Positions 1 to 48,955 of a stretch of 48,955 bases of DNA are shown here, one piece after another; the first letter of the stretch is position 1, and each line of letters begins with the position of its first letter. A program made the position numbers and the translations under genes. The notes under the pieces are model-generated. The model ran no database searches, had not been told where the DNA came from, and worked only from the letters and a program-made list of their open reading frames with translations. Source of the stretch: Spirochaetota bacterium. GTDB taxonomy: Bacteria; Spirochaetota; Spirochaetia; Treponematales; UBA12059. The stretch covers positions 1-48,955 of the forward strand of contig JAPLSN010000025.1 in assembly GCA_026398615.1 (NCBI GenBank), given 5' to 3'.

Positions 1-45
1 CAAGGCGACCTTCGCCTTGAAATCCTTGTCGTAGCGCTTTCTCAT
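1..45 (-). CDS. IS3-family transposase OrfA, N-terminus only
   Basis: The first 15 codons read MRKRYDKDFKAKVAL, the standard opening of IS3-family OrfA proteins (a helix-turn-helix DNA-binding subunit that works with OrfB, the DDE integrase, usually made by frameshifting). The start is ATG at 45, with the ribosome-binding site AAGGAGG upstream on the minus strand. The rest is outside the window, so integrity cannot be judged. Confidence 0.7.
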   Translation of the reverse strand, partial: MRKRYDKDFKAKVAL

Positions 46-136
46 GGTGAAACTCTACTCCTCCTTCTTTGCTTTCTACAAGAAGGGATCGTCCACCTTA
101 TTCAGCCCTCCCAAGCTGTCCGATTTCTTGGGCTCA
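1..136 (-). mobile_element. End of an IS3-family insertion sequence
   Basis: Read on the minus strand, the segment starts at 136 with TGAGCCCAAGAAATCGGACA, which resembles IS3-family terminal repeats (TG..., followed by an ATTGGACA-like core). About 90 nt further in, an OrfA-type transposase begins, preceded by AAGGAGG, and runs off the window at base 1. The binding-protein reading frame resumes just right of 136, so this is taken as the insertion boundary. The other end and any target duplication lie outside the window. IS family is inferred from the transposase start and the end-like sequence. Confidence 0.65.
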
Positions 137-1007
137 GTATACGGCCGACAAGATCAAGATTGGGTATATCTGCAACAATTTCAATGATACGTTCCAGACC
201 TATGTCATGGATGCGGCAAAGAAATTCTTCGCCGGTAAAGCCGATGTCGAACTCATCCTCCAGGATGCCCAGGAAGATGTCATTCGTCAGCAGGATTTGG
301 TGAATACCCTCATCTCCAAGGGTGTCAAGGCCCTCATCGTGGTTCCCGTGAATACCGGCGCGATGGAACCCATCATCCAGGCGGCCGCGGACGCGAAGAT
401 CCCCCTGGTATTCGTCAACCGGAATCCTTTCGGCGAAAATGCCCTGCCCGCCAATGTCTACTACGTCGGATCCCAGGAAATCATCGCCGGCCAATTGCAG
501 ATGGAAGCCATGGGCAAGGTCATGGGCGGCAAGGGAAACGTCGCCATCCTGATGGGAAAACTGGACAACGAAGGCGCGGTCAAACGGACCGAAGGCAACG
601 AAGCGACCATCAAGGCAAAATTCCCGAATATCAAGGTACTCGCCAAGGAAACCGGCAACTGGCAGCGTGACCAGGGTATGAGCCTGACCGAAAACTGGCT
701 CACCGCCTACGGCAAGAACCTCAACGGCATCCTTGCCAACAACGACGAGATGGCCCTTGGCGCCGTGGAAGCCCTCAAGGCCGCGGGACGCAAGGATGTA
801 TTCGTCATGGGAGTGGATGCCATCCCCGACGCGAAGGTCGCGGTTGGAAACGGTTCCCTTGCGGCCACTGTCCTCCAGGACGCGGTGGGTCAGGGCAGCG
901 GAGCCGCCGGAGTGGCCTACACCGTGGTCAAAGGCGGAAAGTCCGCGTCGGTCATCTGGGTTCCCTTCGTGCTGGTCAACAAAGCCAATCTCTCGAAATA
1001 TAAATAG
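69..1007 (+). CDS. Sugar ABC transporter substrate-binding protein, 5' end lost to IS insertion
   Basis: This is a periplasmic sugar-binding protein of the RbsB/IbpA class (Peripla_BP_4 type). From about residue 28 it shows the usual start of the mature fold (KIKIGYICNNF), then 'LISKGVKALIVVPVNTGAM' and 'GILANNDEMALGAVEALKAAG', both typical of this family. The native frame begins about base 138. The ATG at 69 lies inside the insertion element, and the codons 69-136 encode no signal peptide, so the product of this open frame would probably stay in the cytoplasm. It heads an operon with ATPase, permease and dehydrogenase genes. Ligand is inferred (myo-inositol or a related polyol) from the downstream dehydrogenase; ribose-type sugars are not excluded. 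It may be a functional null. Confidence 0.75.
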   Translation: MLSTRRDRPPYSALPSCPISWAQYTADKIKIGYICNNFNDTFQTYVMDAAKKFFAGKADVELILQDAQEDVIRQQDLVNTLISKGVKALIVVPVNTGAMEPIIQAAADAKIPLVFVNRNPFGENALPANVYYVGSQEIIAGQLQMEAMGKVMGGKGNVAILMGKLDNEGAVKRTEGNEATIKAKFPNIKVLAKETGNWQRDQGMSLTENWLTAYGKNLNGILANNDEMALGAVEALKAAGRKDVFVMGVDAIPDAKVAVGNGSLAATVLQDAVGQGSGAAGVAYTVVKGGKSASVIWVPFVLVNKANLSKYK

Positions 1008-1030
1008 ACCGCAAATCGCGCTGTGTTTTC

Positions 1031-1057
1031 GGCCACGGGGAATTCTTCCCCGTGGCC
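1031..1057 (+). promoter_or_regulatory. Perfect 12-bp stem-loop between binding-protein and ATPase genes
   Basis: GGCCACGGGGAA (1031-1042) pairs exactly with TTCCCCGTGGCC (1046-1057) across a three-base loop. No T-tract follows, so it is more likely an mRNA-stabilising or processing hairpin than a strong terminator. Such hairpins after the binding-protein gene commonly raise its expression over the membrane components. Confidence 0.6.
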
Positions 1058-1127
1058 TTCAAGTAGATCTTGAACGGAGCAATTCAATAGCGTCGAGTCT
1101 TTCAATCGCAAAGCCAGGGGGGATTTG

Positions 1128-2660
1128 GTGGCGGACGAGAAGTATCTCCTCGAAATGAAAAATATCGTCAAAACCTTCCCTGGGGTCCAGGCTCTGAAGG
1201 GAGTCGAACTCAAGGTCAGGCCGGGCGAGATACATGCCCTCATGGGCGAGAACGGCGCCGGAAAATCCACCCTGATGAAATGCATCGCCGGAATCTACCG
1301 GCCCACCGAAGGGCAGATATACTTCGATGGGAAGCTCTTGGGTCATTACACCACAGCCGACGCCCTGAAAATGGGAATCTCCATGATTCACCAGGAGCTG
1401 AGCCCCGTGCTCTACCGCTCGATAATGGAAAACATCTGGCTCGGGCGTGAACCCCTCAATGCCATCGGCCTGGTCGATCACAGGAAAATGTACGACCTGA
1501 GCATGACTGTCCTCAAGGAAATCGAATTAGACGAAAGTCCCAAAACCCTCATGGTATCCCTGACCGTCGCGAAGATGCAGATGATCGAGATAGCCAAGGC
1601 AATCTCCTACAATTCCAAATTGATCATCATGGATGAACCTACCTCGGCACTCACCGACAAAGAGGTGAAGCAGCTCTACTTCATCATGAGGAAGCTGAAG
1701 GCCTTGGGAAAGAGCATCATTTTCATATCCCACAAGCTGGATGAAATCTACGAAATCACCGACCGGATCACCATCTATCGTGACGGAAGCTATATCGGCA
1801 CGGAAAATACGAAGGATCTCAAGCTTGAACGGCTCATCAACATGATGGTCGGCCGTGACGTCAATGAAATGTTTCCCAAGGTTCCCTGCCACATCGGGGA
1901 AGTCAAGCTGGAGGTCAGGAATCTCACCCATAGGCGGCTGTTCAAAAATGTCTCGTTTACGGTCAGACGGGGAGAAATTCTGGGGATAGCCGGGCTTGTC
2001 GGCGCGGGCAGGACCGAAGTCATCGAAACTATTTTCGGCATGCGGCGCAAGGTGGGGGGCGAAACCTTTATCGATGGCAAGAAGGTCGAGATCAGGAATC
2101 CCCGCACCGCCATCGCCATGGGGATGGCCTGGCTGACGGAAGACCGCAGGCAGTCGGGGATTTTTCCCATGCTCAGCGTGCAGCTGAACATGGCCATCGC
2201 CAATATAGCGAAGTTCCTGAACAGATTGGGCTTCCTCAAGGAATCCTATATGAATACCGTCTGCGACGACTACGTCAGGAAAATCCAGGTGAAGACTCCG
2301 AGTCTTTCGCAGCGCGTGGAAAACCTGAGCGGAGGCAATCAGCAGAAAGTGCTGGTCGCCCGCTGGCTCATGACCAATCCCGACATCCTCTTCCTCGACG
2401 AACCTACCCGGGGAATAGATGTGGGAACCAAGGCCGAAATACACCGGCTCATCACGACCCTCGCCGGGGAAGGGAAATCCATCGTCATGATTTCTTCGGA
2501 ATTGCCCGAAGTCATGGGCATGAGCGACCGGATCATGATAATGCACCAGGGGAAGGTCACGGGGATTCTCGATAATTCCAAGGCGCTGACCCAGGGAGAA
2601 CTGATGGCCTACGCAACCAACACCATGGAAGAATACCATGCGGCAAGGGGAAAAGAATGA
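1128..2660 (+). CDS. Sugar ABC transporter ATP-binding protein (RbsA/MglA type, duplicated)
   Basis: Cytoplasmic ATPase of a carbohydrate importer, with two tandem ABC domains in about 510 residues, the normal length. The first half has an intact Walker A (GENGAGKST), Q-loop (MIHQELS) and Walker B (LIIMDEPTSALTD). The second has the family's usual degenerate Walker A (GLVGAGRTE), a full signature LSGGNQQK and DEPTRGIDVG. GTG at 1128, four bases after GGGGGGA, is preferred to the in-frame TTG at 1125, which sits too close to the ribosome-binding site. It overlaps the permease start by 4 bases (ATGA), implying translational coupling. Confidence 0.93.
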   Translation: MADEKYLLEMKNIVKTFPGVQALKGVELKVRPGEIHALMGENGAGKSTLMKCIAGIYRPTEGQIYFDGKLLGHYTTADALKMGISMIHQELSPVLYRSIMENIWLGREPLNAIGLVDHRKMYDLSMTVLKEIELDESPKTLMVSLTVAKMQMIEIAKAISYNSKLIIMDEPTSALTDKEVKQLYFIMRKLKALGKSIIFISHKLDEIYEITDRITIYRDGSYIGTENTKDLKLERLINMMVGRDVNEMFPKVPCHIGEVKLEVRNLTHRRLFKNVSFTVRRGEILGIAGLVGAGRTEVIETIFGMRRKVGGETFIDGKKVEIRNPRTAIAMGMAWLTEDRRQSGIFPMLSVQLNMAIANIAKFLNRLGFLKESYMNTVCDDYVRKIQVKTPSLSQRVENLSGGNQQKVLVARWLMTNPDILFLDEPTRGIDVGTKAEIHRLITTLAGEGKSIVMISSELPEVMGMSDRIMIMHQGKVTGILDNSKALTQGELMAYATNTMEEYHAARGKE

Positions 2661-3661
2661 CCAAGACGGCTGCATCGCCAAAGATTAAAATCGATCCCAA
2701 GCAGATCGCGAAAAAATACGGCATCGTCATCGTCCTGATACTCATGATCCTGGGTCTGAGCATTGCGGAGCCGGCCTTCCTGAGTCCGACGAACATCTTC
2801 AACGTGCTCACCCAGACTTCGATTTTCGGCATCATGGCCCTCGGCCTGACCTTCGTCATCATCTCGAAGGGGATAGATCTTTCCGTCGGTTCCGTCCTGG
2901 CTCTCTCGGGTGTCATAGCCGCGAGTCTCGGCCAGACGATGGCCGCCACGAGCAAGTATTATCCCAATCTGGCGGAACTCCCGGTGATAGTGCCGATCCT
3001 GGCCGCCCTGGCGGTCGGGGCTTTTTGCGGCGCCATAAGCGGCTTCCTGATCGCCAAGACAAAAATACCTGCTTTCATTGCCACCCTCGGCATGATGACG
3101 GTAGCCCGCGGGCTCGCCCTGATCTACTCTGGCGGCAAACCCGTCAGCACGCTCATCCCGAACCTGACCGTCCTCGGGGGGAAACTTTTCAACGTCGTTC
3201 CCGTGCCGGTCATCATCTATTTCGTGGTGATCCTGATCAGCAGCGTCCTGCTCAACCGTACCCGGTTCGGCAAGAACGTGTATGCCATTGGCGGGAACAT
3301 CACCGCCGCTGAAGTCTCGGGCGTCAACGTTTCGAAGAATCTGGTGCTGATCTATACATATTGCGGGCTCCTTGCCGGCCTTGCCGCCATTGTTTTTGCG
3401 GGACGGGTGGGCAGCGTCCATCCCGGCGCCGCATCGGGATATGAGTTGACCGCCATCGCAGCGACCACCATCGGCGGTACGAGCCATTCAGGCGGTATCG
3501 GGGCCATCTGGGGAGCCTTTGTGGGAGCCTTGGTGCTTTCGGTCATGCGGAACGGACTCACTCTCCTTGGAGTGGATGCCTACTGGCAGCAGGTCGTAGA
3601 GGGTCTCATCATCGTCGTGGCCGTCATCATCGATATGAGGAAAAACGCGAAACGGGACTGA
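2657..3661 (+). CDS. Sugar ABC transporter permease (RbsC-like)
   Basis: Integral membrane permease of the BPD_transp_2 family, 334 residues and very hydrophobic after a short basic N-terminus. Family motifs are visible: '[24 protein letters not shown]' in the first third, '[15 protein letters not shown]' in a cytoplasmic loop, and '[18 protein letters not shown]'-like sequence near residue 260, which contacts the ATPase. ATG overlaps the ATPase stop. It probably works as a homodimer with the preceding ATPase and the truncated binding protein. Confidence 0.93.
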
Positions 3662-3683
3662 TCAGAAGGAAGGTTGGATATCC

Positions 3684-4697
3684 ATGCGCAAGGTTAGAAT
3701 CGCTTCGGTAGGCCTCGGACGCCTGGGCTTGAGGCACGCGGAAAACATATCCGACCGGATCAAGAATGCCGAACTGGTGGCACTCTGCGATCTGGACAAG
3801 AAGAAGCTGGACGAGGCCGCCGACCGCCTCAACGTCGGCCATCGCTTCACTTCCCTTGAGGAGACGCTCGCGCTTCCGGACCTTGACGCGGTGGTGCTGG
3901 TTTCCCCCTCGGGTCTCCATACCAGGCAGATAGCCGCAGCCCTTGCCGCCGGAAAACACGTCTTCTCGGAGAAGCCCCTCGGGATAACCGTGGCGGAATG
4001 CAAGGAAGCGGAAACTGCCGTCGAGTCCCGTCCCGACAAGGTTTTCATGTTGGGATTCATGCGCCGCTTCGACGAGTCCTACCGGTACGCATGGCGGAAA
4101 GTGAAGGCGGGAGAAATCGGGAAACCGATATTGTTCCGTTCCTACAGCCAGGATCCGGAGAAATTCATCGAAGGGGCCATCGCCTTCGCCGCCCACTCGG
4201 GCGGCCAGTTCCTGGACATGGCGGTCCACGACATCGACCTTGCCCGCTGGTTTACCGGCTCCGAACCCGAGACGGTCTATGCCGTCGGAGGCTGTTACGC
4301 CCATCCCGAATTCGGCCGCTGGAAGGACGGAGACAACGTGTCCTGCCTGATGAAATTCAGGAACGACTGCATGGTCTTTCTTTTCGCCGGAAGGACGGCC
4401 CCGCACGGCTACAACGTGGAAACCGAGATCATCGGCACGAAGGGGACGCTGCGTATCGCCTCGGTGCCGCAGAAGAACCTCGTGGAGATCCTCGACTCCT
4501 CGGGAGTCAGACGGGAATGCAGCGAAAATTTCCTGGAACGCTTCGATTCAGCCTATGTCAACGAGGTCCAGGAATTCGTCGACTGCATCAATGAAGGAAG
4601 GAAACCCGAAGTTTCGGTCCATGACGGCACCCGCGTCTCGGAAATCGCCCATACCTGCAAGGCCGCCTTCGAAACGGGGGAGCTGTTGAGATTCTGA
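3684..4697 (+). CDS. iolG: Gfo/Idh/MocA-family dehydrogenase, probable inositol 2-dehydrogenase
   Basis: NAD(P)-dependent sugar/polyol dehydrogenase. The N-terminal Rossmann fold begins VRIASVGLGRLGLRH. The family Lys lies in 'FSEKPLG' near residue 97, and the catalytic His in 'GGQFLDMAVHDIDLARW', followed by the C-terminal alpha/beta domain. Length (337 residues) matches IolG. Start ATG follows AGGAAGG. It is the last gene of the sugar ABC operon, 22 bp after the permease, which argues that it oxidises the imported substrate. Myo-inositol or scyllo-inositol is the best guess; substrate cannot be proved from sequence. Confidence 0.8.
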   Translation: MRKVRIASVGLGRLGLRHAENISDRIKNAELVALCDLDKKKLDEAADRLNVGHRFTSLEETLALPDLDAVVLVSPSGLHTRQIAAALAAGKHVFSEKPLGITVAECKEAETAVESRPDKVFMLGFMRRFDESYRYAWRKVKAGEIGKPILFRSYSQDPEKFIEGAIAFAAHSGGQFLDMAVHDIDLARWFTGSEPETVYAVGGCYAHPEFGRWKDGDNVSCLMKFRNDCMVFLFAGRTAPHGYNVETEIIGTKGTLRIASVPQKNLVEILDSSGVRRECSENFLERFDSAYVNEVQEFVDCINEGRKPEVSVHDGTRVSEIAHTCKAAFETGELLRF

Positions 4698-4711
4698 CCC
4701 GATAAATTCCT

Positions 4712-6994
4712 TCAGTGCAGGTGACTGTCTATCCAGATATTCAGCAGTTTCAACGCTCTGTCCGCAGTCCGGAAGACGGGGACGCCGCGGCGTTCGAGTT
4801 CTTCGCAGAGGGGATCGTAGAGGGAGCCGACGTCGACGACCGCCACCCAGGGCTTGTCGGAGGACTTCATGAGCTCGCCGTAGCGGCCGGCTATGGAGTC
4901 GTCGCGGGTCACGTCTTCCTGGTGGACCTCGGGGTTTTTCGCCAGGGTGTTCATGCGGACCGTGAGCGGCACGATGCCCACGATGCCGCAGTCCACGGAT
5001 TCGTCCTCGATGGCCGCCTGAAAAGTTTCGTGGTAGGCGGCGTCGTCGGCCATGGGGGTCAGGTCGATCGGGTTGTGCACGTCGACGATCTCCGAGATTT
5101 TCGCGTCGGCGAAGACGCGTTCGAGCCGCTCGTTGCCGGCCTTGGAGAACGACGCCAGTTCCATGCGGCCGAGATTGTCGGCGAACGCGACGCACTCGAA
5201 CCCGGCGTTCGAGACGGCCCCGAGCCTGCGCCCGCGCGCCTTCTTGCCGCGCAGGAGGGCGAAGAGCGTGACCGCGTCATCAAACTCGTCGAGGGTCTCG
5301 GTCACGATGGCCCCGACCTGGGAGAGCAGGGCTTTCGTGACCGGGTAGTCTCCCGCGATGCTGGCGGTATGGCTCGCGCTCGCCGCTGCGCCCGCCGCCG
5401 TCCTGCCTGCTCGGTAGAAGATCACCGTGCGGCCGGAGTCGACGATGGCCTTGGCCGCGCGCAGGAGCTTTTCGCCGTCGAGCGGCTTGAAGCCCTCCAC
5501 GTACACGGCGAAGATCCCGATCTCGCGGTCGTCCTTGAGCCGCTCGAGGTAGTCGCCGAGGGTCACGTCCATCTGGTTCCCGCAGGTGATGACGTACTTG
5601 GGGTTCACGTCTTCGTGCTTGGAGATGCGGCAGATGGCGAAGGCTCCCGATTGCGAGATGACAGCCACCGGCGCGACCTTGCCCTTCGGCATGGGGAGCT
5701 TGTAGTCGGGGATGAAGAGCGTGTTGTACTTGCCGGGCACCGAACGCACCCCGAGGCAGTTGCCGCCGTTGAGGAGGGGGCCTCTCCCCGACGCGCGCGC
5801 CTTTTCGAGGGACGCCCTCATCCGCGCCACGATCGCCTCGGTGCCCGATTTTTCCTCGAGTCCGCCGGGGATGACGATGACGCTTTCGGCCTTGTCCATC
5901 TCTGCCAGGTCCGCGATGCATTCCGCGGCCTGGGCCGCGGGGATGACCAGGACGAAGAGATCCACCTTTTCCGGCAGCGACGCGACGTCCGGGACGCAGC
6001 GGCAGCCGTCGAGCTCGGGCAGTCCGGCTTTCACGACGTAGAGCCGTTTCGTGTCGAAGCCGTTTTCGATGAGGTTGCGCAGGATGATGCGGCCGTTGTT
6101 CATGCCCTTTTCGGAGACACCGATCACGGCGGCGCTCCTGGGCTTGAGCAAGCGGTCGATCTTGGCGACGGGCCGGTCGGCCTGTAGCCGGTTGACCACG
6201 CGCCCTTCCCTGACCTCGAGTTCGCCGCCGGGGGTGGCGATCGTACCGACCTTGACGAGGACGTCGAGCGCCACGAGGCGGCTCTCGCCGCCCGCCCGTC
6301 GGGATATCACGAAGGGGTTCACCTCGAACTCCGTGATGCCGATCTCGGCGAACAGGCGCGAGGCTTTCACGAAGGTGGCTATCGCGTCAGTGACCTTCGA
6401 GGCGTCGATGGCGGGCTTCGTGTTCCGCAAGCCGCCCGACGCGAGGGTGAGCACGGCGTTGTCCGCGAGCGTCGCCGCGATGACGCCGCGGTCGGCGGTC
6501 TCCGGGCTGAAAAACGCATTGGCCGCTCCCGGCCTGAATGCCCTGGCGAGGTACTCGGCGTAGATGCCGCCGGGGCCGAAGCTCACGACCGGCCCGAAGT
6601 CCGGGGCGAATCGGTAACCCACGATCATCTCGTGGCCGAGCTTCGGTTCGTACGGGACGAACTCGTTGACGGTGTAGCCGTCCACGCGTTCCTCCGTGAA
6701 TCTGGCTTCCATGGCCGCCATGGCCCGCGCGATTCCGTCCTTCGAATTCGGCACGATGGCGACTCCGCCCACCTCCGTCTTGTGGAGTATCTCGGGGCTG
6801 ATGACCTTGACGACGGCTTTTTCGCCCTCGAAAGGCACGAGGGCGGCGACTTCGCCCGAACCTTTCACGAAGTGCCAGCGCGGCGCCTCGAGGCCGAGCG
6901 CGGCGAGGAGCCCGAGGCCTTCCACCTCGGTGAAAGCGTCGCGGCCTTCCGCGATGACGCGGCCTGCGAGCTCACGGATTAGCTTTTCTTCCAT
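4712..6994 (-). CDS. ADP-forming acyl-CoA synthetase, fused subunits in beta-alpha order
   Basis: Makes ATP from acyl-CoA, ADP and phosphate, releasing the free acid. Residues 1-~235 are the ATP-grasp (beta) part. About 280-370 is the CoA-binding domain ('LLKPRSAAVIGVSEKGMNNG'), and then follows the succinyl-CoA-ligase-like part ('VAVISQSGAFA'), with the phospho-accepting His at about residue 542 in SHTASIAG. In most fused bacterial members the alpha part comes first; here the order is reversed. It overlaps the end of iorB by 23 bp, so it is co-transcribed with iorB. The likely substrates are aryl- or branched-acyl-CoAs made by the oxidoreductase. It ends 14 bp from the convergent dehydrogenase gene, with no terminator visible. 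Confidence 0.85.
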   Translation of the reverse strand: MEEKLIRELAGRVIAEGRDAFTEVEGLGLLAALGLEAPRWHFVKGSGEVAALVPFEGEKAVVKVISPEILHKTEVGGVAIVPNSKDGIARAMAAMEARFTEERVDGYTVNEFVPYEPKLGHEMIVGYRFAPDFGPVVSFGPGGIYAEYLARAFRPGAANAFFSPETADRGVIAATLADNAVLTLASGGLRNTKPAIDASKVTDAIATFVKASRLFAEIGITEFEVNPFVISRRAGGESRLVALDVLVKVGTIATPGGELEVREGRVVNRLQADRPVAKIDRLLKPRSAAVIGVSEKGMNNGRIILRNLIENGFDTKRLYVVKAGLPELDGCRCVPDVASLPEKVDLFVLVIPAAQAAECIADLAEMDKAESVIVIPGGLEEKSGTEAIVARMRASLEKARASGRGPLLNGGNCLGVRSVPGKYNTLFIPDYKLPMPKGKVAPVAVISQSGAFAICRISKHEDVNPKYVITCGNQMDVTLGDYLERLKDDREIGIFAVYVEGFKPLDGEKLLRAAKAIVDSGRTVIFYRAGRTAAGAAASASHTASIAGDYPVTKALLSQVGAIVTETLDEFDDAVTLFALLRGKKARGRRLGAVSNAGFECVAFADNLGRMELASFSKAGNERLERVFADAKISEIVDVHNPIDLTPMADDAAYHETFQAAIEDESVDCGIVGIVPLTVRMNTLAKNPEVHQEDVTRDDSIAGRYGELMKSSDKPWVAVVDVGSLYDPLCEELERRGVPVFRTADRALKLLNIWIDSHLH

Positions 6995-7544
6995 TCTGGA
7001 ACGCCTTTACGTTGGCCGAGACCACCGCGTCGCCCTTCCGGGCGAAGTTTTCCGCGATGGCCGTTTCGATGGCATCCGCCTTGAGCGGAAGGTATTTCGC
7101 GGCGGCCCCGACGAGGACGATGTTGGCCGCACGCGCGTTGCCTGCTTCCTTCGCGAGCGCGTCGGCGTCGAGGAGCACGGCTTTCGGGAGGGCCTTTATT
7201 TCCGCGAGCACCGATTCGATTTCGGGATAGGTCGGGATATTCCTGATCGGCGCCGTGGCGGCGACCACCGCGCCGTCCCTGGAAAGCCAGGGCAGGTAGC
7301 GCAGGGCTTCGAGCGGCTCGAAGGCCAGGATGAGGTTCGCGCAGCCGCGGGGAATGGTGGGGCTCGCGATCGGTTTGTCGGAAATCCGGAGGTGGGCGAG
7401 CACCTCGCCGCCGCGCTGGCTCATGCCGTGGACTTCGGACTGCTTGACCTGGAGGCCGGCCGCCATGGCCGCCCTGGCGATGACGACGGAGACGGAGATG
7501 CCGCCCTGGCCTCCGACCCCGCAGAAAACGATGTCGTATTTCAT
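6972..7544 (-). CDS. iorB: Indolepyruvate:ferredoxin oxidoreductase, beta subunit
   Basis: Gamma-type pyruvate-ferredoxin-oxidoreductase domain of about 190 residues, opening with MKYDIVFCGVGGQGG (nucleotide-like glycine motif) and 'SEVHGMSQRGGEVLAHLR', both diagnostic of IorB. With IorA it oxidatively decarboxylates aryl-2-oxoacids to aryl-CoA, reducing ferredoxin. Start is ATG at 7544, where ATGA overlaps the iorA stop; a longer frame upstream has no support. Its 3' end overlaps the acyl-CoA synthetase, which would use its product. Confidence 0.9.
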   Translation of the reverse strand: MKYDIVFCGVGGQGGISVSVVIARAAMAAGLQVKQSEVHGMSQRGGEVLAHLRISDKPIASPTIPRGCANLILAFEPLEALRYLPWLSRDGAVVAATAPIRNIPTYPEIESVLAEIKALPKAVLLDADALAKEAGNARAANIVLVGAAAKYLPLKADAIETAIAENFARKGDAVVSANVKAFQNGRKANP

Positions 7545-9157
7545 GCCTTCCTCGCTTTCTTGACCGCTTCGAGGCACTCGCGGACCATGATGACCACGGA
7601 CGGCCCTTCGTAGGCGAGTTCGCGCCTGATGGCTTCGACGTTCTTCGCGTGTTCGTTCTTGTGCGCGCGCAGGGTGACGACGTGCTCCGGCTCGATGCCG
7701 ACGCCCCTGACCAGGTTCCCGAGGCCCGACGACGGCAGGATGGTCGGCTGGGCGCCGGTCATGCCCGTGGTGCCGTTGTCGAGGATCAGCACCGTCATGT
7801 TCGTGCGGTGGGACACCGCGTCGATGAGGTTCGTGATCCCCGAGTGGTAGAAGGTGGAATCCCCGATGACGGCCACCGTCGGCCGGAGGCCCGCCTCGGA
7901 CGCTCCCCGCGCCATGCCGATGCTGGCGCCCATGTCCACGCAGGTTTCCACGGCGGAGTAGGGCGGCAGGGCCCCGAGGGTGTAGCAGCCGATGTCCGAG
8001 TTCACGGAGTGGAGCGGGTAGTCCCTGAGGACTTCCTTGAGCGCGACGAGGCTGTCGGTGTGCGGGCAGCCCGTGCAGAGCGAGGGGGGCCGCGACGGCG
8101 GCACGAGGTTCTTCACGGCGAAACCCTCGCGCTCAGGCAGGCCGAGGGCGGCGCGTACGTTGTCCGGGGAGAGTTCGCCGTCGATCGGCAGCTCGCCGGA
8201 TTCCTTGCCGAGGATCCTGGGGCTCGCGAAAGGCAGGATGCCGCGGAGTTCGCGCTCGACGAAGGGGTAACCGTCCTCGATGACGAGGAGCCGCTCGACG
8301 CCGGCGGCGAGCTTGCGGAGCTTTTCCTTGGGCATCGGGTACATCCCGATGTGGAGGTGGGACGGTTCGGCGCCCAGGGACGCGACGAGGTCGGCGAGGT
8401 TCTCCCGGTAGTACGGAAGGGCGACCCCGGTCGTGATGACGCCGAGTTTCCCGGACTTCATGGCGAGCGGGTTGGCGTCGGGGCCGTCGGAGATGGCGGC
8501 GAAGGCCTTCTGCTTTTCGATGAGTTCGCGCCAGCGCTTGCGTGCGATGGCCGGCATGAGGATCCACGACATGTCGGCGTCGGCCTTGCGGACCGGGTTC
8601 TGCGGCGTGCGCGGGCCGGTCTTCACGATGGCGCGCGCGTGCGCGAGCCGGGTGGTGATGCGGATCATCACCGGCACTTCGTGCTTTTCGGAGAGGTCGA
8701 AGGCCTTCCGCATCATGTCATAGGCTTCCTGCTGGTCGGAGGGCTCCAGGCAGATGATGCGGGCGAAGTCCGCGAGCCAGCGGCTGTCCTGCTCGTCCTG
8801 CGAGGAGTGCATGCCCGGATCGTCAGCCACAACGACGACGAAACCGCCGTTGATCCGGATGAGGGCGGAGTTGACGAAGGGATCGGCCGCGACGTTGAGG
8901 CCGACGTGCTTCATCGACGCCATGGCCCGGCGGCCCGCGTACGACGCGCCGAGCGCGGACTCGTAGGCGGTCTTTTCGTTCGCGCACCACTGGGCGACGA
9001 AGGCATTTGCCGTTCCGGCTTCGCGCGCCGCGGTTTCCTGCAGGAATTCCATGATCTCCGTCGAAGGCGTTCCCGGATAGGCGAACGCCCCGCTCAAGCC
9101 CGCGTGCACGGCCCCGAGGGCTATCGCCTCATTGCCGAGCAGGGTTTCAGTAGACAT
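7541..9157 (-). CDS. iorA: Indolepyruvate:ferredoxin oxidoreductase, alpha subunit, lacking the ferredoxin domain
   Basis: Thiamine-diphosphate enzyme subunit. The N-terminal pyrimidine-binding domain (GNEAIALGAVHAGLSGAFAYPGTPSTE), a central 'SLCTGCPHTDSL' motif, and the ThDP/Mg motif GDSTFYHSG followed about 25 residues later by DNGTTGMTGAQPT all match IorA. Usual IorA proteins continue for some 60-100 residues into a C-terminal two-[4Fe-4S] ferredoxin domain. This one stops at residue 538 (LEAVKKARKA) with no cysteine cluster. The stop overlaps iorB in the normal way, so this is a true end rather than an obvious frameshift. AAGGAG precedes the ATG. Electron exit must use another iron-sulphur protein. 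Confidence 0.88.
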   Translation of the reverse strand: MSTETLLGNEAIALGAVHAGLSGAFAYPGTPSTEIMEFLQETAAREAGTANAFVAQWCANEKTAYESALGASYAGRRAMASMKHVGLNVAADPFVNSALIRINGGFVVVVADDPGMHSSQDEQDSRWLADFARIICLEPSDQQEAYDMMRKAFDLSEKHEVPVMIRITTRLAHARAIVKTGPRTPQNPVRKADADMSWILMPAIARKRWRELIEKQKAFAAISDGPDANPLAMKSGKLGVITTGVALPYYRENLADLVASLGAEPSHLHIGMYPMPKEKLRKLAAGVERLLVIEDGYPFVERELRGILPFASPRILGKESGELPIDGELSPDNVRAALGLPEREGFAVKNLVPPSRPPSLCTGCPHTDSLVALKEVLRDYPLHSVNSDIGCYTLGALPPYSAVETCVDMGASIGMARGASEAGLRPTVAVIGDSTFYHSGITNLIDAVSHRTNMTVLILDNGTTGMTGAQPTILPSSGLGNLVRGVGIEPEHVVTLRAHKNEHAKNVEAIRRELAYEGPSVVIMVRECLEAVKKARKA

Positions 9158-9210
9158 CGATTATCTCCTTGGCGCGTTCGGCGCCGGTTCTCCGTGGAGG
9201 GGGCGGGACT

Positions 9211-10563
9211 TCAGAAGTACAGCTCGTATTCCTGCGCGGTCGGCGCGTTGTACACGTACTCGGCTTCCTTGAGTTTCATCGCGATCCAGGCTTCCACGAG
9301 TTCCCTGGGGAACACCGGCGAAAGGTAGTCGTTGTCCTTCTTGAGGCCCCTGAGGACGAGGTCGAGGCGCGTGGGGAAGGTGTTGCGGGCGCTCTCGTGG
9401 GCGGTGTTGTAGCCGGCCTTGACCGGGTCGAGCCCGCGCCTGATGCCGTCGATGCCCGCCAGGAGCATGGCCGCGAGGAAGAAGTAGACGTTGGCCGTGG
9501 CGTCGCCCGTGCGGAACTCGATGCGGCTTTCGCCCTTCTTGAGGTAGCCGGGGATGCGGATGGCCGCGCAGCGGCTGCCCTTGGCGAAGGTGGCGGAGAC
9601 GGGGGCTTCGTAGCCTGGGACCAGGCGCCTGTAGCTGTTGGTGCTCGGGTTGGACCACGCCAGGAGGGAACCGGAGTAGGCATGCTCGAGGACGCCGGCG
9701 GTGTAGGCGAGCCCGGCTTCGGAGAGGCCGTAGAGTCCATCGCCGGGGAAGATGGAAGCGCCGCCCTTTTCCACGAACTGGTGTACGTGGAGACCCGAGC
9801 CCGCGATCTTGTACATCGGCTTGGGCATGAAGGTGACGTGGAGGCCGAGCTCGTCGGCGCAGTTGCGGATGATCCACTTGGCGAGGGTCACCGAGTCGGC
9901 GGCCTTGAGGATGGATATGAAGTTGAGCTCGATTTCGAGCTGGGCCGCCCCGACCTCGTGGTGATGGTACTTGACCGGGATCCCGGCTTCTTCCATGAGC
10001 TTGACGGACATGTTGCGCAGTTGTCCGTACTTGTCGTCCGGGTGGATGCGGTGGTAGCCCTTGGACAGGCCGAAGCGGGGCCGGTCCTCGGAATTCTCGC
10101 CGATGCCTTCGGAGGATTCCACGAAGTAGTAGGAATGGTCGACGGTCGCGGAGTAGCGGACATCGTCGAAGACGAAGAATTCGAGCTCGACGAGCATCTT
10201 CGCGTCGTCGCCGATGCCTGTTTCCCGGAGCTGCTCGAGGGCCCTGCGGGCGATGGCGCGCGGGTACTGCTCGAAGGGCTTGCCTTCGGTGGTTTCGACG
10301 TCGCAGAAGGCGTGGAGAATGCTGAAACCGTCCCGGGTTTCGACGAAGGCGGTGGAGAGGTCGGGGATCGCGACCATGTCCGAGGAGTGGGTCTGTGCGA
10401 AGCCGAAGTTGGACGCGTCGAACCCGATGCCGTCCTTGAGCACCTTGTCGGTGATGTACGCGCGGGGAAGGGATACCGAGTGGAGGACGCCGTGGACGTC
10501 GACCACGAGCATGCTCAGGTAATCTATGGACGATATATCGTTCGAGTATTTGGACAGCTCCAT
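9211..10563 (-). CDS. glnA: Glutamine synthetase-like protein (type I fold), first gene of the ior operon
   Basis: About 450 residues with the glutamine synthetase plan: N-terminal beta-grasp with GFDASNFGF and SDMVAIPD, then ELEFFVFDD, 'HHHEVGAAQLEIE', GSGLHVHQF, 'NSYRRLVPGYEAPV' and 'RIEFRTGDATANVYF'. The usual NRSAAVRIP appears as SRCAAIRIP, and the Tyr used for adenylylation is absent, so it would not be controlled by GlnE. ATG at 10563 follows AAGGAG by 9 nt; the longer frame adds a basic, unlikely tail. It lies 53 bp upstream of iorA. Ammonia assimilation during amino-acid fermentation is plausible, but a gamma-glutamyl-amine ligase is an alternative. Confidence 0.82.
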   Translation of the reverse strand: MELSKYSNDISSIDYLSMLVVDVHGVLHSVSLPRAYITDKVLKDGIGFDASNFGFAQTHSSDMVAIPDLSTAFVETRDGFSILHAFCDVETTEGKPFEQYPRAIARRALEQLRETGIGDDAKMLVELEFFVFDDVRYSATVDHSYYFVESSEGIGENSEDRPRFGLSKGYHRIHPDDKYGQLRNMSVKLMEEAGIPVKYHHHEVGAAQLEIELNFISILKAADSVTLAKWIIRNCADELGLHVTFMPKPMYKIAGSGLHVHQFVEKGGASIFPGDGLYGLSEAGLAYTAGVLEHAYSGSLLAWSNPSTNSYRRLVPGYEAPVSATFAKGSRCAAIRIPGYLKKGESRIEFRTGDATANVYFFLAAMLLAGIDGIRRGLDPVKAGYNTAHESARNTFPTRLDLVLRGLKKDNDYLSPVFPRELVEAWIAMKLKEAEYVYNAPTAQEYELYF

Positions 10564-10606
10564 TGAGTAACTCCTTGTGTGGCCGTGTAGCTGGATGCTA
10601 CAGCGC

Positions 10607-10637
10607 TTTTTACGTCTGGGCAATGAAAAAGCGTCAA
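10607..10637 (-). promoter_or_regulatory. Candidate sigma70-type promoter of the glutamine synthetase/ior operon
   Basis: On the minus strand TTGACG (10637-10632) is followed after 19 nt by TAAAAA (10612-10607), about 45 bp before the glnA-like start. The spacer is longer than ideal, so the exact -10 is uncertain. Confidence 0.35.
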
Positions 10638-10640
10638 TTC

Positions 10641-10668
10641 TAGCGGAAAATGGCCGATATTTTCGCTA
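10641..10668. promoter_or_regulatory. Operator-like inverted repeat upstream of the glutamine synthetase-like gene
   Basis: TAGCGGAAAAT (10641-10651) mirrors ATTTTCGCTA (10659-10668) with one bulged base and a 7-bp centre. It sits immediately upstream of the proposed -35, a position typical for an activator. No T-tract is attached, so it is not an obvious terminator for the upstream UbiA-family gene. Confidence 0.4.
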
Positions 10669-10757
10669 AACCGGTCAAATTTCGCTTCATTTCTTGAAAA
10701 AACATGAGATTTCAGTTGTTTCCGGAAATGTCTCGTGAATGACCGGAGAGGAGGAAC

Positions 10758-11681
10758 TCAGAACCGGATGAAGCCCGCCGCAACGGCGGCGCTGAACAGG
10801 ATGAAGAGCCTGCTCACGGAACGCATCGTCGCGCCTTTCGTTTCGTGGGAAAAACCGCGTGAGAGCATCCGGTACAGGATCGGAGCGGAAAGGATGAGCG
10901 CGGGAATGGCGGTGATGAGGACGAAGCCCGGGAGGATGCCGGCCGCGGCCAGCGCCAGCGCCGTTGCCCAAGCCAGGCTGGTTTCGGCGATCAGGATGGC
11001 CACCGCAATCGGTCCGGCGTCCAGGATGCCCCCGTCCGGGTCGCGGCGCGAGAGCAGCACGGCGAGGGTTGAACGACCGGACGCCTCGTCGCCGATCGCG
11101 TCGCAGAGATTGTTGGCCGAGAGGATGCCGGCGATGAAGAGGCTCGAAGCGAGGCCGGCCAGGGCGGCGTCGCGGGTCAGGTTTCCGGCCTGGATGAAAT
11201 ATGCGACCAGGAACAGGACTTCCCCCAGGAAACCACCGGCGAAAACCTCGCCGAGCGGTGTCCGCGAAATGGGGAACGGGCCTCCAGTGTAGGCGAATCC
11301 GACGAGCATGCAGACGAAGCCGACCGGAACGAGCCATCCCCCCGCGAAGATTGCGATGACGATGCCCAGGGCTCCCGCGAGCGCGTAGAGCCCGAACGAG
11401 GCGAGAAGGGCCTGGCCGGGGTCGGCAAGTTCATGAACGAGGATCTTGTCGCGCTCGCGGTTGTGCCCGGTCCGGTCCGTGCCCCGGAGCCAGTCGAAGT
11501 AGGAATTGAAGCCGGTAGCGCCCATGTCCACGCACAGGGAGGCAATCAGGGTAAGGGCGAACAGGAAAGGGTCGAAGCGCCCGGTGTGGCGGACGGCGAG
11601 GAGGGTCGCGAGGCAAAGGGTGGAGAGGCTCACGACTTTCGTGCGCAGTTCGACGATGGCGGTAAATTGGCTGAAGGTCAC
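10758..11681 (-). CDS. UbiA-family prenyltransferase, MenA-like
   Basis: Polytopic membrane prenyltransferase of 307 residues. The first Asp-rich motif is NSYFDWLRGTDR near residue 58, and the second is NNLCDAIGDEASGRSTLAV near residue 190. Both resemble MenA (1,4-dihydroxy-2-naphthoate polyprenyltransferase), which transfers a polyprenyl chain to a naphthoate ring. The start is GTG at 11681, eight bases after GGAGGG. No menaquinone gene lies nearby, and its neighbours are unrelated. The substrate is therefore open; another aromatic acceptor is possible. Confidence 0.75.
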   Translation of the reverse strand: MTFSQFTAIVELRTKVVSLSTLCLATLLAVRHTGRFDPFLFALTLIASLCVDMGATGFNSYFDWLRGTDRTGHNRERDKILVHELADPGQALLASFGLYALAGALGIVIAIFAGGWLVPVGFVCMLVGFAYTGGPFPISRTPLGEVFAGGFLGEVLFLVAYFIQAGNLTRDAALAGLASSLFIAGILSANNLCDAIGDEASGRSTLAVLLSRRDPDGGILDAGPIAVAILIAETSLAWATALALAAAGILPGFVLITAIPALILSAPILYRMLSRGFSHETKGATMRSVSRLFILFSAAVAAGFIRF

Positions 11682-11711
11682 GCGTTATCCCTCCCACGGC
11701 GGGCCATTCCC

Positions 11712-11740
11712 TTTGTAGCGCCTGCCCGCATCCTAGTCAA
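11712..11740 (-). promoter_or_regulatory. Sigma70-type promoter for the UbiA-family gene
   Basis: TTGACT (11740-11735), a 17-bp spacer, and TACAAA (11717-11712) on the minus strand, ending about 30 bp before the GTG start. Close to consensus at both boxes. Confidence 0.6.
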
Positions 11741-11776
11741 CGGGGAACGTCCGTACCGATTTGGTGTCGCCCAATC

Positions 11777-11804
11777 TTGTGCGAATGCCGACATTCTATA
11801 TATT
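11777..11804 (+). promoter_or_regulatory. Promoter for the GGDEF/EAL gene
   Basis: TTGTGC (11777-11782), 16 bp, TATATT (11799-11804). Initiation would fall near 11811, leaving a leader of only about 8 nt that begins at the GGAG ribosome-binding sequence before ATG 11819. Confidence 0.45.
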
Positions 11805-11818
11805 GTGTCAGGAGCATC

Positions 11819-13327
11819 ATGAGCGATACACACGACCACAAGAGCCGCCTTGGCTTCCTCGAAAAAGAGATCGATCTCCTCAGGGTGCAGAACCAGCGGC
11901 TTTCCGAGCTCCTGTCCGAGCAGGAGCGGCGCCACCGCGATCTCGAGGAGCGTCTGTCCGTGGACGCGAGGAGCGGACTTCCGAACCATCTCCGGCTGAG
12001 CCACGAGCTGGACGCCGACCTGTCCGCGGCCCGGAACGGCACGGAGCGGATCGCCGTCGTCATCCTGAAGCTCGATTCGCGCATGACCCTCATGACCAAG
12101 ACGATGAAGCCGACGGTCATCGAGTGGATACTGTACCAGACGGGGCAGCGGCTCCTCGAGGCGATCGGACCCGGCGACAGCCTCTACCACGCCCGGGACG
12201 ACGAGTTCGTGCTCGTGTACCGCTCCGTATCGGACGCGAACGCGCTCCGGACCCGCATCGCGGCGGCCGTGGACGTGGTCGGGAAACCTCACGTGTTCTC
12301 CGGCTACCACCTCGCCATCGGCTGCGTCGCCGGGGCGGCCATCTTTCCCGACCACGGGCTCGACCGCAGCCGCCTCCTCCACAACGCCGACATCGCCCTG
12401 GAATACGCCAGGAGCAAGGGGCGGAGCGTCAAGTTCTTCTCGGAGCGCATCCGGGAATCGGTCGTGGAGAAAATGGAGCTCCAGAACGCCATCCTCAAGG
12501 CGCTCGAATCCCAGGCCATCAAGGAAATCTCCAGGCAGTTCCTCGTGTTCTTCCAGCCCATCGTGACGCTCGGCGAGATCGGGAAGGATTCCGTGAGGAT
12601 CGAGCGCGTCGACGCCGAGGTCCTCATACGCTGGGACCATCCGACGCGGGGTCTGCTCGGCCCGAACCTCTTCATCCCGACGGCCGAGGAGACGGGGCTC
12701 ATCATCCCCATCGGGAACTGGGTGCTGTACCGGACCGCGGAGATCCTCCGGGAGTGGAGCTCGGGCGCGCTCGGCGAAGTCAGGCTCTCCGTCAACATTT
12801 CGCCGAGGCAGTTCGCGAGCGACCACCTCTTCGAAAACGTGAAACGCGTAATGCAGCGCGAGGGGCGGGAGCGCCTCAAGTTCGAGATCACCGAGTCCTG
12901 CCTCATGGACGACCCCATGCTGGCGGTGGCGCGCATGGGGCGGCTCAAGTCCGAGGGCGTGAGTTTCTCGGTGGACGATTTCGGGACCGGCTATTCTTCC
13001 TTGAGCTACCTGAGCAAACTTCCGGTCTCATCCCTCAAGATCGACCAGTCCTTCGTGCGCCACATCGAGAAGTCGAAGCAGGACAGGACCATCGTGCGGA
13101 CCATCCTGTCCCTCGGCAGGGAGATGAACTTCGACGTCGTCTGCGAGGGCGTCGAGAACGAGCAGCAGATCCGCATCCTTTCGGAGGATGGCTGCTCGTG
13201 CATCCAGGGCTACATCTTCGGGCGGCCCATGCCCGCGCAGGAATTCCGCCTGGTCTGCGAGGAATTCCTCCGCAAGCCGGTGAGCTTCGACCGGCTCAAG
13301 GCCCTTTCCATGGCGAACATGGTTTGA
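11819..13327 (+). CDS. c-di-GMP phosphodiesterase: degenerate GGDEF plus EAL domains
   Basis: Cytoplasmic protein of 502 residues with no membrane segment. Residues 8-48 form a likely coiled coil. About 49-210 is a GGDEF-type domain whose signature reads RDDEF (126-130), so cyclase activity is unlikely. About 220-485 is an EAL domain with EVL (267-269), NISPRQF, ITES (E359), DDFGTGYSSLSYL (386-398), KIDQSFV, EGVE and QGYIFGRPMP. The metal and catalytic residues all look intact, so hydrolysis of c-di-GMP to pGpG is expected, perhaps tuned by the inactive GGDEF. ATG 11819 follows AGGAG. It is divergent from the UbiA gene and apparently monocistronic. Confidence 0.88.
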   Translation: MSDTHDHKSRLGFLEKEIDLLRVQNQRLSELLSEQERRHRDLEERLSVDARSGLPNHLRLSHELDADLSAARNGTERIAVVILKLDSRMTLMTKTMKPTVIEWILYQTGQRLLEAIGPGDSLYHARDDEFVLVYRSVSDANALRTRIAAAVDVVGKPHVFSGYHLAIGCVAGAAIFPDHGLDRSRLLHNADIALEYARSKGRSVKFFSERIRESVVEKMELQNAILKALESQAIKEISRQFLVFFQPIVTLGEIGKDSVRIERVDAEVLIRWDHPTRGLLGPNLFIPTAEETGLIIPIGNWVLYRTAEILREWSSGALGEVRLSVNISPRQFASDHLFENVKRVMQREGRERLKFEITESCLMDDPMLAVARMGRLKSEGVSFSVDDFGTGYSSLSYLSKLPVSSLKIDQSFVRHIEKSKQDRTIVRTILSLGREMNFDVVCEGVENEQQIRILSEDGCSCIQGYIFGRPMPAQEFRLVCEEFLRKPVSFDRLKALSMANMV

Positions 13328-13435
13328 GGCCGCGACGCCTTCCCCGCGTACAGTCTCGCTTGACGGCAGGACCCGCTTCGCGGCAGAGTGCCCCCGGACA
13401 TGCGCCGGCGTTCCGGCTCAAGCGGAGGTTCCCGG

Positions 13436-14653
13436 TTGAAAACCCGAATTCGTTCGATCCTTGCCGTGGCTGTGGTTGCAGCGGCAGTGCTATCCGGTTG
13501 CGGGAAGTGTACGGGTCCCGCCGCGGCGAAGGGGGTCCGCGCGGCCTTCCGCGTCGCGATAGTCGTACCCCGGTCCGGGTCGGCCGCTTCCCTTGAGGCG
13601 GCGGGAAAGGTGCGCTCCCTCGAAGCGACCTTCGGCAAGGCATCCGAAGGCGGGATGCTGTCCGTCTTCGAACCGGAGTACGCGGCCGGGGAAGCGGCCC
13701 GAGAATCCTGGATCGCCGCGGTCGCGGCGCTGGCCGACGACCCCGGATTGAAGGCCGTCATCGTGGCGCCCTCGCCCGTCGGCACGGCCGAAGCCTTCAG
13801 GCGGATCGCGGAGAAAAGGCCCGGGTTGCTGCGCCTGGCGCTCGCGTCCTGCGAGGATCCCCAGGCCATGCAATTCGCCTCCACCCTCGTCGTCGACGCC
13901 GATTTCGTGGCGCAGGGCTACGCGGCCGCGCTCGCGGCTTCACGTCGTTCGGCCGTCGTCTTTGTCGAGACGGGAAGGGACCCGGGTTCCGAAGCCCGGG
14001 CGCGGATGAAGGCGGTCATGAAGGCGACGCTCGCCGACGAGGGGGTCCCCTTCGTCGAACTGGACGGCGCGAAGGCGAGGGCTGACCGGAAGCCGGGGGT
14101 CTTCGCCGCGTTCGCGGATGCCGCGGTCGCCGACGCCGCCAGGCGCTACGGCGGCCGCGTCGGTTTCTTCGTGCCTGAACAGGTCTCATGGATCGCCTTT
14201 TCGGAAGCAGCCCGGGGAACCGGAGCCGTCATGCTCGGATCTCAGGACCCTTCGCTTGTCGCCCTCGCCGCCGGACTCGGCCTTCCTCCGCCCGCGGAAA
14301 CCATGGGAGCCGCGGCGTATGCGGAGGCTTCGGCCAAGGAGCTGGAAGCGCGGTTTTCCCCGACGGGTTTTCTCGTTTGCGACGAAGGGGCAGCCGCGTT
14401 TCTCCTGGAAAGGTCGGTTGCCCTCGCCGCAATCATGGTTGAAAAAAAGTCACCAGCCGATTATGTCGAAGCGTGGAACGCCGCGATGCCGGGTCCGGTT
14501 TCCGGAGGACCCCTTGCCAGCCATTTCATCGATCCGTCGATCGGCGTCCGCGCCCGCAACCATATCCTGGTGGGACTGCCCCTGCGCGGCATCGGCATTT
14601 CTATCGATAGGAACCGGGAAGCTCCGCAGCAGCTTTACCGGTTTAAGCCGTGA
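13436..14653 (+). CDS. DUF3798-like lipoprotein, paralogue of the downstream binding protein
   Basis: TTG at 13436, seven bases after GGAGG, gives a clean lipoprotein signal: basic KTRIR, a hydrophobic run, and the lipobox LSGC with Cys22. The longer ATG frame at 13388 would bury that signal. The body matches the protein at 14905 in order and motifs: 'EDPQAMQFASTLVVDADFVAQGY' against 'EDPLVIQSAADLAMSADFVSRGY', and 'DPSIGVRARNHILVGL' near the end against 'DANTGVRAKNQILVYM'. It is richer in Ala/Arg than its paralogue, suggesting relaxed constraint or long divergence. Its role may be a membrane-tethered binding protein or ligand sensor for the same transporter; no function is established for DUF3798. 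Confidence 0.75.
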   Translation: MKTRIRSILAVAVVAAAVLSGCGKCTGPAAAKGVRAAFRVAIVVPRSGSAASLEAAGKVRSLEATFGKASEGGMLSVFEPEYAAGEAARESWIAAVAALADDPGLKAVIVAPSPVGTAEAFRRIAEKRPGLLRLALASCEDPQAMQFASTLVVDADFVAQGYAAALAASRRSAVVFVETGRDPGSEARARMKAVMKATLADEGVPFVELDGAKARADRKPGVFAAFADAAVADAARRYGGRVGFFVPEQVSWIAFSEAARGTGAVMLGSQDPSLVALAAGLGLPPPAETMGAAAYAEASAKELEARFSPTGFLVCDEGAAAFLLERSVALAAIMVEKKSPADYVEAWNAAMPGPVSGGPLASHFIDPSIGVRARNHILVGLPLRGIGISIDRNREAPQQLYRFKP

Positions 14654-14839
14654 GTTTTACGGTCTCCAGGGGCGTGGACTGCTTGACGGTCTTTTCATGG
14701 CATACCGGGCATGTCACCGGAAATGGATGCGGTGGAAATCGATTGCGGTCAAAAGGTTGCCTTTTCCAAGTACGTCTGCATTTTGAAAGGGCCTCAATGG
14801 TCAAATAGTCTGGATCCAGCTTCCCAGAGGGCTTACCAC

Positions 14840-14867
14840 TTGACGTCGTTTTCCATTATGCTACAAT
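14840..14867 (+). promoter_or_regulatory. Strong sigma70-type promoter of the DUF3798 ABC operon
   Basis: TTGACG (14840-14845), a 16-bp spacer and TACAAT (14862-14867), 38 bp before the ATG at 14905. The best promoter match noticed in the window. It is flanked by an 8-bp inverted repeat, AATGGTCA (14796-14803) and TGACCATT (14879-14886), which could be a looping operator or chance. Nothing else was recognised in the 14654-14904 gap. Confidence 0.7.
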
Positions 14868-14904
14868 GAATGCGTCTCTGACCATTTAGCCACAAGGAGG
14901 CTGT

Positions 14905-16113
14905 ATGAAGAAAGTAGTGAAGATCGTCACCATCCTGATGGTGATAGCATTCTTCTTCGCGGGAACCAGTGTATTTGCCCAGGCGAAGTACCACATCGGC
15001 ATCGTGACGGGCACCGTTTCCCAGTCCGAGGACGATCTCCGGGGCGCCGAAGCGCTGATCAAGGCCTATGGCGACGTCAAGTCAGGCGGCATGATCCAGC
15101 ACATCACCTATCCGGACGACTTCATGTCCCAGCAGGAGACCTTCATCTCCTCCGTCGTCTCCCTCGCGGACGACAAGCTCATGAAGGCCATCGTCGTCAA
15201 TCAGGCCATTCCGGGCACTACCGAAGCCTTCAAACGCGTCAGGGCCAAGAGGCCCGACATTCTCCTCTTCGCGGGCGAGCCCCACGAAGATCCTCTCGTC
15301 ATCCAGAGCGCGGCAGACCTCGCCATGAGTGCGGACTTCGTGTCCCGTGGCTACACCATCATCTGGTCCGCCAAGCAGCTGGGCGCCAAGAAGTTCGTCC
15401 ACATCTCCTTCCCCCGCCACATGTCCTATGAAACCCTGAGTCGCCGCAACGAGATCTTCAAGGTAGCCTGCAAGGACCTCGGCCTCGAGTACGCCTTCGA
15501 GACCGCTCCCGACCCGACTTCCGACGTCGGCATGGCCGGCGCCCAGCAGTTCATCATGGAGAAGACTCCCCAGTGGATCGAGAAGTACGGCAAGCAGACC
15601 GCCTTCTTCTGCACCAATGACGGCGAGACCGAGCCCCTCCTCCGCCAGCTCCTCGCCTATGGCGGCATCTTCGTGGAAGCCGACCTCCCTTCGCCGCTCA
15701 TGGGTTACCCGGGCGCACTCGGCATCGACCTTTCCGCCGAAATGGGGAATTTCCCCGCGATACTGAAAAAGGTCGAGGCCGCTGTCGTCGCCAAGGGCGG
15801 CGCCGGGCGCTTCGGCACCTGGGCTTTCTCCTATGGTTTCACCGTCACCGCCGGTCTGGGCGAGTTCGCCAAGACGGTCATCGACGGCAAGGCCAAGAAA
15901 GATTCGCTCAAGGATCTCTTCACCGCGCTCGGAAAGTACACTCCCGGGGCCAAGTGGAACGGGGCGTATTATACCGACGCGAACACCGGCGTCCGCGCCA
16001 AGAACCAGATCCTGGTGTACATGGACACCTACATCATGGGCAAGCCAGGCAAGTTCCTCCCCACCACCACCCAGAAGATTCCGGAGAAGTACTACCTCAT
16101 CAAGAACCAGTAA
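14905..16113 (+). CDS. DUF3798-family periplasmic substrate-binding protein
   Basis: An exported protein of 402 residues. A signal peptide (MKKVVKIVTILM..., cleavage after VFA-Q near residue 25) is followed by a two-lobed binding-protein-like sequence with IGIVTGTVSQSEDD, 'MKAIVVNQAIPGTTEAF' and the DUF3798 blocks EDPLVIQSAADLAMSADF and YTDANTGVRAKNQILVYM. An AAGGAGG ribosome-binding site precedes ATG. It stands first in an operon with an ATPase and two permeases, separated by a terminator hairpin, the usual arrangement for an abundant binding protein. The ligand of the family is unknown. Resemblance to BMP-type nucleoside transporters in the ATPase and permeases makes nucleosides or similar small molecules a hypothesis only. 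Confidence 0.88.
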   Translation: MKKVVKIVTILMVIAFFFAGTSVFAQAKYHIGIVTGTVSQSEDDLRGAEALIKAYGDVKSGGMIQHITYPDDFMSQQETFISSVVSLADDKLMKAIVVNQAIPGTTEAFKRVRAKRPDILLFAGEPHEDPLVIQSAADLAMSADFVSRGYTIIWSAKQLGAKKFVHISFPRHMSYETLSRRNEIFKVACKDLGLEYAFETAPDPTSDVGMAGAQQFIMEKTPQWIEKYGKQTAFFCTNDGETEPLLRQLLAYGGIFVEADLPSPLMGYPGALGIDLSAEMGNFPAILKKVEAAVVAKGGAGRFGTWAFSYGFTVTAGLGEFAKTVIDGKAKKDSLKDLFTALGKYTPGAKWNGAYYTDANTGVRAKNQILVYMDTYIMGKPGKFLPTTTQKIPEKYYLIKNQ

Positions 16114-16129
16114 AACACTATTCATGACG

Positions 16130-16160
16130 ACGAGGGGCCTCTTGAGGCCCCTCGTTTTTT
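16130..16160 (+). terminator. Intra-operon rho-independent terminator/attenuator
   Basis: ACGAGGGGCCT (16130-16140), loop CTTG, AGGCCCCTCGT (16145-16155), running into a T6 tract (16155-16160). A perfect 10-11 bp GC-rich stem with U-run. Because the transporter ATPase follows only 80 bp later without a clear new promoter, partial read-through probably sets a high binding-protein to transporter ratio. Confidence 0.88.
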
Positions 16161-16238
16161 CCCCGGCTTTTGTCGGGGATCCCGTGTTCCGCCGACTGCC
16201 CACGAAGTCGGAGCACGACACTTTTTCCAGAGGAACAT

Positions 16239-17852
16239 ATGGGACAGCAAGGTCCACTTCTATCCATCGATCACATCTCCAAGGAATTCTACGGCAACGT
16301 CGTCCTCAACGATGTCAGCTTTGAACTCAAAGCCGGAGAGATCCTCGGTCTAGTCGGGGAAAACGGGGCAGGCAAGACGACGCTCATGCACATTCTCTTC
16401 GGGATGCCCGTCATCGCCGACACGGGCGGCTTCAAGGGCCGCATCTGCATAGACGGACAGGAGGTCAGCTTTTCGAGCCCCTTCGACGCCCTCGATGCCG
16501 GAATCGGGATGGTCCACCAGGAATTCAGCCTCATTCCGGGTTTTACGACGACTGAAAATATCGTGCTCAACCGCGAGTCCATGAAGCCAAGCATCCTCAA
16601 CGATGTCTTCGGAGACCGCATGAGCATTCTTGATAGGCAGGACATGAAAAAGCGCGCCGAAGCGGCCATCGAAAAGCTCGGCGTGAAGCTCGATCCTGAC
16701 ATGCTTGTTTCCGAAATGCCTGTCGGCCACAAGCAGTTCACCGAGATCGCGCGGGAGATAACACGCTCGAAGACGAGGATTCTCGTCCTGGACGAGCCCA
16801 CCGCCGTCCTTGCCGAATCCGAGGCGGAAGTCCTCCTGAAAGCGCTCAGGAAACTGGCGTCGCTGGGGATCGCCATTATCTTCATCTCCCACCGTCTGCA
16901 CGAAGTAACCGAAGTGGCCGACCGTGTCGTGGTGTTGCGCGACGGAATTGCGATCAAGGACACGCCGGTTGCCGGAGTGTCGGTGCGCGACATCGCTTCG
17001 TGGATGGTGGGCAGGTCCGTGGCGACCGAGCGGGTGTCGGAAGGCGAAGCGCGTGAATTCGGCCCCGAGATACTCTCGGTAGAACATCTCTGGGTGGACA
17101 TGCCCGGGGAAACAGTCCGCGACGTCAGCTTTTCCGTTCGCAAGGGCGAAATCCTGGGCTTCGGAGGCCTGGCCGGACAGGGAAAGCTCGGCATCCCCAA
17201 CGGGATCATGGGACTCTTCCAGGCAGGCGGCGTGGTCCGGCTTCACGGGAAGGACGTTCCGCTCAACGAGCCGCGAACCGCCCTCGAGATCGGCATGGCC
17301 TTCGTCTCCGAGGACCGTCGCGGGGTCGGCCTCCTCCTGGACGAGAGCCTCAAATGGAACATCGCCTTCACCGCCATGCAGATACAGGGCAAGTACCTGA
17401 AAACCATTCTCGGTGGCCTTTTCAGAATTCGCGACGAGGCGGAGATGAGAAAGCTCACCGAAGAATACATCGCGATGCTCGACGTGAAGTGCACCAGTCC
17501 CTCGCAGAAAGCCAAGGAGCTCTCCGGCGGCAACCAGCAGAAGATCTGCCTGGCCAAGGCATTCGCCGTGAAACCTGACCTGCTCTTCGTTTCGGAGCCT
17601 ACCCGCGGGATCGATGTCGGCGCCAAGAAGCTGGTCCTCGACACGATCCACCGCTATAACCGCGACTACGGCACCACGATCGTCATGGTGTCCAGCGAGC
17701 TCGAGGAGCTCCGATCCATCTGCGACCGCATCGCGATCGTGGACGAAGGCAAGATCGCGGGAATCCTCCCGCCGACCGCGGAGCTGCCGGAGTTCGGTCT
17801 CCTGATGTCAGGCCTGGGGGCAAACGGCTCGCAGGAGGATCTCAGTGCGTAG
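16239..17852 (+). CDS. ABC transporter ATP-binding protein of the DUF3798 system (duplicated ATPase)
   Basis: Two fused ABC domains, 537 residues. First half: GENGAGKTT, MVHQEFSLIPGF, 'VLDEPTAVLAE'. Second half: the usual weak Walker A (GGLAGQGKLG), LSGGNQQK and 'LLFVSEPTRGIDVGAKK'; the Ser before EPTRG is a change seen in the non-catalytic halves of this type of ATPase. ATG at 16239 follows AGAGGA; the longer frame from 16170 begins inside the region after the terminator and lacks a ribosome-binding site. It overlaps the next permease by 8 bp. Confidence 0.92.
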   Translation: MGQQGPLLSIDHISKEFYGNVVLNDVSFELKAGEILGLVGENGAGKTTLMHILFGMPVIADTGGFKGRICIDGQEVSFSSPFDALDAGIGMVHQEFSLIPGFTTTENIVLNRESMKPSILNDVFGDRMSILDRQDMKKRAEAAIEKLGVKLDPDMLVSEMPVGHKQFTEIAREITRSKTRILVLDEPTAVLAESEAEVLLKALRKLASLGIAIIFISHRLHEVTEVADRVVVLRDGIAIKDTPVAGVSVRDIASWMVGRSVATERVSEGEAREFGPEILSVEHLWVDMPGETVRDVSFSVRKGEILGFGGLAGQGKLGIPNGIMGLFQAGGVVRLHGKDVPLNEPRTALEIGMAFVSEDRRGVGLLLDESLKWNIAFTAMQIQGKYLKTILGGLFRIRDEAEMRKLTEEYIAMLDVKCTSPSQKAKELSGGNQQKICLAKAFAVKPDLLFVSEPTRGIDVGAKKLVLDTIHRYNRDYGTTIVMVSSELEELRSICDRIAIVDEGKIAGILPPTAELPEFGLLMSGLGANGSQEDLSA

Positions 17853-18888
17853 CGCCAAACAGTTCGTGACCGACTTCGGCTGGCCTCGGATCATCATCTT
17901 CATATTCCTGGTCCTCCTCTTCGTTGCGGCTCCCTTCTTCCGCGTCAGGATCGACGCATCCATCTCGGACGTGCTCAACCGCTTCGGGCAGAACGGGCTC
18001 TTCGTTCTGGCCATGGTGCCGATGATACAGGCCGGCTGCGGCCTGAACTTCGGTCTCTCGCTCGGGATCATCGCAGGTCTGATCGGGTCGACCCTCTCGG
18101 TCCAGTTCGGGCTGCTCGGGGTCTTCGGCTTTTTCGGGGCAGTCGGATTGTCCGTTCCCTTCGCCGTCTTCTTCGGCTGGCTGTATGGGCTCCTGCTCAA
18201 CAAGGTCAAGGGCGAGGAAATGACCATAGCGATGTATGTCGGCTTCGCAAGCGTCATGTTCATGTGCATCATGTGGCTGATCCTTCCATTCAACGGACCA
18301 ACCATGATCTGGGGCTATGCGGGCAAGGGCTTGCGCACCACGATCACGATAGAGGGATTCTACCGGCACTTCCTCAACGATTTTCTGGCCGTGCGGATAG
18401 GCGATTCCTTCGTCTTCCCGACGGGCATGCTCCTCTTCGTGGGTTTTTGCGCTTTCCTGATGTGGCTTTTCCTCCGGACCAAGACCGGCACCGCGATGAC
18501 CGCCGTCGGGTCCAACCCGGACTACGCCAGGGCTTCGGGCATCAGCGCTGACAAGATGAGGACGATTTCGGTCATCATCTCGACGGTGCTCGGTGCGGCC
18601 GGCATCATCGTCTACCAGCAGAGCTACGGTTTCATCCAGCTCTACACGGCCCCGCTTGCCATGCCCTTTGCCGCTGTCGCGGCCATCCTGATAGGCGGGG
18701 CTTCGGTCAACAAGGCGAGCATGGTCAATGTGCTCGTCGGAGCCTTCCTCTTCCAGGGACTGCTCACGATGACGCCCTCGGTCATCAACTCGGCCCTGCA
18801 GACCGACATCTCCGAAGTGGTCAGGATCATCGTGTCGAACGGGATCATAATCTATGCGCTTACGCGTAAAACGAAGGTGACCAAATGA
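17845..18888 (+). CDS. ABC transporter permease 1 of the DUF3798 system
   Basis: Multi-spanning permease (BPD_transp_2 type), 347 residues. It starts at GTG 17845, just after AGGAGGATCTCA, inside the end of the ATPase gene. The block GLNFGLSLGIIAGLIG in the first third and 'LPFAAVAAILIGGASVNKA'-like sequence near residue 285 recur in its partner at 18885, so the two are paralogues and probably form a heterodimeric pore. The stop overlaps the partner's start (ATGA). Confidence 0.9.
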   Translation: MRSAKQFVTDFGWPRIIIFIFLVLLFVAAPFFRVRIDASISDVLNRFGQNGLFVLAMVPMIQAGCGLNFGLSLGIIAGLIGSTLSVQFGLLGVFGFFGAVGLSVPFAVFFGWLYGLLLNKVKGEEMTIAMYVGFASVMFMCIMWLILPFNGPTMIWGYAGKGLRTTITIEGFYRHFLNDFLAVRIGDSFVFPTGMLLFVGFCAFLMWLFLRTKTGTAMTAVGSNPDYARASGISADKMRTISVIISTVLGAAGIIVYQQSYGFIQLYTAPLAMPFAAVAAILIGGASVNKASMVNVLVGAFLFQGLLTMTPSVINSALQTDISEVVRIIVSNGIIIYALTRKTKVTK

Positions 18889-20021
18889 GCGGCACAAAAA
18901 GCCTCGGCCGCTTCTTAACGGAGTATGCGGTCGTCATCATCTTTCTCCTCATCACGGTCGCTGCCATTCCGTCCTCTGGTCTTTCCATCCAGTACATCGT
19001 CCAGGAGATGATCACCCGGCTCGGCCGCAATACCTTCCTGGTCCTTGCCCTCCTCCTGCCGATCTACGCGGGCATGGGCTTGAACTTCGGCATGACGCTG
19101 GGCGCCATGTCGGGGCAGATCGGCCTCATTCTCGCGATCAATTTCAACATAGGAGGAGTGGAGGGGCTGGCTTTCGCCGCCCTCCTGGGCACGGCGGTGT
19201 TCATGGGGTGGATCTGCGGCGTGGTCCTGAACAAGGCCAAGGGCCGCGAGATGGTGACGGGATACATGCTCGCCTTCTTCATCAACGGCATCTACCAGCT
19301 TATCGTCCTGTATATGATGGGCTTCGTCTTTCCCATCCGCTCCTCCGCGATCCTCCTTTCGCGGGGTTACGGAATCCGGAACACGCTCAACCTCGAAATC
19401 GTGCGCCAGTCCCTCGACAATTTCCTCATGCTCAGGCTCGGAGAGTATACGGTACCGGTCGCAACCTTCCTCGTTATTGCCGTCCTGTGCGTTTTTGTCG
19501 TATGGTTCAAGAAGACGAAGCTGGGTCAGGACATGAGGGCGGTCGGTCATGATATGTCCGTCGCCGATTCGGCTGGCGTCCCGGTGGACAGGACGCGGAT
19601 CATCGCCATCATCATCTCGACGGTGCTGGCCAGCTACGGCCAGATCATCTTCCTGCAGAACATGGGCAACATGGCCACCTACAACGCACACGACCAGACG
19701 AGCTTCTTCGCCGTCGCCGCCATCCTCGTGGGCGGCGCCTCGGTCAAGAAGGCCACGATACCCAACGTCCTCATTGGTGTCATCCTCCTCCACGTCCTCT
19801 TTGTGGTTACCCCGAGAGCTGGCCAGAACCTCTTCGGCTCGGCCATGATCGGTGAGTATTTCAGGCAGTTCATAGGCTACGGAGTCATCGCGTTCTCGCT
19901 CGTGCTCTATGCATGGAGGGCGCGCAAGGATGCCGCGTGGTCCCGCGAGGGTCTCCGCGGCTCTTCTTCAGGCGCCGTCCCGGCCGCAGCCGCCGCAGGC
20001 GGAGAAGGAAGCGCGAAATGA
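18885..20021 (+). CDS. ABC transporter permease 2 of the DUF3798 system
   Basis: Second membrane subunit, 378 residues. GLNFGMTLGAMSGQIGL and 'FFAVAAILVGGASVKKA' correspond to blocks in permease 1. The C-terminus carries a basic then Ala/Gly-rich cytoplasmic tail absent from its partner. Four-base overlaps at both ends (with 17845-18888 and with the small membrane protein at 20018) show a tightly coupled operon. Confidence 0.9.
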   Translation: MSGTKSLGRFLTEYAVVIIFLLITVAAIPSSGLSIQYIVQEMITRLGRNTFLVLALLLPIYAGMGLNFGMTLGAMSGQIGLILAINFNIGGVEGLAFAALLGTAVFMGWICGVVLNKAKGREMVTGYMLAFFINGIYQLIVLYMMGFVFPIRSSAILLSRGYGIRNTLNLEIVRQSLDNFLMLRLGEYTVPVATFLVIAVLCVFVVWFKKTKLGQDMRAVGHDMSVADSAGVPVDRTRIIAIIISTVLASYGQIIFLQNMGNMATYNAHDQTSFFAVAAILVGGASVKKATIPNVLIGVILLHVLFVVTPRAGQNLFGSAMIGEYFRQFIGYGVIAFSLVLYAWRARKDAAWSREGLRGSSSGAVPAAAAAGGEGSAK

Positions 20022-20515
20022 GCACCGAGATCATCGATCCGAAGGTTGCCACACGGCGTCTTTTCGTACGGTCTGGCCTGGTTGCCGTCTATTTCCTGCT
20101 GCTTGTCGTCACATTCCTGCTGGGGAAAGGCTATACGCTTCTCATAGACAACAAGGACGCCGCGGACGGTTCTGTCGTCGCCATCGATGGCGTCCTCGTT
20201 TCGGTCGATGGCGCGGAGGCGCTCGAGCTCTATTCTGGCGATCGTGACGCGACCCAGCTCAAAGGCCAGCGGCATCGCGTGATCGTCGAGCTTATCTCCG
20301 ACGGGAAGAAGATCGAGAAGAGCATCCACCTTCCCCTCGATACCGACATGCTGCTCCTTTCAGTTCCGAAGCTCGTCGCCGGGATCGAACCCTTCGTCGA
20401 GGTCTTCGTCCTTCGCGACCAGCCACGCCCGGCGGGCGAAGAGGTTGGCAACACGAATGCCTTCACCTCACCTGACAGTGAAGCCCTCGAGACCGTCGAA
20501 CCGCCCGTTCCGTGA
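20018..20515 (+). CDS. Small single-span membrane protein of the DUF3798 operon
   Basis: 165 residues, start ATG overlapping the permease stop. Residues about 13-40 make one transmembrane helix (LVAVYFLLLVVTFLLG preceded by basic residues). A soluble, mostly beta-strand domain follows that looks extracytoplasmic, then an acidic/Pro tail. From memory this position is often filled by a family annotated DUF6672; that link is not checked. Strict coupling to the permeases suggests an accessory subunit of the transporter, but no function can be assigned. Confidence 0.72.
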   Translation: MSTEIIDPKVATRRLFVRSGLVAVYFLLLVVTFLLGKGYTLLIDNKDAADGSVVAIDGVLVSVDGAEALELYSGDRDATQLKGQRHRVIVELISDGKKIEKSIHLPLDTDMLLLSVPKLVAGIEPFVEVFVLRDQPRPAGEEVGNTNAFTSPDSEALETVEPPVP

Positions 20516-20593
20516 TCCAATGCAGCTGACGGGGCCCAGGCGGATCATTGCATGCTCCATCCCGGCGTCCGTCTACCCCAAGGAGGGGACAGG

Positions 20594-21136
20594 ATGAAGA
20601 AGACGCTCGTGTTCCTGGCGGCCGCGCTGGTCGCGACATCCATGGCTTTCGCGCAAGCCGCGCCGAAAAAGGTGCTGACCGACGCCGATATAAAAAAATT
20701 CGTCAAGGACATGCCGGTCATGTCGCCGGAGCTTGACGCGGTGGAAATCGATTACGCCCCGGGCGATGAAGGCAAGACGATGTCCATCGGGGACATGCGG
20801 ACGATGTTCGACAAGCTCAAGATCGATGCCCGCGTGAAGAAGATACTGGCCAAGTACGGCTGGAACGAGGCGTTTTTCGAGAAATTCTTCGTGATCACGG
20901 TCGGATACAGCGCGATCATGATCGAGCAGGGCGTGAAGGATGTCTACGCCGAACTGGACGCTTCCACCGACTATTCGTCGGCCGACAAGGAGACGATGAA
21001 GTCACAGATGGGGCCGATGCTGAAACAGATGACGGACATGGCAGCGGAGTACCGCAAGGCGGTGCACGCCGACGACATGAAGCTCCTTGAACGCAACAAG
21101 GCGGATCTCGACCGCGTGTTCGAAAGCGGGAAGTAA
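20594..21136 (+). CDS. Small exported helical protein of unknown function
   Basis: 180 residues. ATG at 20594 follows AAGGAGGGGACAGG and gives a good signal peptide (MKKTLVFLAAALVATSMAFA, cleaved before QAA). The mature part is charged and mostly helical, with no cysteines and no recognised motif. It ends with a Lys/Asp-rich helix. It lies 78 bp after the DUF3798 operon and is followed by a terminator-like palindrome, so it may be the last gene of that unit. Periplasmic location is inferred from the signal peptide. Confidence 0.78.
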   Translation: MKKTLVFLAAALVATSMAFAQAAPKKVLTDADIKKFVKDMPVMSPELDAVEIDYAPGDEGKTMSIGDMRTMFDKLKIDARVKKILAKYGWNEAFFEKFFVITVGYSAIMIEQGVKDVYAELDASTDYSSADKETMKSQMGPMLKQMTDMAAEYRKAVHADDMKLLERNKADLDRVFESGK

Positions 21137-21174
21137 GCCGTTCCCCATCCGGACAGCGCCCCTCTGCGGGGTCT

Positions 21175-21357
21175 TGCCACGGGGGCACGGAGTCACGGAG
21201 AGAGCGAAGGAGAAGGAAGACAGGAAGAGGATCGGGAACAATGAAGAAACCGGGAGAATGAAGATATACTCTTTCCGGTTTCTTTTTGCCCTGCTCCATC
21301 TTTTCCCTTCTTTTTCGCATCGTCTCCGTGTTCTCCGTGCCTCCGTGGTTCTTTTTT
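21175..21357. repeat. Long imperfect palindrome of the interspersed HGGTENTE type
   Basis: The left arm (21176-21202, CCACGGGGGCACGGAGTCAC and on) mirrors the right arm (21323-21349, which on the minus strand reads CCACGGAGGCACGGAGAACA). Purine-rich flanks pair imperfectly inward, and an inner perfect 10-bp stem is AAGAAACCGG (21244-21253) with CCGGTTTCTT (21275-21284). A T6 run (21352-21357) follows. Translated, the minus strand gives the NHGGTENTE string that litters many genomes as false proteins. Known from experience as a widespread dispersed repeat; here it sits between convergent genes and probably also terminates transcription in both directions. Confidence 0.75.
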
Positions 21358-21381
21358 GTCAATCCCCTGTATCCAACCGGG

Positions 21382-23076
21382 CTATCGCTTCAGTGCCTTG
21401 GCCTTGCCGACCAGCTCGATGAAACCCGCGCGGTACCCGTTGAGGTCCCGCCCGAGGGCCTGCTTCGCGATTGCGAGGATCATGTCGAAGTCGGCCGTTC
21501 CCTTGTTGATGGAGCCGCGCAGCACGAGTCCGAAGGCTGCCACGGATCCCGCGAAGCGGAAGTCGGTCGAAGCCTGCCCGAATTCCGAATTCCCGTCGTT
21601 CGCCCGGAACTCGAGAAGCTCGCTCCGCTCGGATTCGGGCGCCTTGAAGCGGATGCGGACGCGCGCCGTCTCGGGGCCCGCCCAGTCTGTGACGGTCGGT
21701 TTTTCCGTCCGTTCCTGGGGGTCGGCCCCGGGCGGGACCGCTTCCGCCGAGGACGCGGGGATGAGCTCGTACAGAGCGGTGACGGTATGCCCGGCGCCTA
21801 TTTCACCGGCGTCCTTCGTGTCGTCCTCGAAATCCCGCGTCGCGAGCATCCGGTTTTCGTAGCCGATCAGCCGGTACGCCTTCACGGCCGCCTGGTTGAA
21901 TTCGACCTGGATCTTCACGTCCTTGGCGACGGTGAGGAGCGTACCCCCCATCTGCGTCACGAGGACCTTGCGCGCCTCGAGGACCGAGTCGATGTAGGCG
22001 TAATTGCCCTGGCCCTTGTCCGCCAGGGTCTCCATCCGGGAATCCTTGACGTTGCCGGTGCCGAACCCGAGGACCGTCAGGTAGATGCCGTCCTTCCGGT
22101 AGGTCTCTATGAGCTTGTTGAGCTCGTTGTCGTTGGTGGTGCCGACGTTGAAATCCCCGTCGGTCGCGAGGATCACGCGGTTGTTGCCGCCCGGCTTGAG
22201 GTTCTTCCTCGCCAGCGAATACGCGAGCTTGATGCCCGCTCCGCCGGCAGTGGATCCCCCTGCGCTCAGTCCGTCCAGCGCGGCGAGGATCTTCGCCTTT
22301 TTATCGCCCGAGGTCGGTTCGAGGACCGTGCCCGCGGCGCCCGCGTACACCGTGATGGCCACCGTGTCCTGCGGACGGAGCTGGTCCACGAGCATCGTGA
22401 AGGCTTTCTGGAGCAGGGGCAGCTTGTCGGGGTCGCTCATCGATCCCGAAACGTCCAGCAGGAACACGAAGTTGGCCGCAGGCAGGGATTCCATCGGCAC
22501 ACGCCGGGCCTGGACCCCAACCATGAGGAGCCGATGCCCCGGCGCCCACGGGCAGGACGCGATCTCCGAGCGCACGCCGATGGGGCCCTTCTCGGGGTCG
22601 GGATGCGAATAGTCGAAGTAGTTGACCATCTCCTCGATTCGGACGGCTTCCGGCGGGGGCAGGTAGCCGTCCTCGATGTAGCGCCTCGCGTTGGCGTAGC
22701 TCGCGGTGTCCACGTCGATGGAGAATGTGGAGAGGGGGCTTTTGGCGGCGGGCTTGAATGCGTTTTCCGGCAGGGACGCGTAGCTCTCGGATGCCATGTC
22801 GGCTTCCGCATCGTCGCCGGTGACGGCGGCAGGCGCGCTCTGGTCCGACCGCTGCATGCTGCCCGGAGGCGGCGACTCGGCCATGCCTTTCGCCGTGCTC
22901 GATGACGGCATTTCCGCCATCTTCGCGTCTGCCGGCGGCGCCGCGTATGGGTAGGGGCCCTGGTTCGACGCGGGTTGTCCGGGTGGCGGCGCGCCGGGGC
23001 TCGGCCTGGCGGACGAACATGCCGCGAGGGCAAGGAGAGCGGCCGCCATCGCCGCGATATGGATGATTCGTTTCAT
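21382..23076 (-). CDS. YfbK-like von Willebrand factor A lipoprotein
   Basis: 564 residues. ATG 23076 follows GGGAGG and yields a lipoprotein signal with LALAAC (Cys20). A Pro/Ser-rich linker (21-110) is followed by the YfbK N-terminal block ('TFSIDVDTASYANARRYI', about 118-165). The vWA domain starts at about 203 with an intact MIDAS (DVSGS, 208-212), and the C-terminal DUF3520-type region follows ('GYENRMLATRDF', 'VTALYELIP'). The domain order matches E. coli YfbK. It binds a divalent metal and presumably a protein ligand at the envelope; the biological role of the family is not known. The frame upstream of 23076 is not coding. Confidence 0.88.
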   Translation of the reverse strand: MKRIIHIAAMAAALLALAACSSARPSPGAPPPGQPASNQGPYPYAAPPADAKMAEMPSSSTAKGMAESPPPGSMQRSDQSAPAAVTGDDAEADMASESYASLPENAFKPAAKSPLSTFSIDVDTASYANARRYIEDGYLPPPEAVRIEEMVNYFDYSHPDPEKGPIGVRSEIASCPWAPGHRLLMVGVQARRVPMESLPAANFVFLLDVSGSMSDPDKLPLLQKAFTMLVDQLRPQDTVAITVYAGAAGTVLEPTSGDKKAKILAALDGLSAGGSTAGGAGIKLAYSLARKNLKPGGNNRVILATDGDFNVGTTNDNELNKLIETYRKDGIYLTVLGFGTGNVKDSRMETLADKGQGNYAYIDSVLEARKVLVTQMGGTLLTVAKDVKIQVEFNQAAVKAYRLIGYENRMLATRDFEDDTKDAGEIGAGHTVTALYELIPASSAEAVPPGADPQERTEKPTVTDWAGPETARVRIRFKAPESERSELLEFRANDGNSEFGQASTDFRFAGSVAAFGLVLRGSINKGTADFDMILAIAKQALGRDLNGYRAGFIELVGKAKALKR

Positions 23077-23133
23077 GATACCTCCCTGGATACTCGAAAA
23101 GGAACGGGGGACGCTGTCTGCCTGGTGGGTCCG

Positions 23134-23146
23134 ACCCGTGACGGGT
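23134..23146. promoter_or_regulatory. Perfect 13-bp palindrome in the divergent yfbK-like/leuS region
   Basis: ACCCGT-G-ACGGGT. On the minus strand a TATAGT (23155-23150) lies just before it, so the palindrome would cover the start site of the vWA lipoprotein gene, as a repressor operator does. No good -35 was found for that promoter. Confidence 0.35.
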
Positions 23147-23219
23147 ACAACTATAGCGCCATCAGGGCGGAATCTCCATGAAGGGCGGATCCGTTTCGCC
23201 GCCCGCGAACCGCCCGCCC

Positions 23220-23249
23220 TTGTGGAAAAAGAGGGCTCTCGGCTACTAT
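23220..23249 (+). promoter_or_regulatory. Candidate leuS promoter
   Basis: TTGTGG (23220-23225), 18 bp, TACTAT (23244-23249), leaving a leader of about 48 nt before ATG 23304. No T-box or leader-peptide structure was recognised in that short leader. Confidence 0.45.
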
Positions 23250-23303
23250 GGTGGCGGGCTTCGTCCGGAATCGTCCCGAAGCCGTGCGCAAGGAGCGACG
23301 AGC

Positions 23304-25748
23304 ATGGCGAAATATCCATTCACCGACATCGAGAAAAAATGGCAGGCGTACTGGGAGCGCGACAAGACCTTCCGGGCCGTCGAGGATCCTTCGATCCCCC
23401 GGGAAAAGCGCCGGTACGTGCTGGACATGTTCCCGTATCCGTCGGGCGCCGGCCTCCACGTCGGCCATCCCGAGGGCTATACCGCCACGGACATCTACTG
23501 CCGCTTCCTCCGCATGAACGGGTACGCCGTGCTCCATCCGATGGGTTTCGATTCCTTCGGCCTTCCCGCGGAAAACTACGCCATACAGACCGGGACCCAC
23601 CCGTCCGTCACCACGATGGCGAACATCGGGCGCTTCCGGACGCAGATCAAGAGCCTGGGATTTTCCTACGACTGGGACCGGGAGGTTTCCACCTGCGCCC
23701 CCGAGTACTACCGGTGGACGCAGTGGATCTTTCTCCAGCTCTTCAAGCGCGGACTCGCGTACGAAGCCGAGGCTCCCATCAACTGGTGCCCGAACTGCAA
23801 GACGGGGCTCGCCAACGAGGAAGTCAGGGACGGGGAGTGCGACCGTTGCCACACGAAGGTCGTGCGCAGGAGCATACGCCAGTGGATACTGAAGATCACC
23901 GCCTACGCGGACCGCCTCCTCGAGGATCTCGAGGAGCTGGACTGGTCCGAAGCCATCAAGGCCATGCAGCGGAACTGGATCGGGAAGTCGGAAGGCGCCA
24001 ACGTCTCCTTCGCCCTCGACGGCCGCGACGAGGTCATCGAGGTCTACACGACCCGGCCCGACACCCTCTTCGGCGCCACCTACATGGTGCTGGCGCCGGA
24101 GCACAGGCTGGTGCCAGCGATCACGACACCGGCGCAGCGTGCCGAAGTGGACGCCTACATCGAGGCGGCCGCACGCAAGAGCGACCTCGAACGCACGGAC
24201 CTCGCCAAGGACAAGACCGGCGTCTTCACGGGGACGTACGCGGTGAATCCGGCAAACGGCCGGAAGATACCGGTGTGGATCTCCGATTACGTCCTCATCT
24301 CCTACGGCCACGGAGCGATCATGGCCGTACCCGCCCACGACGACCGCGACTGGGAGTTCGCGAAGAAATTCGGACTGCCGATCATCCAGGTCGTGGCGCC
24401 CGAAGGCGGCGTCGCGGCGAAGATCGGCGTTGCCGCCCGTTCGGATCCTGAAATCTGTTTCGCGGGCGAAGGGATCGCCGTCAACTCCGGCGATTTCGAC
24501 GGGATGTCGACCGCGGACTTCAGGAAGGCCATCACTGAATGGCTCGAAAAGAAGGGCATCGGCCGGAAGGCTGTCAACTACAAGCTGCGGGACTGGGTGT
24601 TCAGCCGCCAGCGCTACTGGGGCGAACCCATCCCCGTCGTGCACTGCCCGAAGTGCGGCATCGTCCCCCTCCCCGAAAGCCAGCTGCCGCTCACGCTGCC
24701 CGATGTCGCGAGCTACGAGCCCTCGGGTACCGGCGAAAGCCCCCTGGCCACGATCGAATCCTGGGTGAAGACCAGCTGCCCGTCCTGCGGCGGTCCCGCC
24801 CGGCGCGAGACGAACACGATGCCGCAGTGGGCCGGATCGTGCTGGTACTACCTGCGCTACCTGGACCCCGGGAACGCGAAGGAATTCGCGGCGAAGGACA
24901 AGGTCGACTACTGGATGCCCGTGGATCTCTACGTCGGCGGGGCGGAGCACGCCGTGCTCCACCTGCTCTATGCGCGCTTCTGGCACAAGGTCCTCTATGA
25001 CATCGGCGCCGTCACCACGAAGGAACCCTTCCGACGACTCGTGAACCAGGGCATGATCCTCGGCGAGGACAACCAGAAGATGTCCAAGAGCGGCGGCAAC
25101 GTGGTCAACCCGGACGACATCGTCCGCGAATTCGGCGCGGATACCATGAGGCTCTACGAGATGTTCATGGGGCCGCTCGAGGTTTCCAAGCCCTGGGCCA
25201 CCGCGGGCCTCGTCGGCGTGAGCCGCTTCCTGGAACGCCTCTGGACCATCTCGGACAGGCCCGCGGTCGATGAGGCGCCCGGGTCCGGGCTCGAAAAACT
25301 GCTCCACAAGACCATCCGCAAGGTCACGGAGGACACGGCCTCGCTCGATTTCAACACGGCCATCTCGCAGATGATGATCCTCTCGAACGAGGTGGCGAAA
25401 CTCGACGCCGTGCCGCGTTCGCTGTGGCGCGCCTTCATCGCCCTCGTCGGACCCTACGCCCCGCACCTCGCCGAGGAACTCTGGGGAAAGGCCGGCGGAA
25501 AGCCATCGGTGGCGAAGGCCGCGTGGCCGGTCTTCGACCCGGAACTCTGCAAGGACGAGGAGATCGAGATCGTGGTGCAGGTGAACGGGAAACTCCGCGA
25601 CAGGCTGGTCGTCCCGCCCGGGACGCCCGAGGCCGAACTCGAAGCCCTGGCCCGCGCGCTCCCGAAGGTGAAGGAACACGCGGACGGCAGGACCATCGCC
25701 AGGGTGATCACGGTGAAAGATCGGCTCGTCAACATCGTCGTGAAATAG
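23304..25748 (+). CDS. leuS: Leucyl-tRNA synthetase
   Basis: Class I aminoacyl-tRNA synthetase charging tRNA-Leu, 814 residues, near normal length. [20 protein letters not shown] carries the HIGH motif (about 50-53). The CP1 editing domain with [12 protein letters not shown] occupies roughly 220-410, and KMSKS is at 592-596 ([10 protein letters not shown]). A C-terminal anticodon-binding region ends with '[11 protein letters not shown]'. Two Cys pairs, CPKC and CPSC, lie in the zinc-binding insert. ATG 23304 follows AAGGAG; the frame upstream is not LeuRS-like. The 3' end overlaps the convergent HAD gene by 20 bp. Confidence 0.97.
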
Positions 25749-26538
25749 AAACCAGCAGGCCCGGCAGGTCCGCCACCGAGGCGATGGTCGCGTCGGGTTC
25801 GGGCAGGACCGGGGGAATCTTGCGCCTGCCCGTTTCCACGAGCACCGCAATGGCGCCGATCGAGCGCGCGAGCGCCACGTCCACCTCCGGATCGTCGCCC
25901 GCGACGACGGTGCGCGCCGGGTCGAACCCGTCTCTCAGGATCGCATAACGCGCCATGTCGATGCCGGGCTTCCCCGCAACCGCCGCGCGGACGCCCGCCG
26001 CCGCCTCGAGCAGCGCCGTCGCGGCCCCGGTGTCCGGATGCGGCCGGCCGTCCTTGCCGATGAAGGACGCCGCCGCGCTGGACGCCACGAGGACGGCGCC
26101 GTCGTGCAGGAGCGAAAGCAGCCTGTCGAAGGCGTTGTACGACCAGAGTTTCCCCGAATCCACCACGAGGATTTCGTCCCAGCGCCCCGTCTCGGGGATG
26201 TCGGGATCGAAGGCGCGCGCGCCCGGGGGGAGCCAGTCCATCGCCGCGACGAGGTCCGGGTCGGAAAACACGAGCACGCGCGCATCCGGACGCGATGCGT
26301 AGCGCTCGCGCAGGACGTCGCGGGGCGTGACGAGTTCCCCGTCCCGCACCGGGATCCCGAAGCCGGCGAGGCGTTCCTCGATCGCGAAAGCGCTCTTCGT
26401 GAACGTGTTCGTGGCGAAGCGGACGGCGATGCCGCGCCCGCGTATGGTCGCGACGGCCTCCGCGGCGCCGGGGATGGCGACGCCGGCGGAATAGAGGGTG
26501 CCGTCCAGGTCGAGGACGACGAGGTCTATGGTTTTCAC
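25729..26538 (-). CDS. HAD-superfamily phosphatase, NagD-like
   Basis: About 269 residues. Motif I DLDGTLY is at 10-16, motif II-like '[10 protein letters not shown]' near 40, motif III Lys in '[14 protein letters not shown]' and motif IV '[14 protein letters not shown]', matching the NagD/AraL class of nucleotide or sugar-phosphate phosphatases. GTG 26538, preceded by AAGGAGG, is chosen because the D-x-D motif then sits at the usual distance from the N-terminus; the longer frame is low-complexity and basic. It runs convergently into the leuS stop. Substrate unknown. Confidence 0.85.
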
Positions 26539-26618
26539 GGGAGCCTCCTTGACCGCGCGCGGAACGCGCACCGCGGGAATTTTATGACGGAACGGGGCTG
26601 ACGCGCAAGCTCGCACGG

Positions 26619-26647
26619 TTGCAGGGGGACGTGCTTTCCGGTAGTAT
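26619..26647 (+). promoter_or_regulatory. Promoter giving a leaderless mRNA for the nucleotide cyclase
   Basis: TTGCAG (26619-26624), 17 bp, TAGTAT (26642-26647). The ATG at 26654 lies six bases after the -10, where transcription should begin, and no Shine-Dalgarno is present. Confidence 0.55.
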
Positions 26648-26653
26648 CGACCC

Positions 26654-27919
26654 ATGCGTTTCCTGCCCAAGCGCTTCCTGGAGGAATTCTTCCTCTATTC
26701 GAGCCAGTTCGTTGTCTTTTTCATATTGATGCTCTCGGCCACGCCGTCCATCTCCGCGATGCGGCCCGGCGAACTCTTCGTCCTCATCGCCCTGCTCGTG
26801 GTCCAGATCAGCCTGCTGGCCAAATTCGGCTACAAGCCCCTGCTCAGATTCCTCTTCTCCGGGATAGCGCCGCTCGGGTACACCGTCATGCAGACCCTCA
26901 CCTCGCGGCTGTTCCCGATCGACATGGTGAATTTCTTCCTCTGGGTCACGTCGATCTACATCGGCTTCTTCCAGGCGCTCAGTATCCTCACGCGCCGCAC
27001 CTGGCCCAAGCGCTTCTTCGAGACCCTCATCGCGCTCGGCACCGTCTTCACCTTCGTCTTCTTCTACTTCTACCTCGACGTTAACGTGGCGACCAACGCG
27101 CGCTACAAGGCAGGGGAGATCTCGTACCTGGGATACCTCGAAGCGCTTTCCATCGCGAACGTCGTCCCGGCCTTCATGGTCTTCATCCGCTCCCAGCAGA
27201 ACACCTTCTTCGTCTTCGGCGCCCTCACCTTCGGCATCATCCAGCTCGGCAACAAGGTCAAGGAGCTTTCCCTGCAGGCGCGGCTTGACCGGATCTTCGA
27301 GACCATCGAGCCGCCCCGTCCCTCCGACGCCCTGGCGGAAACGAAACCGCGCGCCGAAAACAGGGAGCTGACGATCGTCCACGCGGACATATGGAATTTC
27401 ACGTCCATCGCCCAGAAGCTGGACGCGGACGAGACGATGGAGATCCTGAGCGTCTACTACGGGATGTGGAACCACCTGGCCAAGCGGCACGGCGGGTTCA
27501 TCGAACAGTACTCCGGCGACACGGTCGTGGCGGTCTTCGGGCTCCTCGGGGAAAAGGACGCGGCGGAAAAGGCGGCGATTTTCGCGCGGGAGTTCCTGAA
27601 GGAACTCCCCCACCTCCAGGCGGACCTGGCGACGAGGACGCTCCCGCCGGTCAAGAACGTCGGCATCGGCATCTACACGGGCAGCGCAGCCGTCGGCGAA
27701 CTCGGCACCGGCGCGTTGAAACGGCTGGCGATCGTCGGCGAAGCGGTCAATACAGCCGCCCGCATCGATTCCCTCTGCCGCGAGTTCAAGCAGGACCTGC
27801 TCGTGTCCCACTCGACGTACAAGAACCTGACCATGGAGACCCAATCCGCCTTCGAGCGCCTCGGCGAGGTGCTCCTGCGCGGGAAGACCCAGCCTGCGCC
27901 CGTCTACGGCCTCAAGTAG
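26654..27919 (+). CDS. Membrane-bound class III adenylate/guanylate cyclase
   Basis: 421 residues. About six hydrophobic segments fill residues 14-215, followed by a short linker and a cyclase catalytic domain (about 236-420). Metal-binding Asp residues are seen in 'VHADIWNFTS' and 'QYSGDTVVAVFG', and the transition-state Asn/Arg in 'EAVNTAARIDS'. GIGIYTGSAAVGELG is the usual beta-strand block. It should make cAMP or cGMP; the choice cannot be settled by eye. The six-TM N-terminus could be sensory. Monocistronic, with convergent acyl-CoA ligase downstream. Confidence 0.88.
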   Translation: MRFLPKRFLEEFFLYSSQFVVFFILMLSATPSISAMRPGELFVLIALLVVQISLLAKFGYKPLLRFLFSGIAPLGYTVMQTLTSRLFPIDMVNFFLWVTSIYIGFFQALSILTRRTWPKRFFETLIALGTVFTFVFFYFYLDVNVATNARYKAGEISYLGYLEALSIANVVPAFMVFIRSQQNTFFVFGALTFGIIQLGNKVKELSLQARLDRIFETIEPPRPSDALAETKPRAENRELTIVHADIWNFTSIAQKLDADETMEILSVYYGMWNHLAKRHGGFIEQYSGDTVVAVFGLLGEKDAAEKAAIFAREFLKELPHLQADLATRTLPPVKNVGIGIYTGSAAVGELGTGALKRLAIVGEAVNTAARIDSLCREFKQDLLVSHSTYKNLTMETQSAFERLGEVLLRGKTQPAPVYGLK

Positions 27920-27937
27920 CGCTTCCCTCTGGAACCC

Positions 27938-27951
27938 GGGCGGAAACGCCC
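27938..27951. terminator. Small GNRA-type hairpin between convergent genes
   Basis: GGGCG-GAAA-CGCCC in the 46-bp gap between the cyclase and the acyl-CoA ligase. The stem is short and no T-tract follows, so any terminator role is tentative. Confidence 0.25.
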
Positions 27952-27965
27952 TGCATGGCCCGGCC

Positions 27966-29660
27966 CTACGAGGCGGCCGCGAAGCGCTTGATCTTCTTGG
28001 TCGTGGTCATTTCGAGCGGCTCGTCGAGCACCGTGACCTTCTGGATCTTCTGGTAGGGCAGGAGCTCCTTGTTGACCTCTTCCACGACGGCCTTCATGCG
28101 GGCTTCGACGACCGCCGCGCCCGAGTTTCCGAAGGCTTCCCTGTTCGGGTAGACGAGGGCTTCGATCCCCTCGATCTTCATGGCCTTGTCGAGCTCGTAC
28201 CCGCGCACGAGGACCTGTTCCACTTCGGTGAACAGCTGGAAGCGGTTTTCGATCTCCTCCGGGTACACGTTCTTGCCGCCCTCGGTGACGATGAGGCTCT
28301 TGGCGCGGCCGGTCAGGTAGACGTAGTTCTCGGAATCCATGTAGCCGACGTCGCCGGTGCGGAACCACCCGTCTTCGGTGATCACTTCGGCGGTGGCTTC
28401 CGGGTTCTTGTAGTACCCCTGCATCACCATCGGGCCCTTGACCGCTATCTCGCCGACCCCGTGCTCGTCGGGATCCAGGATCTTCATCTCGACGCGGGGG
28501 ATGAGCTTGCCGACGCTGGTTTCCTTGTAGTGGTCCACGGGGTTCAGCGTGATGATGGGCGAAGTCTCGGTGAGGCCGTAGCCCTGCACGAAGTCGATGC
28601 CGAGCTGGTTGTACTGCCTGAAGACGCTCGAAGCCAGCGGACCGCCGCCGGAGATGCAGATGCGGTTCGTGGCCAGGCTGGCCTTGTCGAGGACCGAGTG
28701 GAAGATCGACTTGCCGGGGTTCACCCTGAACGCCTTCTTGACGAAACCCGAGACGGCCATGAGGAACCTGATGAGGCCGTAGACGGCGGGGCCCTTCTCC
28801 TTTATGCCGCGCATGATCCCTGCCAGCACCTTGTTGAAGAGCAGGGGCACGCCGAGGAACATCGTCACCTTCGCGTTGCGCAGGTCCGAGAGGATCTGCT
28901 TGACCACGAGCTTCTGTCCGAACACGAGCTCGGCCCCGACGGAAAAGCATTCCATGAAGACCGCGAGCATGGTGTAGCTGTGGTGGATGGGAAGGAGGGC
29001 GTAGAAGACGTCGCTGCTCAGGATCGTGAGATTGGCCTGGGCGAGGAAGCAGTCCGATACGAAGTTGCCGTGGGTGAGCATGACGCCCTTCGGGTTGCCC
29101 GTGGTCCCGCTCGTGTAGAGGATGGCCGCGAGGTCTTCGCATTTCCGGGGAACGAGGGGGATCGGGTCCTTCGCGGCGATGTCGTAGATGTAGCCCGGTT
29201 TCGCCTTCGAGAGCGAATGGACGTCCCGGAGTCCGGGACACGAAGCCTTGAGCTGGTCGAAGCGCTCCTCGTCGGAAAACAGGACTTTCGAGTCGGAGGC
29301 CCTGACCAGGTTGACGATCTCATCGTCCTTCAGCTGGTAATCGATGGGGACGACGACGGCTCCCGCGGCGAGCACGGCCAGGTAGGCCACGGCCCACTCG
29401 GGGGCGTTCTTGCCGGTGACGGCGACCTTGTCGTCCGGCTTCACCCCGTCGGCGACGAGCCGTCCGGCGACGCGGCGGATCAGGTCGAAAGCCGCCCGGT
29501 AATCGAGGGTCCGGCGGTCCGGGTCATAGATCGTGAAGCACGCGGACGCGGGGAAGCGCCCCGCACTGATGGCGAAGAGTTCGGGAAGGGTGGGCCATTC
29601 GCCCGAAAAACGCGTTCCGCGGTACTCTTCCAGAAACGTCCAGGGTTTTTTCTCGTTCAT
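27966..29660 (-). CDS. AMP-forming long-chain acyl-CoA ligase
   Basis: 564 residues. It activates a fatty acid with ATP and CoA. P-loop motif ILYTSGTTGNPKG, 'GYGLTETSPIITLNP', WFRTGDVGYMD, 'YPEEIENRF' and the C-terminal catalytic Lys in TTTKKIKRF are all present and ordered as in FadD-type enzymes. ATG 29660 follows AAGAGGG; upstream codons do not look coding. The absence of a signal or membrane segment suggests a cytosolic or peripheral enzyme. Stand-alone gene, divergent from the exported protein at 29820. Confidence 0.92.
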   Translation of the reverse strand: MNEKKPWTFLEEYRGTRFSGEWPTLPELFAISAGRFPASACFTIYDPDRRTLDYRAAFDLIRRVAGRLVADGVKPDDKVAVTGKNAPEWAVAYLAVLAAGAVVVPIDYQLKDDEIVNLVRASDSKVLFSDEERFDQLKASCPGLRDVHSLSKAKPGYIYDIAAKDPIPLVPRKCEDLAAILYTSGTTGNPKGVMLTHGNFVSDCFLAQANLTILSSDVFYALLPIHHSYTMLAVFMECFSVGAELVFGQKLVVKQILSDLRNAKVTMFLGVPLLFNKVLAGIMRGIKEKGPAVYGLIRFLMAVSGFVKKAFRVNPGKSIFHSVLDKASLATNRICISGGGPLASSVFRQYNQLGIDFVQGYGLTETSPIITLNPVDHYKETSVGKLIPRVEMKILDPDEHGVGEIAVKGPMVMQGYYKNPEATAEVITEDGWFRTGDVGYMDSENYVYLTGRAKSLIVTEGGKNVYPEEIENRFQLFTEVEQVLVRGYELDKAMKIEGIEALVYPNREAFGNSGAAVVEARMKAVVEEVNKELLPYQKIQKVTVLDEPLEMTTTKKIKRFAAAS

Positions 29661-29819
29661 GCCAGCCCTCTTGGTGTATGATGGTGCGGTTCGCGCATGG
29701 CGACCCGTAGGATATAAGACAAGAATACACGGTTTCGGTTGCGGAAATCTACGCATGCGGCGCCGTAACCGCGTCCGCCTCCCCCTTGTTTACCTCATTG
29801 CCCGACGCAAGGAGCTTCC

Positions 29820-30560
29820 ATGACGAAAAAAACCGGCCGCCGGACCGGGAATTCGCCCGCCCTGGCGGCGTTGGCCTGCTTCGCGGCGATCTCAGCCTCG
29901 TGCGGGGCCGCGATCACCGTTACCGTCATGCCCGACGGCTCCGCCGGCATCGTGGTGGAATCGGAAATCCCGCAAACCGTCGCGGCCAGGATGGCCTCGT
30001 TCCGCGAAGGCGAGAGCGCGGCCACGGCGCCCCTGTTCAACCCGGCGGCCGTCCGCAAGGCAGCCGCGGAGCGCGGCGTGGTGGTCGTGGCAGCCGCTGC
30101 CCCGAGCGCCGAACGTTTTTCAGGCAGTTTTTCCGTGAAGGACCTGTCCGACCTCACCGCCCGTGACAAGGGCCTGGCTTCGTCGGGGCTCCTGACCATT
30201 GCGAAGGTCCCAGGCGGCGGCGGCCTCGCCTTCCGCCTGGACCGTACGAACGCGCGCTTCCTGCCTTCGCTCTTCCCGGGTATCGATCCCTACGTCCTCG
30301 AAGCCCTGTCACCCCCCGCCGTGGAGGACGCCCCGATCACGGTCGCCGAATATCGTTCCATGCTCAAGTCCCTGTTCGGCTCCAAATCGATGCCCGCCAT
30401 CGACGCGTCGCGCGTGTTCGTGTCCGTCGCAGTCCCCGGCTCGATCGTGAAGAGCGCAGGCGGGATCTCGAAGGATCGAGTTTTCTCGGCGGAGGTGAAC
30501 GTCGTCGAAGCCCTCGTGCTGGAAAAACCCGTGGAGTTCTCGGTCAGCTGGAAAAATTGA
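29820..30560 (+). CDS. Hypothetical exported (possibly lipid-anchored) protein
   Basis: 246 residues, ATG after AAGGAG. A basic N-terminus and hydrophobic stretch end in ISASC (Cys28), a weak lipobox. The mature part opens with 'AITVTVMPDGSAGIVVESEI', a beta-rich start, and closes with 'FSAEVNVVEALVLEKPVEFS'. No known domain was recognised. A TTGA overlap joins it to a possible small gene at 30557. Divergent from the acyl-CoA ligase; the 159-bp gap between them shows no convincing promoter. Confidence 0.72.
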   Translation: MTKKTGRRTGNSPALAALACFAAISASCGAAITVTVMPDGSAGIVVESEIPQTVAARMASFREGESAATAPLFNPAAVRKAAAERGVVVVAAAAPSAERFSGSFSVKDLSDLTARDKGLASSGLLTIAKVPGGGGLAFRLDRTNARFLPSLFPGIDPYVLEALSPPAVEDAPITVAEYRSMLKSLFGSKSMPAIDASRVFVSVAVPGSIVKSAGGISKDRVFSAEVNVVEALVLEKPVEFSVSWKN

Positions 30561-30802
30561 ATCCAGCCAGGCTCGTCCCGGGCCAGGTATGGGGCGATCC
30601 GTCGCCAGTCGCCCGCGCCGGCGGCAGGATCATCGAACGCGGGGACGGGGGAGCGGAGTACTTGCGGGGAACGGTCACCGCGGTGAAGAAGGAAGGGCTG
30701 CCGGAGTTCGAAGGCTCGGTGGACCCCGAGACCAAGTCCAGTTACGGTGCCGGCTGGAAGGACATGATCGACGACCGGGTCAGGCCCCTGCTCGGGGCCT
30801 GA
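30557..30802 (+). CDS. Possible small hypothetical protein, 81 residues
   Basis: Starts at TTG in a TTGA overlap with the preceding stop and ends just before the next promoter. The sequence is not low-complexity and has a reasonable composition (VKKEGLPEFEG, GAGWKDMIDDRVRP). No Shine-Dalgarno is evident, so it would depend on translational coupling. No similarity recognised; it could be non-coding. Confidence 0.4.
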   Translation: MNPARLVPGQVWGDPSPVARAGGRIIERGDGGAEYLRGTVTAVKKEGLPEFEGSVDPETKSSYGAGWKDMIDDRVRPLLGA

Positions 30803-30824
30803 TGCCATCGAGGACGGGCTTCGA

Positions 30825-30853
30825 TTGCTCCCGTGGCACGGTTCCGCTATGAT
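30825..30853 (+). promoter_or_regulatory. Promoter of the sensor kinase gene, nearly leaderless
   Basis: TTGCTC (30825-30830), 17 bp, TATGAT (30848-30853). The expected start point is about 5 nt before ATG 30865, and no ribosome-binding site is present. Confidence 0.55.
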
Positions 30854-30864
30854 CATACCTATCC

Positions 30865-32685
30865 ATGCGCCATCACATCCGCGACTTCATCTACCGGCGC
30901 CTCATCATCGCCATCCTCATCTGCGGGATAACCGCGGGTGCGGGCGTGACAATCTGCGCCGTCCTGCTGCTCGACCGGATCATCATCTCCTCCAATGAGG
31001 CCGCCTACCGGGATGCCGCGGATCGATTCACCCTCTTCGACCTCCTCGTGTACCGAATCGAGGCGGAGACCCGCGTGAACGGCAGGCGAGCGCTCGTCGA
31101 GCTGGCAAGGCGGTACCCGACCCTCGAAGCCGCCGCCGTGGCGGGCATGGACCGGCTTCGCAATGATGCCCGCGAACTCGGGGTCAGCGAAGTGTACTTC
31201 ATATCCTCCGACTTCAAGGTCCTGGCCACGTCCTTCCCGCCCGACTTGGGACTTGATTTCACTACGTTCACGTACCCCGAATTCGTCGACTTCCTGAAGG
31301 CACAATTCGGTTCGGGGCGTTTCGCTGACCAGCGGATCACCCAGTCCATCATGACGGCGGAGGTCAACAGCTACCAGTACCACGGCCCGGCCGGCGCCGA
31401 TTTCATCATCGAGGTCTCGACGCGGTTCGACGACGCGGTGCCGCGCATTCTCCCGGGCAAGGACTACGCCAGCCTGGTTCGTCTGGCCTTCAGCTTGCAG
31501 GACGCTCCACAGGGCCTCCTCGTCCATTTCGCCGACTGCGTCTTCATGAACCCGAAGACGGTCAACTCGATCGTAAGCTCGAAGGACGTGGACCCATGGA
31601 TCGCCGACCTGGTGCGGCGGGCGGAAGCAGGCGGCGGGGAAGCGCAGGCGGACCGGGGATTCCTGGTCGTCAAGGTACGGCGTCTGCAGTTCGCGTTGCG
31701 CGACTTCGACTATGCGGACCTATCGTATGCCGTTCTCGAATTCGACCGACGTCCGCTGTGGTACTTCCTCCTGGTCTCGGCGGCGGCGGCGCTCCTCGCG
31801 GGTGCCGGCGTGGCCGGGTTGTCCTTCCTCGCCGTGCGGCGTTCCCTCGTGCGGCGTTTCACGCGGCGTCTCGAGGGTCTGGAACGGGCAATGGCGGACG
31901 TCGGGGCCGGCCGCGACGCAGGCACGCTCGACGACGGGGGTGAAGACGAAATCTCATCGATCGGGAGCAGCGCGGCCGCGATGGTTGCCGAGCTCCGCGC
32001 CCGCTCGGCGGAGTTGTCCGCCTTCGCGCGCAGGCTCGAAGAGGAGATACACGAGCGCGAACGCAGGGAGGCCGAACTCTCGACGACCCTCGAGGAGAAC
32101 CGCGCCCTGGTCCACGAAGTCAACCATCGCGTGAAGAACAACCTCCAGGTCATGATCAGCCTCGTCGCGCTCCAGTCCCAGGCCTCCCGCGCCGACGAGA
32201 CGAAGGACGCGCTGCGCCGAATGCAGACGAGGCTCTACGCCATATCCCTCGTCCAGGACCAGGTCCTGCGAACGCCGTCCCTCGTCAACGTGGACATGCA
32301 GGAAATGCTCGACGACCTCGTCGTGGACGTGTGGCAGGCCCACGCGAGTTCAGGGAAGCGCATTCTGGCGACCGTCGACGCGGGAGGGCTTTCCCGGCCC
32401 GCCGACAAAGCCGTTTCCATCGGCCTCGCGGTGAGCGAACTCGTCGACAACGCGTATCGTCACGCCTTCGACGGCAGGAGCGAGGGCATCGTGCGGGTGA
32501 CGATCCGCAGCGGCGTCGGGAATGGCTACGTCCTGGAAGTGGCCGACGACGGGAACGGGCGGCTGAAACCGGGCGGAGTCGGTCTGGAGATCGTCGCCGC
32601 CCTCGCGGCCCAGCTTGGCGGCAAGATGGAGACCGGGACCGCCGCGGGCTCCGTGGTTCGCATCGTCGTGGACTCCCCGGCGTGA
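30865..32685 (+). CDS. Membrane sensor histidine kinase, HisKA_2 type
   Basis: 606 residues. TM1 (about 13-38), an extracytoplasmic sensor region (39-295, with 'SEVYFISSDFKVLATS' suggesting a dCache/PAS-like fold), TM2 (298-325), a HAMP-like linker and coiled coil (326-412). The phospho-acceptor block is LVHEVNHRVKNNLQ (415-428). The HATPase domain has VSELVDNAYRHAF, VADDGNG and GVGLEIVAALAAQLGG. This is the HisKA_2/HWE-related class, which often acts on stand-alone receivers. No response regulator lies next to it, so it is an orphan whose partner is elsewhere. Confidence 0.9.
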   Translation: MRHHIRDFIYRRLIIAILICGITAGAGVTICAVLLLDRIIISSNEAAYRDAADRFTLFDLLVYRIEAETRVNGRRALVELARRYPTLEAAAVAGMDRLRNDARELGVSEVYFISSDFKVLATSFPPDLGLDFTTFTYPEFVDFLKAQFGSGRFADQRITQSIMTAEVNSYQYHGPAGADFIIEVSTRFDDAVPRILPGKDYASLVRLAFSLQDAPQGLLVHFADCVFMNPKTVNSIVSSKDVDPWIADLVRRAEAGGGEAQADRGFLVVKVRRLQFALRDFDYADLSYAVLEFDRRPLWYFLLVSAAAALLAGAGVAGLSFLAVRRSLVRRFTRRLEGLERAMADVGAGRDAGTLDDGGEDEISSIGSSAAAMVAELRARSAELSAFARRLEEEIHERERREAELSTTLEENRALVHEVNHRVKNNLQVMISLVALQSQASRADETKDALRRMQTRLYAISLVQDQVLRTPSLVNVDMQEMLDDLVVDVWQAHASSGKRILATVDAGGLSRPADKAVSIGLAVSELVDNAYRHAFDGRSEGIVRVTIRSGVGNGYVLEVADDGNGRLKPGGVGLEIVAALAAQLGGKMETGTAAGSVVRIVVDSPA

Positions 32686-32878
32686 TCGCGAAGCCGGGCA
32701 TGGTCGTCCGCTGCTGAAGCGTGGTCCGCGATTGCGCCACCGACGGGGATCCCCGAACAGGGCCGGGATTTCCAGCGCCGGTATCACTTCGAGGGTTTCC
32801 GCCTCGCGGTTCAACTTCCCGCGAATTCCCCTCAACCCCAGCCGGTCGCGCGCCGATATCGGAAAAGGGGGAGGCCGC

Positions 32879-34099
32879 ATGAAAATAACCAGAACCTTCC
32901 GGTTCCGCGGAACCGCCGTCGCAGCCGCGCTCATCCTCGCGACGTTCCTCGCGGCGACCCAGGCTGCCGCCGAAACCTTCCGCTACGACTATGCCAAGGG
33001 CGACAAGTTCCGCGTCCTCTCCACCGTGGACGAGGAAGTCAGGCAGAACCGCCGGACCACGCACGTCGCCGACATCATGAACCGGATCGCCTTCGAAGTC
33101 GCCGACCTCAAGGACGACGGCACGGCCTTCCTGCGCGGCGAGTTCCGGACCTCGGTCCGCGCCTCCGGGGCGATATCCTACAGCACCGAGGACGTCTACC
33201 AGTCCGAGTACTGGTGTTCCCCCCTGGGACGCTTCGAGATCGGGGCGCAGTTCTACATGCCGGTCGTCAGGAACGTGCCCACTTTCCCCGACCGCGACCT
33301 GAAGCCGGGCGACACCTGGGCCGCCCCTGGCGAGGAGCGCCACGACTTCCGCCGGGATTTCGGCATTCCCGACCCCTACGTGATCCCCTTCACCGCCAGC
33401 TACCGCTACGACGGCACCGTCCAGCGCAAGGGCAGGACCGCACACGTCATCAAGGTCGACTACACCATCTTTTTCCAGCCCGGCCAGCCCCGTGCGTACA
33501 CGACGACCTTCCCCACCCAGATCGTGGGTTTTTCGAGCCAGACGATCTACTGGGTCGACGGCCGCCCGGACGCCTACGAGGAAGTCTTCAAGTTCGTCTT
33601 CGACCTGGCGGACGGCCGCACCGTCGAATACCTCGGCACCGCCAAGGCGGAGGTGCTGGAAGCCGAGCTCATGGACCGCGACAAGGTCGCGAAGGAAGTC
33701 GGGAAGGCGATCGAGGGCATGCCCGGTGTCTCGGTGGAAAAGACCGAGGAAGGCGTCACGATACGCATCGAGAACATCCAGTTCGGGCCCGAGTCCGCCG
33801 TGCTTCTGGCAACGGAGATCCCCAAGCTCGCCACAATCGCCCAGATCCTCAAGGCCTACCCGGATCGCGACATCCTCGTCGCCGGGCACACCGCGCTGGC
33901 CGGCACCGCGGAAGGCCGCCTGCGCCTGTCCAAACAGCGCGCCCAGGCCGTGGCCGACTACCTGATCAAGCAGGGCGTCCGCAGCCCCGAGCAGGTCACG
34001 ACCGCTGGCTACGGCGCCGAATTCCCCATCGCCCCGAACGACACCGAGGCCAACATGTCCCGCAACCGCCGCGTGGAGATCACGATTCTTGAGAATTGA
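32879..34099 (+). CDS. OmpA-domain exported protein
   Basis: 406 residues. ATG 32879 follows GGGGGAGG and gives a signal peptide (MKITRTFRFRG..., cleaved after AAA-E near 30). A long N-terminal beta-rich region (31-290) has no recognised family. The C-terminal OmpA/MotB peptidoglycan-binding domain (about 295-405) shows 'IQFGPESAVL', 'ILVAGHTALAG', 'LSKQRAQAVADYL', 'TAGYGAEFPIAPN' and NRRVEI. It is likely anchored to the cell wall from the outer membrane or periplasm. The longer upstream frame overlaps the kinase end and is not credible. Nothing was recognised in the 193-bp gap before it. Confidence 0.86.
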   Translation: MKITRTFRFRGTAVAAALILATFLAATQAAAETFRYDYAKGDKFRVLSTVDEEVRQNRRTTHVADIMNRIAFEVADLKDDGTAFLRGEFRTSVRASGAISYSTEDVYQSEYWCSPLGRFEIGAQFYMPVVRNVPTFPDRDLKPGDTWAAPGEERHDFRRDFGIPDPYVIPFTASYRYDGTVQRKGRTAHVIKVDYTIFFQPGQPRAYTTTFPTQIVGFSSQTIYWVDGRPDAYEEVFKFVFDLADGRTVEYLGTAKAEVLEAELMDRDKVAKEVGKAIEGMPGVSVEKTEEGVTIRIENIQFGPESAVLLATEIPKLATIAQILKAYPDRDILVAGHTALAGTAEGRLRLSKQRAQAVADYLIKQGVRSPEQVTTAGYGAEFPIAPNDTEANMSRNRRVEITILEN

Positions 34100-34267
34100 G
34101 GTGGGCGGGCGCGCTCCACCACGGCCCTGCTTCGAGCTCCTCCGCCCTTGTCCTCCGGGGCTGGATCCTGTCGGCGATGCGGAACCCGCCCCTTCTGCGT
34201 GGAAGGCGGTGTACATCCACGGGACCCGCACGCAGGAAAAAACCGGAAAGCACGGGAGGGAAGACGC

Positions 34268-34903
34268 ATGCGCGTCATCGATCTGAGTCACCCCATCGAG
34301 GAAGGCATGCCGGTCTATCCCGGCACTGAAGGGCCGAGCATTCGGCAGGCCACCACCATCGAACGAGACGGTTTCGCGGAAAAGCTGATCAGCTTGTATT
34401 CCCACACGGGCACGCACCTGGACGCCCCCGGCCACGTCCTGCCCGGCGCGGCGACACTGGACTTGCTTCCGGCCGATCGCTTCGCTGGTCCCGGCCTGGT
34501 CGTGGAGGCCGGTTCGATCCGCGACGGGGTCATCGGTGCCGCGTCGGTCGAGCTCGCGTTGCGATCCGCCCCCGGCGCACAGTTCCTGCTCTTCCGCACC
34601 GGCTGGTCCGCGCGCTGGGGCCGCGACGACTACTTCGAGGGCTTTCCCGTGCTGTCGTCCGAGGCCGCCGCGTTGCTCGCTTCGAGCGGGCTCAAGGGCG
34701 TGGGCTTCGACGCGATTTCCGCCGACCCGGTCGGCGCGGGGCTGCGCAACCACCGCATCCTGCTGGGTGCGGGCATGGTCATAATCGAAAACCTGCGCGG
34801 TATCGAGCTCCTCTCAGGCGATGACTTCACGTTCTGCTGCCTTCCCCTGCTCATCCCCGGGGGGGACGGATCGCCGGTGCGGGCCGTGGCGCTGGTCGGG
34901 TGA
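34268..34903 (+). CDS. Cyclase-family metal hydrolase (kynurenine-formamidase-like)
   Basis: 211 residues. It opens MRVIDLSHPIEEGMPVYPG and carries the family metal motif HTGTHLDAPGH (HxGTHxDxPxH) near 45-55, with 'GVGFDAISAD' and a C-terminal His in 'NHRILLGAGMVIIENL'. Such Mn/Zn enzymes hydrolyse N-formylkynurenine, isatin or related amides. ATG 34268 follows GGGAGGGAAG; upstream codons are not coding. No tryptophan-degradation genes are adjacent, so substrate is open. Confidence 0.85.
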   Translation: MRVIDLSHPIEEGMPVYPGTEGPSIRQATTIERDGFAEKLISLYSHTGTHLDAPGHVLPGAATLDLLPADRFAGPGLVVEAGSIRDGVIGAASVELALRSAPGAQFLLFRTGWSARWGRDDYFEGFPVLSSEAAALLASSGLKGVGFDAISADPVGAGLRNHRILLGAGMVIIENLRGIELLSGDDFTFCCLPLLIPGGDGSPVRAVALVG

Positions 34904-34922
34904 GGGGAGGGATGCGACCGGG

Positions 34923-35234
34923 ATGACCAGTCAACCCGGTTTTGGTATCGGATGGAGCGAGGATCTGGCTATTTCCTCCCGTTTCCCCCATTCGGGGGAG
35001 CCCCTTTCCGCCGACGGCGCGCGCATCGTCTGCGACCCTTTCGGCTGCAGCTATCCGTCCGGCCTGGACGGATTGCCCAAGGATCCCGTCGCGCAGGTCG
35101 TGACCGTGAGCCACGCGGTGGAACGGCGAGATCATGTTCACGCTGAAAATGCCGGTGCAGGTGGCGGCGGTATCGCCCCTGAACGTGAAGAAACCCTGAC
35201 GCATCGCCGGCGCACCGTGGGCCTCGTCAGGTGA
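34923..35234 (+). pseudogene. Decayed fragment resembling a metallo-beta-lactamase-fold (UlaG-like) protein
   Basis: The frame from 34923 contains DGARIVCDPFGCSYPSGL and 'VAQVVTVSHAVERRDH', which recall the 'G.RIVTDPFG...ADVVTVSH.H.DH' start of UlaG-like hydrolases. The metal-binding HxHxDH is broken, and the rest of the protein is missing. A different frame then reads MFTLKMPVQVAAVSPLNVKKP to a stop, suggesting a second remnant. The stretch 34904-35267 holds nothing else recognisable. Weak, short similarity; judged by eye. Confidence 0.4.
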
Positions 35235-35267
35235 AGGGGCATACGGTAAGCCGGAAAAGGCTTTGTC

Positions 35268-36017
35268 CTACAGCAGGCCCAGCGACTTGATCTTGATCGA
35301 GTCGTCGATGCTGACCCGCGCGGGGTCCCTGGAGAAAAGCCGTTTGACCGCGTACTTGACCTGCCCGTGCACGTTTCCTTCCGGAAACGCCTCGATTAAG
35401 GGAAGCTGGTAGCCTGCGGCCAGGTCCAGGTCGTCCTGGTTGAAATGGATCGTTCCGGCAAACGAGCAATCCATGTCCTTGCCCTGCAGGTCCTGCAGTT
35501 CCTTGCGCAGGTTCACGAAGAGCTGGGCTGCCGCTTCGATCCTGGGTTCGCCCACGAGAAGGACGCGCACCGCCACCATCTGTCCGGATTCGCGCTGCGG
35601 CTGCAGGGCATTGTAGATGAACGGGATGCTGGCATTGTCGGCAAGAATCATGAAGCACAGCGAATCCACGACCGGCAGGGCTTCCGCGACCGGCGCCTTG
35701 TCCAGGAAAATGATGAGCGACCTGTTTTCGAGTGGCATGGTCCGTGACCGGGCGCAATCCTGGAGCAGATCCTTGAAACCGTCCCGATTCACCACAGGTA
35801 CTTCGGAGCTTCCGAGCATCCTGCCGTACCGGGAAACCGGGTCGTCCCTGGTCGGCTTGCCGGACCTGCACCGGAACGCCATATCCGCATCGAGATCGAC
35901 GACGATGGCCCGCCTTTCGGCATCCTGCGCGGCTTGCAGGACGAGGCACTCCGCGCACAGGCTGCGCAGGGCCGGCGGCACGTTGGATTGCATCGCGTAG
36001 GTAAATATGCCCGGCAT
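35268..36017 (-). CDS. MinD/ParA-like protein without a P-loop
   Basis: 249 residues. The overall pattern follows MinD/FlhG-family ATPases: 'RRAIVVDLDADMAFRCR' like the switch region, 'SLCFMILADNASIPFIYNAL' like the strand after switch II, then 'VAVRVLLVGEPRIEAAAQLFVNLRKEL' and 'FAGTIHFNQDDLDLAAGYQLPLIEAFPEG', the usual tail. The N-terminal GGVGKTT Walker A is absent; the protein simply starts with MPGIFTYAMQSN. If the fold call is right, it cannot bind ATP normally and may act as a docking partner. Its ATG overlaps the stop of the HD-GYP gene (ATGA), so the two are co-translated. Fold assignment is inference. Confidence 0.7.
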   Translation of the reverse strand: MPGIFTYAMQSNVPPALRSLCAECLVLQAAQDAERRAIVVDLDADMAFRCRSGKPTRDDPVSRYGRMLGSSEVPVVNRDGFKDLLQDCARSRTMPLENRSLIIFLDKAPVAEALPVVDSLCFMILADNASIPFIYNALQPQRESGQMVAVRVLLVGEPRIEAAAQLFVNLRKELQDLQGKDMDCSFAGTIHFNQDDLDLAAGYQLPLIEAFPEGNVHGQVKYAVKRLFSRDPARVSIDDSIKIKSLGLL

Positions 36018-38062
36018 CAGTTCTGTCCCATCGACGAGGCTACCTTGACCAGGGCTTCGACGATCGCGGCGTCGAACTTGCTGCGCGTCCCGTCGGAGAT
36101 GATGGCCAGGGCATGCTGGATGTCGCGCTTGTCGCGGTAGGCGCGCTTGGAAACGAGCGCGGCGAAGGTTTCGGCCACGCCGATTATCTTGGCGAACTGC
36201 GGTATGGCGTCTTTCTTGAGGCCGTCCGGGTAGCCTGTCCCGTCATTACGTTCGTGGTGGTACAGGAGCCCAGCCTTGAATTCCTCGGGGAGCTCGATGT
36301 CGCCGAAGTAGGTGCTTCCCTTGACCACGTGGGACTGGATGAACGCGAAATCGTCTTCGGTTATTTCCGGCTTGGCTATCGTCGCCTGCAGGCGGTCGCG
36401 GTCCAGCATGAGGTAGCCGCAGTCGTGGGCCAGCGCCGACTTGTACAGCAGGTTGCAGTCGTCCGTCGAAAGTCCGAGGATGTTGCCCATCCCCCTGCTC
36501 AGCTTCGCGGTGACGAGCGACTTTTCCTGGTTCTTGAACAGCGCCTGGAGCGCATTGGGGATCTCCATGAGCGCGCGGAGGCTCAAGGGGTCGTTGTCGG
36601 CCTGCGACCGGTCGCCGGCTTCTCCGGAAACGCCGCCGCCCTTGGGGCCGGCAAGCGCGCGCTGCGCCAGCTTTTCGGATTTTTCACGTATGAAATCGTC
36701 ATAATCGGTGAGGAGCGGAAAGAGTATGGGCAGGATGGCTTCCGACGACAGGAGGTCGCCTTCGTTGAGTTTCTGTTCGACCGACTTGAGTATTTCGGCC
36801 TTGAGCGAAACTTCGAGTTCGCCAATATACTCGCGGACCGTGTTCCAGTTCAGCGTTCCGTTGCGCACTTCGTCGTACATGCGCTTGAGGCGCTCCGCCT
36901 TGAGCAGGTCCTTCCGTACGTCGAAGTCCACGGGACGGCCCACGGCGGTGGAATTCGAACCGATGAATTCCAGAAGGGGCGTGTCCCCGCCGAGGGTGGA
37001 CGAACCCAGGTAGGCGGAGGGCTGGGCCGTGGCGAATTGCGGCTGATCGCCTTCGTACCTGGGCGGGTTGTTGGCCGGGTTCCGACGGCGGGAGCGCATC
37101 ATGGCCACGATGAGCACTACGATGAAGGCTACAAAAACGGCTACGACGACCCCCACGATGATGAGGACGGTCAGGTTGAAAAGATCCTGCCCGGCCAGCG
37201 TCTTCTCCTGTTCCGGCTGCGTCACCGGCTGCGGGGGCCGGGATTCCCGTTCCGACATCCTGGCGAGCAGTTCCATGACTTGCGCGATCAGGGCTTTTTC
37301 CGTGGCGCTCTGCTGGGGCGCGGCCGCGGGTGCGCTCGCCGCCGGTTTCGGCGCCTGTGCGGCCTGAGTCGCCTGAGTCGCCTGAGCCGCCATGTAGGCC
37401 TCCAGGAGCTTGAGCTGCTGTTCCACCTGGGCCCTCAGCTGCGCGTTTTCCTGGCTCGTGCTGGACACGGACGATTCCATCGATTTCATGCGGGCATCCG
37501 CCTCTTCGAGGGCTTTTTTCACCTCGTCGAGGGCCACCCGGTCCGTTCCGGACGCTGCCGGGGGAGTGCCCGCGGCAGCGGGTGTGCCGGCCGGTTGGGT
37601 GGCCGCGGTACCGCTCGCCTGGGCGGGGGGTGCGGCTTGAGATCCCGCCGGTTCCGACGTCGTCGCGGGCGCCGCCGCGGCGGCCGGTTTGGCGCGCGCG
37701 CCTCCCTCATTCTTCAGATTGGCGGTGTCCATCTCCTTGCGCATCTTCAGGAAATACTGCGTCGCCCTGGCATTGGTCGGGTCGTACTTGAGCGCCTTGC
37801 GGAAACCTTCGTACGCGTTCCTGTAATTCCTGTAGTCGTATTCCTGGATGCCGATGTTCGTCAACGTGTCCGCGGCCTGACGCTTGAGCGAAACGTCCGT
37901 CGATGATTCGGGGATGCCTTCGGCGATGATCGAGAACGCCTTCTCCCAGGAGTCCTGCTGGTACGCCTGCATGGCCGACGACAGGATGTCGTTTCCCTGG
38001 GCGAAGCAACCCAGCGCGAAGAACACGAGGATCGAGGCCATGAAGGAACGCTTGTTGTCCAT
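36017..38062 (-). CDS. TPR / coiled-coil / transmembrane / HD-GYP protein
   Basis: 681 residues from ATG 38062 (an ATG three codons earlier, at 38071, is also possible). A signal peptide or anchor (1-21, cleavage after CFA) is followed by TPR-like helices (24-110) and an Ala/Pro-rich linker. Next come a coiled coil (175-226), a second Ala/Gln-rich linker with ATQ repeats, and a strong TM helix (294-322) followed by RSRRR. The cytoplasmic part holds a helical region (380-470) and an HD-GYP-type domain (about 500-681) with HD (546-547), SHVVKG, HHERNDGTGYP (602-612) and VAETFAAL where most members have VADTFDAL. HDIGK is changed to HDCGY. It probably senses in the periplasm and acts on c-di-GMP, or binds it, in the cytoplasm. 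Confidence 0.8.
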   Translation of the reverse strand: MDNKRSFMASILVFFALGCFAQGNDILSSAMQAYQQDSWEKAFSIIAEGIPESSTDVSLKRQAADTLTNIGIQEYDYRNYRNAYEGFRKALKYDPTNARATQYFLKMRKEMDTANLKNEGGARAKPAAAAAPATTSEPAGSQAAPPAQASGTAATQPAGTPAAAGTPPAASGTDRVALDEVKKALEEADARMKSMESSVSSTSQENAQLRAQVEQQLKLLEAYMAAQATQATQAAQAPKPAASAPAAAPQQSATEKALIAQVMELLARMSERESRPPQPVTQPEQEKTLAGQDLFNLTVLIIVGVVVAVFVAFIVVLIVAMMRSRRRNPANNPPRYEGDQPQFATAQPSAYLGSSTLGGDTPLLEFIGSNSTAVGRPVDFDVRKDLLKAERLKRMYDEVRNGTLNWNTVREYIGELEVSLKAEILKSVEQKLNEGDLLSSEAILPILFPLLTDYDDFIREKSEKLAQRALAGPKGGGVSGEAGDRSQADNDPLSLRALMEIPNALQALFKNQEKSLVTAKLSRGMGNILGLSTDDCNLLYKSALAHDCGYLMLDRDRLQATIAKPEITEDDFAFIQSHVVKGSTYFGDIELPEEFKAGLLYHHERNDGTGYPDGLKKDAIPQFAKIIGVAETFAALVSKRAYRDKRDIQHALAIISDGTRSKFDAAIVEALVKVASSMGQN
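37362..37388. repeat. Three tandem 9-bp repeats in the HD-GYP gene
   Basis: GCCTGAGTC twice, then GCCTGAGCC, at 37362-37370, 37371-37379 and 37380-37388. On the coding strand they give Ala/Gln/Thr triplets in the periplasmic linker. Slippage here would lengthen or shorten the linker by three residues without shifting the frame. Confidence 0.7.
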
Positions 38063-38073
38063 ATCGTACATCC

Positions 38074-39795
38074 TCAGTTGTTGAGCGTTACCGCGCCGTG
38101 ACCCCAGCGTGCGCGCGGCATGGCGGTGATGGCGTTCCATGCCGAACTCCAGGTAGCCGGCGGGGACGGGGGAGCTATCCAGTACGAAGCGGTCTGCCCG
38201 GCGGCCGACCCGCCGATGGCGCTCGTTCCCCCGAAATAGTAGACTCGTGGCGATGGAAATGCCGTCGACGTGACAGCCGATCCGAAAGCGATGTTGGAAG
38301 GATAGTTGGGAGGCGTCGTCGGCACTGCCGGAAGCCATGCGCTGGGCAGGGTAAAGGGATATGCGATGTATTGCACGGTGCTTATCAGGACCCCGGCCGT
38401 GGGTCCGCTGTTCACGAAACAGGCGGGGGTGCCCGTGAAGCCGGTTATCCCGCCGATGAGAACCACGCATGCGGGTCCATCGGAGGGCGTGACCAGGCTG
38501 CCCGCGATGCCGGTTCGCGCCGTGGGCAGCAGGACTTCGGTACCGGTCGTGACGGTGTTCGTGGTGAAAACGATTCCCTCATGCGTGTTCGTGAACGTGG
38601 CACCGTTCGTGATACGGCCCCCGAGATAGTAGACGGCATCGTTGAACACGTACGAGAAGCGTTCCGATCCGGCGACGGCGAGTTTGGTCAGCCAGGAATT
38701 CCCGCCGACCGAGTACTCGTAGTAGGTATTGCCTTGCACCCAGGCGGCAGTGTCAGCTCCGTTCGTCCCGCCGAGGATGTTGATCCTTCCGTAGATGACC
38801 GACGCGTTGATGTTCGCGCGGGCAGTGGTCATCGTCACGCCGTTCGACCACGTGTCCGTGGAAACCGTGTAGATCTGGACGAGATTCTGCTGGGCTCCGG
38901 CGTTGTTGAACCCGCCGATCACGAAGAGTTGCCCGTCGTACGCGGCGTATCCGGCGAAGCTCACCTGCGTCGGAATGCTCGTGACGGCCGGATACCAGGC
39001 TGGCAGAACGGGATCGTACATGTCCACCTCGGCCACGGTCGAACCGATCACGTTCGTTGAAATCCCCCCCAGCAGCCAGATCCCCCGCGCCTTCTGCGCC
39101 GCGGTGGGTGCCGTTTCGGTCAGGGTGTCTTCGGAATATTGGCCGGAAACGAAATCGTTGCCCGCGTTCCAGTACAGTTTGAGCCGGTAGTAGTAGGTGG
39201 TCGCGGACGAAAGATCGGAGATGACGGCGTTGTGACTCGTGGCGGCCACCGAGGTCTGCAGGGTGGAGCCCGTATACGTACCCGAAACCGTGCCGTACTC
39301 GACGACGTAGGTGCAGGCGTTGTTCGTCGTGAAGGCTATCGAGAGCGAGTCGAGCGCGGGTGTCGCCGACGGACCGGTGGCTATGGAAAGGAATGCCGGG
39401 TTGGCGTCGGTCGTGAACGAGAATTCCGCGCTCGGGAATGACCGGGCGCCGCCGAGCCAGGATACGACGCGGTAATAGTACGTGGTGGCCGGCGTGAGTC
39501 CGGACAGCGCGACCGTATGATCCTTGGTCTCGGTCGTCGTCCTCGGCGTCGAAGCCGTGTAGGTGCCGTGCGTGGTCCCGTAATCGACCGTGAGCGTCGA
39601 ATCGACGTCCGTCGTGACATCGAGGGAAACGGAATCGAAACCCACCGTTTCGACGGGCGGGGATACGAGCTTGATGTCCAGCGACGCGGGCGGAGTCCCG
39701 AAAAGGTCGGAGTCGCAGGCCGTGAGGGCGAGCGCCAGGAGCGACACCGCGAATACCAGGATCAGCTTCCCGGTCTGGTTCTTCATGCGCATCAT
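38074..39795 (-). CDS. Lipoprotein with two FN3-like domains and a Kelch-type beta-propeller
   Basis: 573 residues. The signal ends in the lipobox LTAC (Cys27). Two fibronectin-III-like domains (about 38-128 and 133-225) share the pattern 'VDYGTTHGTYTAST...LSGLTPATTYYYRV'. From about 235 on, Kelch-like blades appear (LLGGISTN, 'LFVIGGFNNAG', 'INILGGTNGAD', 'VYYLGGRITNG', 'VYYFGGTSAIGG'). Three Met codons (39795, 39792, 39786) could serve as start; GGGAGG is closest to 39795/39792. It probably sits on the outer membrane and binds a protein or glycan. It is 12 bp from the barrel-like gene upstream and 11 bp from the HD-GYP gene downstream, so one operon is likely. Confidence 0.82.
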   Translation of the reverse strand: MMRMKNQTGKLILVFAVSLLALALTACDSDLFGTPPASLDIKLVSPPVETVGFDSVSLDVTTDVDSTLTVDYGTTHGTYTASTPRTTTETKDHTVALSGLTPATTYYYRVVSWLGGARSFPSAEFSFTTDANPAFLSIATGPSATPALDSLSIAFTTNNACTYVVEYGTVSGTYTGSTLQTSVAATSHNAVISDLSSATTYYYRLKLYWNAGNDFVSGQYSEDTLTETAPTAAQKARGIWLLGGISTNVIGSTVAEVDMYDPVLPAWYPAVTSIPTQVSFAGYAAYDGQLFVIGGFNNAGAQQNLVQIYTVSTDTWSNGVTMTTARANINASVIYGRINILGGTNGADTAAWVQGNTYYEYSVGGNSWLTKLAVAGSERFSYVFNDAVYYLGGRITNGATFTNTHEGIVFTTNTVTTGTEVLLPTARTGIAGSLVTPSDGPACVVLIGGITGFTGTPACFVNSGPTAGVLISTVQYIAYPFTLPSAWLPAVPTTPPNYPSNIAFGSAVTSTAFPSPRVYYFGGTSAIGGSAAGQTASYWIAPPSPPATWSSAWNAITAMPRARWGHGAVTLNN

Positions 39796-39807
39796 CCATC
39801 CTCCCGT

Positions 39808-40731
39808 TCAGAAGTCGTAGCTGACCGAGAGCCGCAGCCCGGTCGTCACGAAGGGCGTCGTGCTCTGGAGGACGACGCCCGCCATCCAGTCGAGGCGCGC
39901 CCCGAAGTCATTCGCCACGGCGAAATCCATGCCGGCCGCGAGCCCGAAGGAGCCGGTCAGGCTTCCGGAATCGGGCGGATAGAAATCGGGATCCTTGAGT
40001 GAAATGTACGTCATCCCTCCGCGCAGGGACGCGAAAGGCGTCATCTTCCCGAGAAAGCCGTCTTTCATCCGCCAGCCCATGAACCGGAGCTCGAGTTCGG
40101 GCTCGACGGATGCGAACAGGTACGAGGTAGTGTCGGAATCCAGGTAATCCGCTCCCGAAACGCCAAGTTCGATGCCTGCGTACAAGCCGCGCATGAACGG
40201 CAACGATACGAGGGCGCCGAGGACGGAGGTCCAGCTCGGGCCGAAATAATCGCCTGAGCCAAGGAGGGGGATATAAAGTCCCGCGCCGGCCCGGACCTGC
40301 GCGGGCGAACCCGCGAAGCGTTCCCTCAGGGGCAGGTCGAAGATTTCGGCGATGGCGGGGATGGGCACGGTGAGTACGCCGAAACCGATGTCCACGAAGA
40401 GGCCGATTTCCTCGTCGTAATCGACGATTTTACCCTTGAGCTGGGACCCGTCCTTGAGGCGTATATTCAGGGTAGTGTCGGCAATCGAGGAAAGCATCTT
40501 CTCGGTTTTCAGAATGCGGTTGAGGGGAATGGTGATTTCGGCCCCGAACGCCCTGTACGAGATGCCGCTCTCGACGGGTCCGATGAGCGAGCCAATCAGG
40601 ATCTGGCCATCCGACAGGAAAATGACTTCCGAGTATGCGGAAAAAGCCGCCGCCATGAGGAATGCCAGGAAAATCACCGGACGAACCGGCCGGCCCGACT
40701 TCATCATTCCCGAACCTGCGATATGAATCAT
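39808..40731 (-). CDS. Outer-membrane beta-barrel-like protein with N-terminal beta domain
   Basis: About 307 residues. ATG 40731 follows GAGGAG; an in-frame TTG further up lacks a ribosome-binding site. A signal peptide (hydrophobic VIFLAFLMAAAFSAYS) precedes a small strand-rich domain in which 'GSLIGPVESGISYRAFGAEITIP' and 'LKGKIVDYDEEIGLFVDIGFG' look like two copies of one motif. Alternating hydrophobic strands typical of an 8-10 strand barrel follow, and the chain ends LSVSYDF, with the terminal Phe used for outer-membrane insertion. No named family recognised. First gene of the four-gene minus-strand unit. Confidence 0.75.
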   Translation of the reverse strand: MIHIAGSGMMKSGRPVRPVIFLAFLMAAAFSAYSEVIFLSDGQILIGSLIGPVESGISYRAFGAEITIPLNRILKTEKMLSSIADTTLNIRLKDGSQLKGKIVDYDEEIGLFVDIGFGVLTVPIPAIAEIFDLPLRERFAGSPAQVRAGAGLYIPLLGSGDYFGPSWTSVLGALVSLPFMRGLYAGIELGVSGADYLDSDTTSYLFASVEPELELRFMGWRMKDGFLGKMTPFASLRGGMTYISLKDPDFYPPDSGSLTGSFGLAAGMDFAVANDFGARLDWMAGVVLQSTTPFVTTGLRLSVSYDF

Positions 40732-40748
40732 GAGGACTCCTCGCTTCA

Positions 40749-40777
40749 AATATCGAGCGTTTTGTCTAAAATCTCAA
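40749..40777 (-). promoter_or_regulatory. Candidate promoter of the barrel/Kelch/HD-GYP/MinD-like operon
   Basis: TTGAGA (40777-40772), 17 bp, GATATT (40754-40749) on the minus strand, in an AT-rich patch (40745-40800) that stands out from the GC-rich surroundings. Confidence 0.4.
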
Positions 40778-40881
40778 TTTTTTAAAGTACTAAACATAGA
40801 ATGATTTCAGTCATTGGGCCCAGCTCGACTGCCGTCGTTTTCCGGAGGGAACCTTCGATGAACTCCGCCCGGGCCGACGCT

Positions 40882-40911
40882 CTGGCATCCCGGCGACGCA
40901 TCGCTTACGAT
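40882..40911 (+). promoter_or_regulatory. Candidate promoter giving a leaderless mRNA for the J-domain pseudokinase
   Basis: CTGGCA (40882-40887), 18 bp, TACGAT (40906-40911), then seven bases to ATG 40919 with no Shine-Dalgarno. The -35 is weak; the -10 placement matches other leaderless-looking genes in the window. Confidence 0.4.
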
Positions 40912-40918
40912 TACGGGG

Positions 40919-42043
40919 ATGAACGACGACGCTCCGGGAAAACCCATGACCTCGGACGAACTGGCGTCCTTCCGAGAAACCATCTTCTCGTCGGAATCGC
41001 CGGAGGCGGCGTTCGGCGGGCTGGAGGGCTCCACGCGCGACGAGCGGCTGGAATCGCTGCGGCGCAGGTACCTCGAGCTCATCGCCCGCTGCCATCCGGA
41101 CAAGCATGAAGCCGCGGGCGCGGAAGCCCTGCGCTGCGCGTCGGAGATCGCCTCGCGGCTCGGGGAGCTGCGAGCGAAGGCGGCCGACCGGATCGAAACC
41201 GGGACGTACGGCGATGCGGGCGGCGGCGCGTCCGGTTTCGAAATCCGCACGAAAAAGTCGTTGTACCTGGTCACACGCAAATTCATGGAAACCGACTGGT
41301 CGGAGCTCTATTCGGCCCGTGAGCTCCTCGAGGGGCTGCCCGCGGGCCGCGTGGTGCTCAAGATAGCCAGGTCCGAAGGCGACGAGGACCTCTTCAGGAA
41401 CGAAGCCCGCGCGCTCTCGTTGGCGCAGCACAAGTCGCTGCCGGTCTGCCGTGAGGCATTCCGCACGACGGACAAGCGCTACGGGCTCGCGCTCGACGAG
41501 ATCGACGGCCTTGACCTGCGCGAGATCCTGAAGCGGAAGCCGGGCGGCGTCCCCCAGGACCATGTCGCCTGGATTTTCGAGCGCCTGCTGTCGGTCATCG
41601 GCTTCATCCATTCCAGGGGCATCGTGCACGGGAACATCGAGCCGGGCAACATCATGGTCAGGGGGCGCGACCACAACGCCTTTCTCATCGACTTCCTTTT
41701 CGCCGCGCTGGACCCGGCGCGTACGGGGGACGGGTTCAAGGCCGCGACGCCGCCCTACAGTCCCCCGGAAGTCTACGAAAAGAAGCCCCCGGTACCGGCG
41801 TCGGACCTCTACGCGCTCGCGAAGAGCATGATCTTCCTGCTCGGGGGAGACCCCGTGCGCGACGAGCTTCCGGCCGGGGTCGACGCGCGGCTGGGCCGGT
41901 ACCTGAAATCGTTCCTCTTCCCCAACCCCGCGCACCGGCCGCGCGACGCATGGGAGGAGCATGGCCGCCTGGAGCGGCTCCGGGACGGGATATTCGGGAC
42001 GAAGCGTCCGTTCGAGGAACCTGATTTTTCGCCGGCGCTCTGA
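40919..42043 (+). CDS. J-domain fused to a Ser/Thr kinase-like domain, probable pseudokinase
   Basis: 374 residues. Residues about 15-95 look like a DnaJ J-domain with the HPD tripeptide at 59-61 (LELIARCHPDKH), which would stimulate an Hsp70. From about 115 a protein-kinase fold follows. The ATP-site Lys148 (VVLKIA), the helix-C Glu162 and the Asp of the DFG position (D258 in LIDFLF) are kept. The catalytic loop, however, reads HGNIEPGN (237-244) instead of HRDxKxxN, so the catalytic Asp is Asn and its partner Lys is Glu. PPYSPPEVY stands for the APE motif. It is therefore likely an ATP-binding scaffold. It is 60 bp upstream of the vWA/DUF2135 gene and begins a four-gene run. Confidence 0.8.
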   Translation: MNDDAPGKPMTSDELASFRETIFSSESPEAAFGGLEGSTRDERLESLRRRYLELIARCHPDKHEAAGAEALRCASEIASRLGELRAKAADRIETGTYGDAGGGASGFEIRTKKSLYLVTRKFMETDWSELYSARELLEGLPAGRVVLKIARSEGDEDLFRNEARALSLAQHKSLPVCREAFRTTDKRYGLALDEIDGLDLREILKRKPGGVPQDHVAWIFERLLSVIGFIHSRGIVHGNIEPGNIMVRGRDHNAFLIDFLFAALDPARTGDGFKAATPPYSPPEVYEKKPPVPASDLYALAKSMIFLLGGDPVRDELPAGVDARLGRYLKSFLFPNPAHRPRDAWEEHGRLERLRDGIFGTKRPFEEPDFSPAL

Positions 42044-42103
42044 CGCATCGCTCGATGCCGTGCGGATACGCGGACGGCAAGAAATGACGACGGGGAGGGA
42101 ATC

Positions 42104-43531
42104 ATGGGCGGAGGATACTACGACCGCGACGTGGGGAGCGGGGGGTCGGGCGAGGGCTTCGACTACCAGGCGTACTCGGCGACCGCCGACCAGGCCATGT
42201 CCAGGCGGGAGATCCACCCGGATCTGGCACCGGCAGGGCGCATCCTGTCCACGCGCGCGAAGAACCCCATCGTTGTGGCCATGGACGTCACGCGATCCCG
42301 GGGCAACGATTCCAAGATCGTCTACGACAAGATGCCGATGCTCTATGGCCAGATCATGCTCCAGGGCTACCTCGCGGACCCCGCGATCAGCTTCGCGGCC
42401 ATCGGCGACGCGACGAGCGGCGACCGCGCCCCCCTCCAGGTGGCCGACTTCGCCTCGGGCGACGGGCTGGACGGCTGGCTCACGAAGATCTGGCTCGAGG
42501 AGGGCGGCGGCGGCACGGGCCGGGAGTCCTACGAGCTGGCCGCGTATTTCTACGCGCGCAACTGCGTGCTGCCTGCGGATGCGAAGGGGATCTTCTTCAT
42601 AACGGGGGACGAGGGTTTCTACCCGGAAGCGGCGGGTGATCAGGTCGCGCGGCTCATCGGGGCGCCCGATTCGTCCGTCGACGCGAAGGTGCTGTTCCGC
42701 GAGCTGCGCTCGAAATTCCGGGTCTTCTTCATCTACCCGAAGAAGGCCGAAGGGGAGCGCAGGGCCGACATTGACGCGGAGATCGCGGAGCGGCTGAAGC
42801 GGGAGGGCGGCAAGTCGGGCGACGTGCGCGCGTCGCTCGTCTGGAACGACCGCAACGACCTGGACCTCCACGTGATCTGCCCGTCGGGCGAGGAGATCTT
42901 CTACGCGCACAAGAACTCGGCCTGCGGCGGCGAACTAGACGTGGATATGAACGTCCACGGGGAATCCATGAAGCCCGTGGAGAACGTCTACTGGGCGACG
43001 GGCGGGGCGCCGGTCGGGCATTACCGGGTGTTCGTGCGGAACTACGCGTTCCACATGCCGGACCGGTCCCCGACGCCCTTCAGGGTGGAATTGTCGGTGA
43101 ACGGGAAGGTGCAGCACTTCGAGGGCGTCGCCCGCGGCGACGGCCCGGTTTCCGACGTGCCCTGTTTTGAATTCGATTACACGGGTCGCAGCGCGGAGCG
43201 GGAGACCGAGCGGTACTCGGGGTACGCGGACGAAGCCATCCTGGCGCAGTGGCGGGAGGTGCTGCCCGAATCGGACATCCTCGTCCTCGACGAGCCCAAG
43301 GGCATCGTCGACGCCATGCTCGGCGCCATCGCGCTGGCGTCCGAGACGCGGGACCTGGACGAGTACCTCGTGGACATGCGCAAGCGTGGCCAGACCGACG
43401 GCCGCATCGACGAAATCAGGCGGACGCTCCTGCCCCTGGCCGGGAGCTCCGCCGTCGTGAAGGTGGACATGGGGGGAAAGCTGCCGGACAAGAACGTGGA
43501 AAAGCGCGAGTCGGGGACGAAAAGGCTCTGA
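42104..43531 (+). CDS. vWA-like domain plus DUF2135 (YfaP-type) domain protein
   Basis: 475 residues, no signal peptide. A Gly/Tyr-rich head (1-50) precedes a vWA-like domain (about 55-230) with a MIDAS-like DVTRS (61-65, DxTxS instead of DxSxS). About 242-345 resembles DUF2135: 'SLVWNDRNDLDLHVICPSGEEI', 'GELDVDMNVHG', 'VENVYWATGGAPVGHYRVFVRNY'. A helical C-terminus follows. ATG follows GGGAGGGA. DUF2135 proteins are often secreted, so a cytoplasmic version next to a kinase-like gene is notable. Only 2 bp separate it from the next gene. Binding to the pseudokinase is a guess from context. Confidence 0.78.
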   Translation: MGGGYYDRDVGSGGSGEGFDYQAYSATADQAMSRREIHPDLAPAGRILSTRAKNPIVVAMDVTRSRGNDSKIVYDKMPMLYGQIMLQGYLADPAISFAAIGDATSGDRAPLQVADFASGDGLDGWLTKIWLEEGGGGTGRESYELAAYFYARNCVLPADAKGIFFITGDEGFYPEAAGDQVARLIGAPDSSVDAKVLFRELRSKFRVFFIYPKKAEGERRADIDAEIAERLKREGGKSGDVRASLVWNDRNDLDLHVICPSGEEIFYAHKNSACGGELDVDMNVHGESMKPVENVYWATGGAPVGHYRVFVRNYAFHMPDRSPTPFRVELSVNGKVQHFEGVARGDGPVSDVPCFEFDYTGRSAERETERYSGYADEAILAQWREVLPESDILVLDEPKGIVDAMLGAIALASETRDLDEYLVDMRKRGQTDGRIDEIRRTLLPLAGSSAVVKVDMGGKLPDKNVEKRESGTKRL

Positions 43532-43533
43532 AG

Positions 43534-44442
43534 ATGCTGATAGCCACCGTCGCCCCCTACGTGCCCCACCTGGCGAGGATGTGCGCGCACCCGTCCGTCG
43601 GGGGTCTGCGCTTCAACACGATCATGCCGATCGCGGAGGACGAGGAGACGGTGTTGCGGAAGCTCCTCGACGCGTCGGCGGGCAAGCCCCTGTGGGTGGA
43701 CCTGAAGACCAGGCAGCTCCGGGTGACGCAGTTCGCCTACCTGCCCTACGCCTTCGTGCAGCTGTCGCGCCGCATCGCCTGCGAACTGCCGGCGACGGTG
43801 CTCTTCAAGGACGGCGCGTCGGAGATCGTGCGGATCGTCGACGGGGACAAGCTCATCCTCTCGCACAGGCCCGCGCGCGTCGTGGGCGCCGGGGAGCCGG
43901 TCAACGTGCCCGATCCCTCGCTCCGGATAGAAGGCTTCCTCACCGAATCCGACCTGCGCTACGTCCGCGCGGCGACGAAGCTCGGGGTCCACCGTTTCCT
44001 CCTGTCCTTCACCGAGTCGGCGGACGACGTGCGCGCCCTCCTGGAGCTCGATCCCGGGGCCGAGGTGGTTGCCAAGATCGAGTCGCTCCGGGGCCTCGGG
44101 TTCGCCAGGTCGTACGGAGGCGAATTCGGGGGGAAACTGCGCTTCATGGCCGCGCGCGACGACCTCCTCGTCAACATGGGAACCGACCGCTTCGGCATCG
44201 TCGACGCGCTCGCGGACATCCTGGCGAAAGACCCTTCCGCGATCGCCGCGTCGCGCATCCTCACCTCGCTCGAAGACGACGGGGAGCCCGCGATGGGTGA
44301 CATCGCCGACCTCTTCCTCCTTGCGCGCCTGGGTTACCGGAACTTCATGCTGAGCGACGGGCTCTGCTTTTCCGAATCGTCCTTCGACCGCGCCGTGCGC
44401 GCCTTTTCGGAGTTCGAGCGGCGGATCGGTCCAGGCGCGTGA
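43534..44442 (+). CDS. Stand-alone pyruvate-kinase-like TIM barrel protein
   Basis: 302 residues, beginning MLIATVAPYVPHLARM. Several pyruvate kinase landmarks can be followed in order: R26-x-N28 (LRFN for ARLNFSH), 'LWVDLKTRQLRV' (for DTKGPEIR), 'EPVNVPDPSLRIEGFLTESDLRYV' (for the KGVNLPG...LTEKD block), 'RFLLSFTESADDV', AKIES (K181, E183), and 'FMAARDDLLVNMG' (for MVARGDLGVE). The C-terminal regulatory domain is missing, and the B domain is very short. The PEP/metal site thus seems kept while substrate access differs. It might catalyse phosphotransfer to something other than ADP, or an enolate-type reaction. It overlaps the next gene by 4 bases. Confidence 0.75.
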   Translation: MLIATVAPYVPHLARMCAHPSVGGLRFNTIMPIAEDEETVLRKLLDASAGKPLWVDLKTRQLRVTQFAYLPYAFVQLSRRIACELPATVLFKDGASEIVRIVDGDKLILSHRPARVVGAGEPVNVPDPSLRIEGFLTESDLRYVRAATKLGVHRFLLSFTESADDVRALLELDPGAEVVAKIESLRGLGFARSYGGEFGGKLRFMAARDDLLVNMGTDRFGIVDALADILAKDPSAIAASRILTSLEDDGEPAMGDIADLFLLARLGYRNFMLSDGLCFSESSFDRAVRAFSEFERRIGPGA

Positions 44443-45830
44443 AACGGCGGGTGGTCGTCGTCGTTGGCCTGGGCTTCGGCGACGAGGGGAAGGGCGCCGC
44501 CTGCGACTTCCTCGCGCGCACGCGGGGAATCCGCGTCGCGGTCCGGTTTTCAGGCGGCGCCCAGGCGGCTCACCACGTCGTGCTGCCCGACGGACGCTTC
44601 CACCGCTTCAGCCAGTTCGGTTCCGTCATGCTGGTTCCGGGCACGGCGACCCTGCTGGGGCCCGGTGTCCTCGTGGAGCCCCTCGCCCTGCTCCGCGAAG
44701 CCCGCGCCCTCGCCGCCCTCGGCGTCGCGGCGCCGGAGCGGAGGATCTCCGTCGACGGGGACTGCGTCATCGTCACGCCCTTCCACAGGGCGCTCGGGCG
44801 GGTGAAGGAAATCCTGCGGGGGCCGGGACGATACGGTTCCACGGGGATGGGGATCGGCGAGGCCGCGGCCGACCGGGACGCCGGGAAGGAAGGGCTCCCG
44901 CGCTTCCGGGATCTGTACGACGGACCCGCCCTCTTGGGCAAGCTGCGAAGGCTCCGCGACGGCGCGATCGCGGAAGCGTCCCGCGCCATCGGCTCCTCGT
45001 CCGCGGGCGGGGAAGCCGTCGCCGGGGCCGGACGGATCGCCGGGGAGCTTGCGGGAAGCGCCGTGCTCCAGGACCTCGCCGACGGGTACGCGCACGCGCG
45101 CGCCAGGCTCGATGGCGCGTTGGTCGACATCGATCGGGCCCTCCCGTCCCTCGCGCGCGGGGGGGCCGGGATCGTGTTCGAGGGGTCGCAGGGGCTGCTC
45201 CTCGATCCCGGGCTCGGGTTCCCCCCGCACGTCACCAGGACCGATTCCACCGCGGCGCTCGCGCTGGAACTCGCCGCGCGCCTGCTTCCCGGCGACGACG
45301 CGGCCGTGATCGGATGCCTGCGGACCTACGCGCACCGGCACGGCCCGGGACCGCTCCCGACGGAGGATCCCGCCCTCGCGTCGTCCCTCCCCGAACCCCA
45401 CAACACCGACGCCCGGTGGCAGGGTCCCTTCCGCGTCGGCGTCTTCGACCTCGTGCTTTCGCGCTACGCGGTCCGGGCGATCCGGCCCGACGCGATCGTG
45501 CTCTCCCACCTCGACCGCGTCGCATCCTGCGGACTGTCCCGGGCAGTGCGCGGCTATCTCGTCGACGACGGAAGCTCCGTTCCGGCCGGGCTTGAATCCC
45601 TCGACGATGCCCCGCTCCGCGCGGGCGAGGTGATGTCGGGCTTCCTCCTTCGCTGCAAGCCGGGAGCGTTCGCAGATTTCCTTCCCGTTACGGATGGCAT
45701 CGCTCCAGGCGATGCGGACGAAAACTTCACCCGCGGCGCCGAGGAGGCGCTCGGCGTCCCGGTGGCGATCACGGCGAACGGCCCGACCTGGCTCGACCGC
45801 GCCTGGCGCCGTCCGGAAATTCCGGCTTGA
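44439..45830 (+). CDS. Divergent adenylosuccinate-synthetase-like (PurA-fold) enzyme
   Basis: 463 residues, GTG start in a GTGA overlap. The PurA frame is clear: GLGFGDEGKGAACDFL with catalytic Asp15, FSGGAQAAHHVV with His45, 'GSTGMGIGEAAADRD', FEGSQGLLLDPGLG, 'TYAHRHGPGPLPTE', 'VFDLVLSRYAVR', and SHLD where GTP-binding TKLD is normal. The aspartate-recognition loop TTGRxRR of true PurA is replaced by NTDARWQGPFR, and the Arg of TTGRGIG is Met. So IMP-like phosphorylation chemistry could remain while the amine donor may differ. Coupling to the pyruvate-kinase-like gene suggests a special nucleotide product. It could still be this organism's housekeeping PurA, though the loop argues against it. 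Confidence 0.8.
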   Translation: MKRRVVVVVGLGFGDEGKGAACDFLARTRGIRVAVRFSGGAQAAHHVVLPDGRFHRFSQFGSVMLVPGTATLLGPGVLVEPLALLREARALAALGVAAPERRISVDGDCVIVTPFHRALGRVKEILRGPGRYGSTGMGIGEAAADRDAGKEGLPRFRDLYDGPALLGKLRRLRDGAIAEASRAIGSSSAGGEAVAGAGRIAGELAGSAVLQDLADGYAHARARLDGALVDIDRALPSLARGGAGIVFEGSQGLLLDPGLGFPPHVTRTDSTAALALELAARLLPGDDAAVIGCLRTYAHRHGPGPLPTEDPALASSLPEPHNTDARWQGPFRVGVFDLVLSRYAVRAIRPDAIVLSHLDRVASCGLSRAVRGYLVDDGSSVPAGLESLDDAPLRAGEVMSGFLLRCKPGAFADFLPVTDGIAPGDADENFTRGAEEALGVPVAITANGPTWLDRAWRRPEIPA

Positions 45831-45905
45831 GGGTGGAGGATTTCGGCTTCGGCGCGCTTCCACTCCCGCCCGGCCGCGGGTAGAATGGCAGGAGGGAGCA
45901 TCAAC

Positions 45906-47243
45906 ATGGGCGAATTCGATTTTCCCCGGGATTTCACCTGGGGCGTGGCGACGGCGGCGTACCAGGTGGAAGGCGCGGTCAACGAGGACGGGCGGGGCCC
46001 GAGCATCTGGGACGATTTCTGCCGGAAACCCGGCGCGATTTCCGACGGGACGAACGGCGATACGGCCGTCGACCACTACCACCGCTGGCGCGGGGACGTC
46101 GACCTCATGGCGGGCCTCGGCATCGGGGCATACCGCTTTTCCATGGCGTGGCCGCGCATCCTGCCCGATGGCACGGGCGCGGTGAACCGGGCCGGCGTCG
46201 ATTTCTACAAGCGCCTCATCGACGCCCTTGGAGAGAAGGGGATCGAACCTTGGGTCACGCTGTACCACTGGGACCTGCCGTCCGCCCTCGAAGCCCGCGG
46301 CGGCTGGGCCAACCGGGAGACCTCAGGCGCCTTCGCCCGCTACGCGGATACCTGCTTTCGCGAATTTTTGGGGCGCGTGCGCAACTGGATCACCTTCAAC
46401 GAGCCCTGGTGCTCCGCGTACCTGGGCTATCGGGACGGTATCCACGCTCCCGGCAGGAAAGACGGCACGGCGGCCCTTGCCGCCGTCCACCACCTCAACC
46501 TGGCGCACGGCATGGCCGTCCGCGCCTTCAGGGACTCCGGGAAGGAGGGGCGCATCGGCATCGTGTGGAACCCGTCGATGCCGCGGTCCGCGACGGATCG
46601 TCCCGAGGACGTCCTTGCGGCGGAAATGGCTGCCGACCGGGATACGCGCATGTTCTCCGGTCCCGTCACGGGGAAGGGCTACCCGGAGCGCTACCTCGCC
46701 GCCGCGGGCGCGAAGCTGCCCGTCGAACGCGGGGACCTGGCGCTCATTTCCGCGCCGGTCGATTTCGCCGGCATCAACTACTACTCGGAAGGGCTCGTCG
46801 CCGCGAACCCGGACGATCCGGCGTCGCCGGTACCGGTGCCGCGCTGGCAGGAGACGACCGTGATGGGCTGGCCGATCGTCCCCGAGGGCCTCCGGCGGCT
46901 GCTGGGCGCCATGGCCACGGAAACCGGCGGGATACCCCTCTACGTCACGGAGAACGGGGCGGCTACCCGGGACGAACCCGATCCCGCCGACGGCCTGATC
47001 CACGACGCCGCGCGGATCAGGTACCTGGGCGACCACGTCGCCGCGTGTGCGCGCGCGTTGGCTGACGGGGTTCCCCTCCGCGGGTACTTCGTCTGGTCGC
47101 TCGTCGACAACTTCGAATGGAGTTTCGGGTTCTCCAGGCGCTTCGGGCTCGCCTACTGCGACAGCGCGACCCTCGAACGGAAACCGAAGGACAGCTACTG
47201 GTTCTACCGCGACCTCATCGCGGGCCGCGTGGATCCGCGATAG
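45906..47243 (+). CDS. GH1 beta-glycosidase (probable beta-glucosidase)
   Basis: 445 residues, the normal GH1 length. It opens FPRDFTWGVATAAYQVEGA, with acid/base Glu166 in TFNEPW and nucleophile Glu349 in YVTENGA, and 'GYFVWSLVDNFEWSFGFSRRFGL' near the C-terminus binds the glycone. No signal peptide, so it is cytoplasmic and handles imported or phosphorolysed disaccharides. ATG 45906 follows AGGAGGG by about 8 nt; the ATG at 45885 overlaps a TAGAAT -10-like box and is less likely. It follows the PurA-like gene by 75 bp and is probably a separate unit. Confidence 0.92.
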   Translation: MGEFDFPRDFTWGVATAAYQVEGAVNEDGRGPSIWDDFCRKPGAISDGTNGDTAVDHYHRWRGDVDLMAGLGIGAYRFSMAWPRILPDGTGAVNRAGVDFYKRLIDALGEKGIEPWVTLYHWDLPSALEARGGWANRETSGAFARYADTCFREFLGRVRNWITFNEPWCSAYLGYRDGIHAPGRKDGTAALAAVHHLNLAHGMAVRAFRDSGKEGRIGIVWNPSMPRSATDRPEDVLAAEMAADRDTRMFSGPVTGKGYPERYLAAAGAKLPVERGDLALISAPVDFAGINYYSEGLVAANPDDPASPVPVPRWQETTVMGWPIVPEGLRRLLGAMATETGGIPLYVTENGAATRDEPDPADGLIHDAARIRYLGDHVAACARALADGVPLRGYFVWSLVDNFEWSFGFSRRFGLAYCDSATLERKPKDSYWFYRDLIAGRVDPR

Positions 47244-47263
47244 TGCAAGGCCGCGAAATCGGC

Positions 47264-47269
47264 TATAGT
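47264..47269 (+). promoter_or_regulatory. -10 box for a leaderless ABC-F transcript
   Basis: TATAGT eight bases before the GTG start at 47278, with no Shine-Dalgarno between. No good -35 is found at the right distance, so the promoter is tentative. Confidence 0.35.
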
Positions 47270-47277
47270 CCCGGGTC

Positions 47278-48955
47278 GTGAACCTCGTATCGATGGACTC
47301 GGCAGCCGTCGCGCTCAAGGACGGCTTTCTCTTCGAAGACCTCTCGTTCAGCCTCGACGAAGGTTCGCGCATCGGGCTCGTGGGCAGGAACGGAGCGGGG
47401 AAGACCACCCTCCTGCGCCTCCTCGCAGGGGAGCTGGCGCCCGACCGCGGCTCCCTGTCCCGCAAGCGCGGCCTCGCGGCGAGCGTCCTCCTCCAGCGGC
47501 CGGCCTTCGAACCCGGCGCGACGCTCCGCGATTTCCTCTTCGACGGGACCGCCCGCGAGATCCGGCTCGTCGGGGACTACGAGGCGCTCCTTCACGGGCA
47601 TCCGGACGGCCATTCGCCGGAACGCGAGCGCGAGATGGCCAGGCTTCACCGCGATGTCGAGTCCGCCGGCGCCTTCGACCTCGAACGACGCTACGCGTCG
47701 CTGTGCTCCGAGCTCGGGCTCGACGACCTTTCCCGGCCCATGGAGACCTTCTCCGGCGGCATGGTGAAGAAGGCGGCCATCGCGCGCTGTCTGGCGCCCC
47801 GCTCGGACCTTGTCCTCCTGGACGAGCCGACGAACCACCTGGACGTGGAGACGATCGAGTGGCTGGAACGCAGGTTGTGCTCCGCCCCGTTCGCTTTCGT
47901 CCTCGTCACGCACGATCGCTGGTTCCTGGACGCCACCTGCCGGACGATCCTCGAACTGGACCGGAAGCGGATCTTCGTCCATCCCGGCAACTACTCGAGC
48001 TACCTCGAGCGGAAAGCCGGACGCTATGCGACGCTCGAAAAGGCGGAAAGCCGGAGGCTCGCGAACCTCAGGATCGAGCTCGAATGGCTGGGGCGCGGCG
48101 CGAAGGCCCGGGCGGGAAAGAGCGAACGCCGCAAGGAACGGATCCGCGAGATGGTGGCCGGGGCTCCGGAGCGCGAGCGCGGCATGGATGCCTTTTCCTC
48201 GGCCGCGAGCAGGCTGGGGCGGAAGGTCGTCGAGCTTGCGTCCGCGTCCAAGTCCTACGGCGCGAAGGTCGTCCTCGAACCGCTCTCGTACGATTTCCAG
48301 AGCGGCAGCCGCGTCGGCATAATCGGGCCGAACGGGGCGGGCAAGACCACGCTGCTCGATCTCGTGGCCGGGCGCATTACCCCGGATTCCGGGACCGTCG
48401 AACGCGGCTCCACCGTGCGGGTCGCGCTCTTCGACCAGACCGCCGCCTGGATCGACCGCGGGCTCGACATCCTCTCGTTCGTGCGCGAACACGCCGAACT
48501 CATCCGCATGGTCGACGGTTCCGTGCTGAGCGCCGAGCAGCTCCTCGAGCGCTTCATGTTCCCCCGCGACCTCCTCGAAACGAAGGTCGGACGGCTCTCG
48601 GGCGGTGAATTGCGGCGCCTCCAGCTCGTCCGCCTCCTGGCCGGGGCGCCCAACGTGCTCCTTCTCGACGAACCGACAAACGATCTCGACATCGACACCA
48701 TCGAGCTGCTCGAGGACTACCTCGAGGGCTTCCCGGGTTGCGTCCTCGCCGTGTCCCACGACCGCGCCTTCCTCGACAGGGTGGCGGACTCCCTCATCGT
48801 CCTGGATGGGTCGGGCGCGGCGGAAAGTTTTCCCGGATCGTACTCCGATTGGCGCGAGGCTTCCGCCGGGGCATCCGCTGCCGCGGCGCAGGTCCGGAGC
48901 GGGGCGGGACGCGGCGCGAAGAAAGCCGGCCGGGGGGACTCGGGCGGAGTGAAGG
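47278..48955 (+). CDS. ABC-F family ATPase (Uup-like), C-terminus beyond the window
   Basis: Soluble ATPase with two ABC domains and no membrane part, of the ribosome-associated ABC-F class. First domain: GLVGRNGAGKTT (about 34-45), FSGGMVKKAAIARCL, LLDEPTNHLD (about 180). A charged helical linker (about 238-310, the P-site tRNA-interacting region in this family) is followed by a second domain with GPNGAGKTT (about 350), LSGGELRRLQLVRLL and LLLDEPTNDLD. After the second domain, an Ala/Gly/Lys-rich segment leads out of the window, where Uup has its C-terminal coiled coil. GTG 47278 is the start that fits the family (VNLVSMDSAAVAL). The frame stays open to the last base. Confidence 0.92.
   Translation, partial: MNLVSMDSAAVALKDGFLFEDLSFSLDEGSRIGLVGRNGAGKTTLLRLLAGELAPDRGSLSRKRGLAASVLLQRPAFEPGATLRDFLFDGTAREIRLVGDYEALLHGHPDGHSPEREREMARLHRDVESAGAFDLERRYASLCSELGLDDLSRPMETFSGGMVKKAAIARCLAPRSDLVLLDEPTNHLDVETIEWLERRLCSAPFAFVLVTHDRWFLDATCRTILELDRKRIFVHPGNYSSYLERKAGRYATLEKAESRRLANLRIELEWLGRGAKARAGKSERRKERIREMVAGAPERERGMDAFSSAASRLGRKVVELASASKSYGAKVVLEPLSYDFQSGSRVGIIGPNGAGKTTLLDLVAGRITPDSGTVERGSTVRVALFDQTAAWIDRGLDILSFVREHAELIRMVDGSVLSAEQLLERFMFPRDLLETKVGRLSGGELRRLQLVRLLAGAPNVLLLDEPTNDLDIDTIELLEDYLEGFPGCVLAVSHDRAFLDRVADSLIVLDGSGAAESFPGSYSDWREASAGASAAAAQVRSGAGRGAKKAGRGDSGGVK

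Follow-up and report, generated by a model that had tools for sequence, protein, structure and literature searches.

A recurrent phage and bacterial gene cassette of a J-domain pseudokinase, a vWA protein and PurA-like and pyruvate-kinase-like enzymes

Phages are known to carry a paralogue of adenylosuccinate synthetase (PurA): PurZ acts in making a modified DNA base (PMC8342488, PMC12884076), and all phage PurZ enzymes have a Ser at the position of Asp13 of PurA (PMC12884076). In PurA of E. coli, R303 touches both the aspartate and the O2' of IMP (PMC8342488). Jumbo phages encode a vWA protein as part of a MoxR-vWA co-chaperone pair, for which a role in assembly has been proposed (PMC7824862). 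The locus described here brings a PurA paralogue and a vWA protein together in one gene row, with a J-domain pseudokinase and a second enzyme.

A recurrent cassette in phages and bacteria

The locus lies in the window, by which we mean the whole 48,955-nucleotide stretch of DNA that was analysed. Its four genes are intact and co-directional on the forward strand, and encode a J-domain pseudokinase (40919..42043, 374 aa), a vWA protein (42104..43531, 475 aa), a pyruvate-kinase-like (PK-like) single-barrel enzyme (43534..44442, 302 aa) and a PurA-like enzyme (44439..45830, 463 aa, GTG start). Gaps of 60 and 2 bp separate the first three, and the last two overlap by 4 bases, just as the first-pass annotation of this DNA had placed them. 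That annotation had also proposed that the four genes form one undescribed, conserved system, and they do recur together: the order of a J-domain (pseudo)kinase or small coiled protein, then a vWA protein, then a PurA-like and/or PK-like enzyme is found in >110 separate viral and bacterial loci or records, a count that is not one of independent events because many of the homologues are phylogenetically related. Conservation extends to the row but mostly to one enzyme of the two, and the window holds the rare version in which the PurA-like and PK-like enzymes occur together.

Of 86 loci with a PurA-like gene, 81 have a vWA gene directly before it, and the remaining five are cut there by a contig edge. 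When bacterial loci were retrieved through the vWA protein alone, 35 of the 36 with visible downstream sequence had a PurA-like or PK-like gene. The kinase (32 loci) and the small coiled protein (35 loci) are mutually exclusive, with both together in none. The four genes are thus not chance neighbours, and what is established is the cassette itself, with its order, its distribution and the residues that its proteins have kept or lost. Among the carriers are huge phages, Mycobacterium cluster-C phages, phages of Rhizobium and Vibrio, and scattered bacteria. Almost 200 sequenced mycobacteriophage records contain the cassette, as do ~3-6% of the genomes sampled in three bacterial phyla. In mycobacteriophage I3 (genes 270, 271 and 273), a kinase and a vWA protein are encoded just upstream of the PurA-like enzyme. 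The phage side of the cassette, missed at first pass, is at least as prominent as the bacterial one.

Bacterial cassettes are surrounded by ordinary chromosomal genes, with no recognised defence island and no phage genes nearby, and no neighbour recurs among them outside small related groups. In a tree of PurA-like proteins, the window's protein sits beside that of locus L121 from the same phylum (support 0.73; deeper branches are not resolved). The PK-like gene was found in 0 of 79 genomes of close relatives of the host, where weak matches look like ordinary pyruvate kinases; the sole match in a plasmid search was a canonical pyruvate kinase, and a match at L015 was set aside as chance similarity with an unrelated protein. 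No description of the cassette was found in the open-access literature searched, a search outside which the 2012 Ter paper lies, and the cassette is apparently undescribed so far.

Residues kept and lost in the four proteins

The PurA-like protein matches Pfam Adenylsucc_synt (1.7e-54). It carries GFGDEGKG (44472-44495, this and all following positions being on the forward strand), GGAQAAHH with the His41 equivalent (44553-44576), EGSQG (45180-45194) and HRHGPG (45333-45350), and has RWQGPFR (45414-45434) where the aspartate-binding loop would be. The equivalents of D13, K16, H41 and Q224 are invariant among 105 PurA-like proteins, the Asp13 equivalent is retained also in nine further GDSGKG or GDASKG variants, and the positions of T239 and of the guanine-binding D333 are mostly retained. 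The aspartate site is altered, with T301 replaced by Gln in 103/105 proteins, R305 by Phe in 87/105, and the R303 position gapped in 105/105. Within this site the V273 position is His in all 105, and at the phosphate site N38 is replaced by Gln in 103/105 and R143 is lost. The first-pass claim that this enzyme differs from PurA where it faces its substrates is borne out at these positions. The window protein scores 153.6 bits against the NCBIfam PurA model PRK01117 (cut-off 402) and 134.8 bits against TIGR00184 (cut-off 395), and the host genome has a separate canonical PurA at another site; the pocket residues, the sub-cut-off scores and this separate gene rule out a PurA duplicate. Identity with PurZ or PurZ0 is ruled out by the invariant Asp13 equivalent and by a score of 49.3 bits against NCBIfam PurZ, with its cut-off of 300. 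Because its aspartate pocket is rebuilt, the PurA-like enzyme probably makes a purine compound other than the usual one, though the altered loop could still hold aspartate in a different manner.

The PK-like protein falls below the cut-off of the Pfam pyruvate kinase barrel (8e-6, 25.5 bits; cut-off 30) and of NCBIfam pyruvate kinase (35.4; cut-off 432), but its family profile matches solved pyruvate kinases at 2.7e-14, in keeping with the pyruvate-kinase-like barrel first annotated here. It consists of the barrel only, without the pyruvate kinase C domain. Its R26, N28, D56, K181, E183 and D210 are the equivalents of R73, N75, D113, K270, E272 and D296 (rabbit enzyme numbering), and these equivalents are invariant across 13 proteins. 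Since the catalytic set of pyruvate kinase is kept, the PK-like enzyme is not clearly different at its catalytic sites, contrary to the suggestion that it too had changed toward its substrates.

The second protein has no Pfam match even with the E threshold raised to 1, but its structure model has the fold of a vWA domain and aligns with an integrin beta-I domain (Z 15.6, rmsd 2.9, 188 residues). Of the vWA/DUF2135 assignment made at first pass, this fold match upholds vWA, and Pfam gives DUF2135 no support. The MIDAS motif is DVTRS (42284-42298), followed by a near-invariant GDE (42605-42613); DxTxS, of the MIDAS DxSxS type, and GDE are near-invariant across the vWA relatives. A beta-rich insert domain (residues ~223-359, 42770..43180) is homologous to phrog_1735 and to part of the proteins found in Bacillus phage SP-15 and in Brevibacillus phage Sundance, with 46-48% identity to the phage proteins, and is missing in most phage vWA versions.

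The first protein matches Pfam Pkinase (8.6e-16), and its structure model, a confident one (pLDDT 91.8), has a kinase fold. The HPD motif of an N-terminal J-domain is present (41093-41101); Pfam DnaJ reaches 0.042 in the window protein, below cut-off, and is found in 7 of 24 relatives, at best with 2.2e-25. The kinase domain retains its beta-3 Lys (41354-41362) as well as a DFG-type Asp (41690-41698), but HGN (41627-41635) replaces the catalytic HRD Asp, so that both halves of the initial label, J-domain and pseudokinase, fit this gene. HPD is present in 42 of 59 kinase homologues, including ones in which the kinase site is erased. The HRD Asp occurs in 0/52 cassettes with only the PurA-like enzyme versus 4/5 with only the PK-like enzyme; judged by this residue, the kinase is dead in all PurA-like cassettes and alive in four of the five PK-like-only ones. 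The cassettes offer a natural series in which kinase catalysis is lost as a different enzyme enters the operon, while the J-domain is usually retained.

What the cassette may do

Our best explanation, which we hold tentatively and at slightly less than an even chance, is that in this phage and bacterial cassette the GTP-driven PurA-like enzyme puts a non-aspartate amine on a purine nucleotide and is handled by a complex of the J-pseudokinase and the vWA protein. We infer the substrate, partner and role steps as follows. In the manner of PurA, GTP would serve to activate a 6-oxopurine nucleotide at its C6 oxygen, and with an amine donor other than aspartate the product would be an N6-substituted purine nucleotide. 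Enolpyruvate or phosphoryl-transfer chemistry would fall to the PK-like enzyme, which could replace or complement the PurA-like one. The vWA protein would be a metal-dependent scaffold that holds the enzyme and its partners, and the J-domain pseudokinase may recruit host Hsp70 (DnaK) to assemble, open or disassemble the vWA/enzyme complex. It is plausible that a modified nucleotide is both made and sensed by the cassette. Phage-host conflict or stress is the most likely use of the product, which would act as a signal, a decoy or a modified nucleotide and not in the bulk synthesis of adenine; the only basis for a conflict role is phage carriage and the NAMPT, NrtR-type NUDIX and ATP-grasp genes that neighbour the cassette in some related viral lineages, and such neighbours are equally expected in regions of nucleotide metabolism. 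The ordinary chromosomal setting of the bacterial copies, outside any recognised defence island, speaks against this explanation. Use in conflict could, for example, take the form of re-amination of inosine nucleotides produced by deaminase-based defences, or of a signal or decoy. The fuller claim of an unreported phage and bacterial pathway, in which a purine nucleotide with a C6-linked non-aspartate amine and a DnaK-borrowing J-pseudokinase/vWA complex serve phage-host conflict, is a serious possibility that we nonetheless regard as somewhat doubtful.

Persistence of the J motif where kinase catalysis is erased, the peptide- or protein-binding nature of the vWA fold and the precedent of the jumbo-phage MoxR-vWA co-chaperone pair (PMC7824862) would all suit a chaperone or virion/complex-assembly module, with the J-pseudokinase and vWA protein as DnaK co-chaperones and the enzymes as nucleotide-gated structural or sensor parts. 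We consider this unlikely, if deserving of some weight, as the catalytic residues of both enzymes, invariant across very divergent sequences, would be needless in a structural role, and chromosomal cassettes in bacteria have no phage genes nearby. Modification of DNA bases in the manner of PurZ, with a modified deoxy-purine monophosphate entering phage DNA against nucleases, is improbable: the PurZ precedent of a phage PurA paralogue (PMC8342488, PMC12884076), the frequent carriage of the cassette by large phages and the PHROG name point to it, but Asp13 is invariant with no PurZ-signature Ser (PurZ score 49 against 300), chromosomal copies would imply that bacteria modify their own DNA, and the kinase, vWA and PK-like proteins are left unaccounted for.

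The first-pass annotation had likened the locus to the tellurite-resistance (Ter) modules while stating that TerD and ATP-grasp were absent. TerD is indeed found in 0/17 carrier genomes, and is absent from the window cassette and its flanks, but ATP-grasp genes do adjoin the cassette in ~12 related viral contigs. We reject membership in the Ter systems on the absence of TerD, and what survives of the resemblance is a shared logic, retained here as an analogy. A branch of Ter in which the PurA-like and PK-like enzymes stand in for the PRTase/HAD/ATP-grasp/TIM-barrel metabolite module is quite improbable. It has in its favour that common logic of vWA, kinase and metabolite enzymes, R2K ATP-grasp and HAD genes beside the cassette in one viral lineage only, and, in a Rhizobium phage, a PRTase_3 gene (of a Ter-type family) that lies ~5 kb before the PurA-like gene of the cassette and overlaps the gene of a HAD-type hydrolase; against it stand the missing TerD and the occurrence of PRTase_3 in only 2/20 genomes or records, the bacterial one >8 Mb from the cassette. 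Among the PADLOC 2.0 models of known anti-phage defence systems, genes 2-4 have no match, and gene 1 matches solely through its kinase domain.

Ordinary metabolic supply, in which a second adenylosuccinate synthetase and a further pyruvate kinase lift the purine or ATP supply in phage or in fast growth, would agree with the clear homology and retained catalytic residues of both enzymes, but has very little chance of being right given aspartate and phosphate pockets rebuilt across all relatives, every curated NCBIfam PurA and pyruvate kinase cut-off missed widely in a genome with its own PurA, and a fixed coupling to vWA and pseudokinase that it does not account for.

Comparison with described systems

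A cassette with no assigned function in jumbo phages, mycobacteriophages and several bacterial phyla hints at unexplored purine chemistry. A sharp sequence signature marks the PurA-like family, whose presence in M. smegmatis phages in laboratory use makes its substrate, product and role directly testable. The enzyme shares with PurA (PF00709, TIGR00184) the fold, GTP binding and the catalytic D13, K16, H41 and Q224, but its aspartate and phosphate residues are replaced and its gene adjoins a vWA gene wherever the upstream region is visible. Similarly, the PK-like enzyme has the barrel and catalytic residues of pyruvate kinase (PF00224), but is a single domain, scores below cut-off and is coupled to vWA. 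PurZ and PurZ0 of Z-DNA phages are likewise phage-borne PurA paralogues with an altered pocket, but the PurA-like enzyme keeps Asp13 and is carried by bacterial chromosomes too. The 'PurA-like adenylosuccinate synthetase' of PHROG 1211 and of mycobacteriophage cluster C belongs to the same family as gene 4, although there a small gene, 272, lies between the vWA and PurA-like genes and a PK-like gene is lacking; it is annotated there as a lone enzyme. Ter systems also combine vWA, kinase and metabolite-making enzymes, whereas the cassette has other enzyme families, no TerD and a J-domain pseudokinase as partner. Finally, in the MoxR-vWA pair (PMC7824862) a vWA protein of phages is again joined to a partner linked to chaperone function, but in place of a MoxR ATPase and metallopeptidase the cassette has a J-domain pseudokinase and a PurA-like enzyme.

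A conserved cassette in phages and bacteria

Four plus-strand ORFs make up the cassette in the window: a J-domain pseudokinase (gene 1, 40919-42043), a vWA protein (gene 2, 42104-43531), a pyruvate-kinase-like (PK-like) enzyme (gene 3, 43534-44442) and a PurA-like enzyme (gene 4, 44439-45830). The first-pass annotation had described a four-gene row with gaps of 60 bp and 2 bp and a 4-base overlap, and the ORF coordinates agree. The genes around the cassette are of ordinary chromosomal kinds. A GH1 glycosidase and an ABC-F-like ATPase follow it, Kelch-type and beta-barrel-like proteins precede it on the opposite strand, and an HD-domain protein, a histidine kinase, an AMP-binding enzyme and leucyl-tRNA synthetase lie farther away. 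In the host genome, which is 3.38 Mb and 99% complete, a canonical PurA is encoded on a different contig.

The cassette is real and widespread, with a conserved anatomy and both phage and bacterial hosts. Gene 4 as query found 80 loci in viral contigs; with three isolate phages, one phage-database contig, the Armatimonadetes contig L013 and the window, this makes 86 PurA-like loci, 81 of which have the vWA gene and five of which have lost their upstream side to a contig end. Of these loci, 32 have a J-kinase homologue and 35 a coiled protein of ~120 residues as the partner upstream of vWA (in some cases placed after the PurA-like gene instead), and none has both. The coiled protein (L061:3767-4105 and 34 other viral loci) carries a conserved DLSP...SDFD motif and has no Pfam match. 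Isolate carriers include Mycobacterium phage I3 (gene 270, kinase; 271, vWA; 273, 'PurA-like'), Rhizobium phage RHph_TM2_3B and Vibrio phage VB_VaC_TDDLMA, and about 190 mycobacteriophage records have the cassette.

When whole genomes were searched with vWA alone, the family turned up in 11 of 393 from the window's phylum, 19 of 400 from that of a Chloroflexi MAG and 9 of 149 from that of an Armatimonadetes MAG. A PurA-like or PK-like gene adjoins vWA in 35 of the 37 bacterial loci fetched this way, a set that leaves out the window and two already known MAG contigs; of the other two, L120 is cut off by its contig end before an enzyme gene could show, and in L144, where only part of a vWA remains at the edge of a contig, neither gene is present. 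PK-like-only cassettes occur in all three phyla (L125 and L126; L142 and L143; L152-L154, respectively) as well as large viral contigs (L115-L117). The window and L013 carry both enzymes, which makes the window a rare two-enzyme version. Gene 3, which is related to pyruvate kinase, consists of a single barrel, and all 13 PK-like family members keep the equivalents of R73, N75, D113, K270, E272 and D296 (pyruvate kinase numbering).

The J-kinase and vWA proteins

Pfam recognises a kinase domain in gene 1 (8.6e-16). The N-terminal part is a J-domain carrying HPD; its DnaJ match is weak in the window (0.042) and reaches 2.2e-25 among relatives. Its confidently predicted structure (pLDDT 91.8) resembles PknB-type kinases, and the catalytic HRD Asp is replaced by Asn (HGN). 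In PurA-like-only cassettes this Asp is likewise missing from every one of the 52 kinase homologues, of which one is truncated, and it is found in four of five PK-like-only cassettes, the exception being L152, in counts that come from related, not phylogenetically independent, homologues. By its motifs, the cassette's kinase is mostly dead. The J motif is retained in 42 of 59 of these related homologues, including viral members with fully erased kinase motifs. Most simply, the protein's more lasting role would be to recruit Hsp70, and phosphorylation would have counted only in the PK-like version.

No Pfam family was found for gene 2 or for 29 of 30 scanned vWA-family members. The gene 2 model includes a vWA fold that aligns with an integrin beta-I domain over 188 residues (Z 15.6, rmsd 2.9 Å). 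An insert spanning roughly residues 223-359, modelled at low confidence, interrupts this fold. This insert (window 42770-43180) has 46-48% identity to part of proteins from Bacillus phage SP-15 (SP15_131) and Brevibacillus phage Sundance, which belong to phrog_1735, a group with no assigned function.

Genes adjoining the cassette

Within one set of related viral contigs, 12 loci have an R2K ATP-grasp gene after the PurA-like gene (for example L066:6131-6970), and 8 have a HAD_SAK_2 gene ahead of the kinase. A second set has NAMPT (8 loci) and an NrtR-type NUDIX regulator (9 loci) beside the cassette, which may connect it with phage NAD+ supply or counter-defence; large viral contigs with these neighbours are L019, L023, L032, L036, L059, L068, L071 and L073. 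In RHph_TM2_3B, a hydrolase gene annotated as HAD-like overlaps a PRTase_3 gene (L157:4519-6034), upstream of the vWA-PurA-like pair and ~5 kb upstream of the PurA-like gene; PRTase_3 is present in 2 of 20 genomes or records. The vWA-PK-like pair of the Chloroflexi MAG has a vWA with a C-terminal zinc ribbon and is followed by what, judged by sequence alone, looks like an NAD synthetase gene (L014:2103-3611). The neighbours suggest a nucleotide-metabolism or conflict region without defining a function.

The PurA-like enzyme and known systems

Gene 4 is a PurA relative (1.7e-54) that scores far under the NCBIfam cut-offs for PurA and PurZ. With E. coli PurA numbering transferred via PDB entry 1ade, D13, K16, H41 and Q224 have invariant counterparts across 105 PurA-like proteins, and the Asp is also kept in nine more sequences reading GDSGKG or GDASKG. 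Among the IMP-phosphate contacts of PurA, T239 is kept in 101 of 105, N38 is Gln in 103 and R143 is lost. All 105 have His in place of V273. In the aspartate-binding loop, T301 is Gln in 103 and R305 is Phe in 87 of 105, and the position of R303, which in E. coli PurA touches aspartate as well as the IMP 2'-oxygen (PMC8342488), is gapped. These substitutions show a rebuilt donor pocket with catalysis-type residues retained. We infer with moderate confidence that the enzyme would activate a 6-oxopurine nucleotide in a GTP-dependent manner and use a donor other than aspartate. More tentatively, vWA and DnaK might physically handle the cassette enzyme, and the cassette might act in phage-host conflict.

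Within the open-access papers searched, no description of the cassette was found and it matches no known kind of system; no defence-system model matches genes 2-4, and the vWA has no Pfam family. It differs from tellurite-resistance (Ter) systems in TerD, whose absence had been claimed from the window and holds in all 17 carrier genomes. Other viral PurA homologues were already known, since PMC12884076 counts 481 viral PF00709 proteins and 151 sequences in the PurZ group; its passages on these proteins give no function to those outside that group. Phage records and PHROG 1211 name the product '2-aminooxy adenylosuccinate synthetase'; this looks like a garbled '2-amino adenylosuccinate synthetase' (PurZ) and is misleading for this family. 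PurZ, the PurA paralogue of Z-DNA phages, is ruled out as its identity because, according to those passages of PMC12884076, all phage PurZ carry Ser at position 13, whereas the PurA-like family has an invariant Asp.
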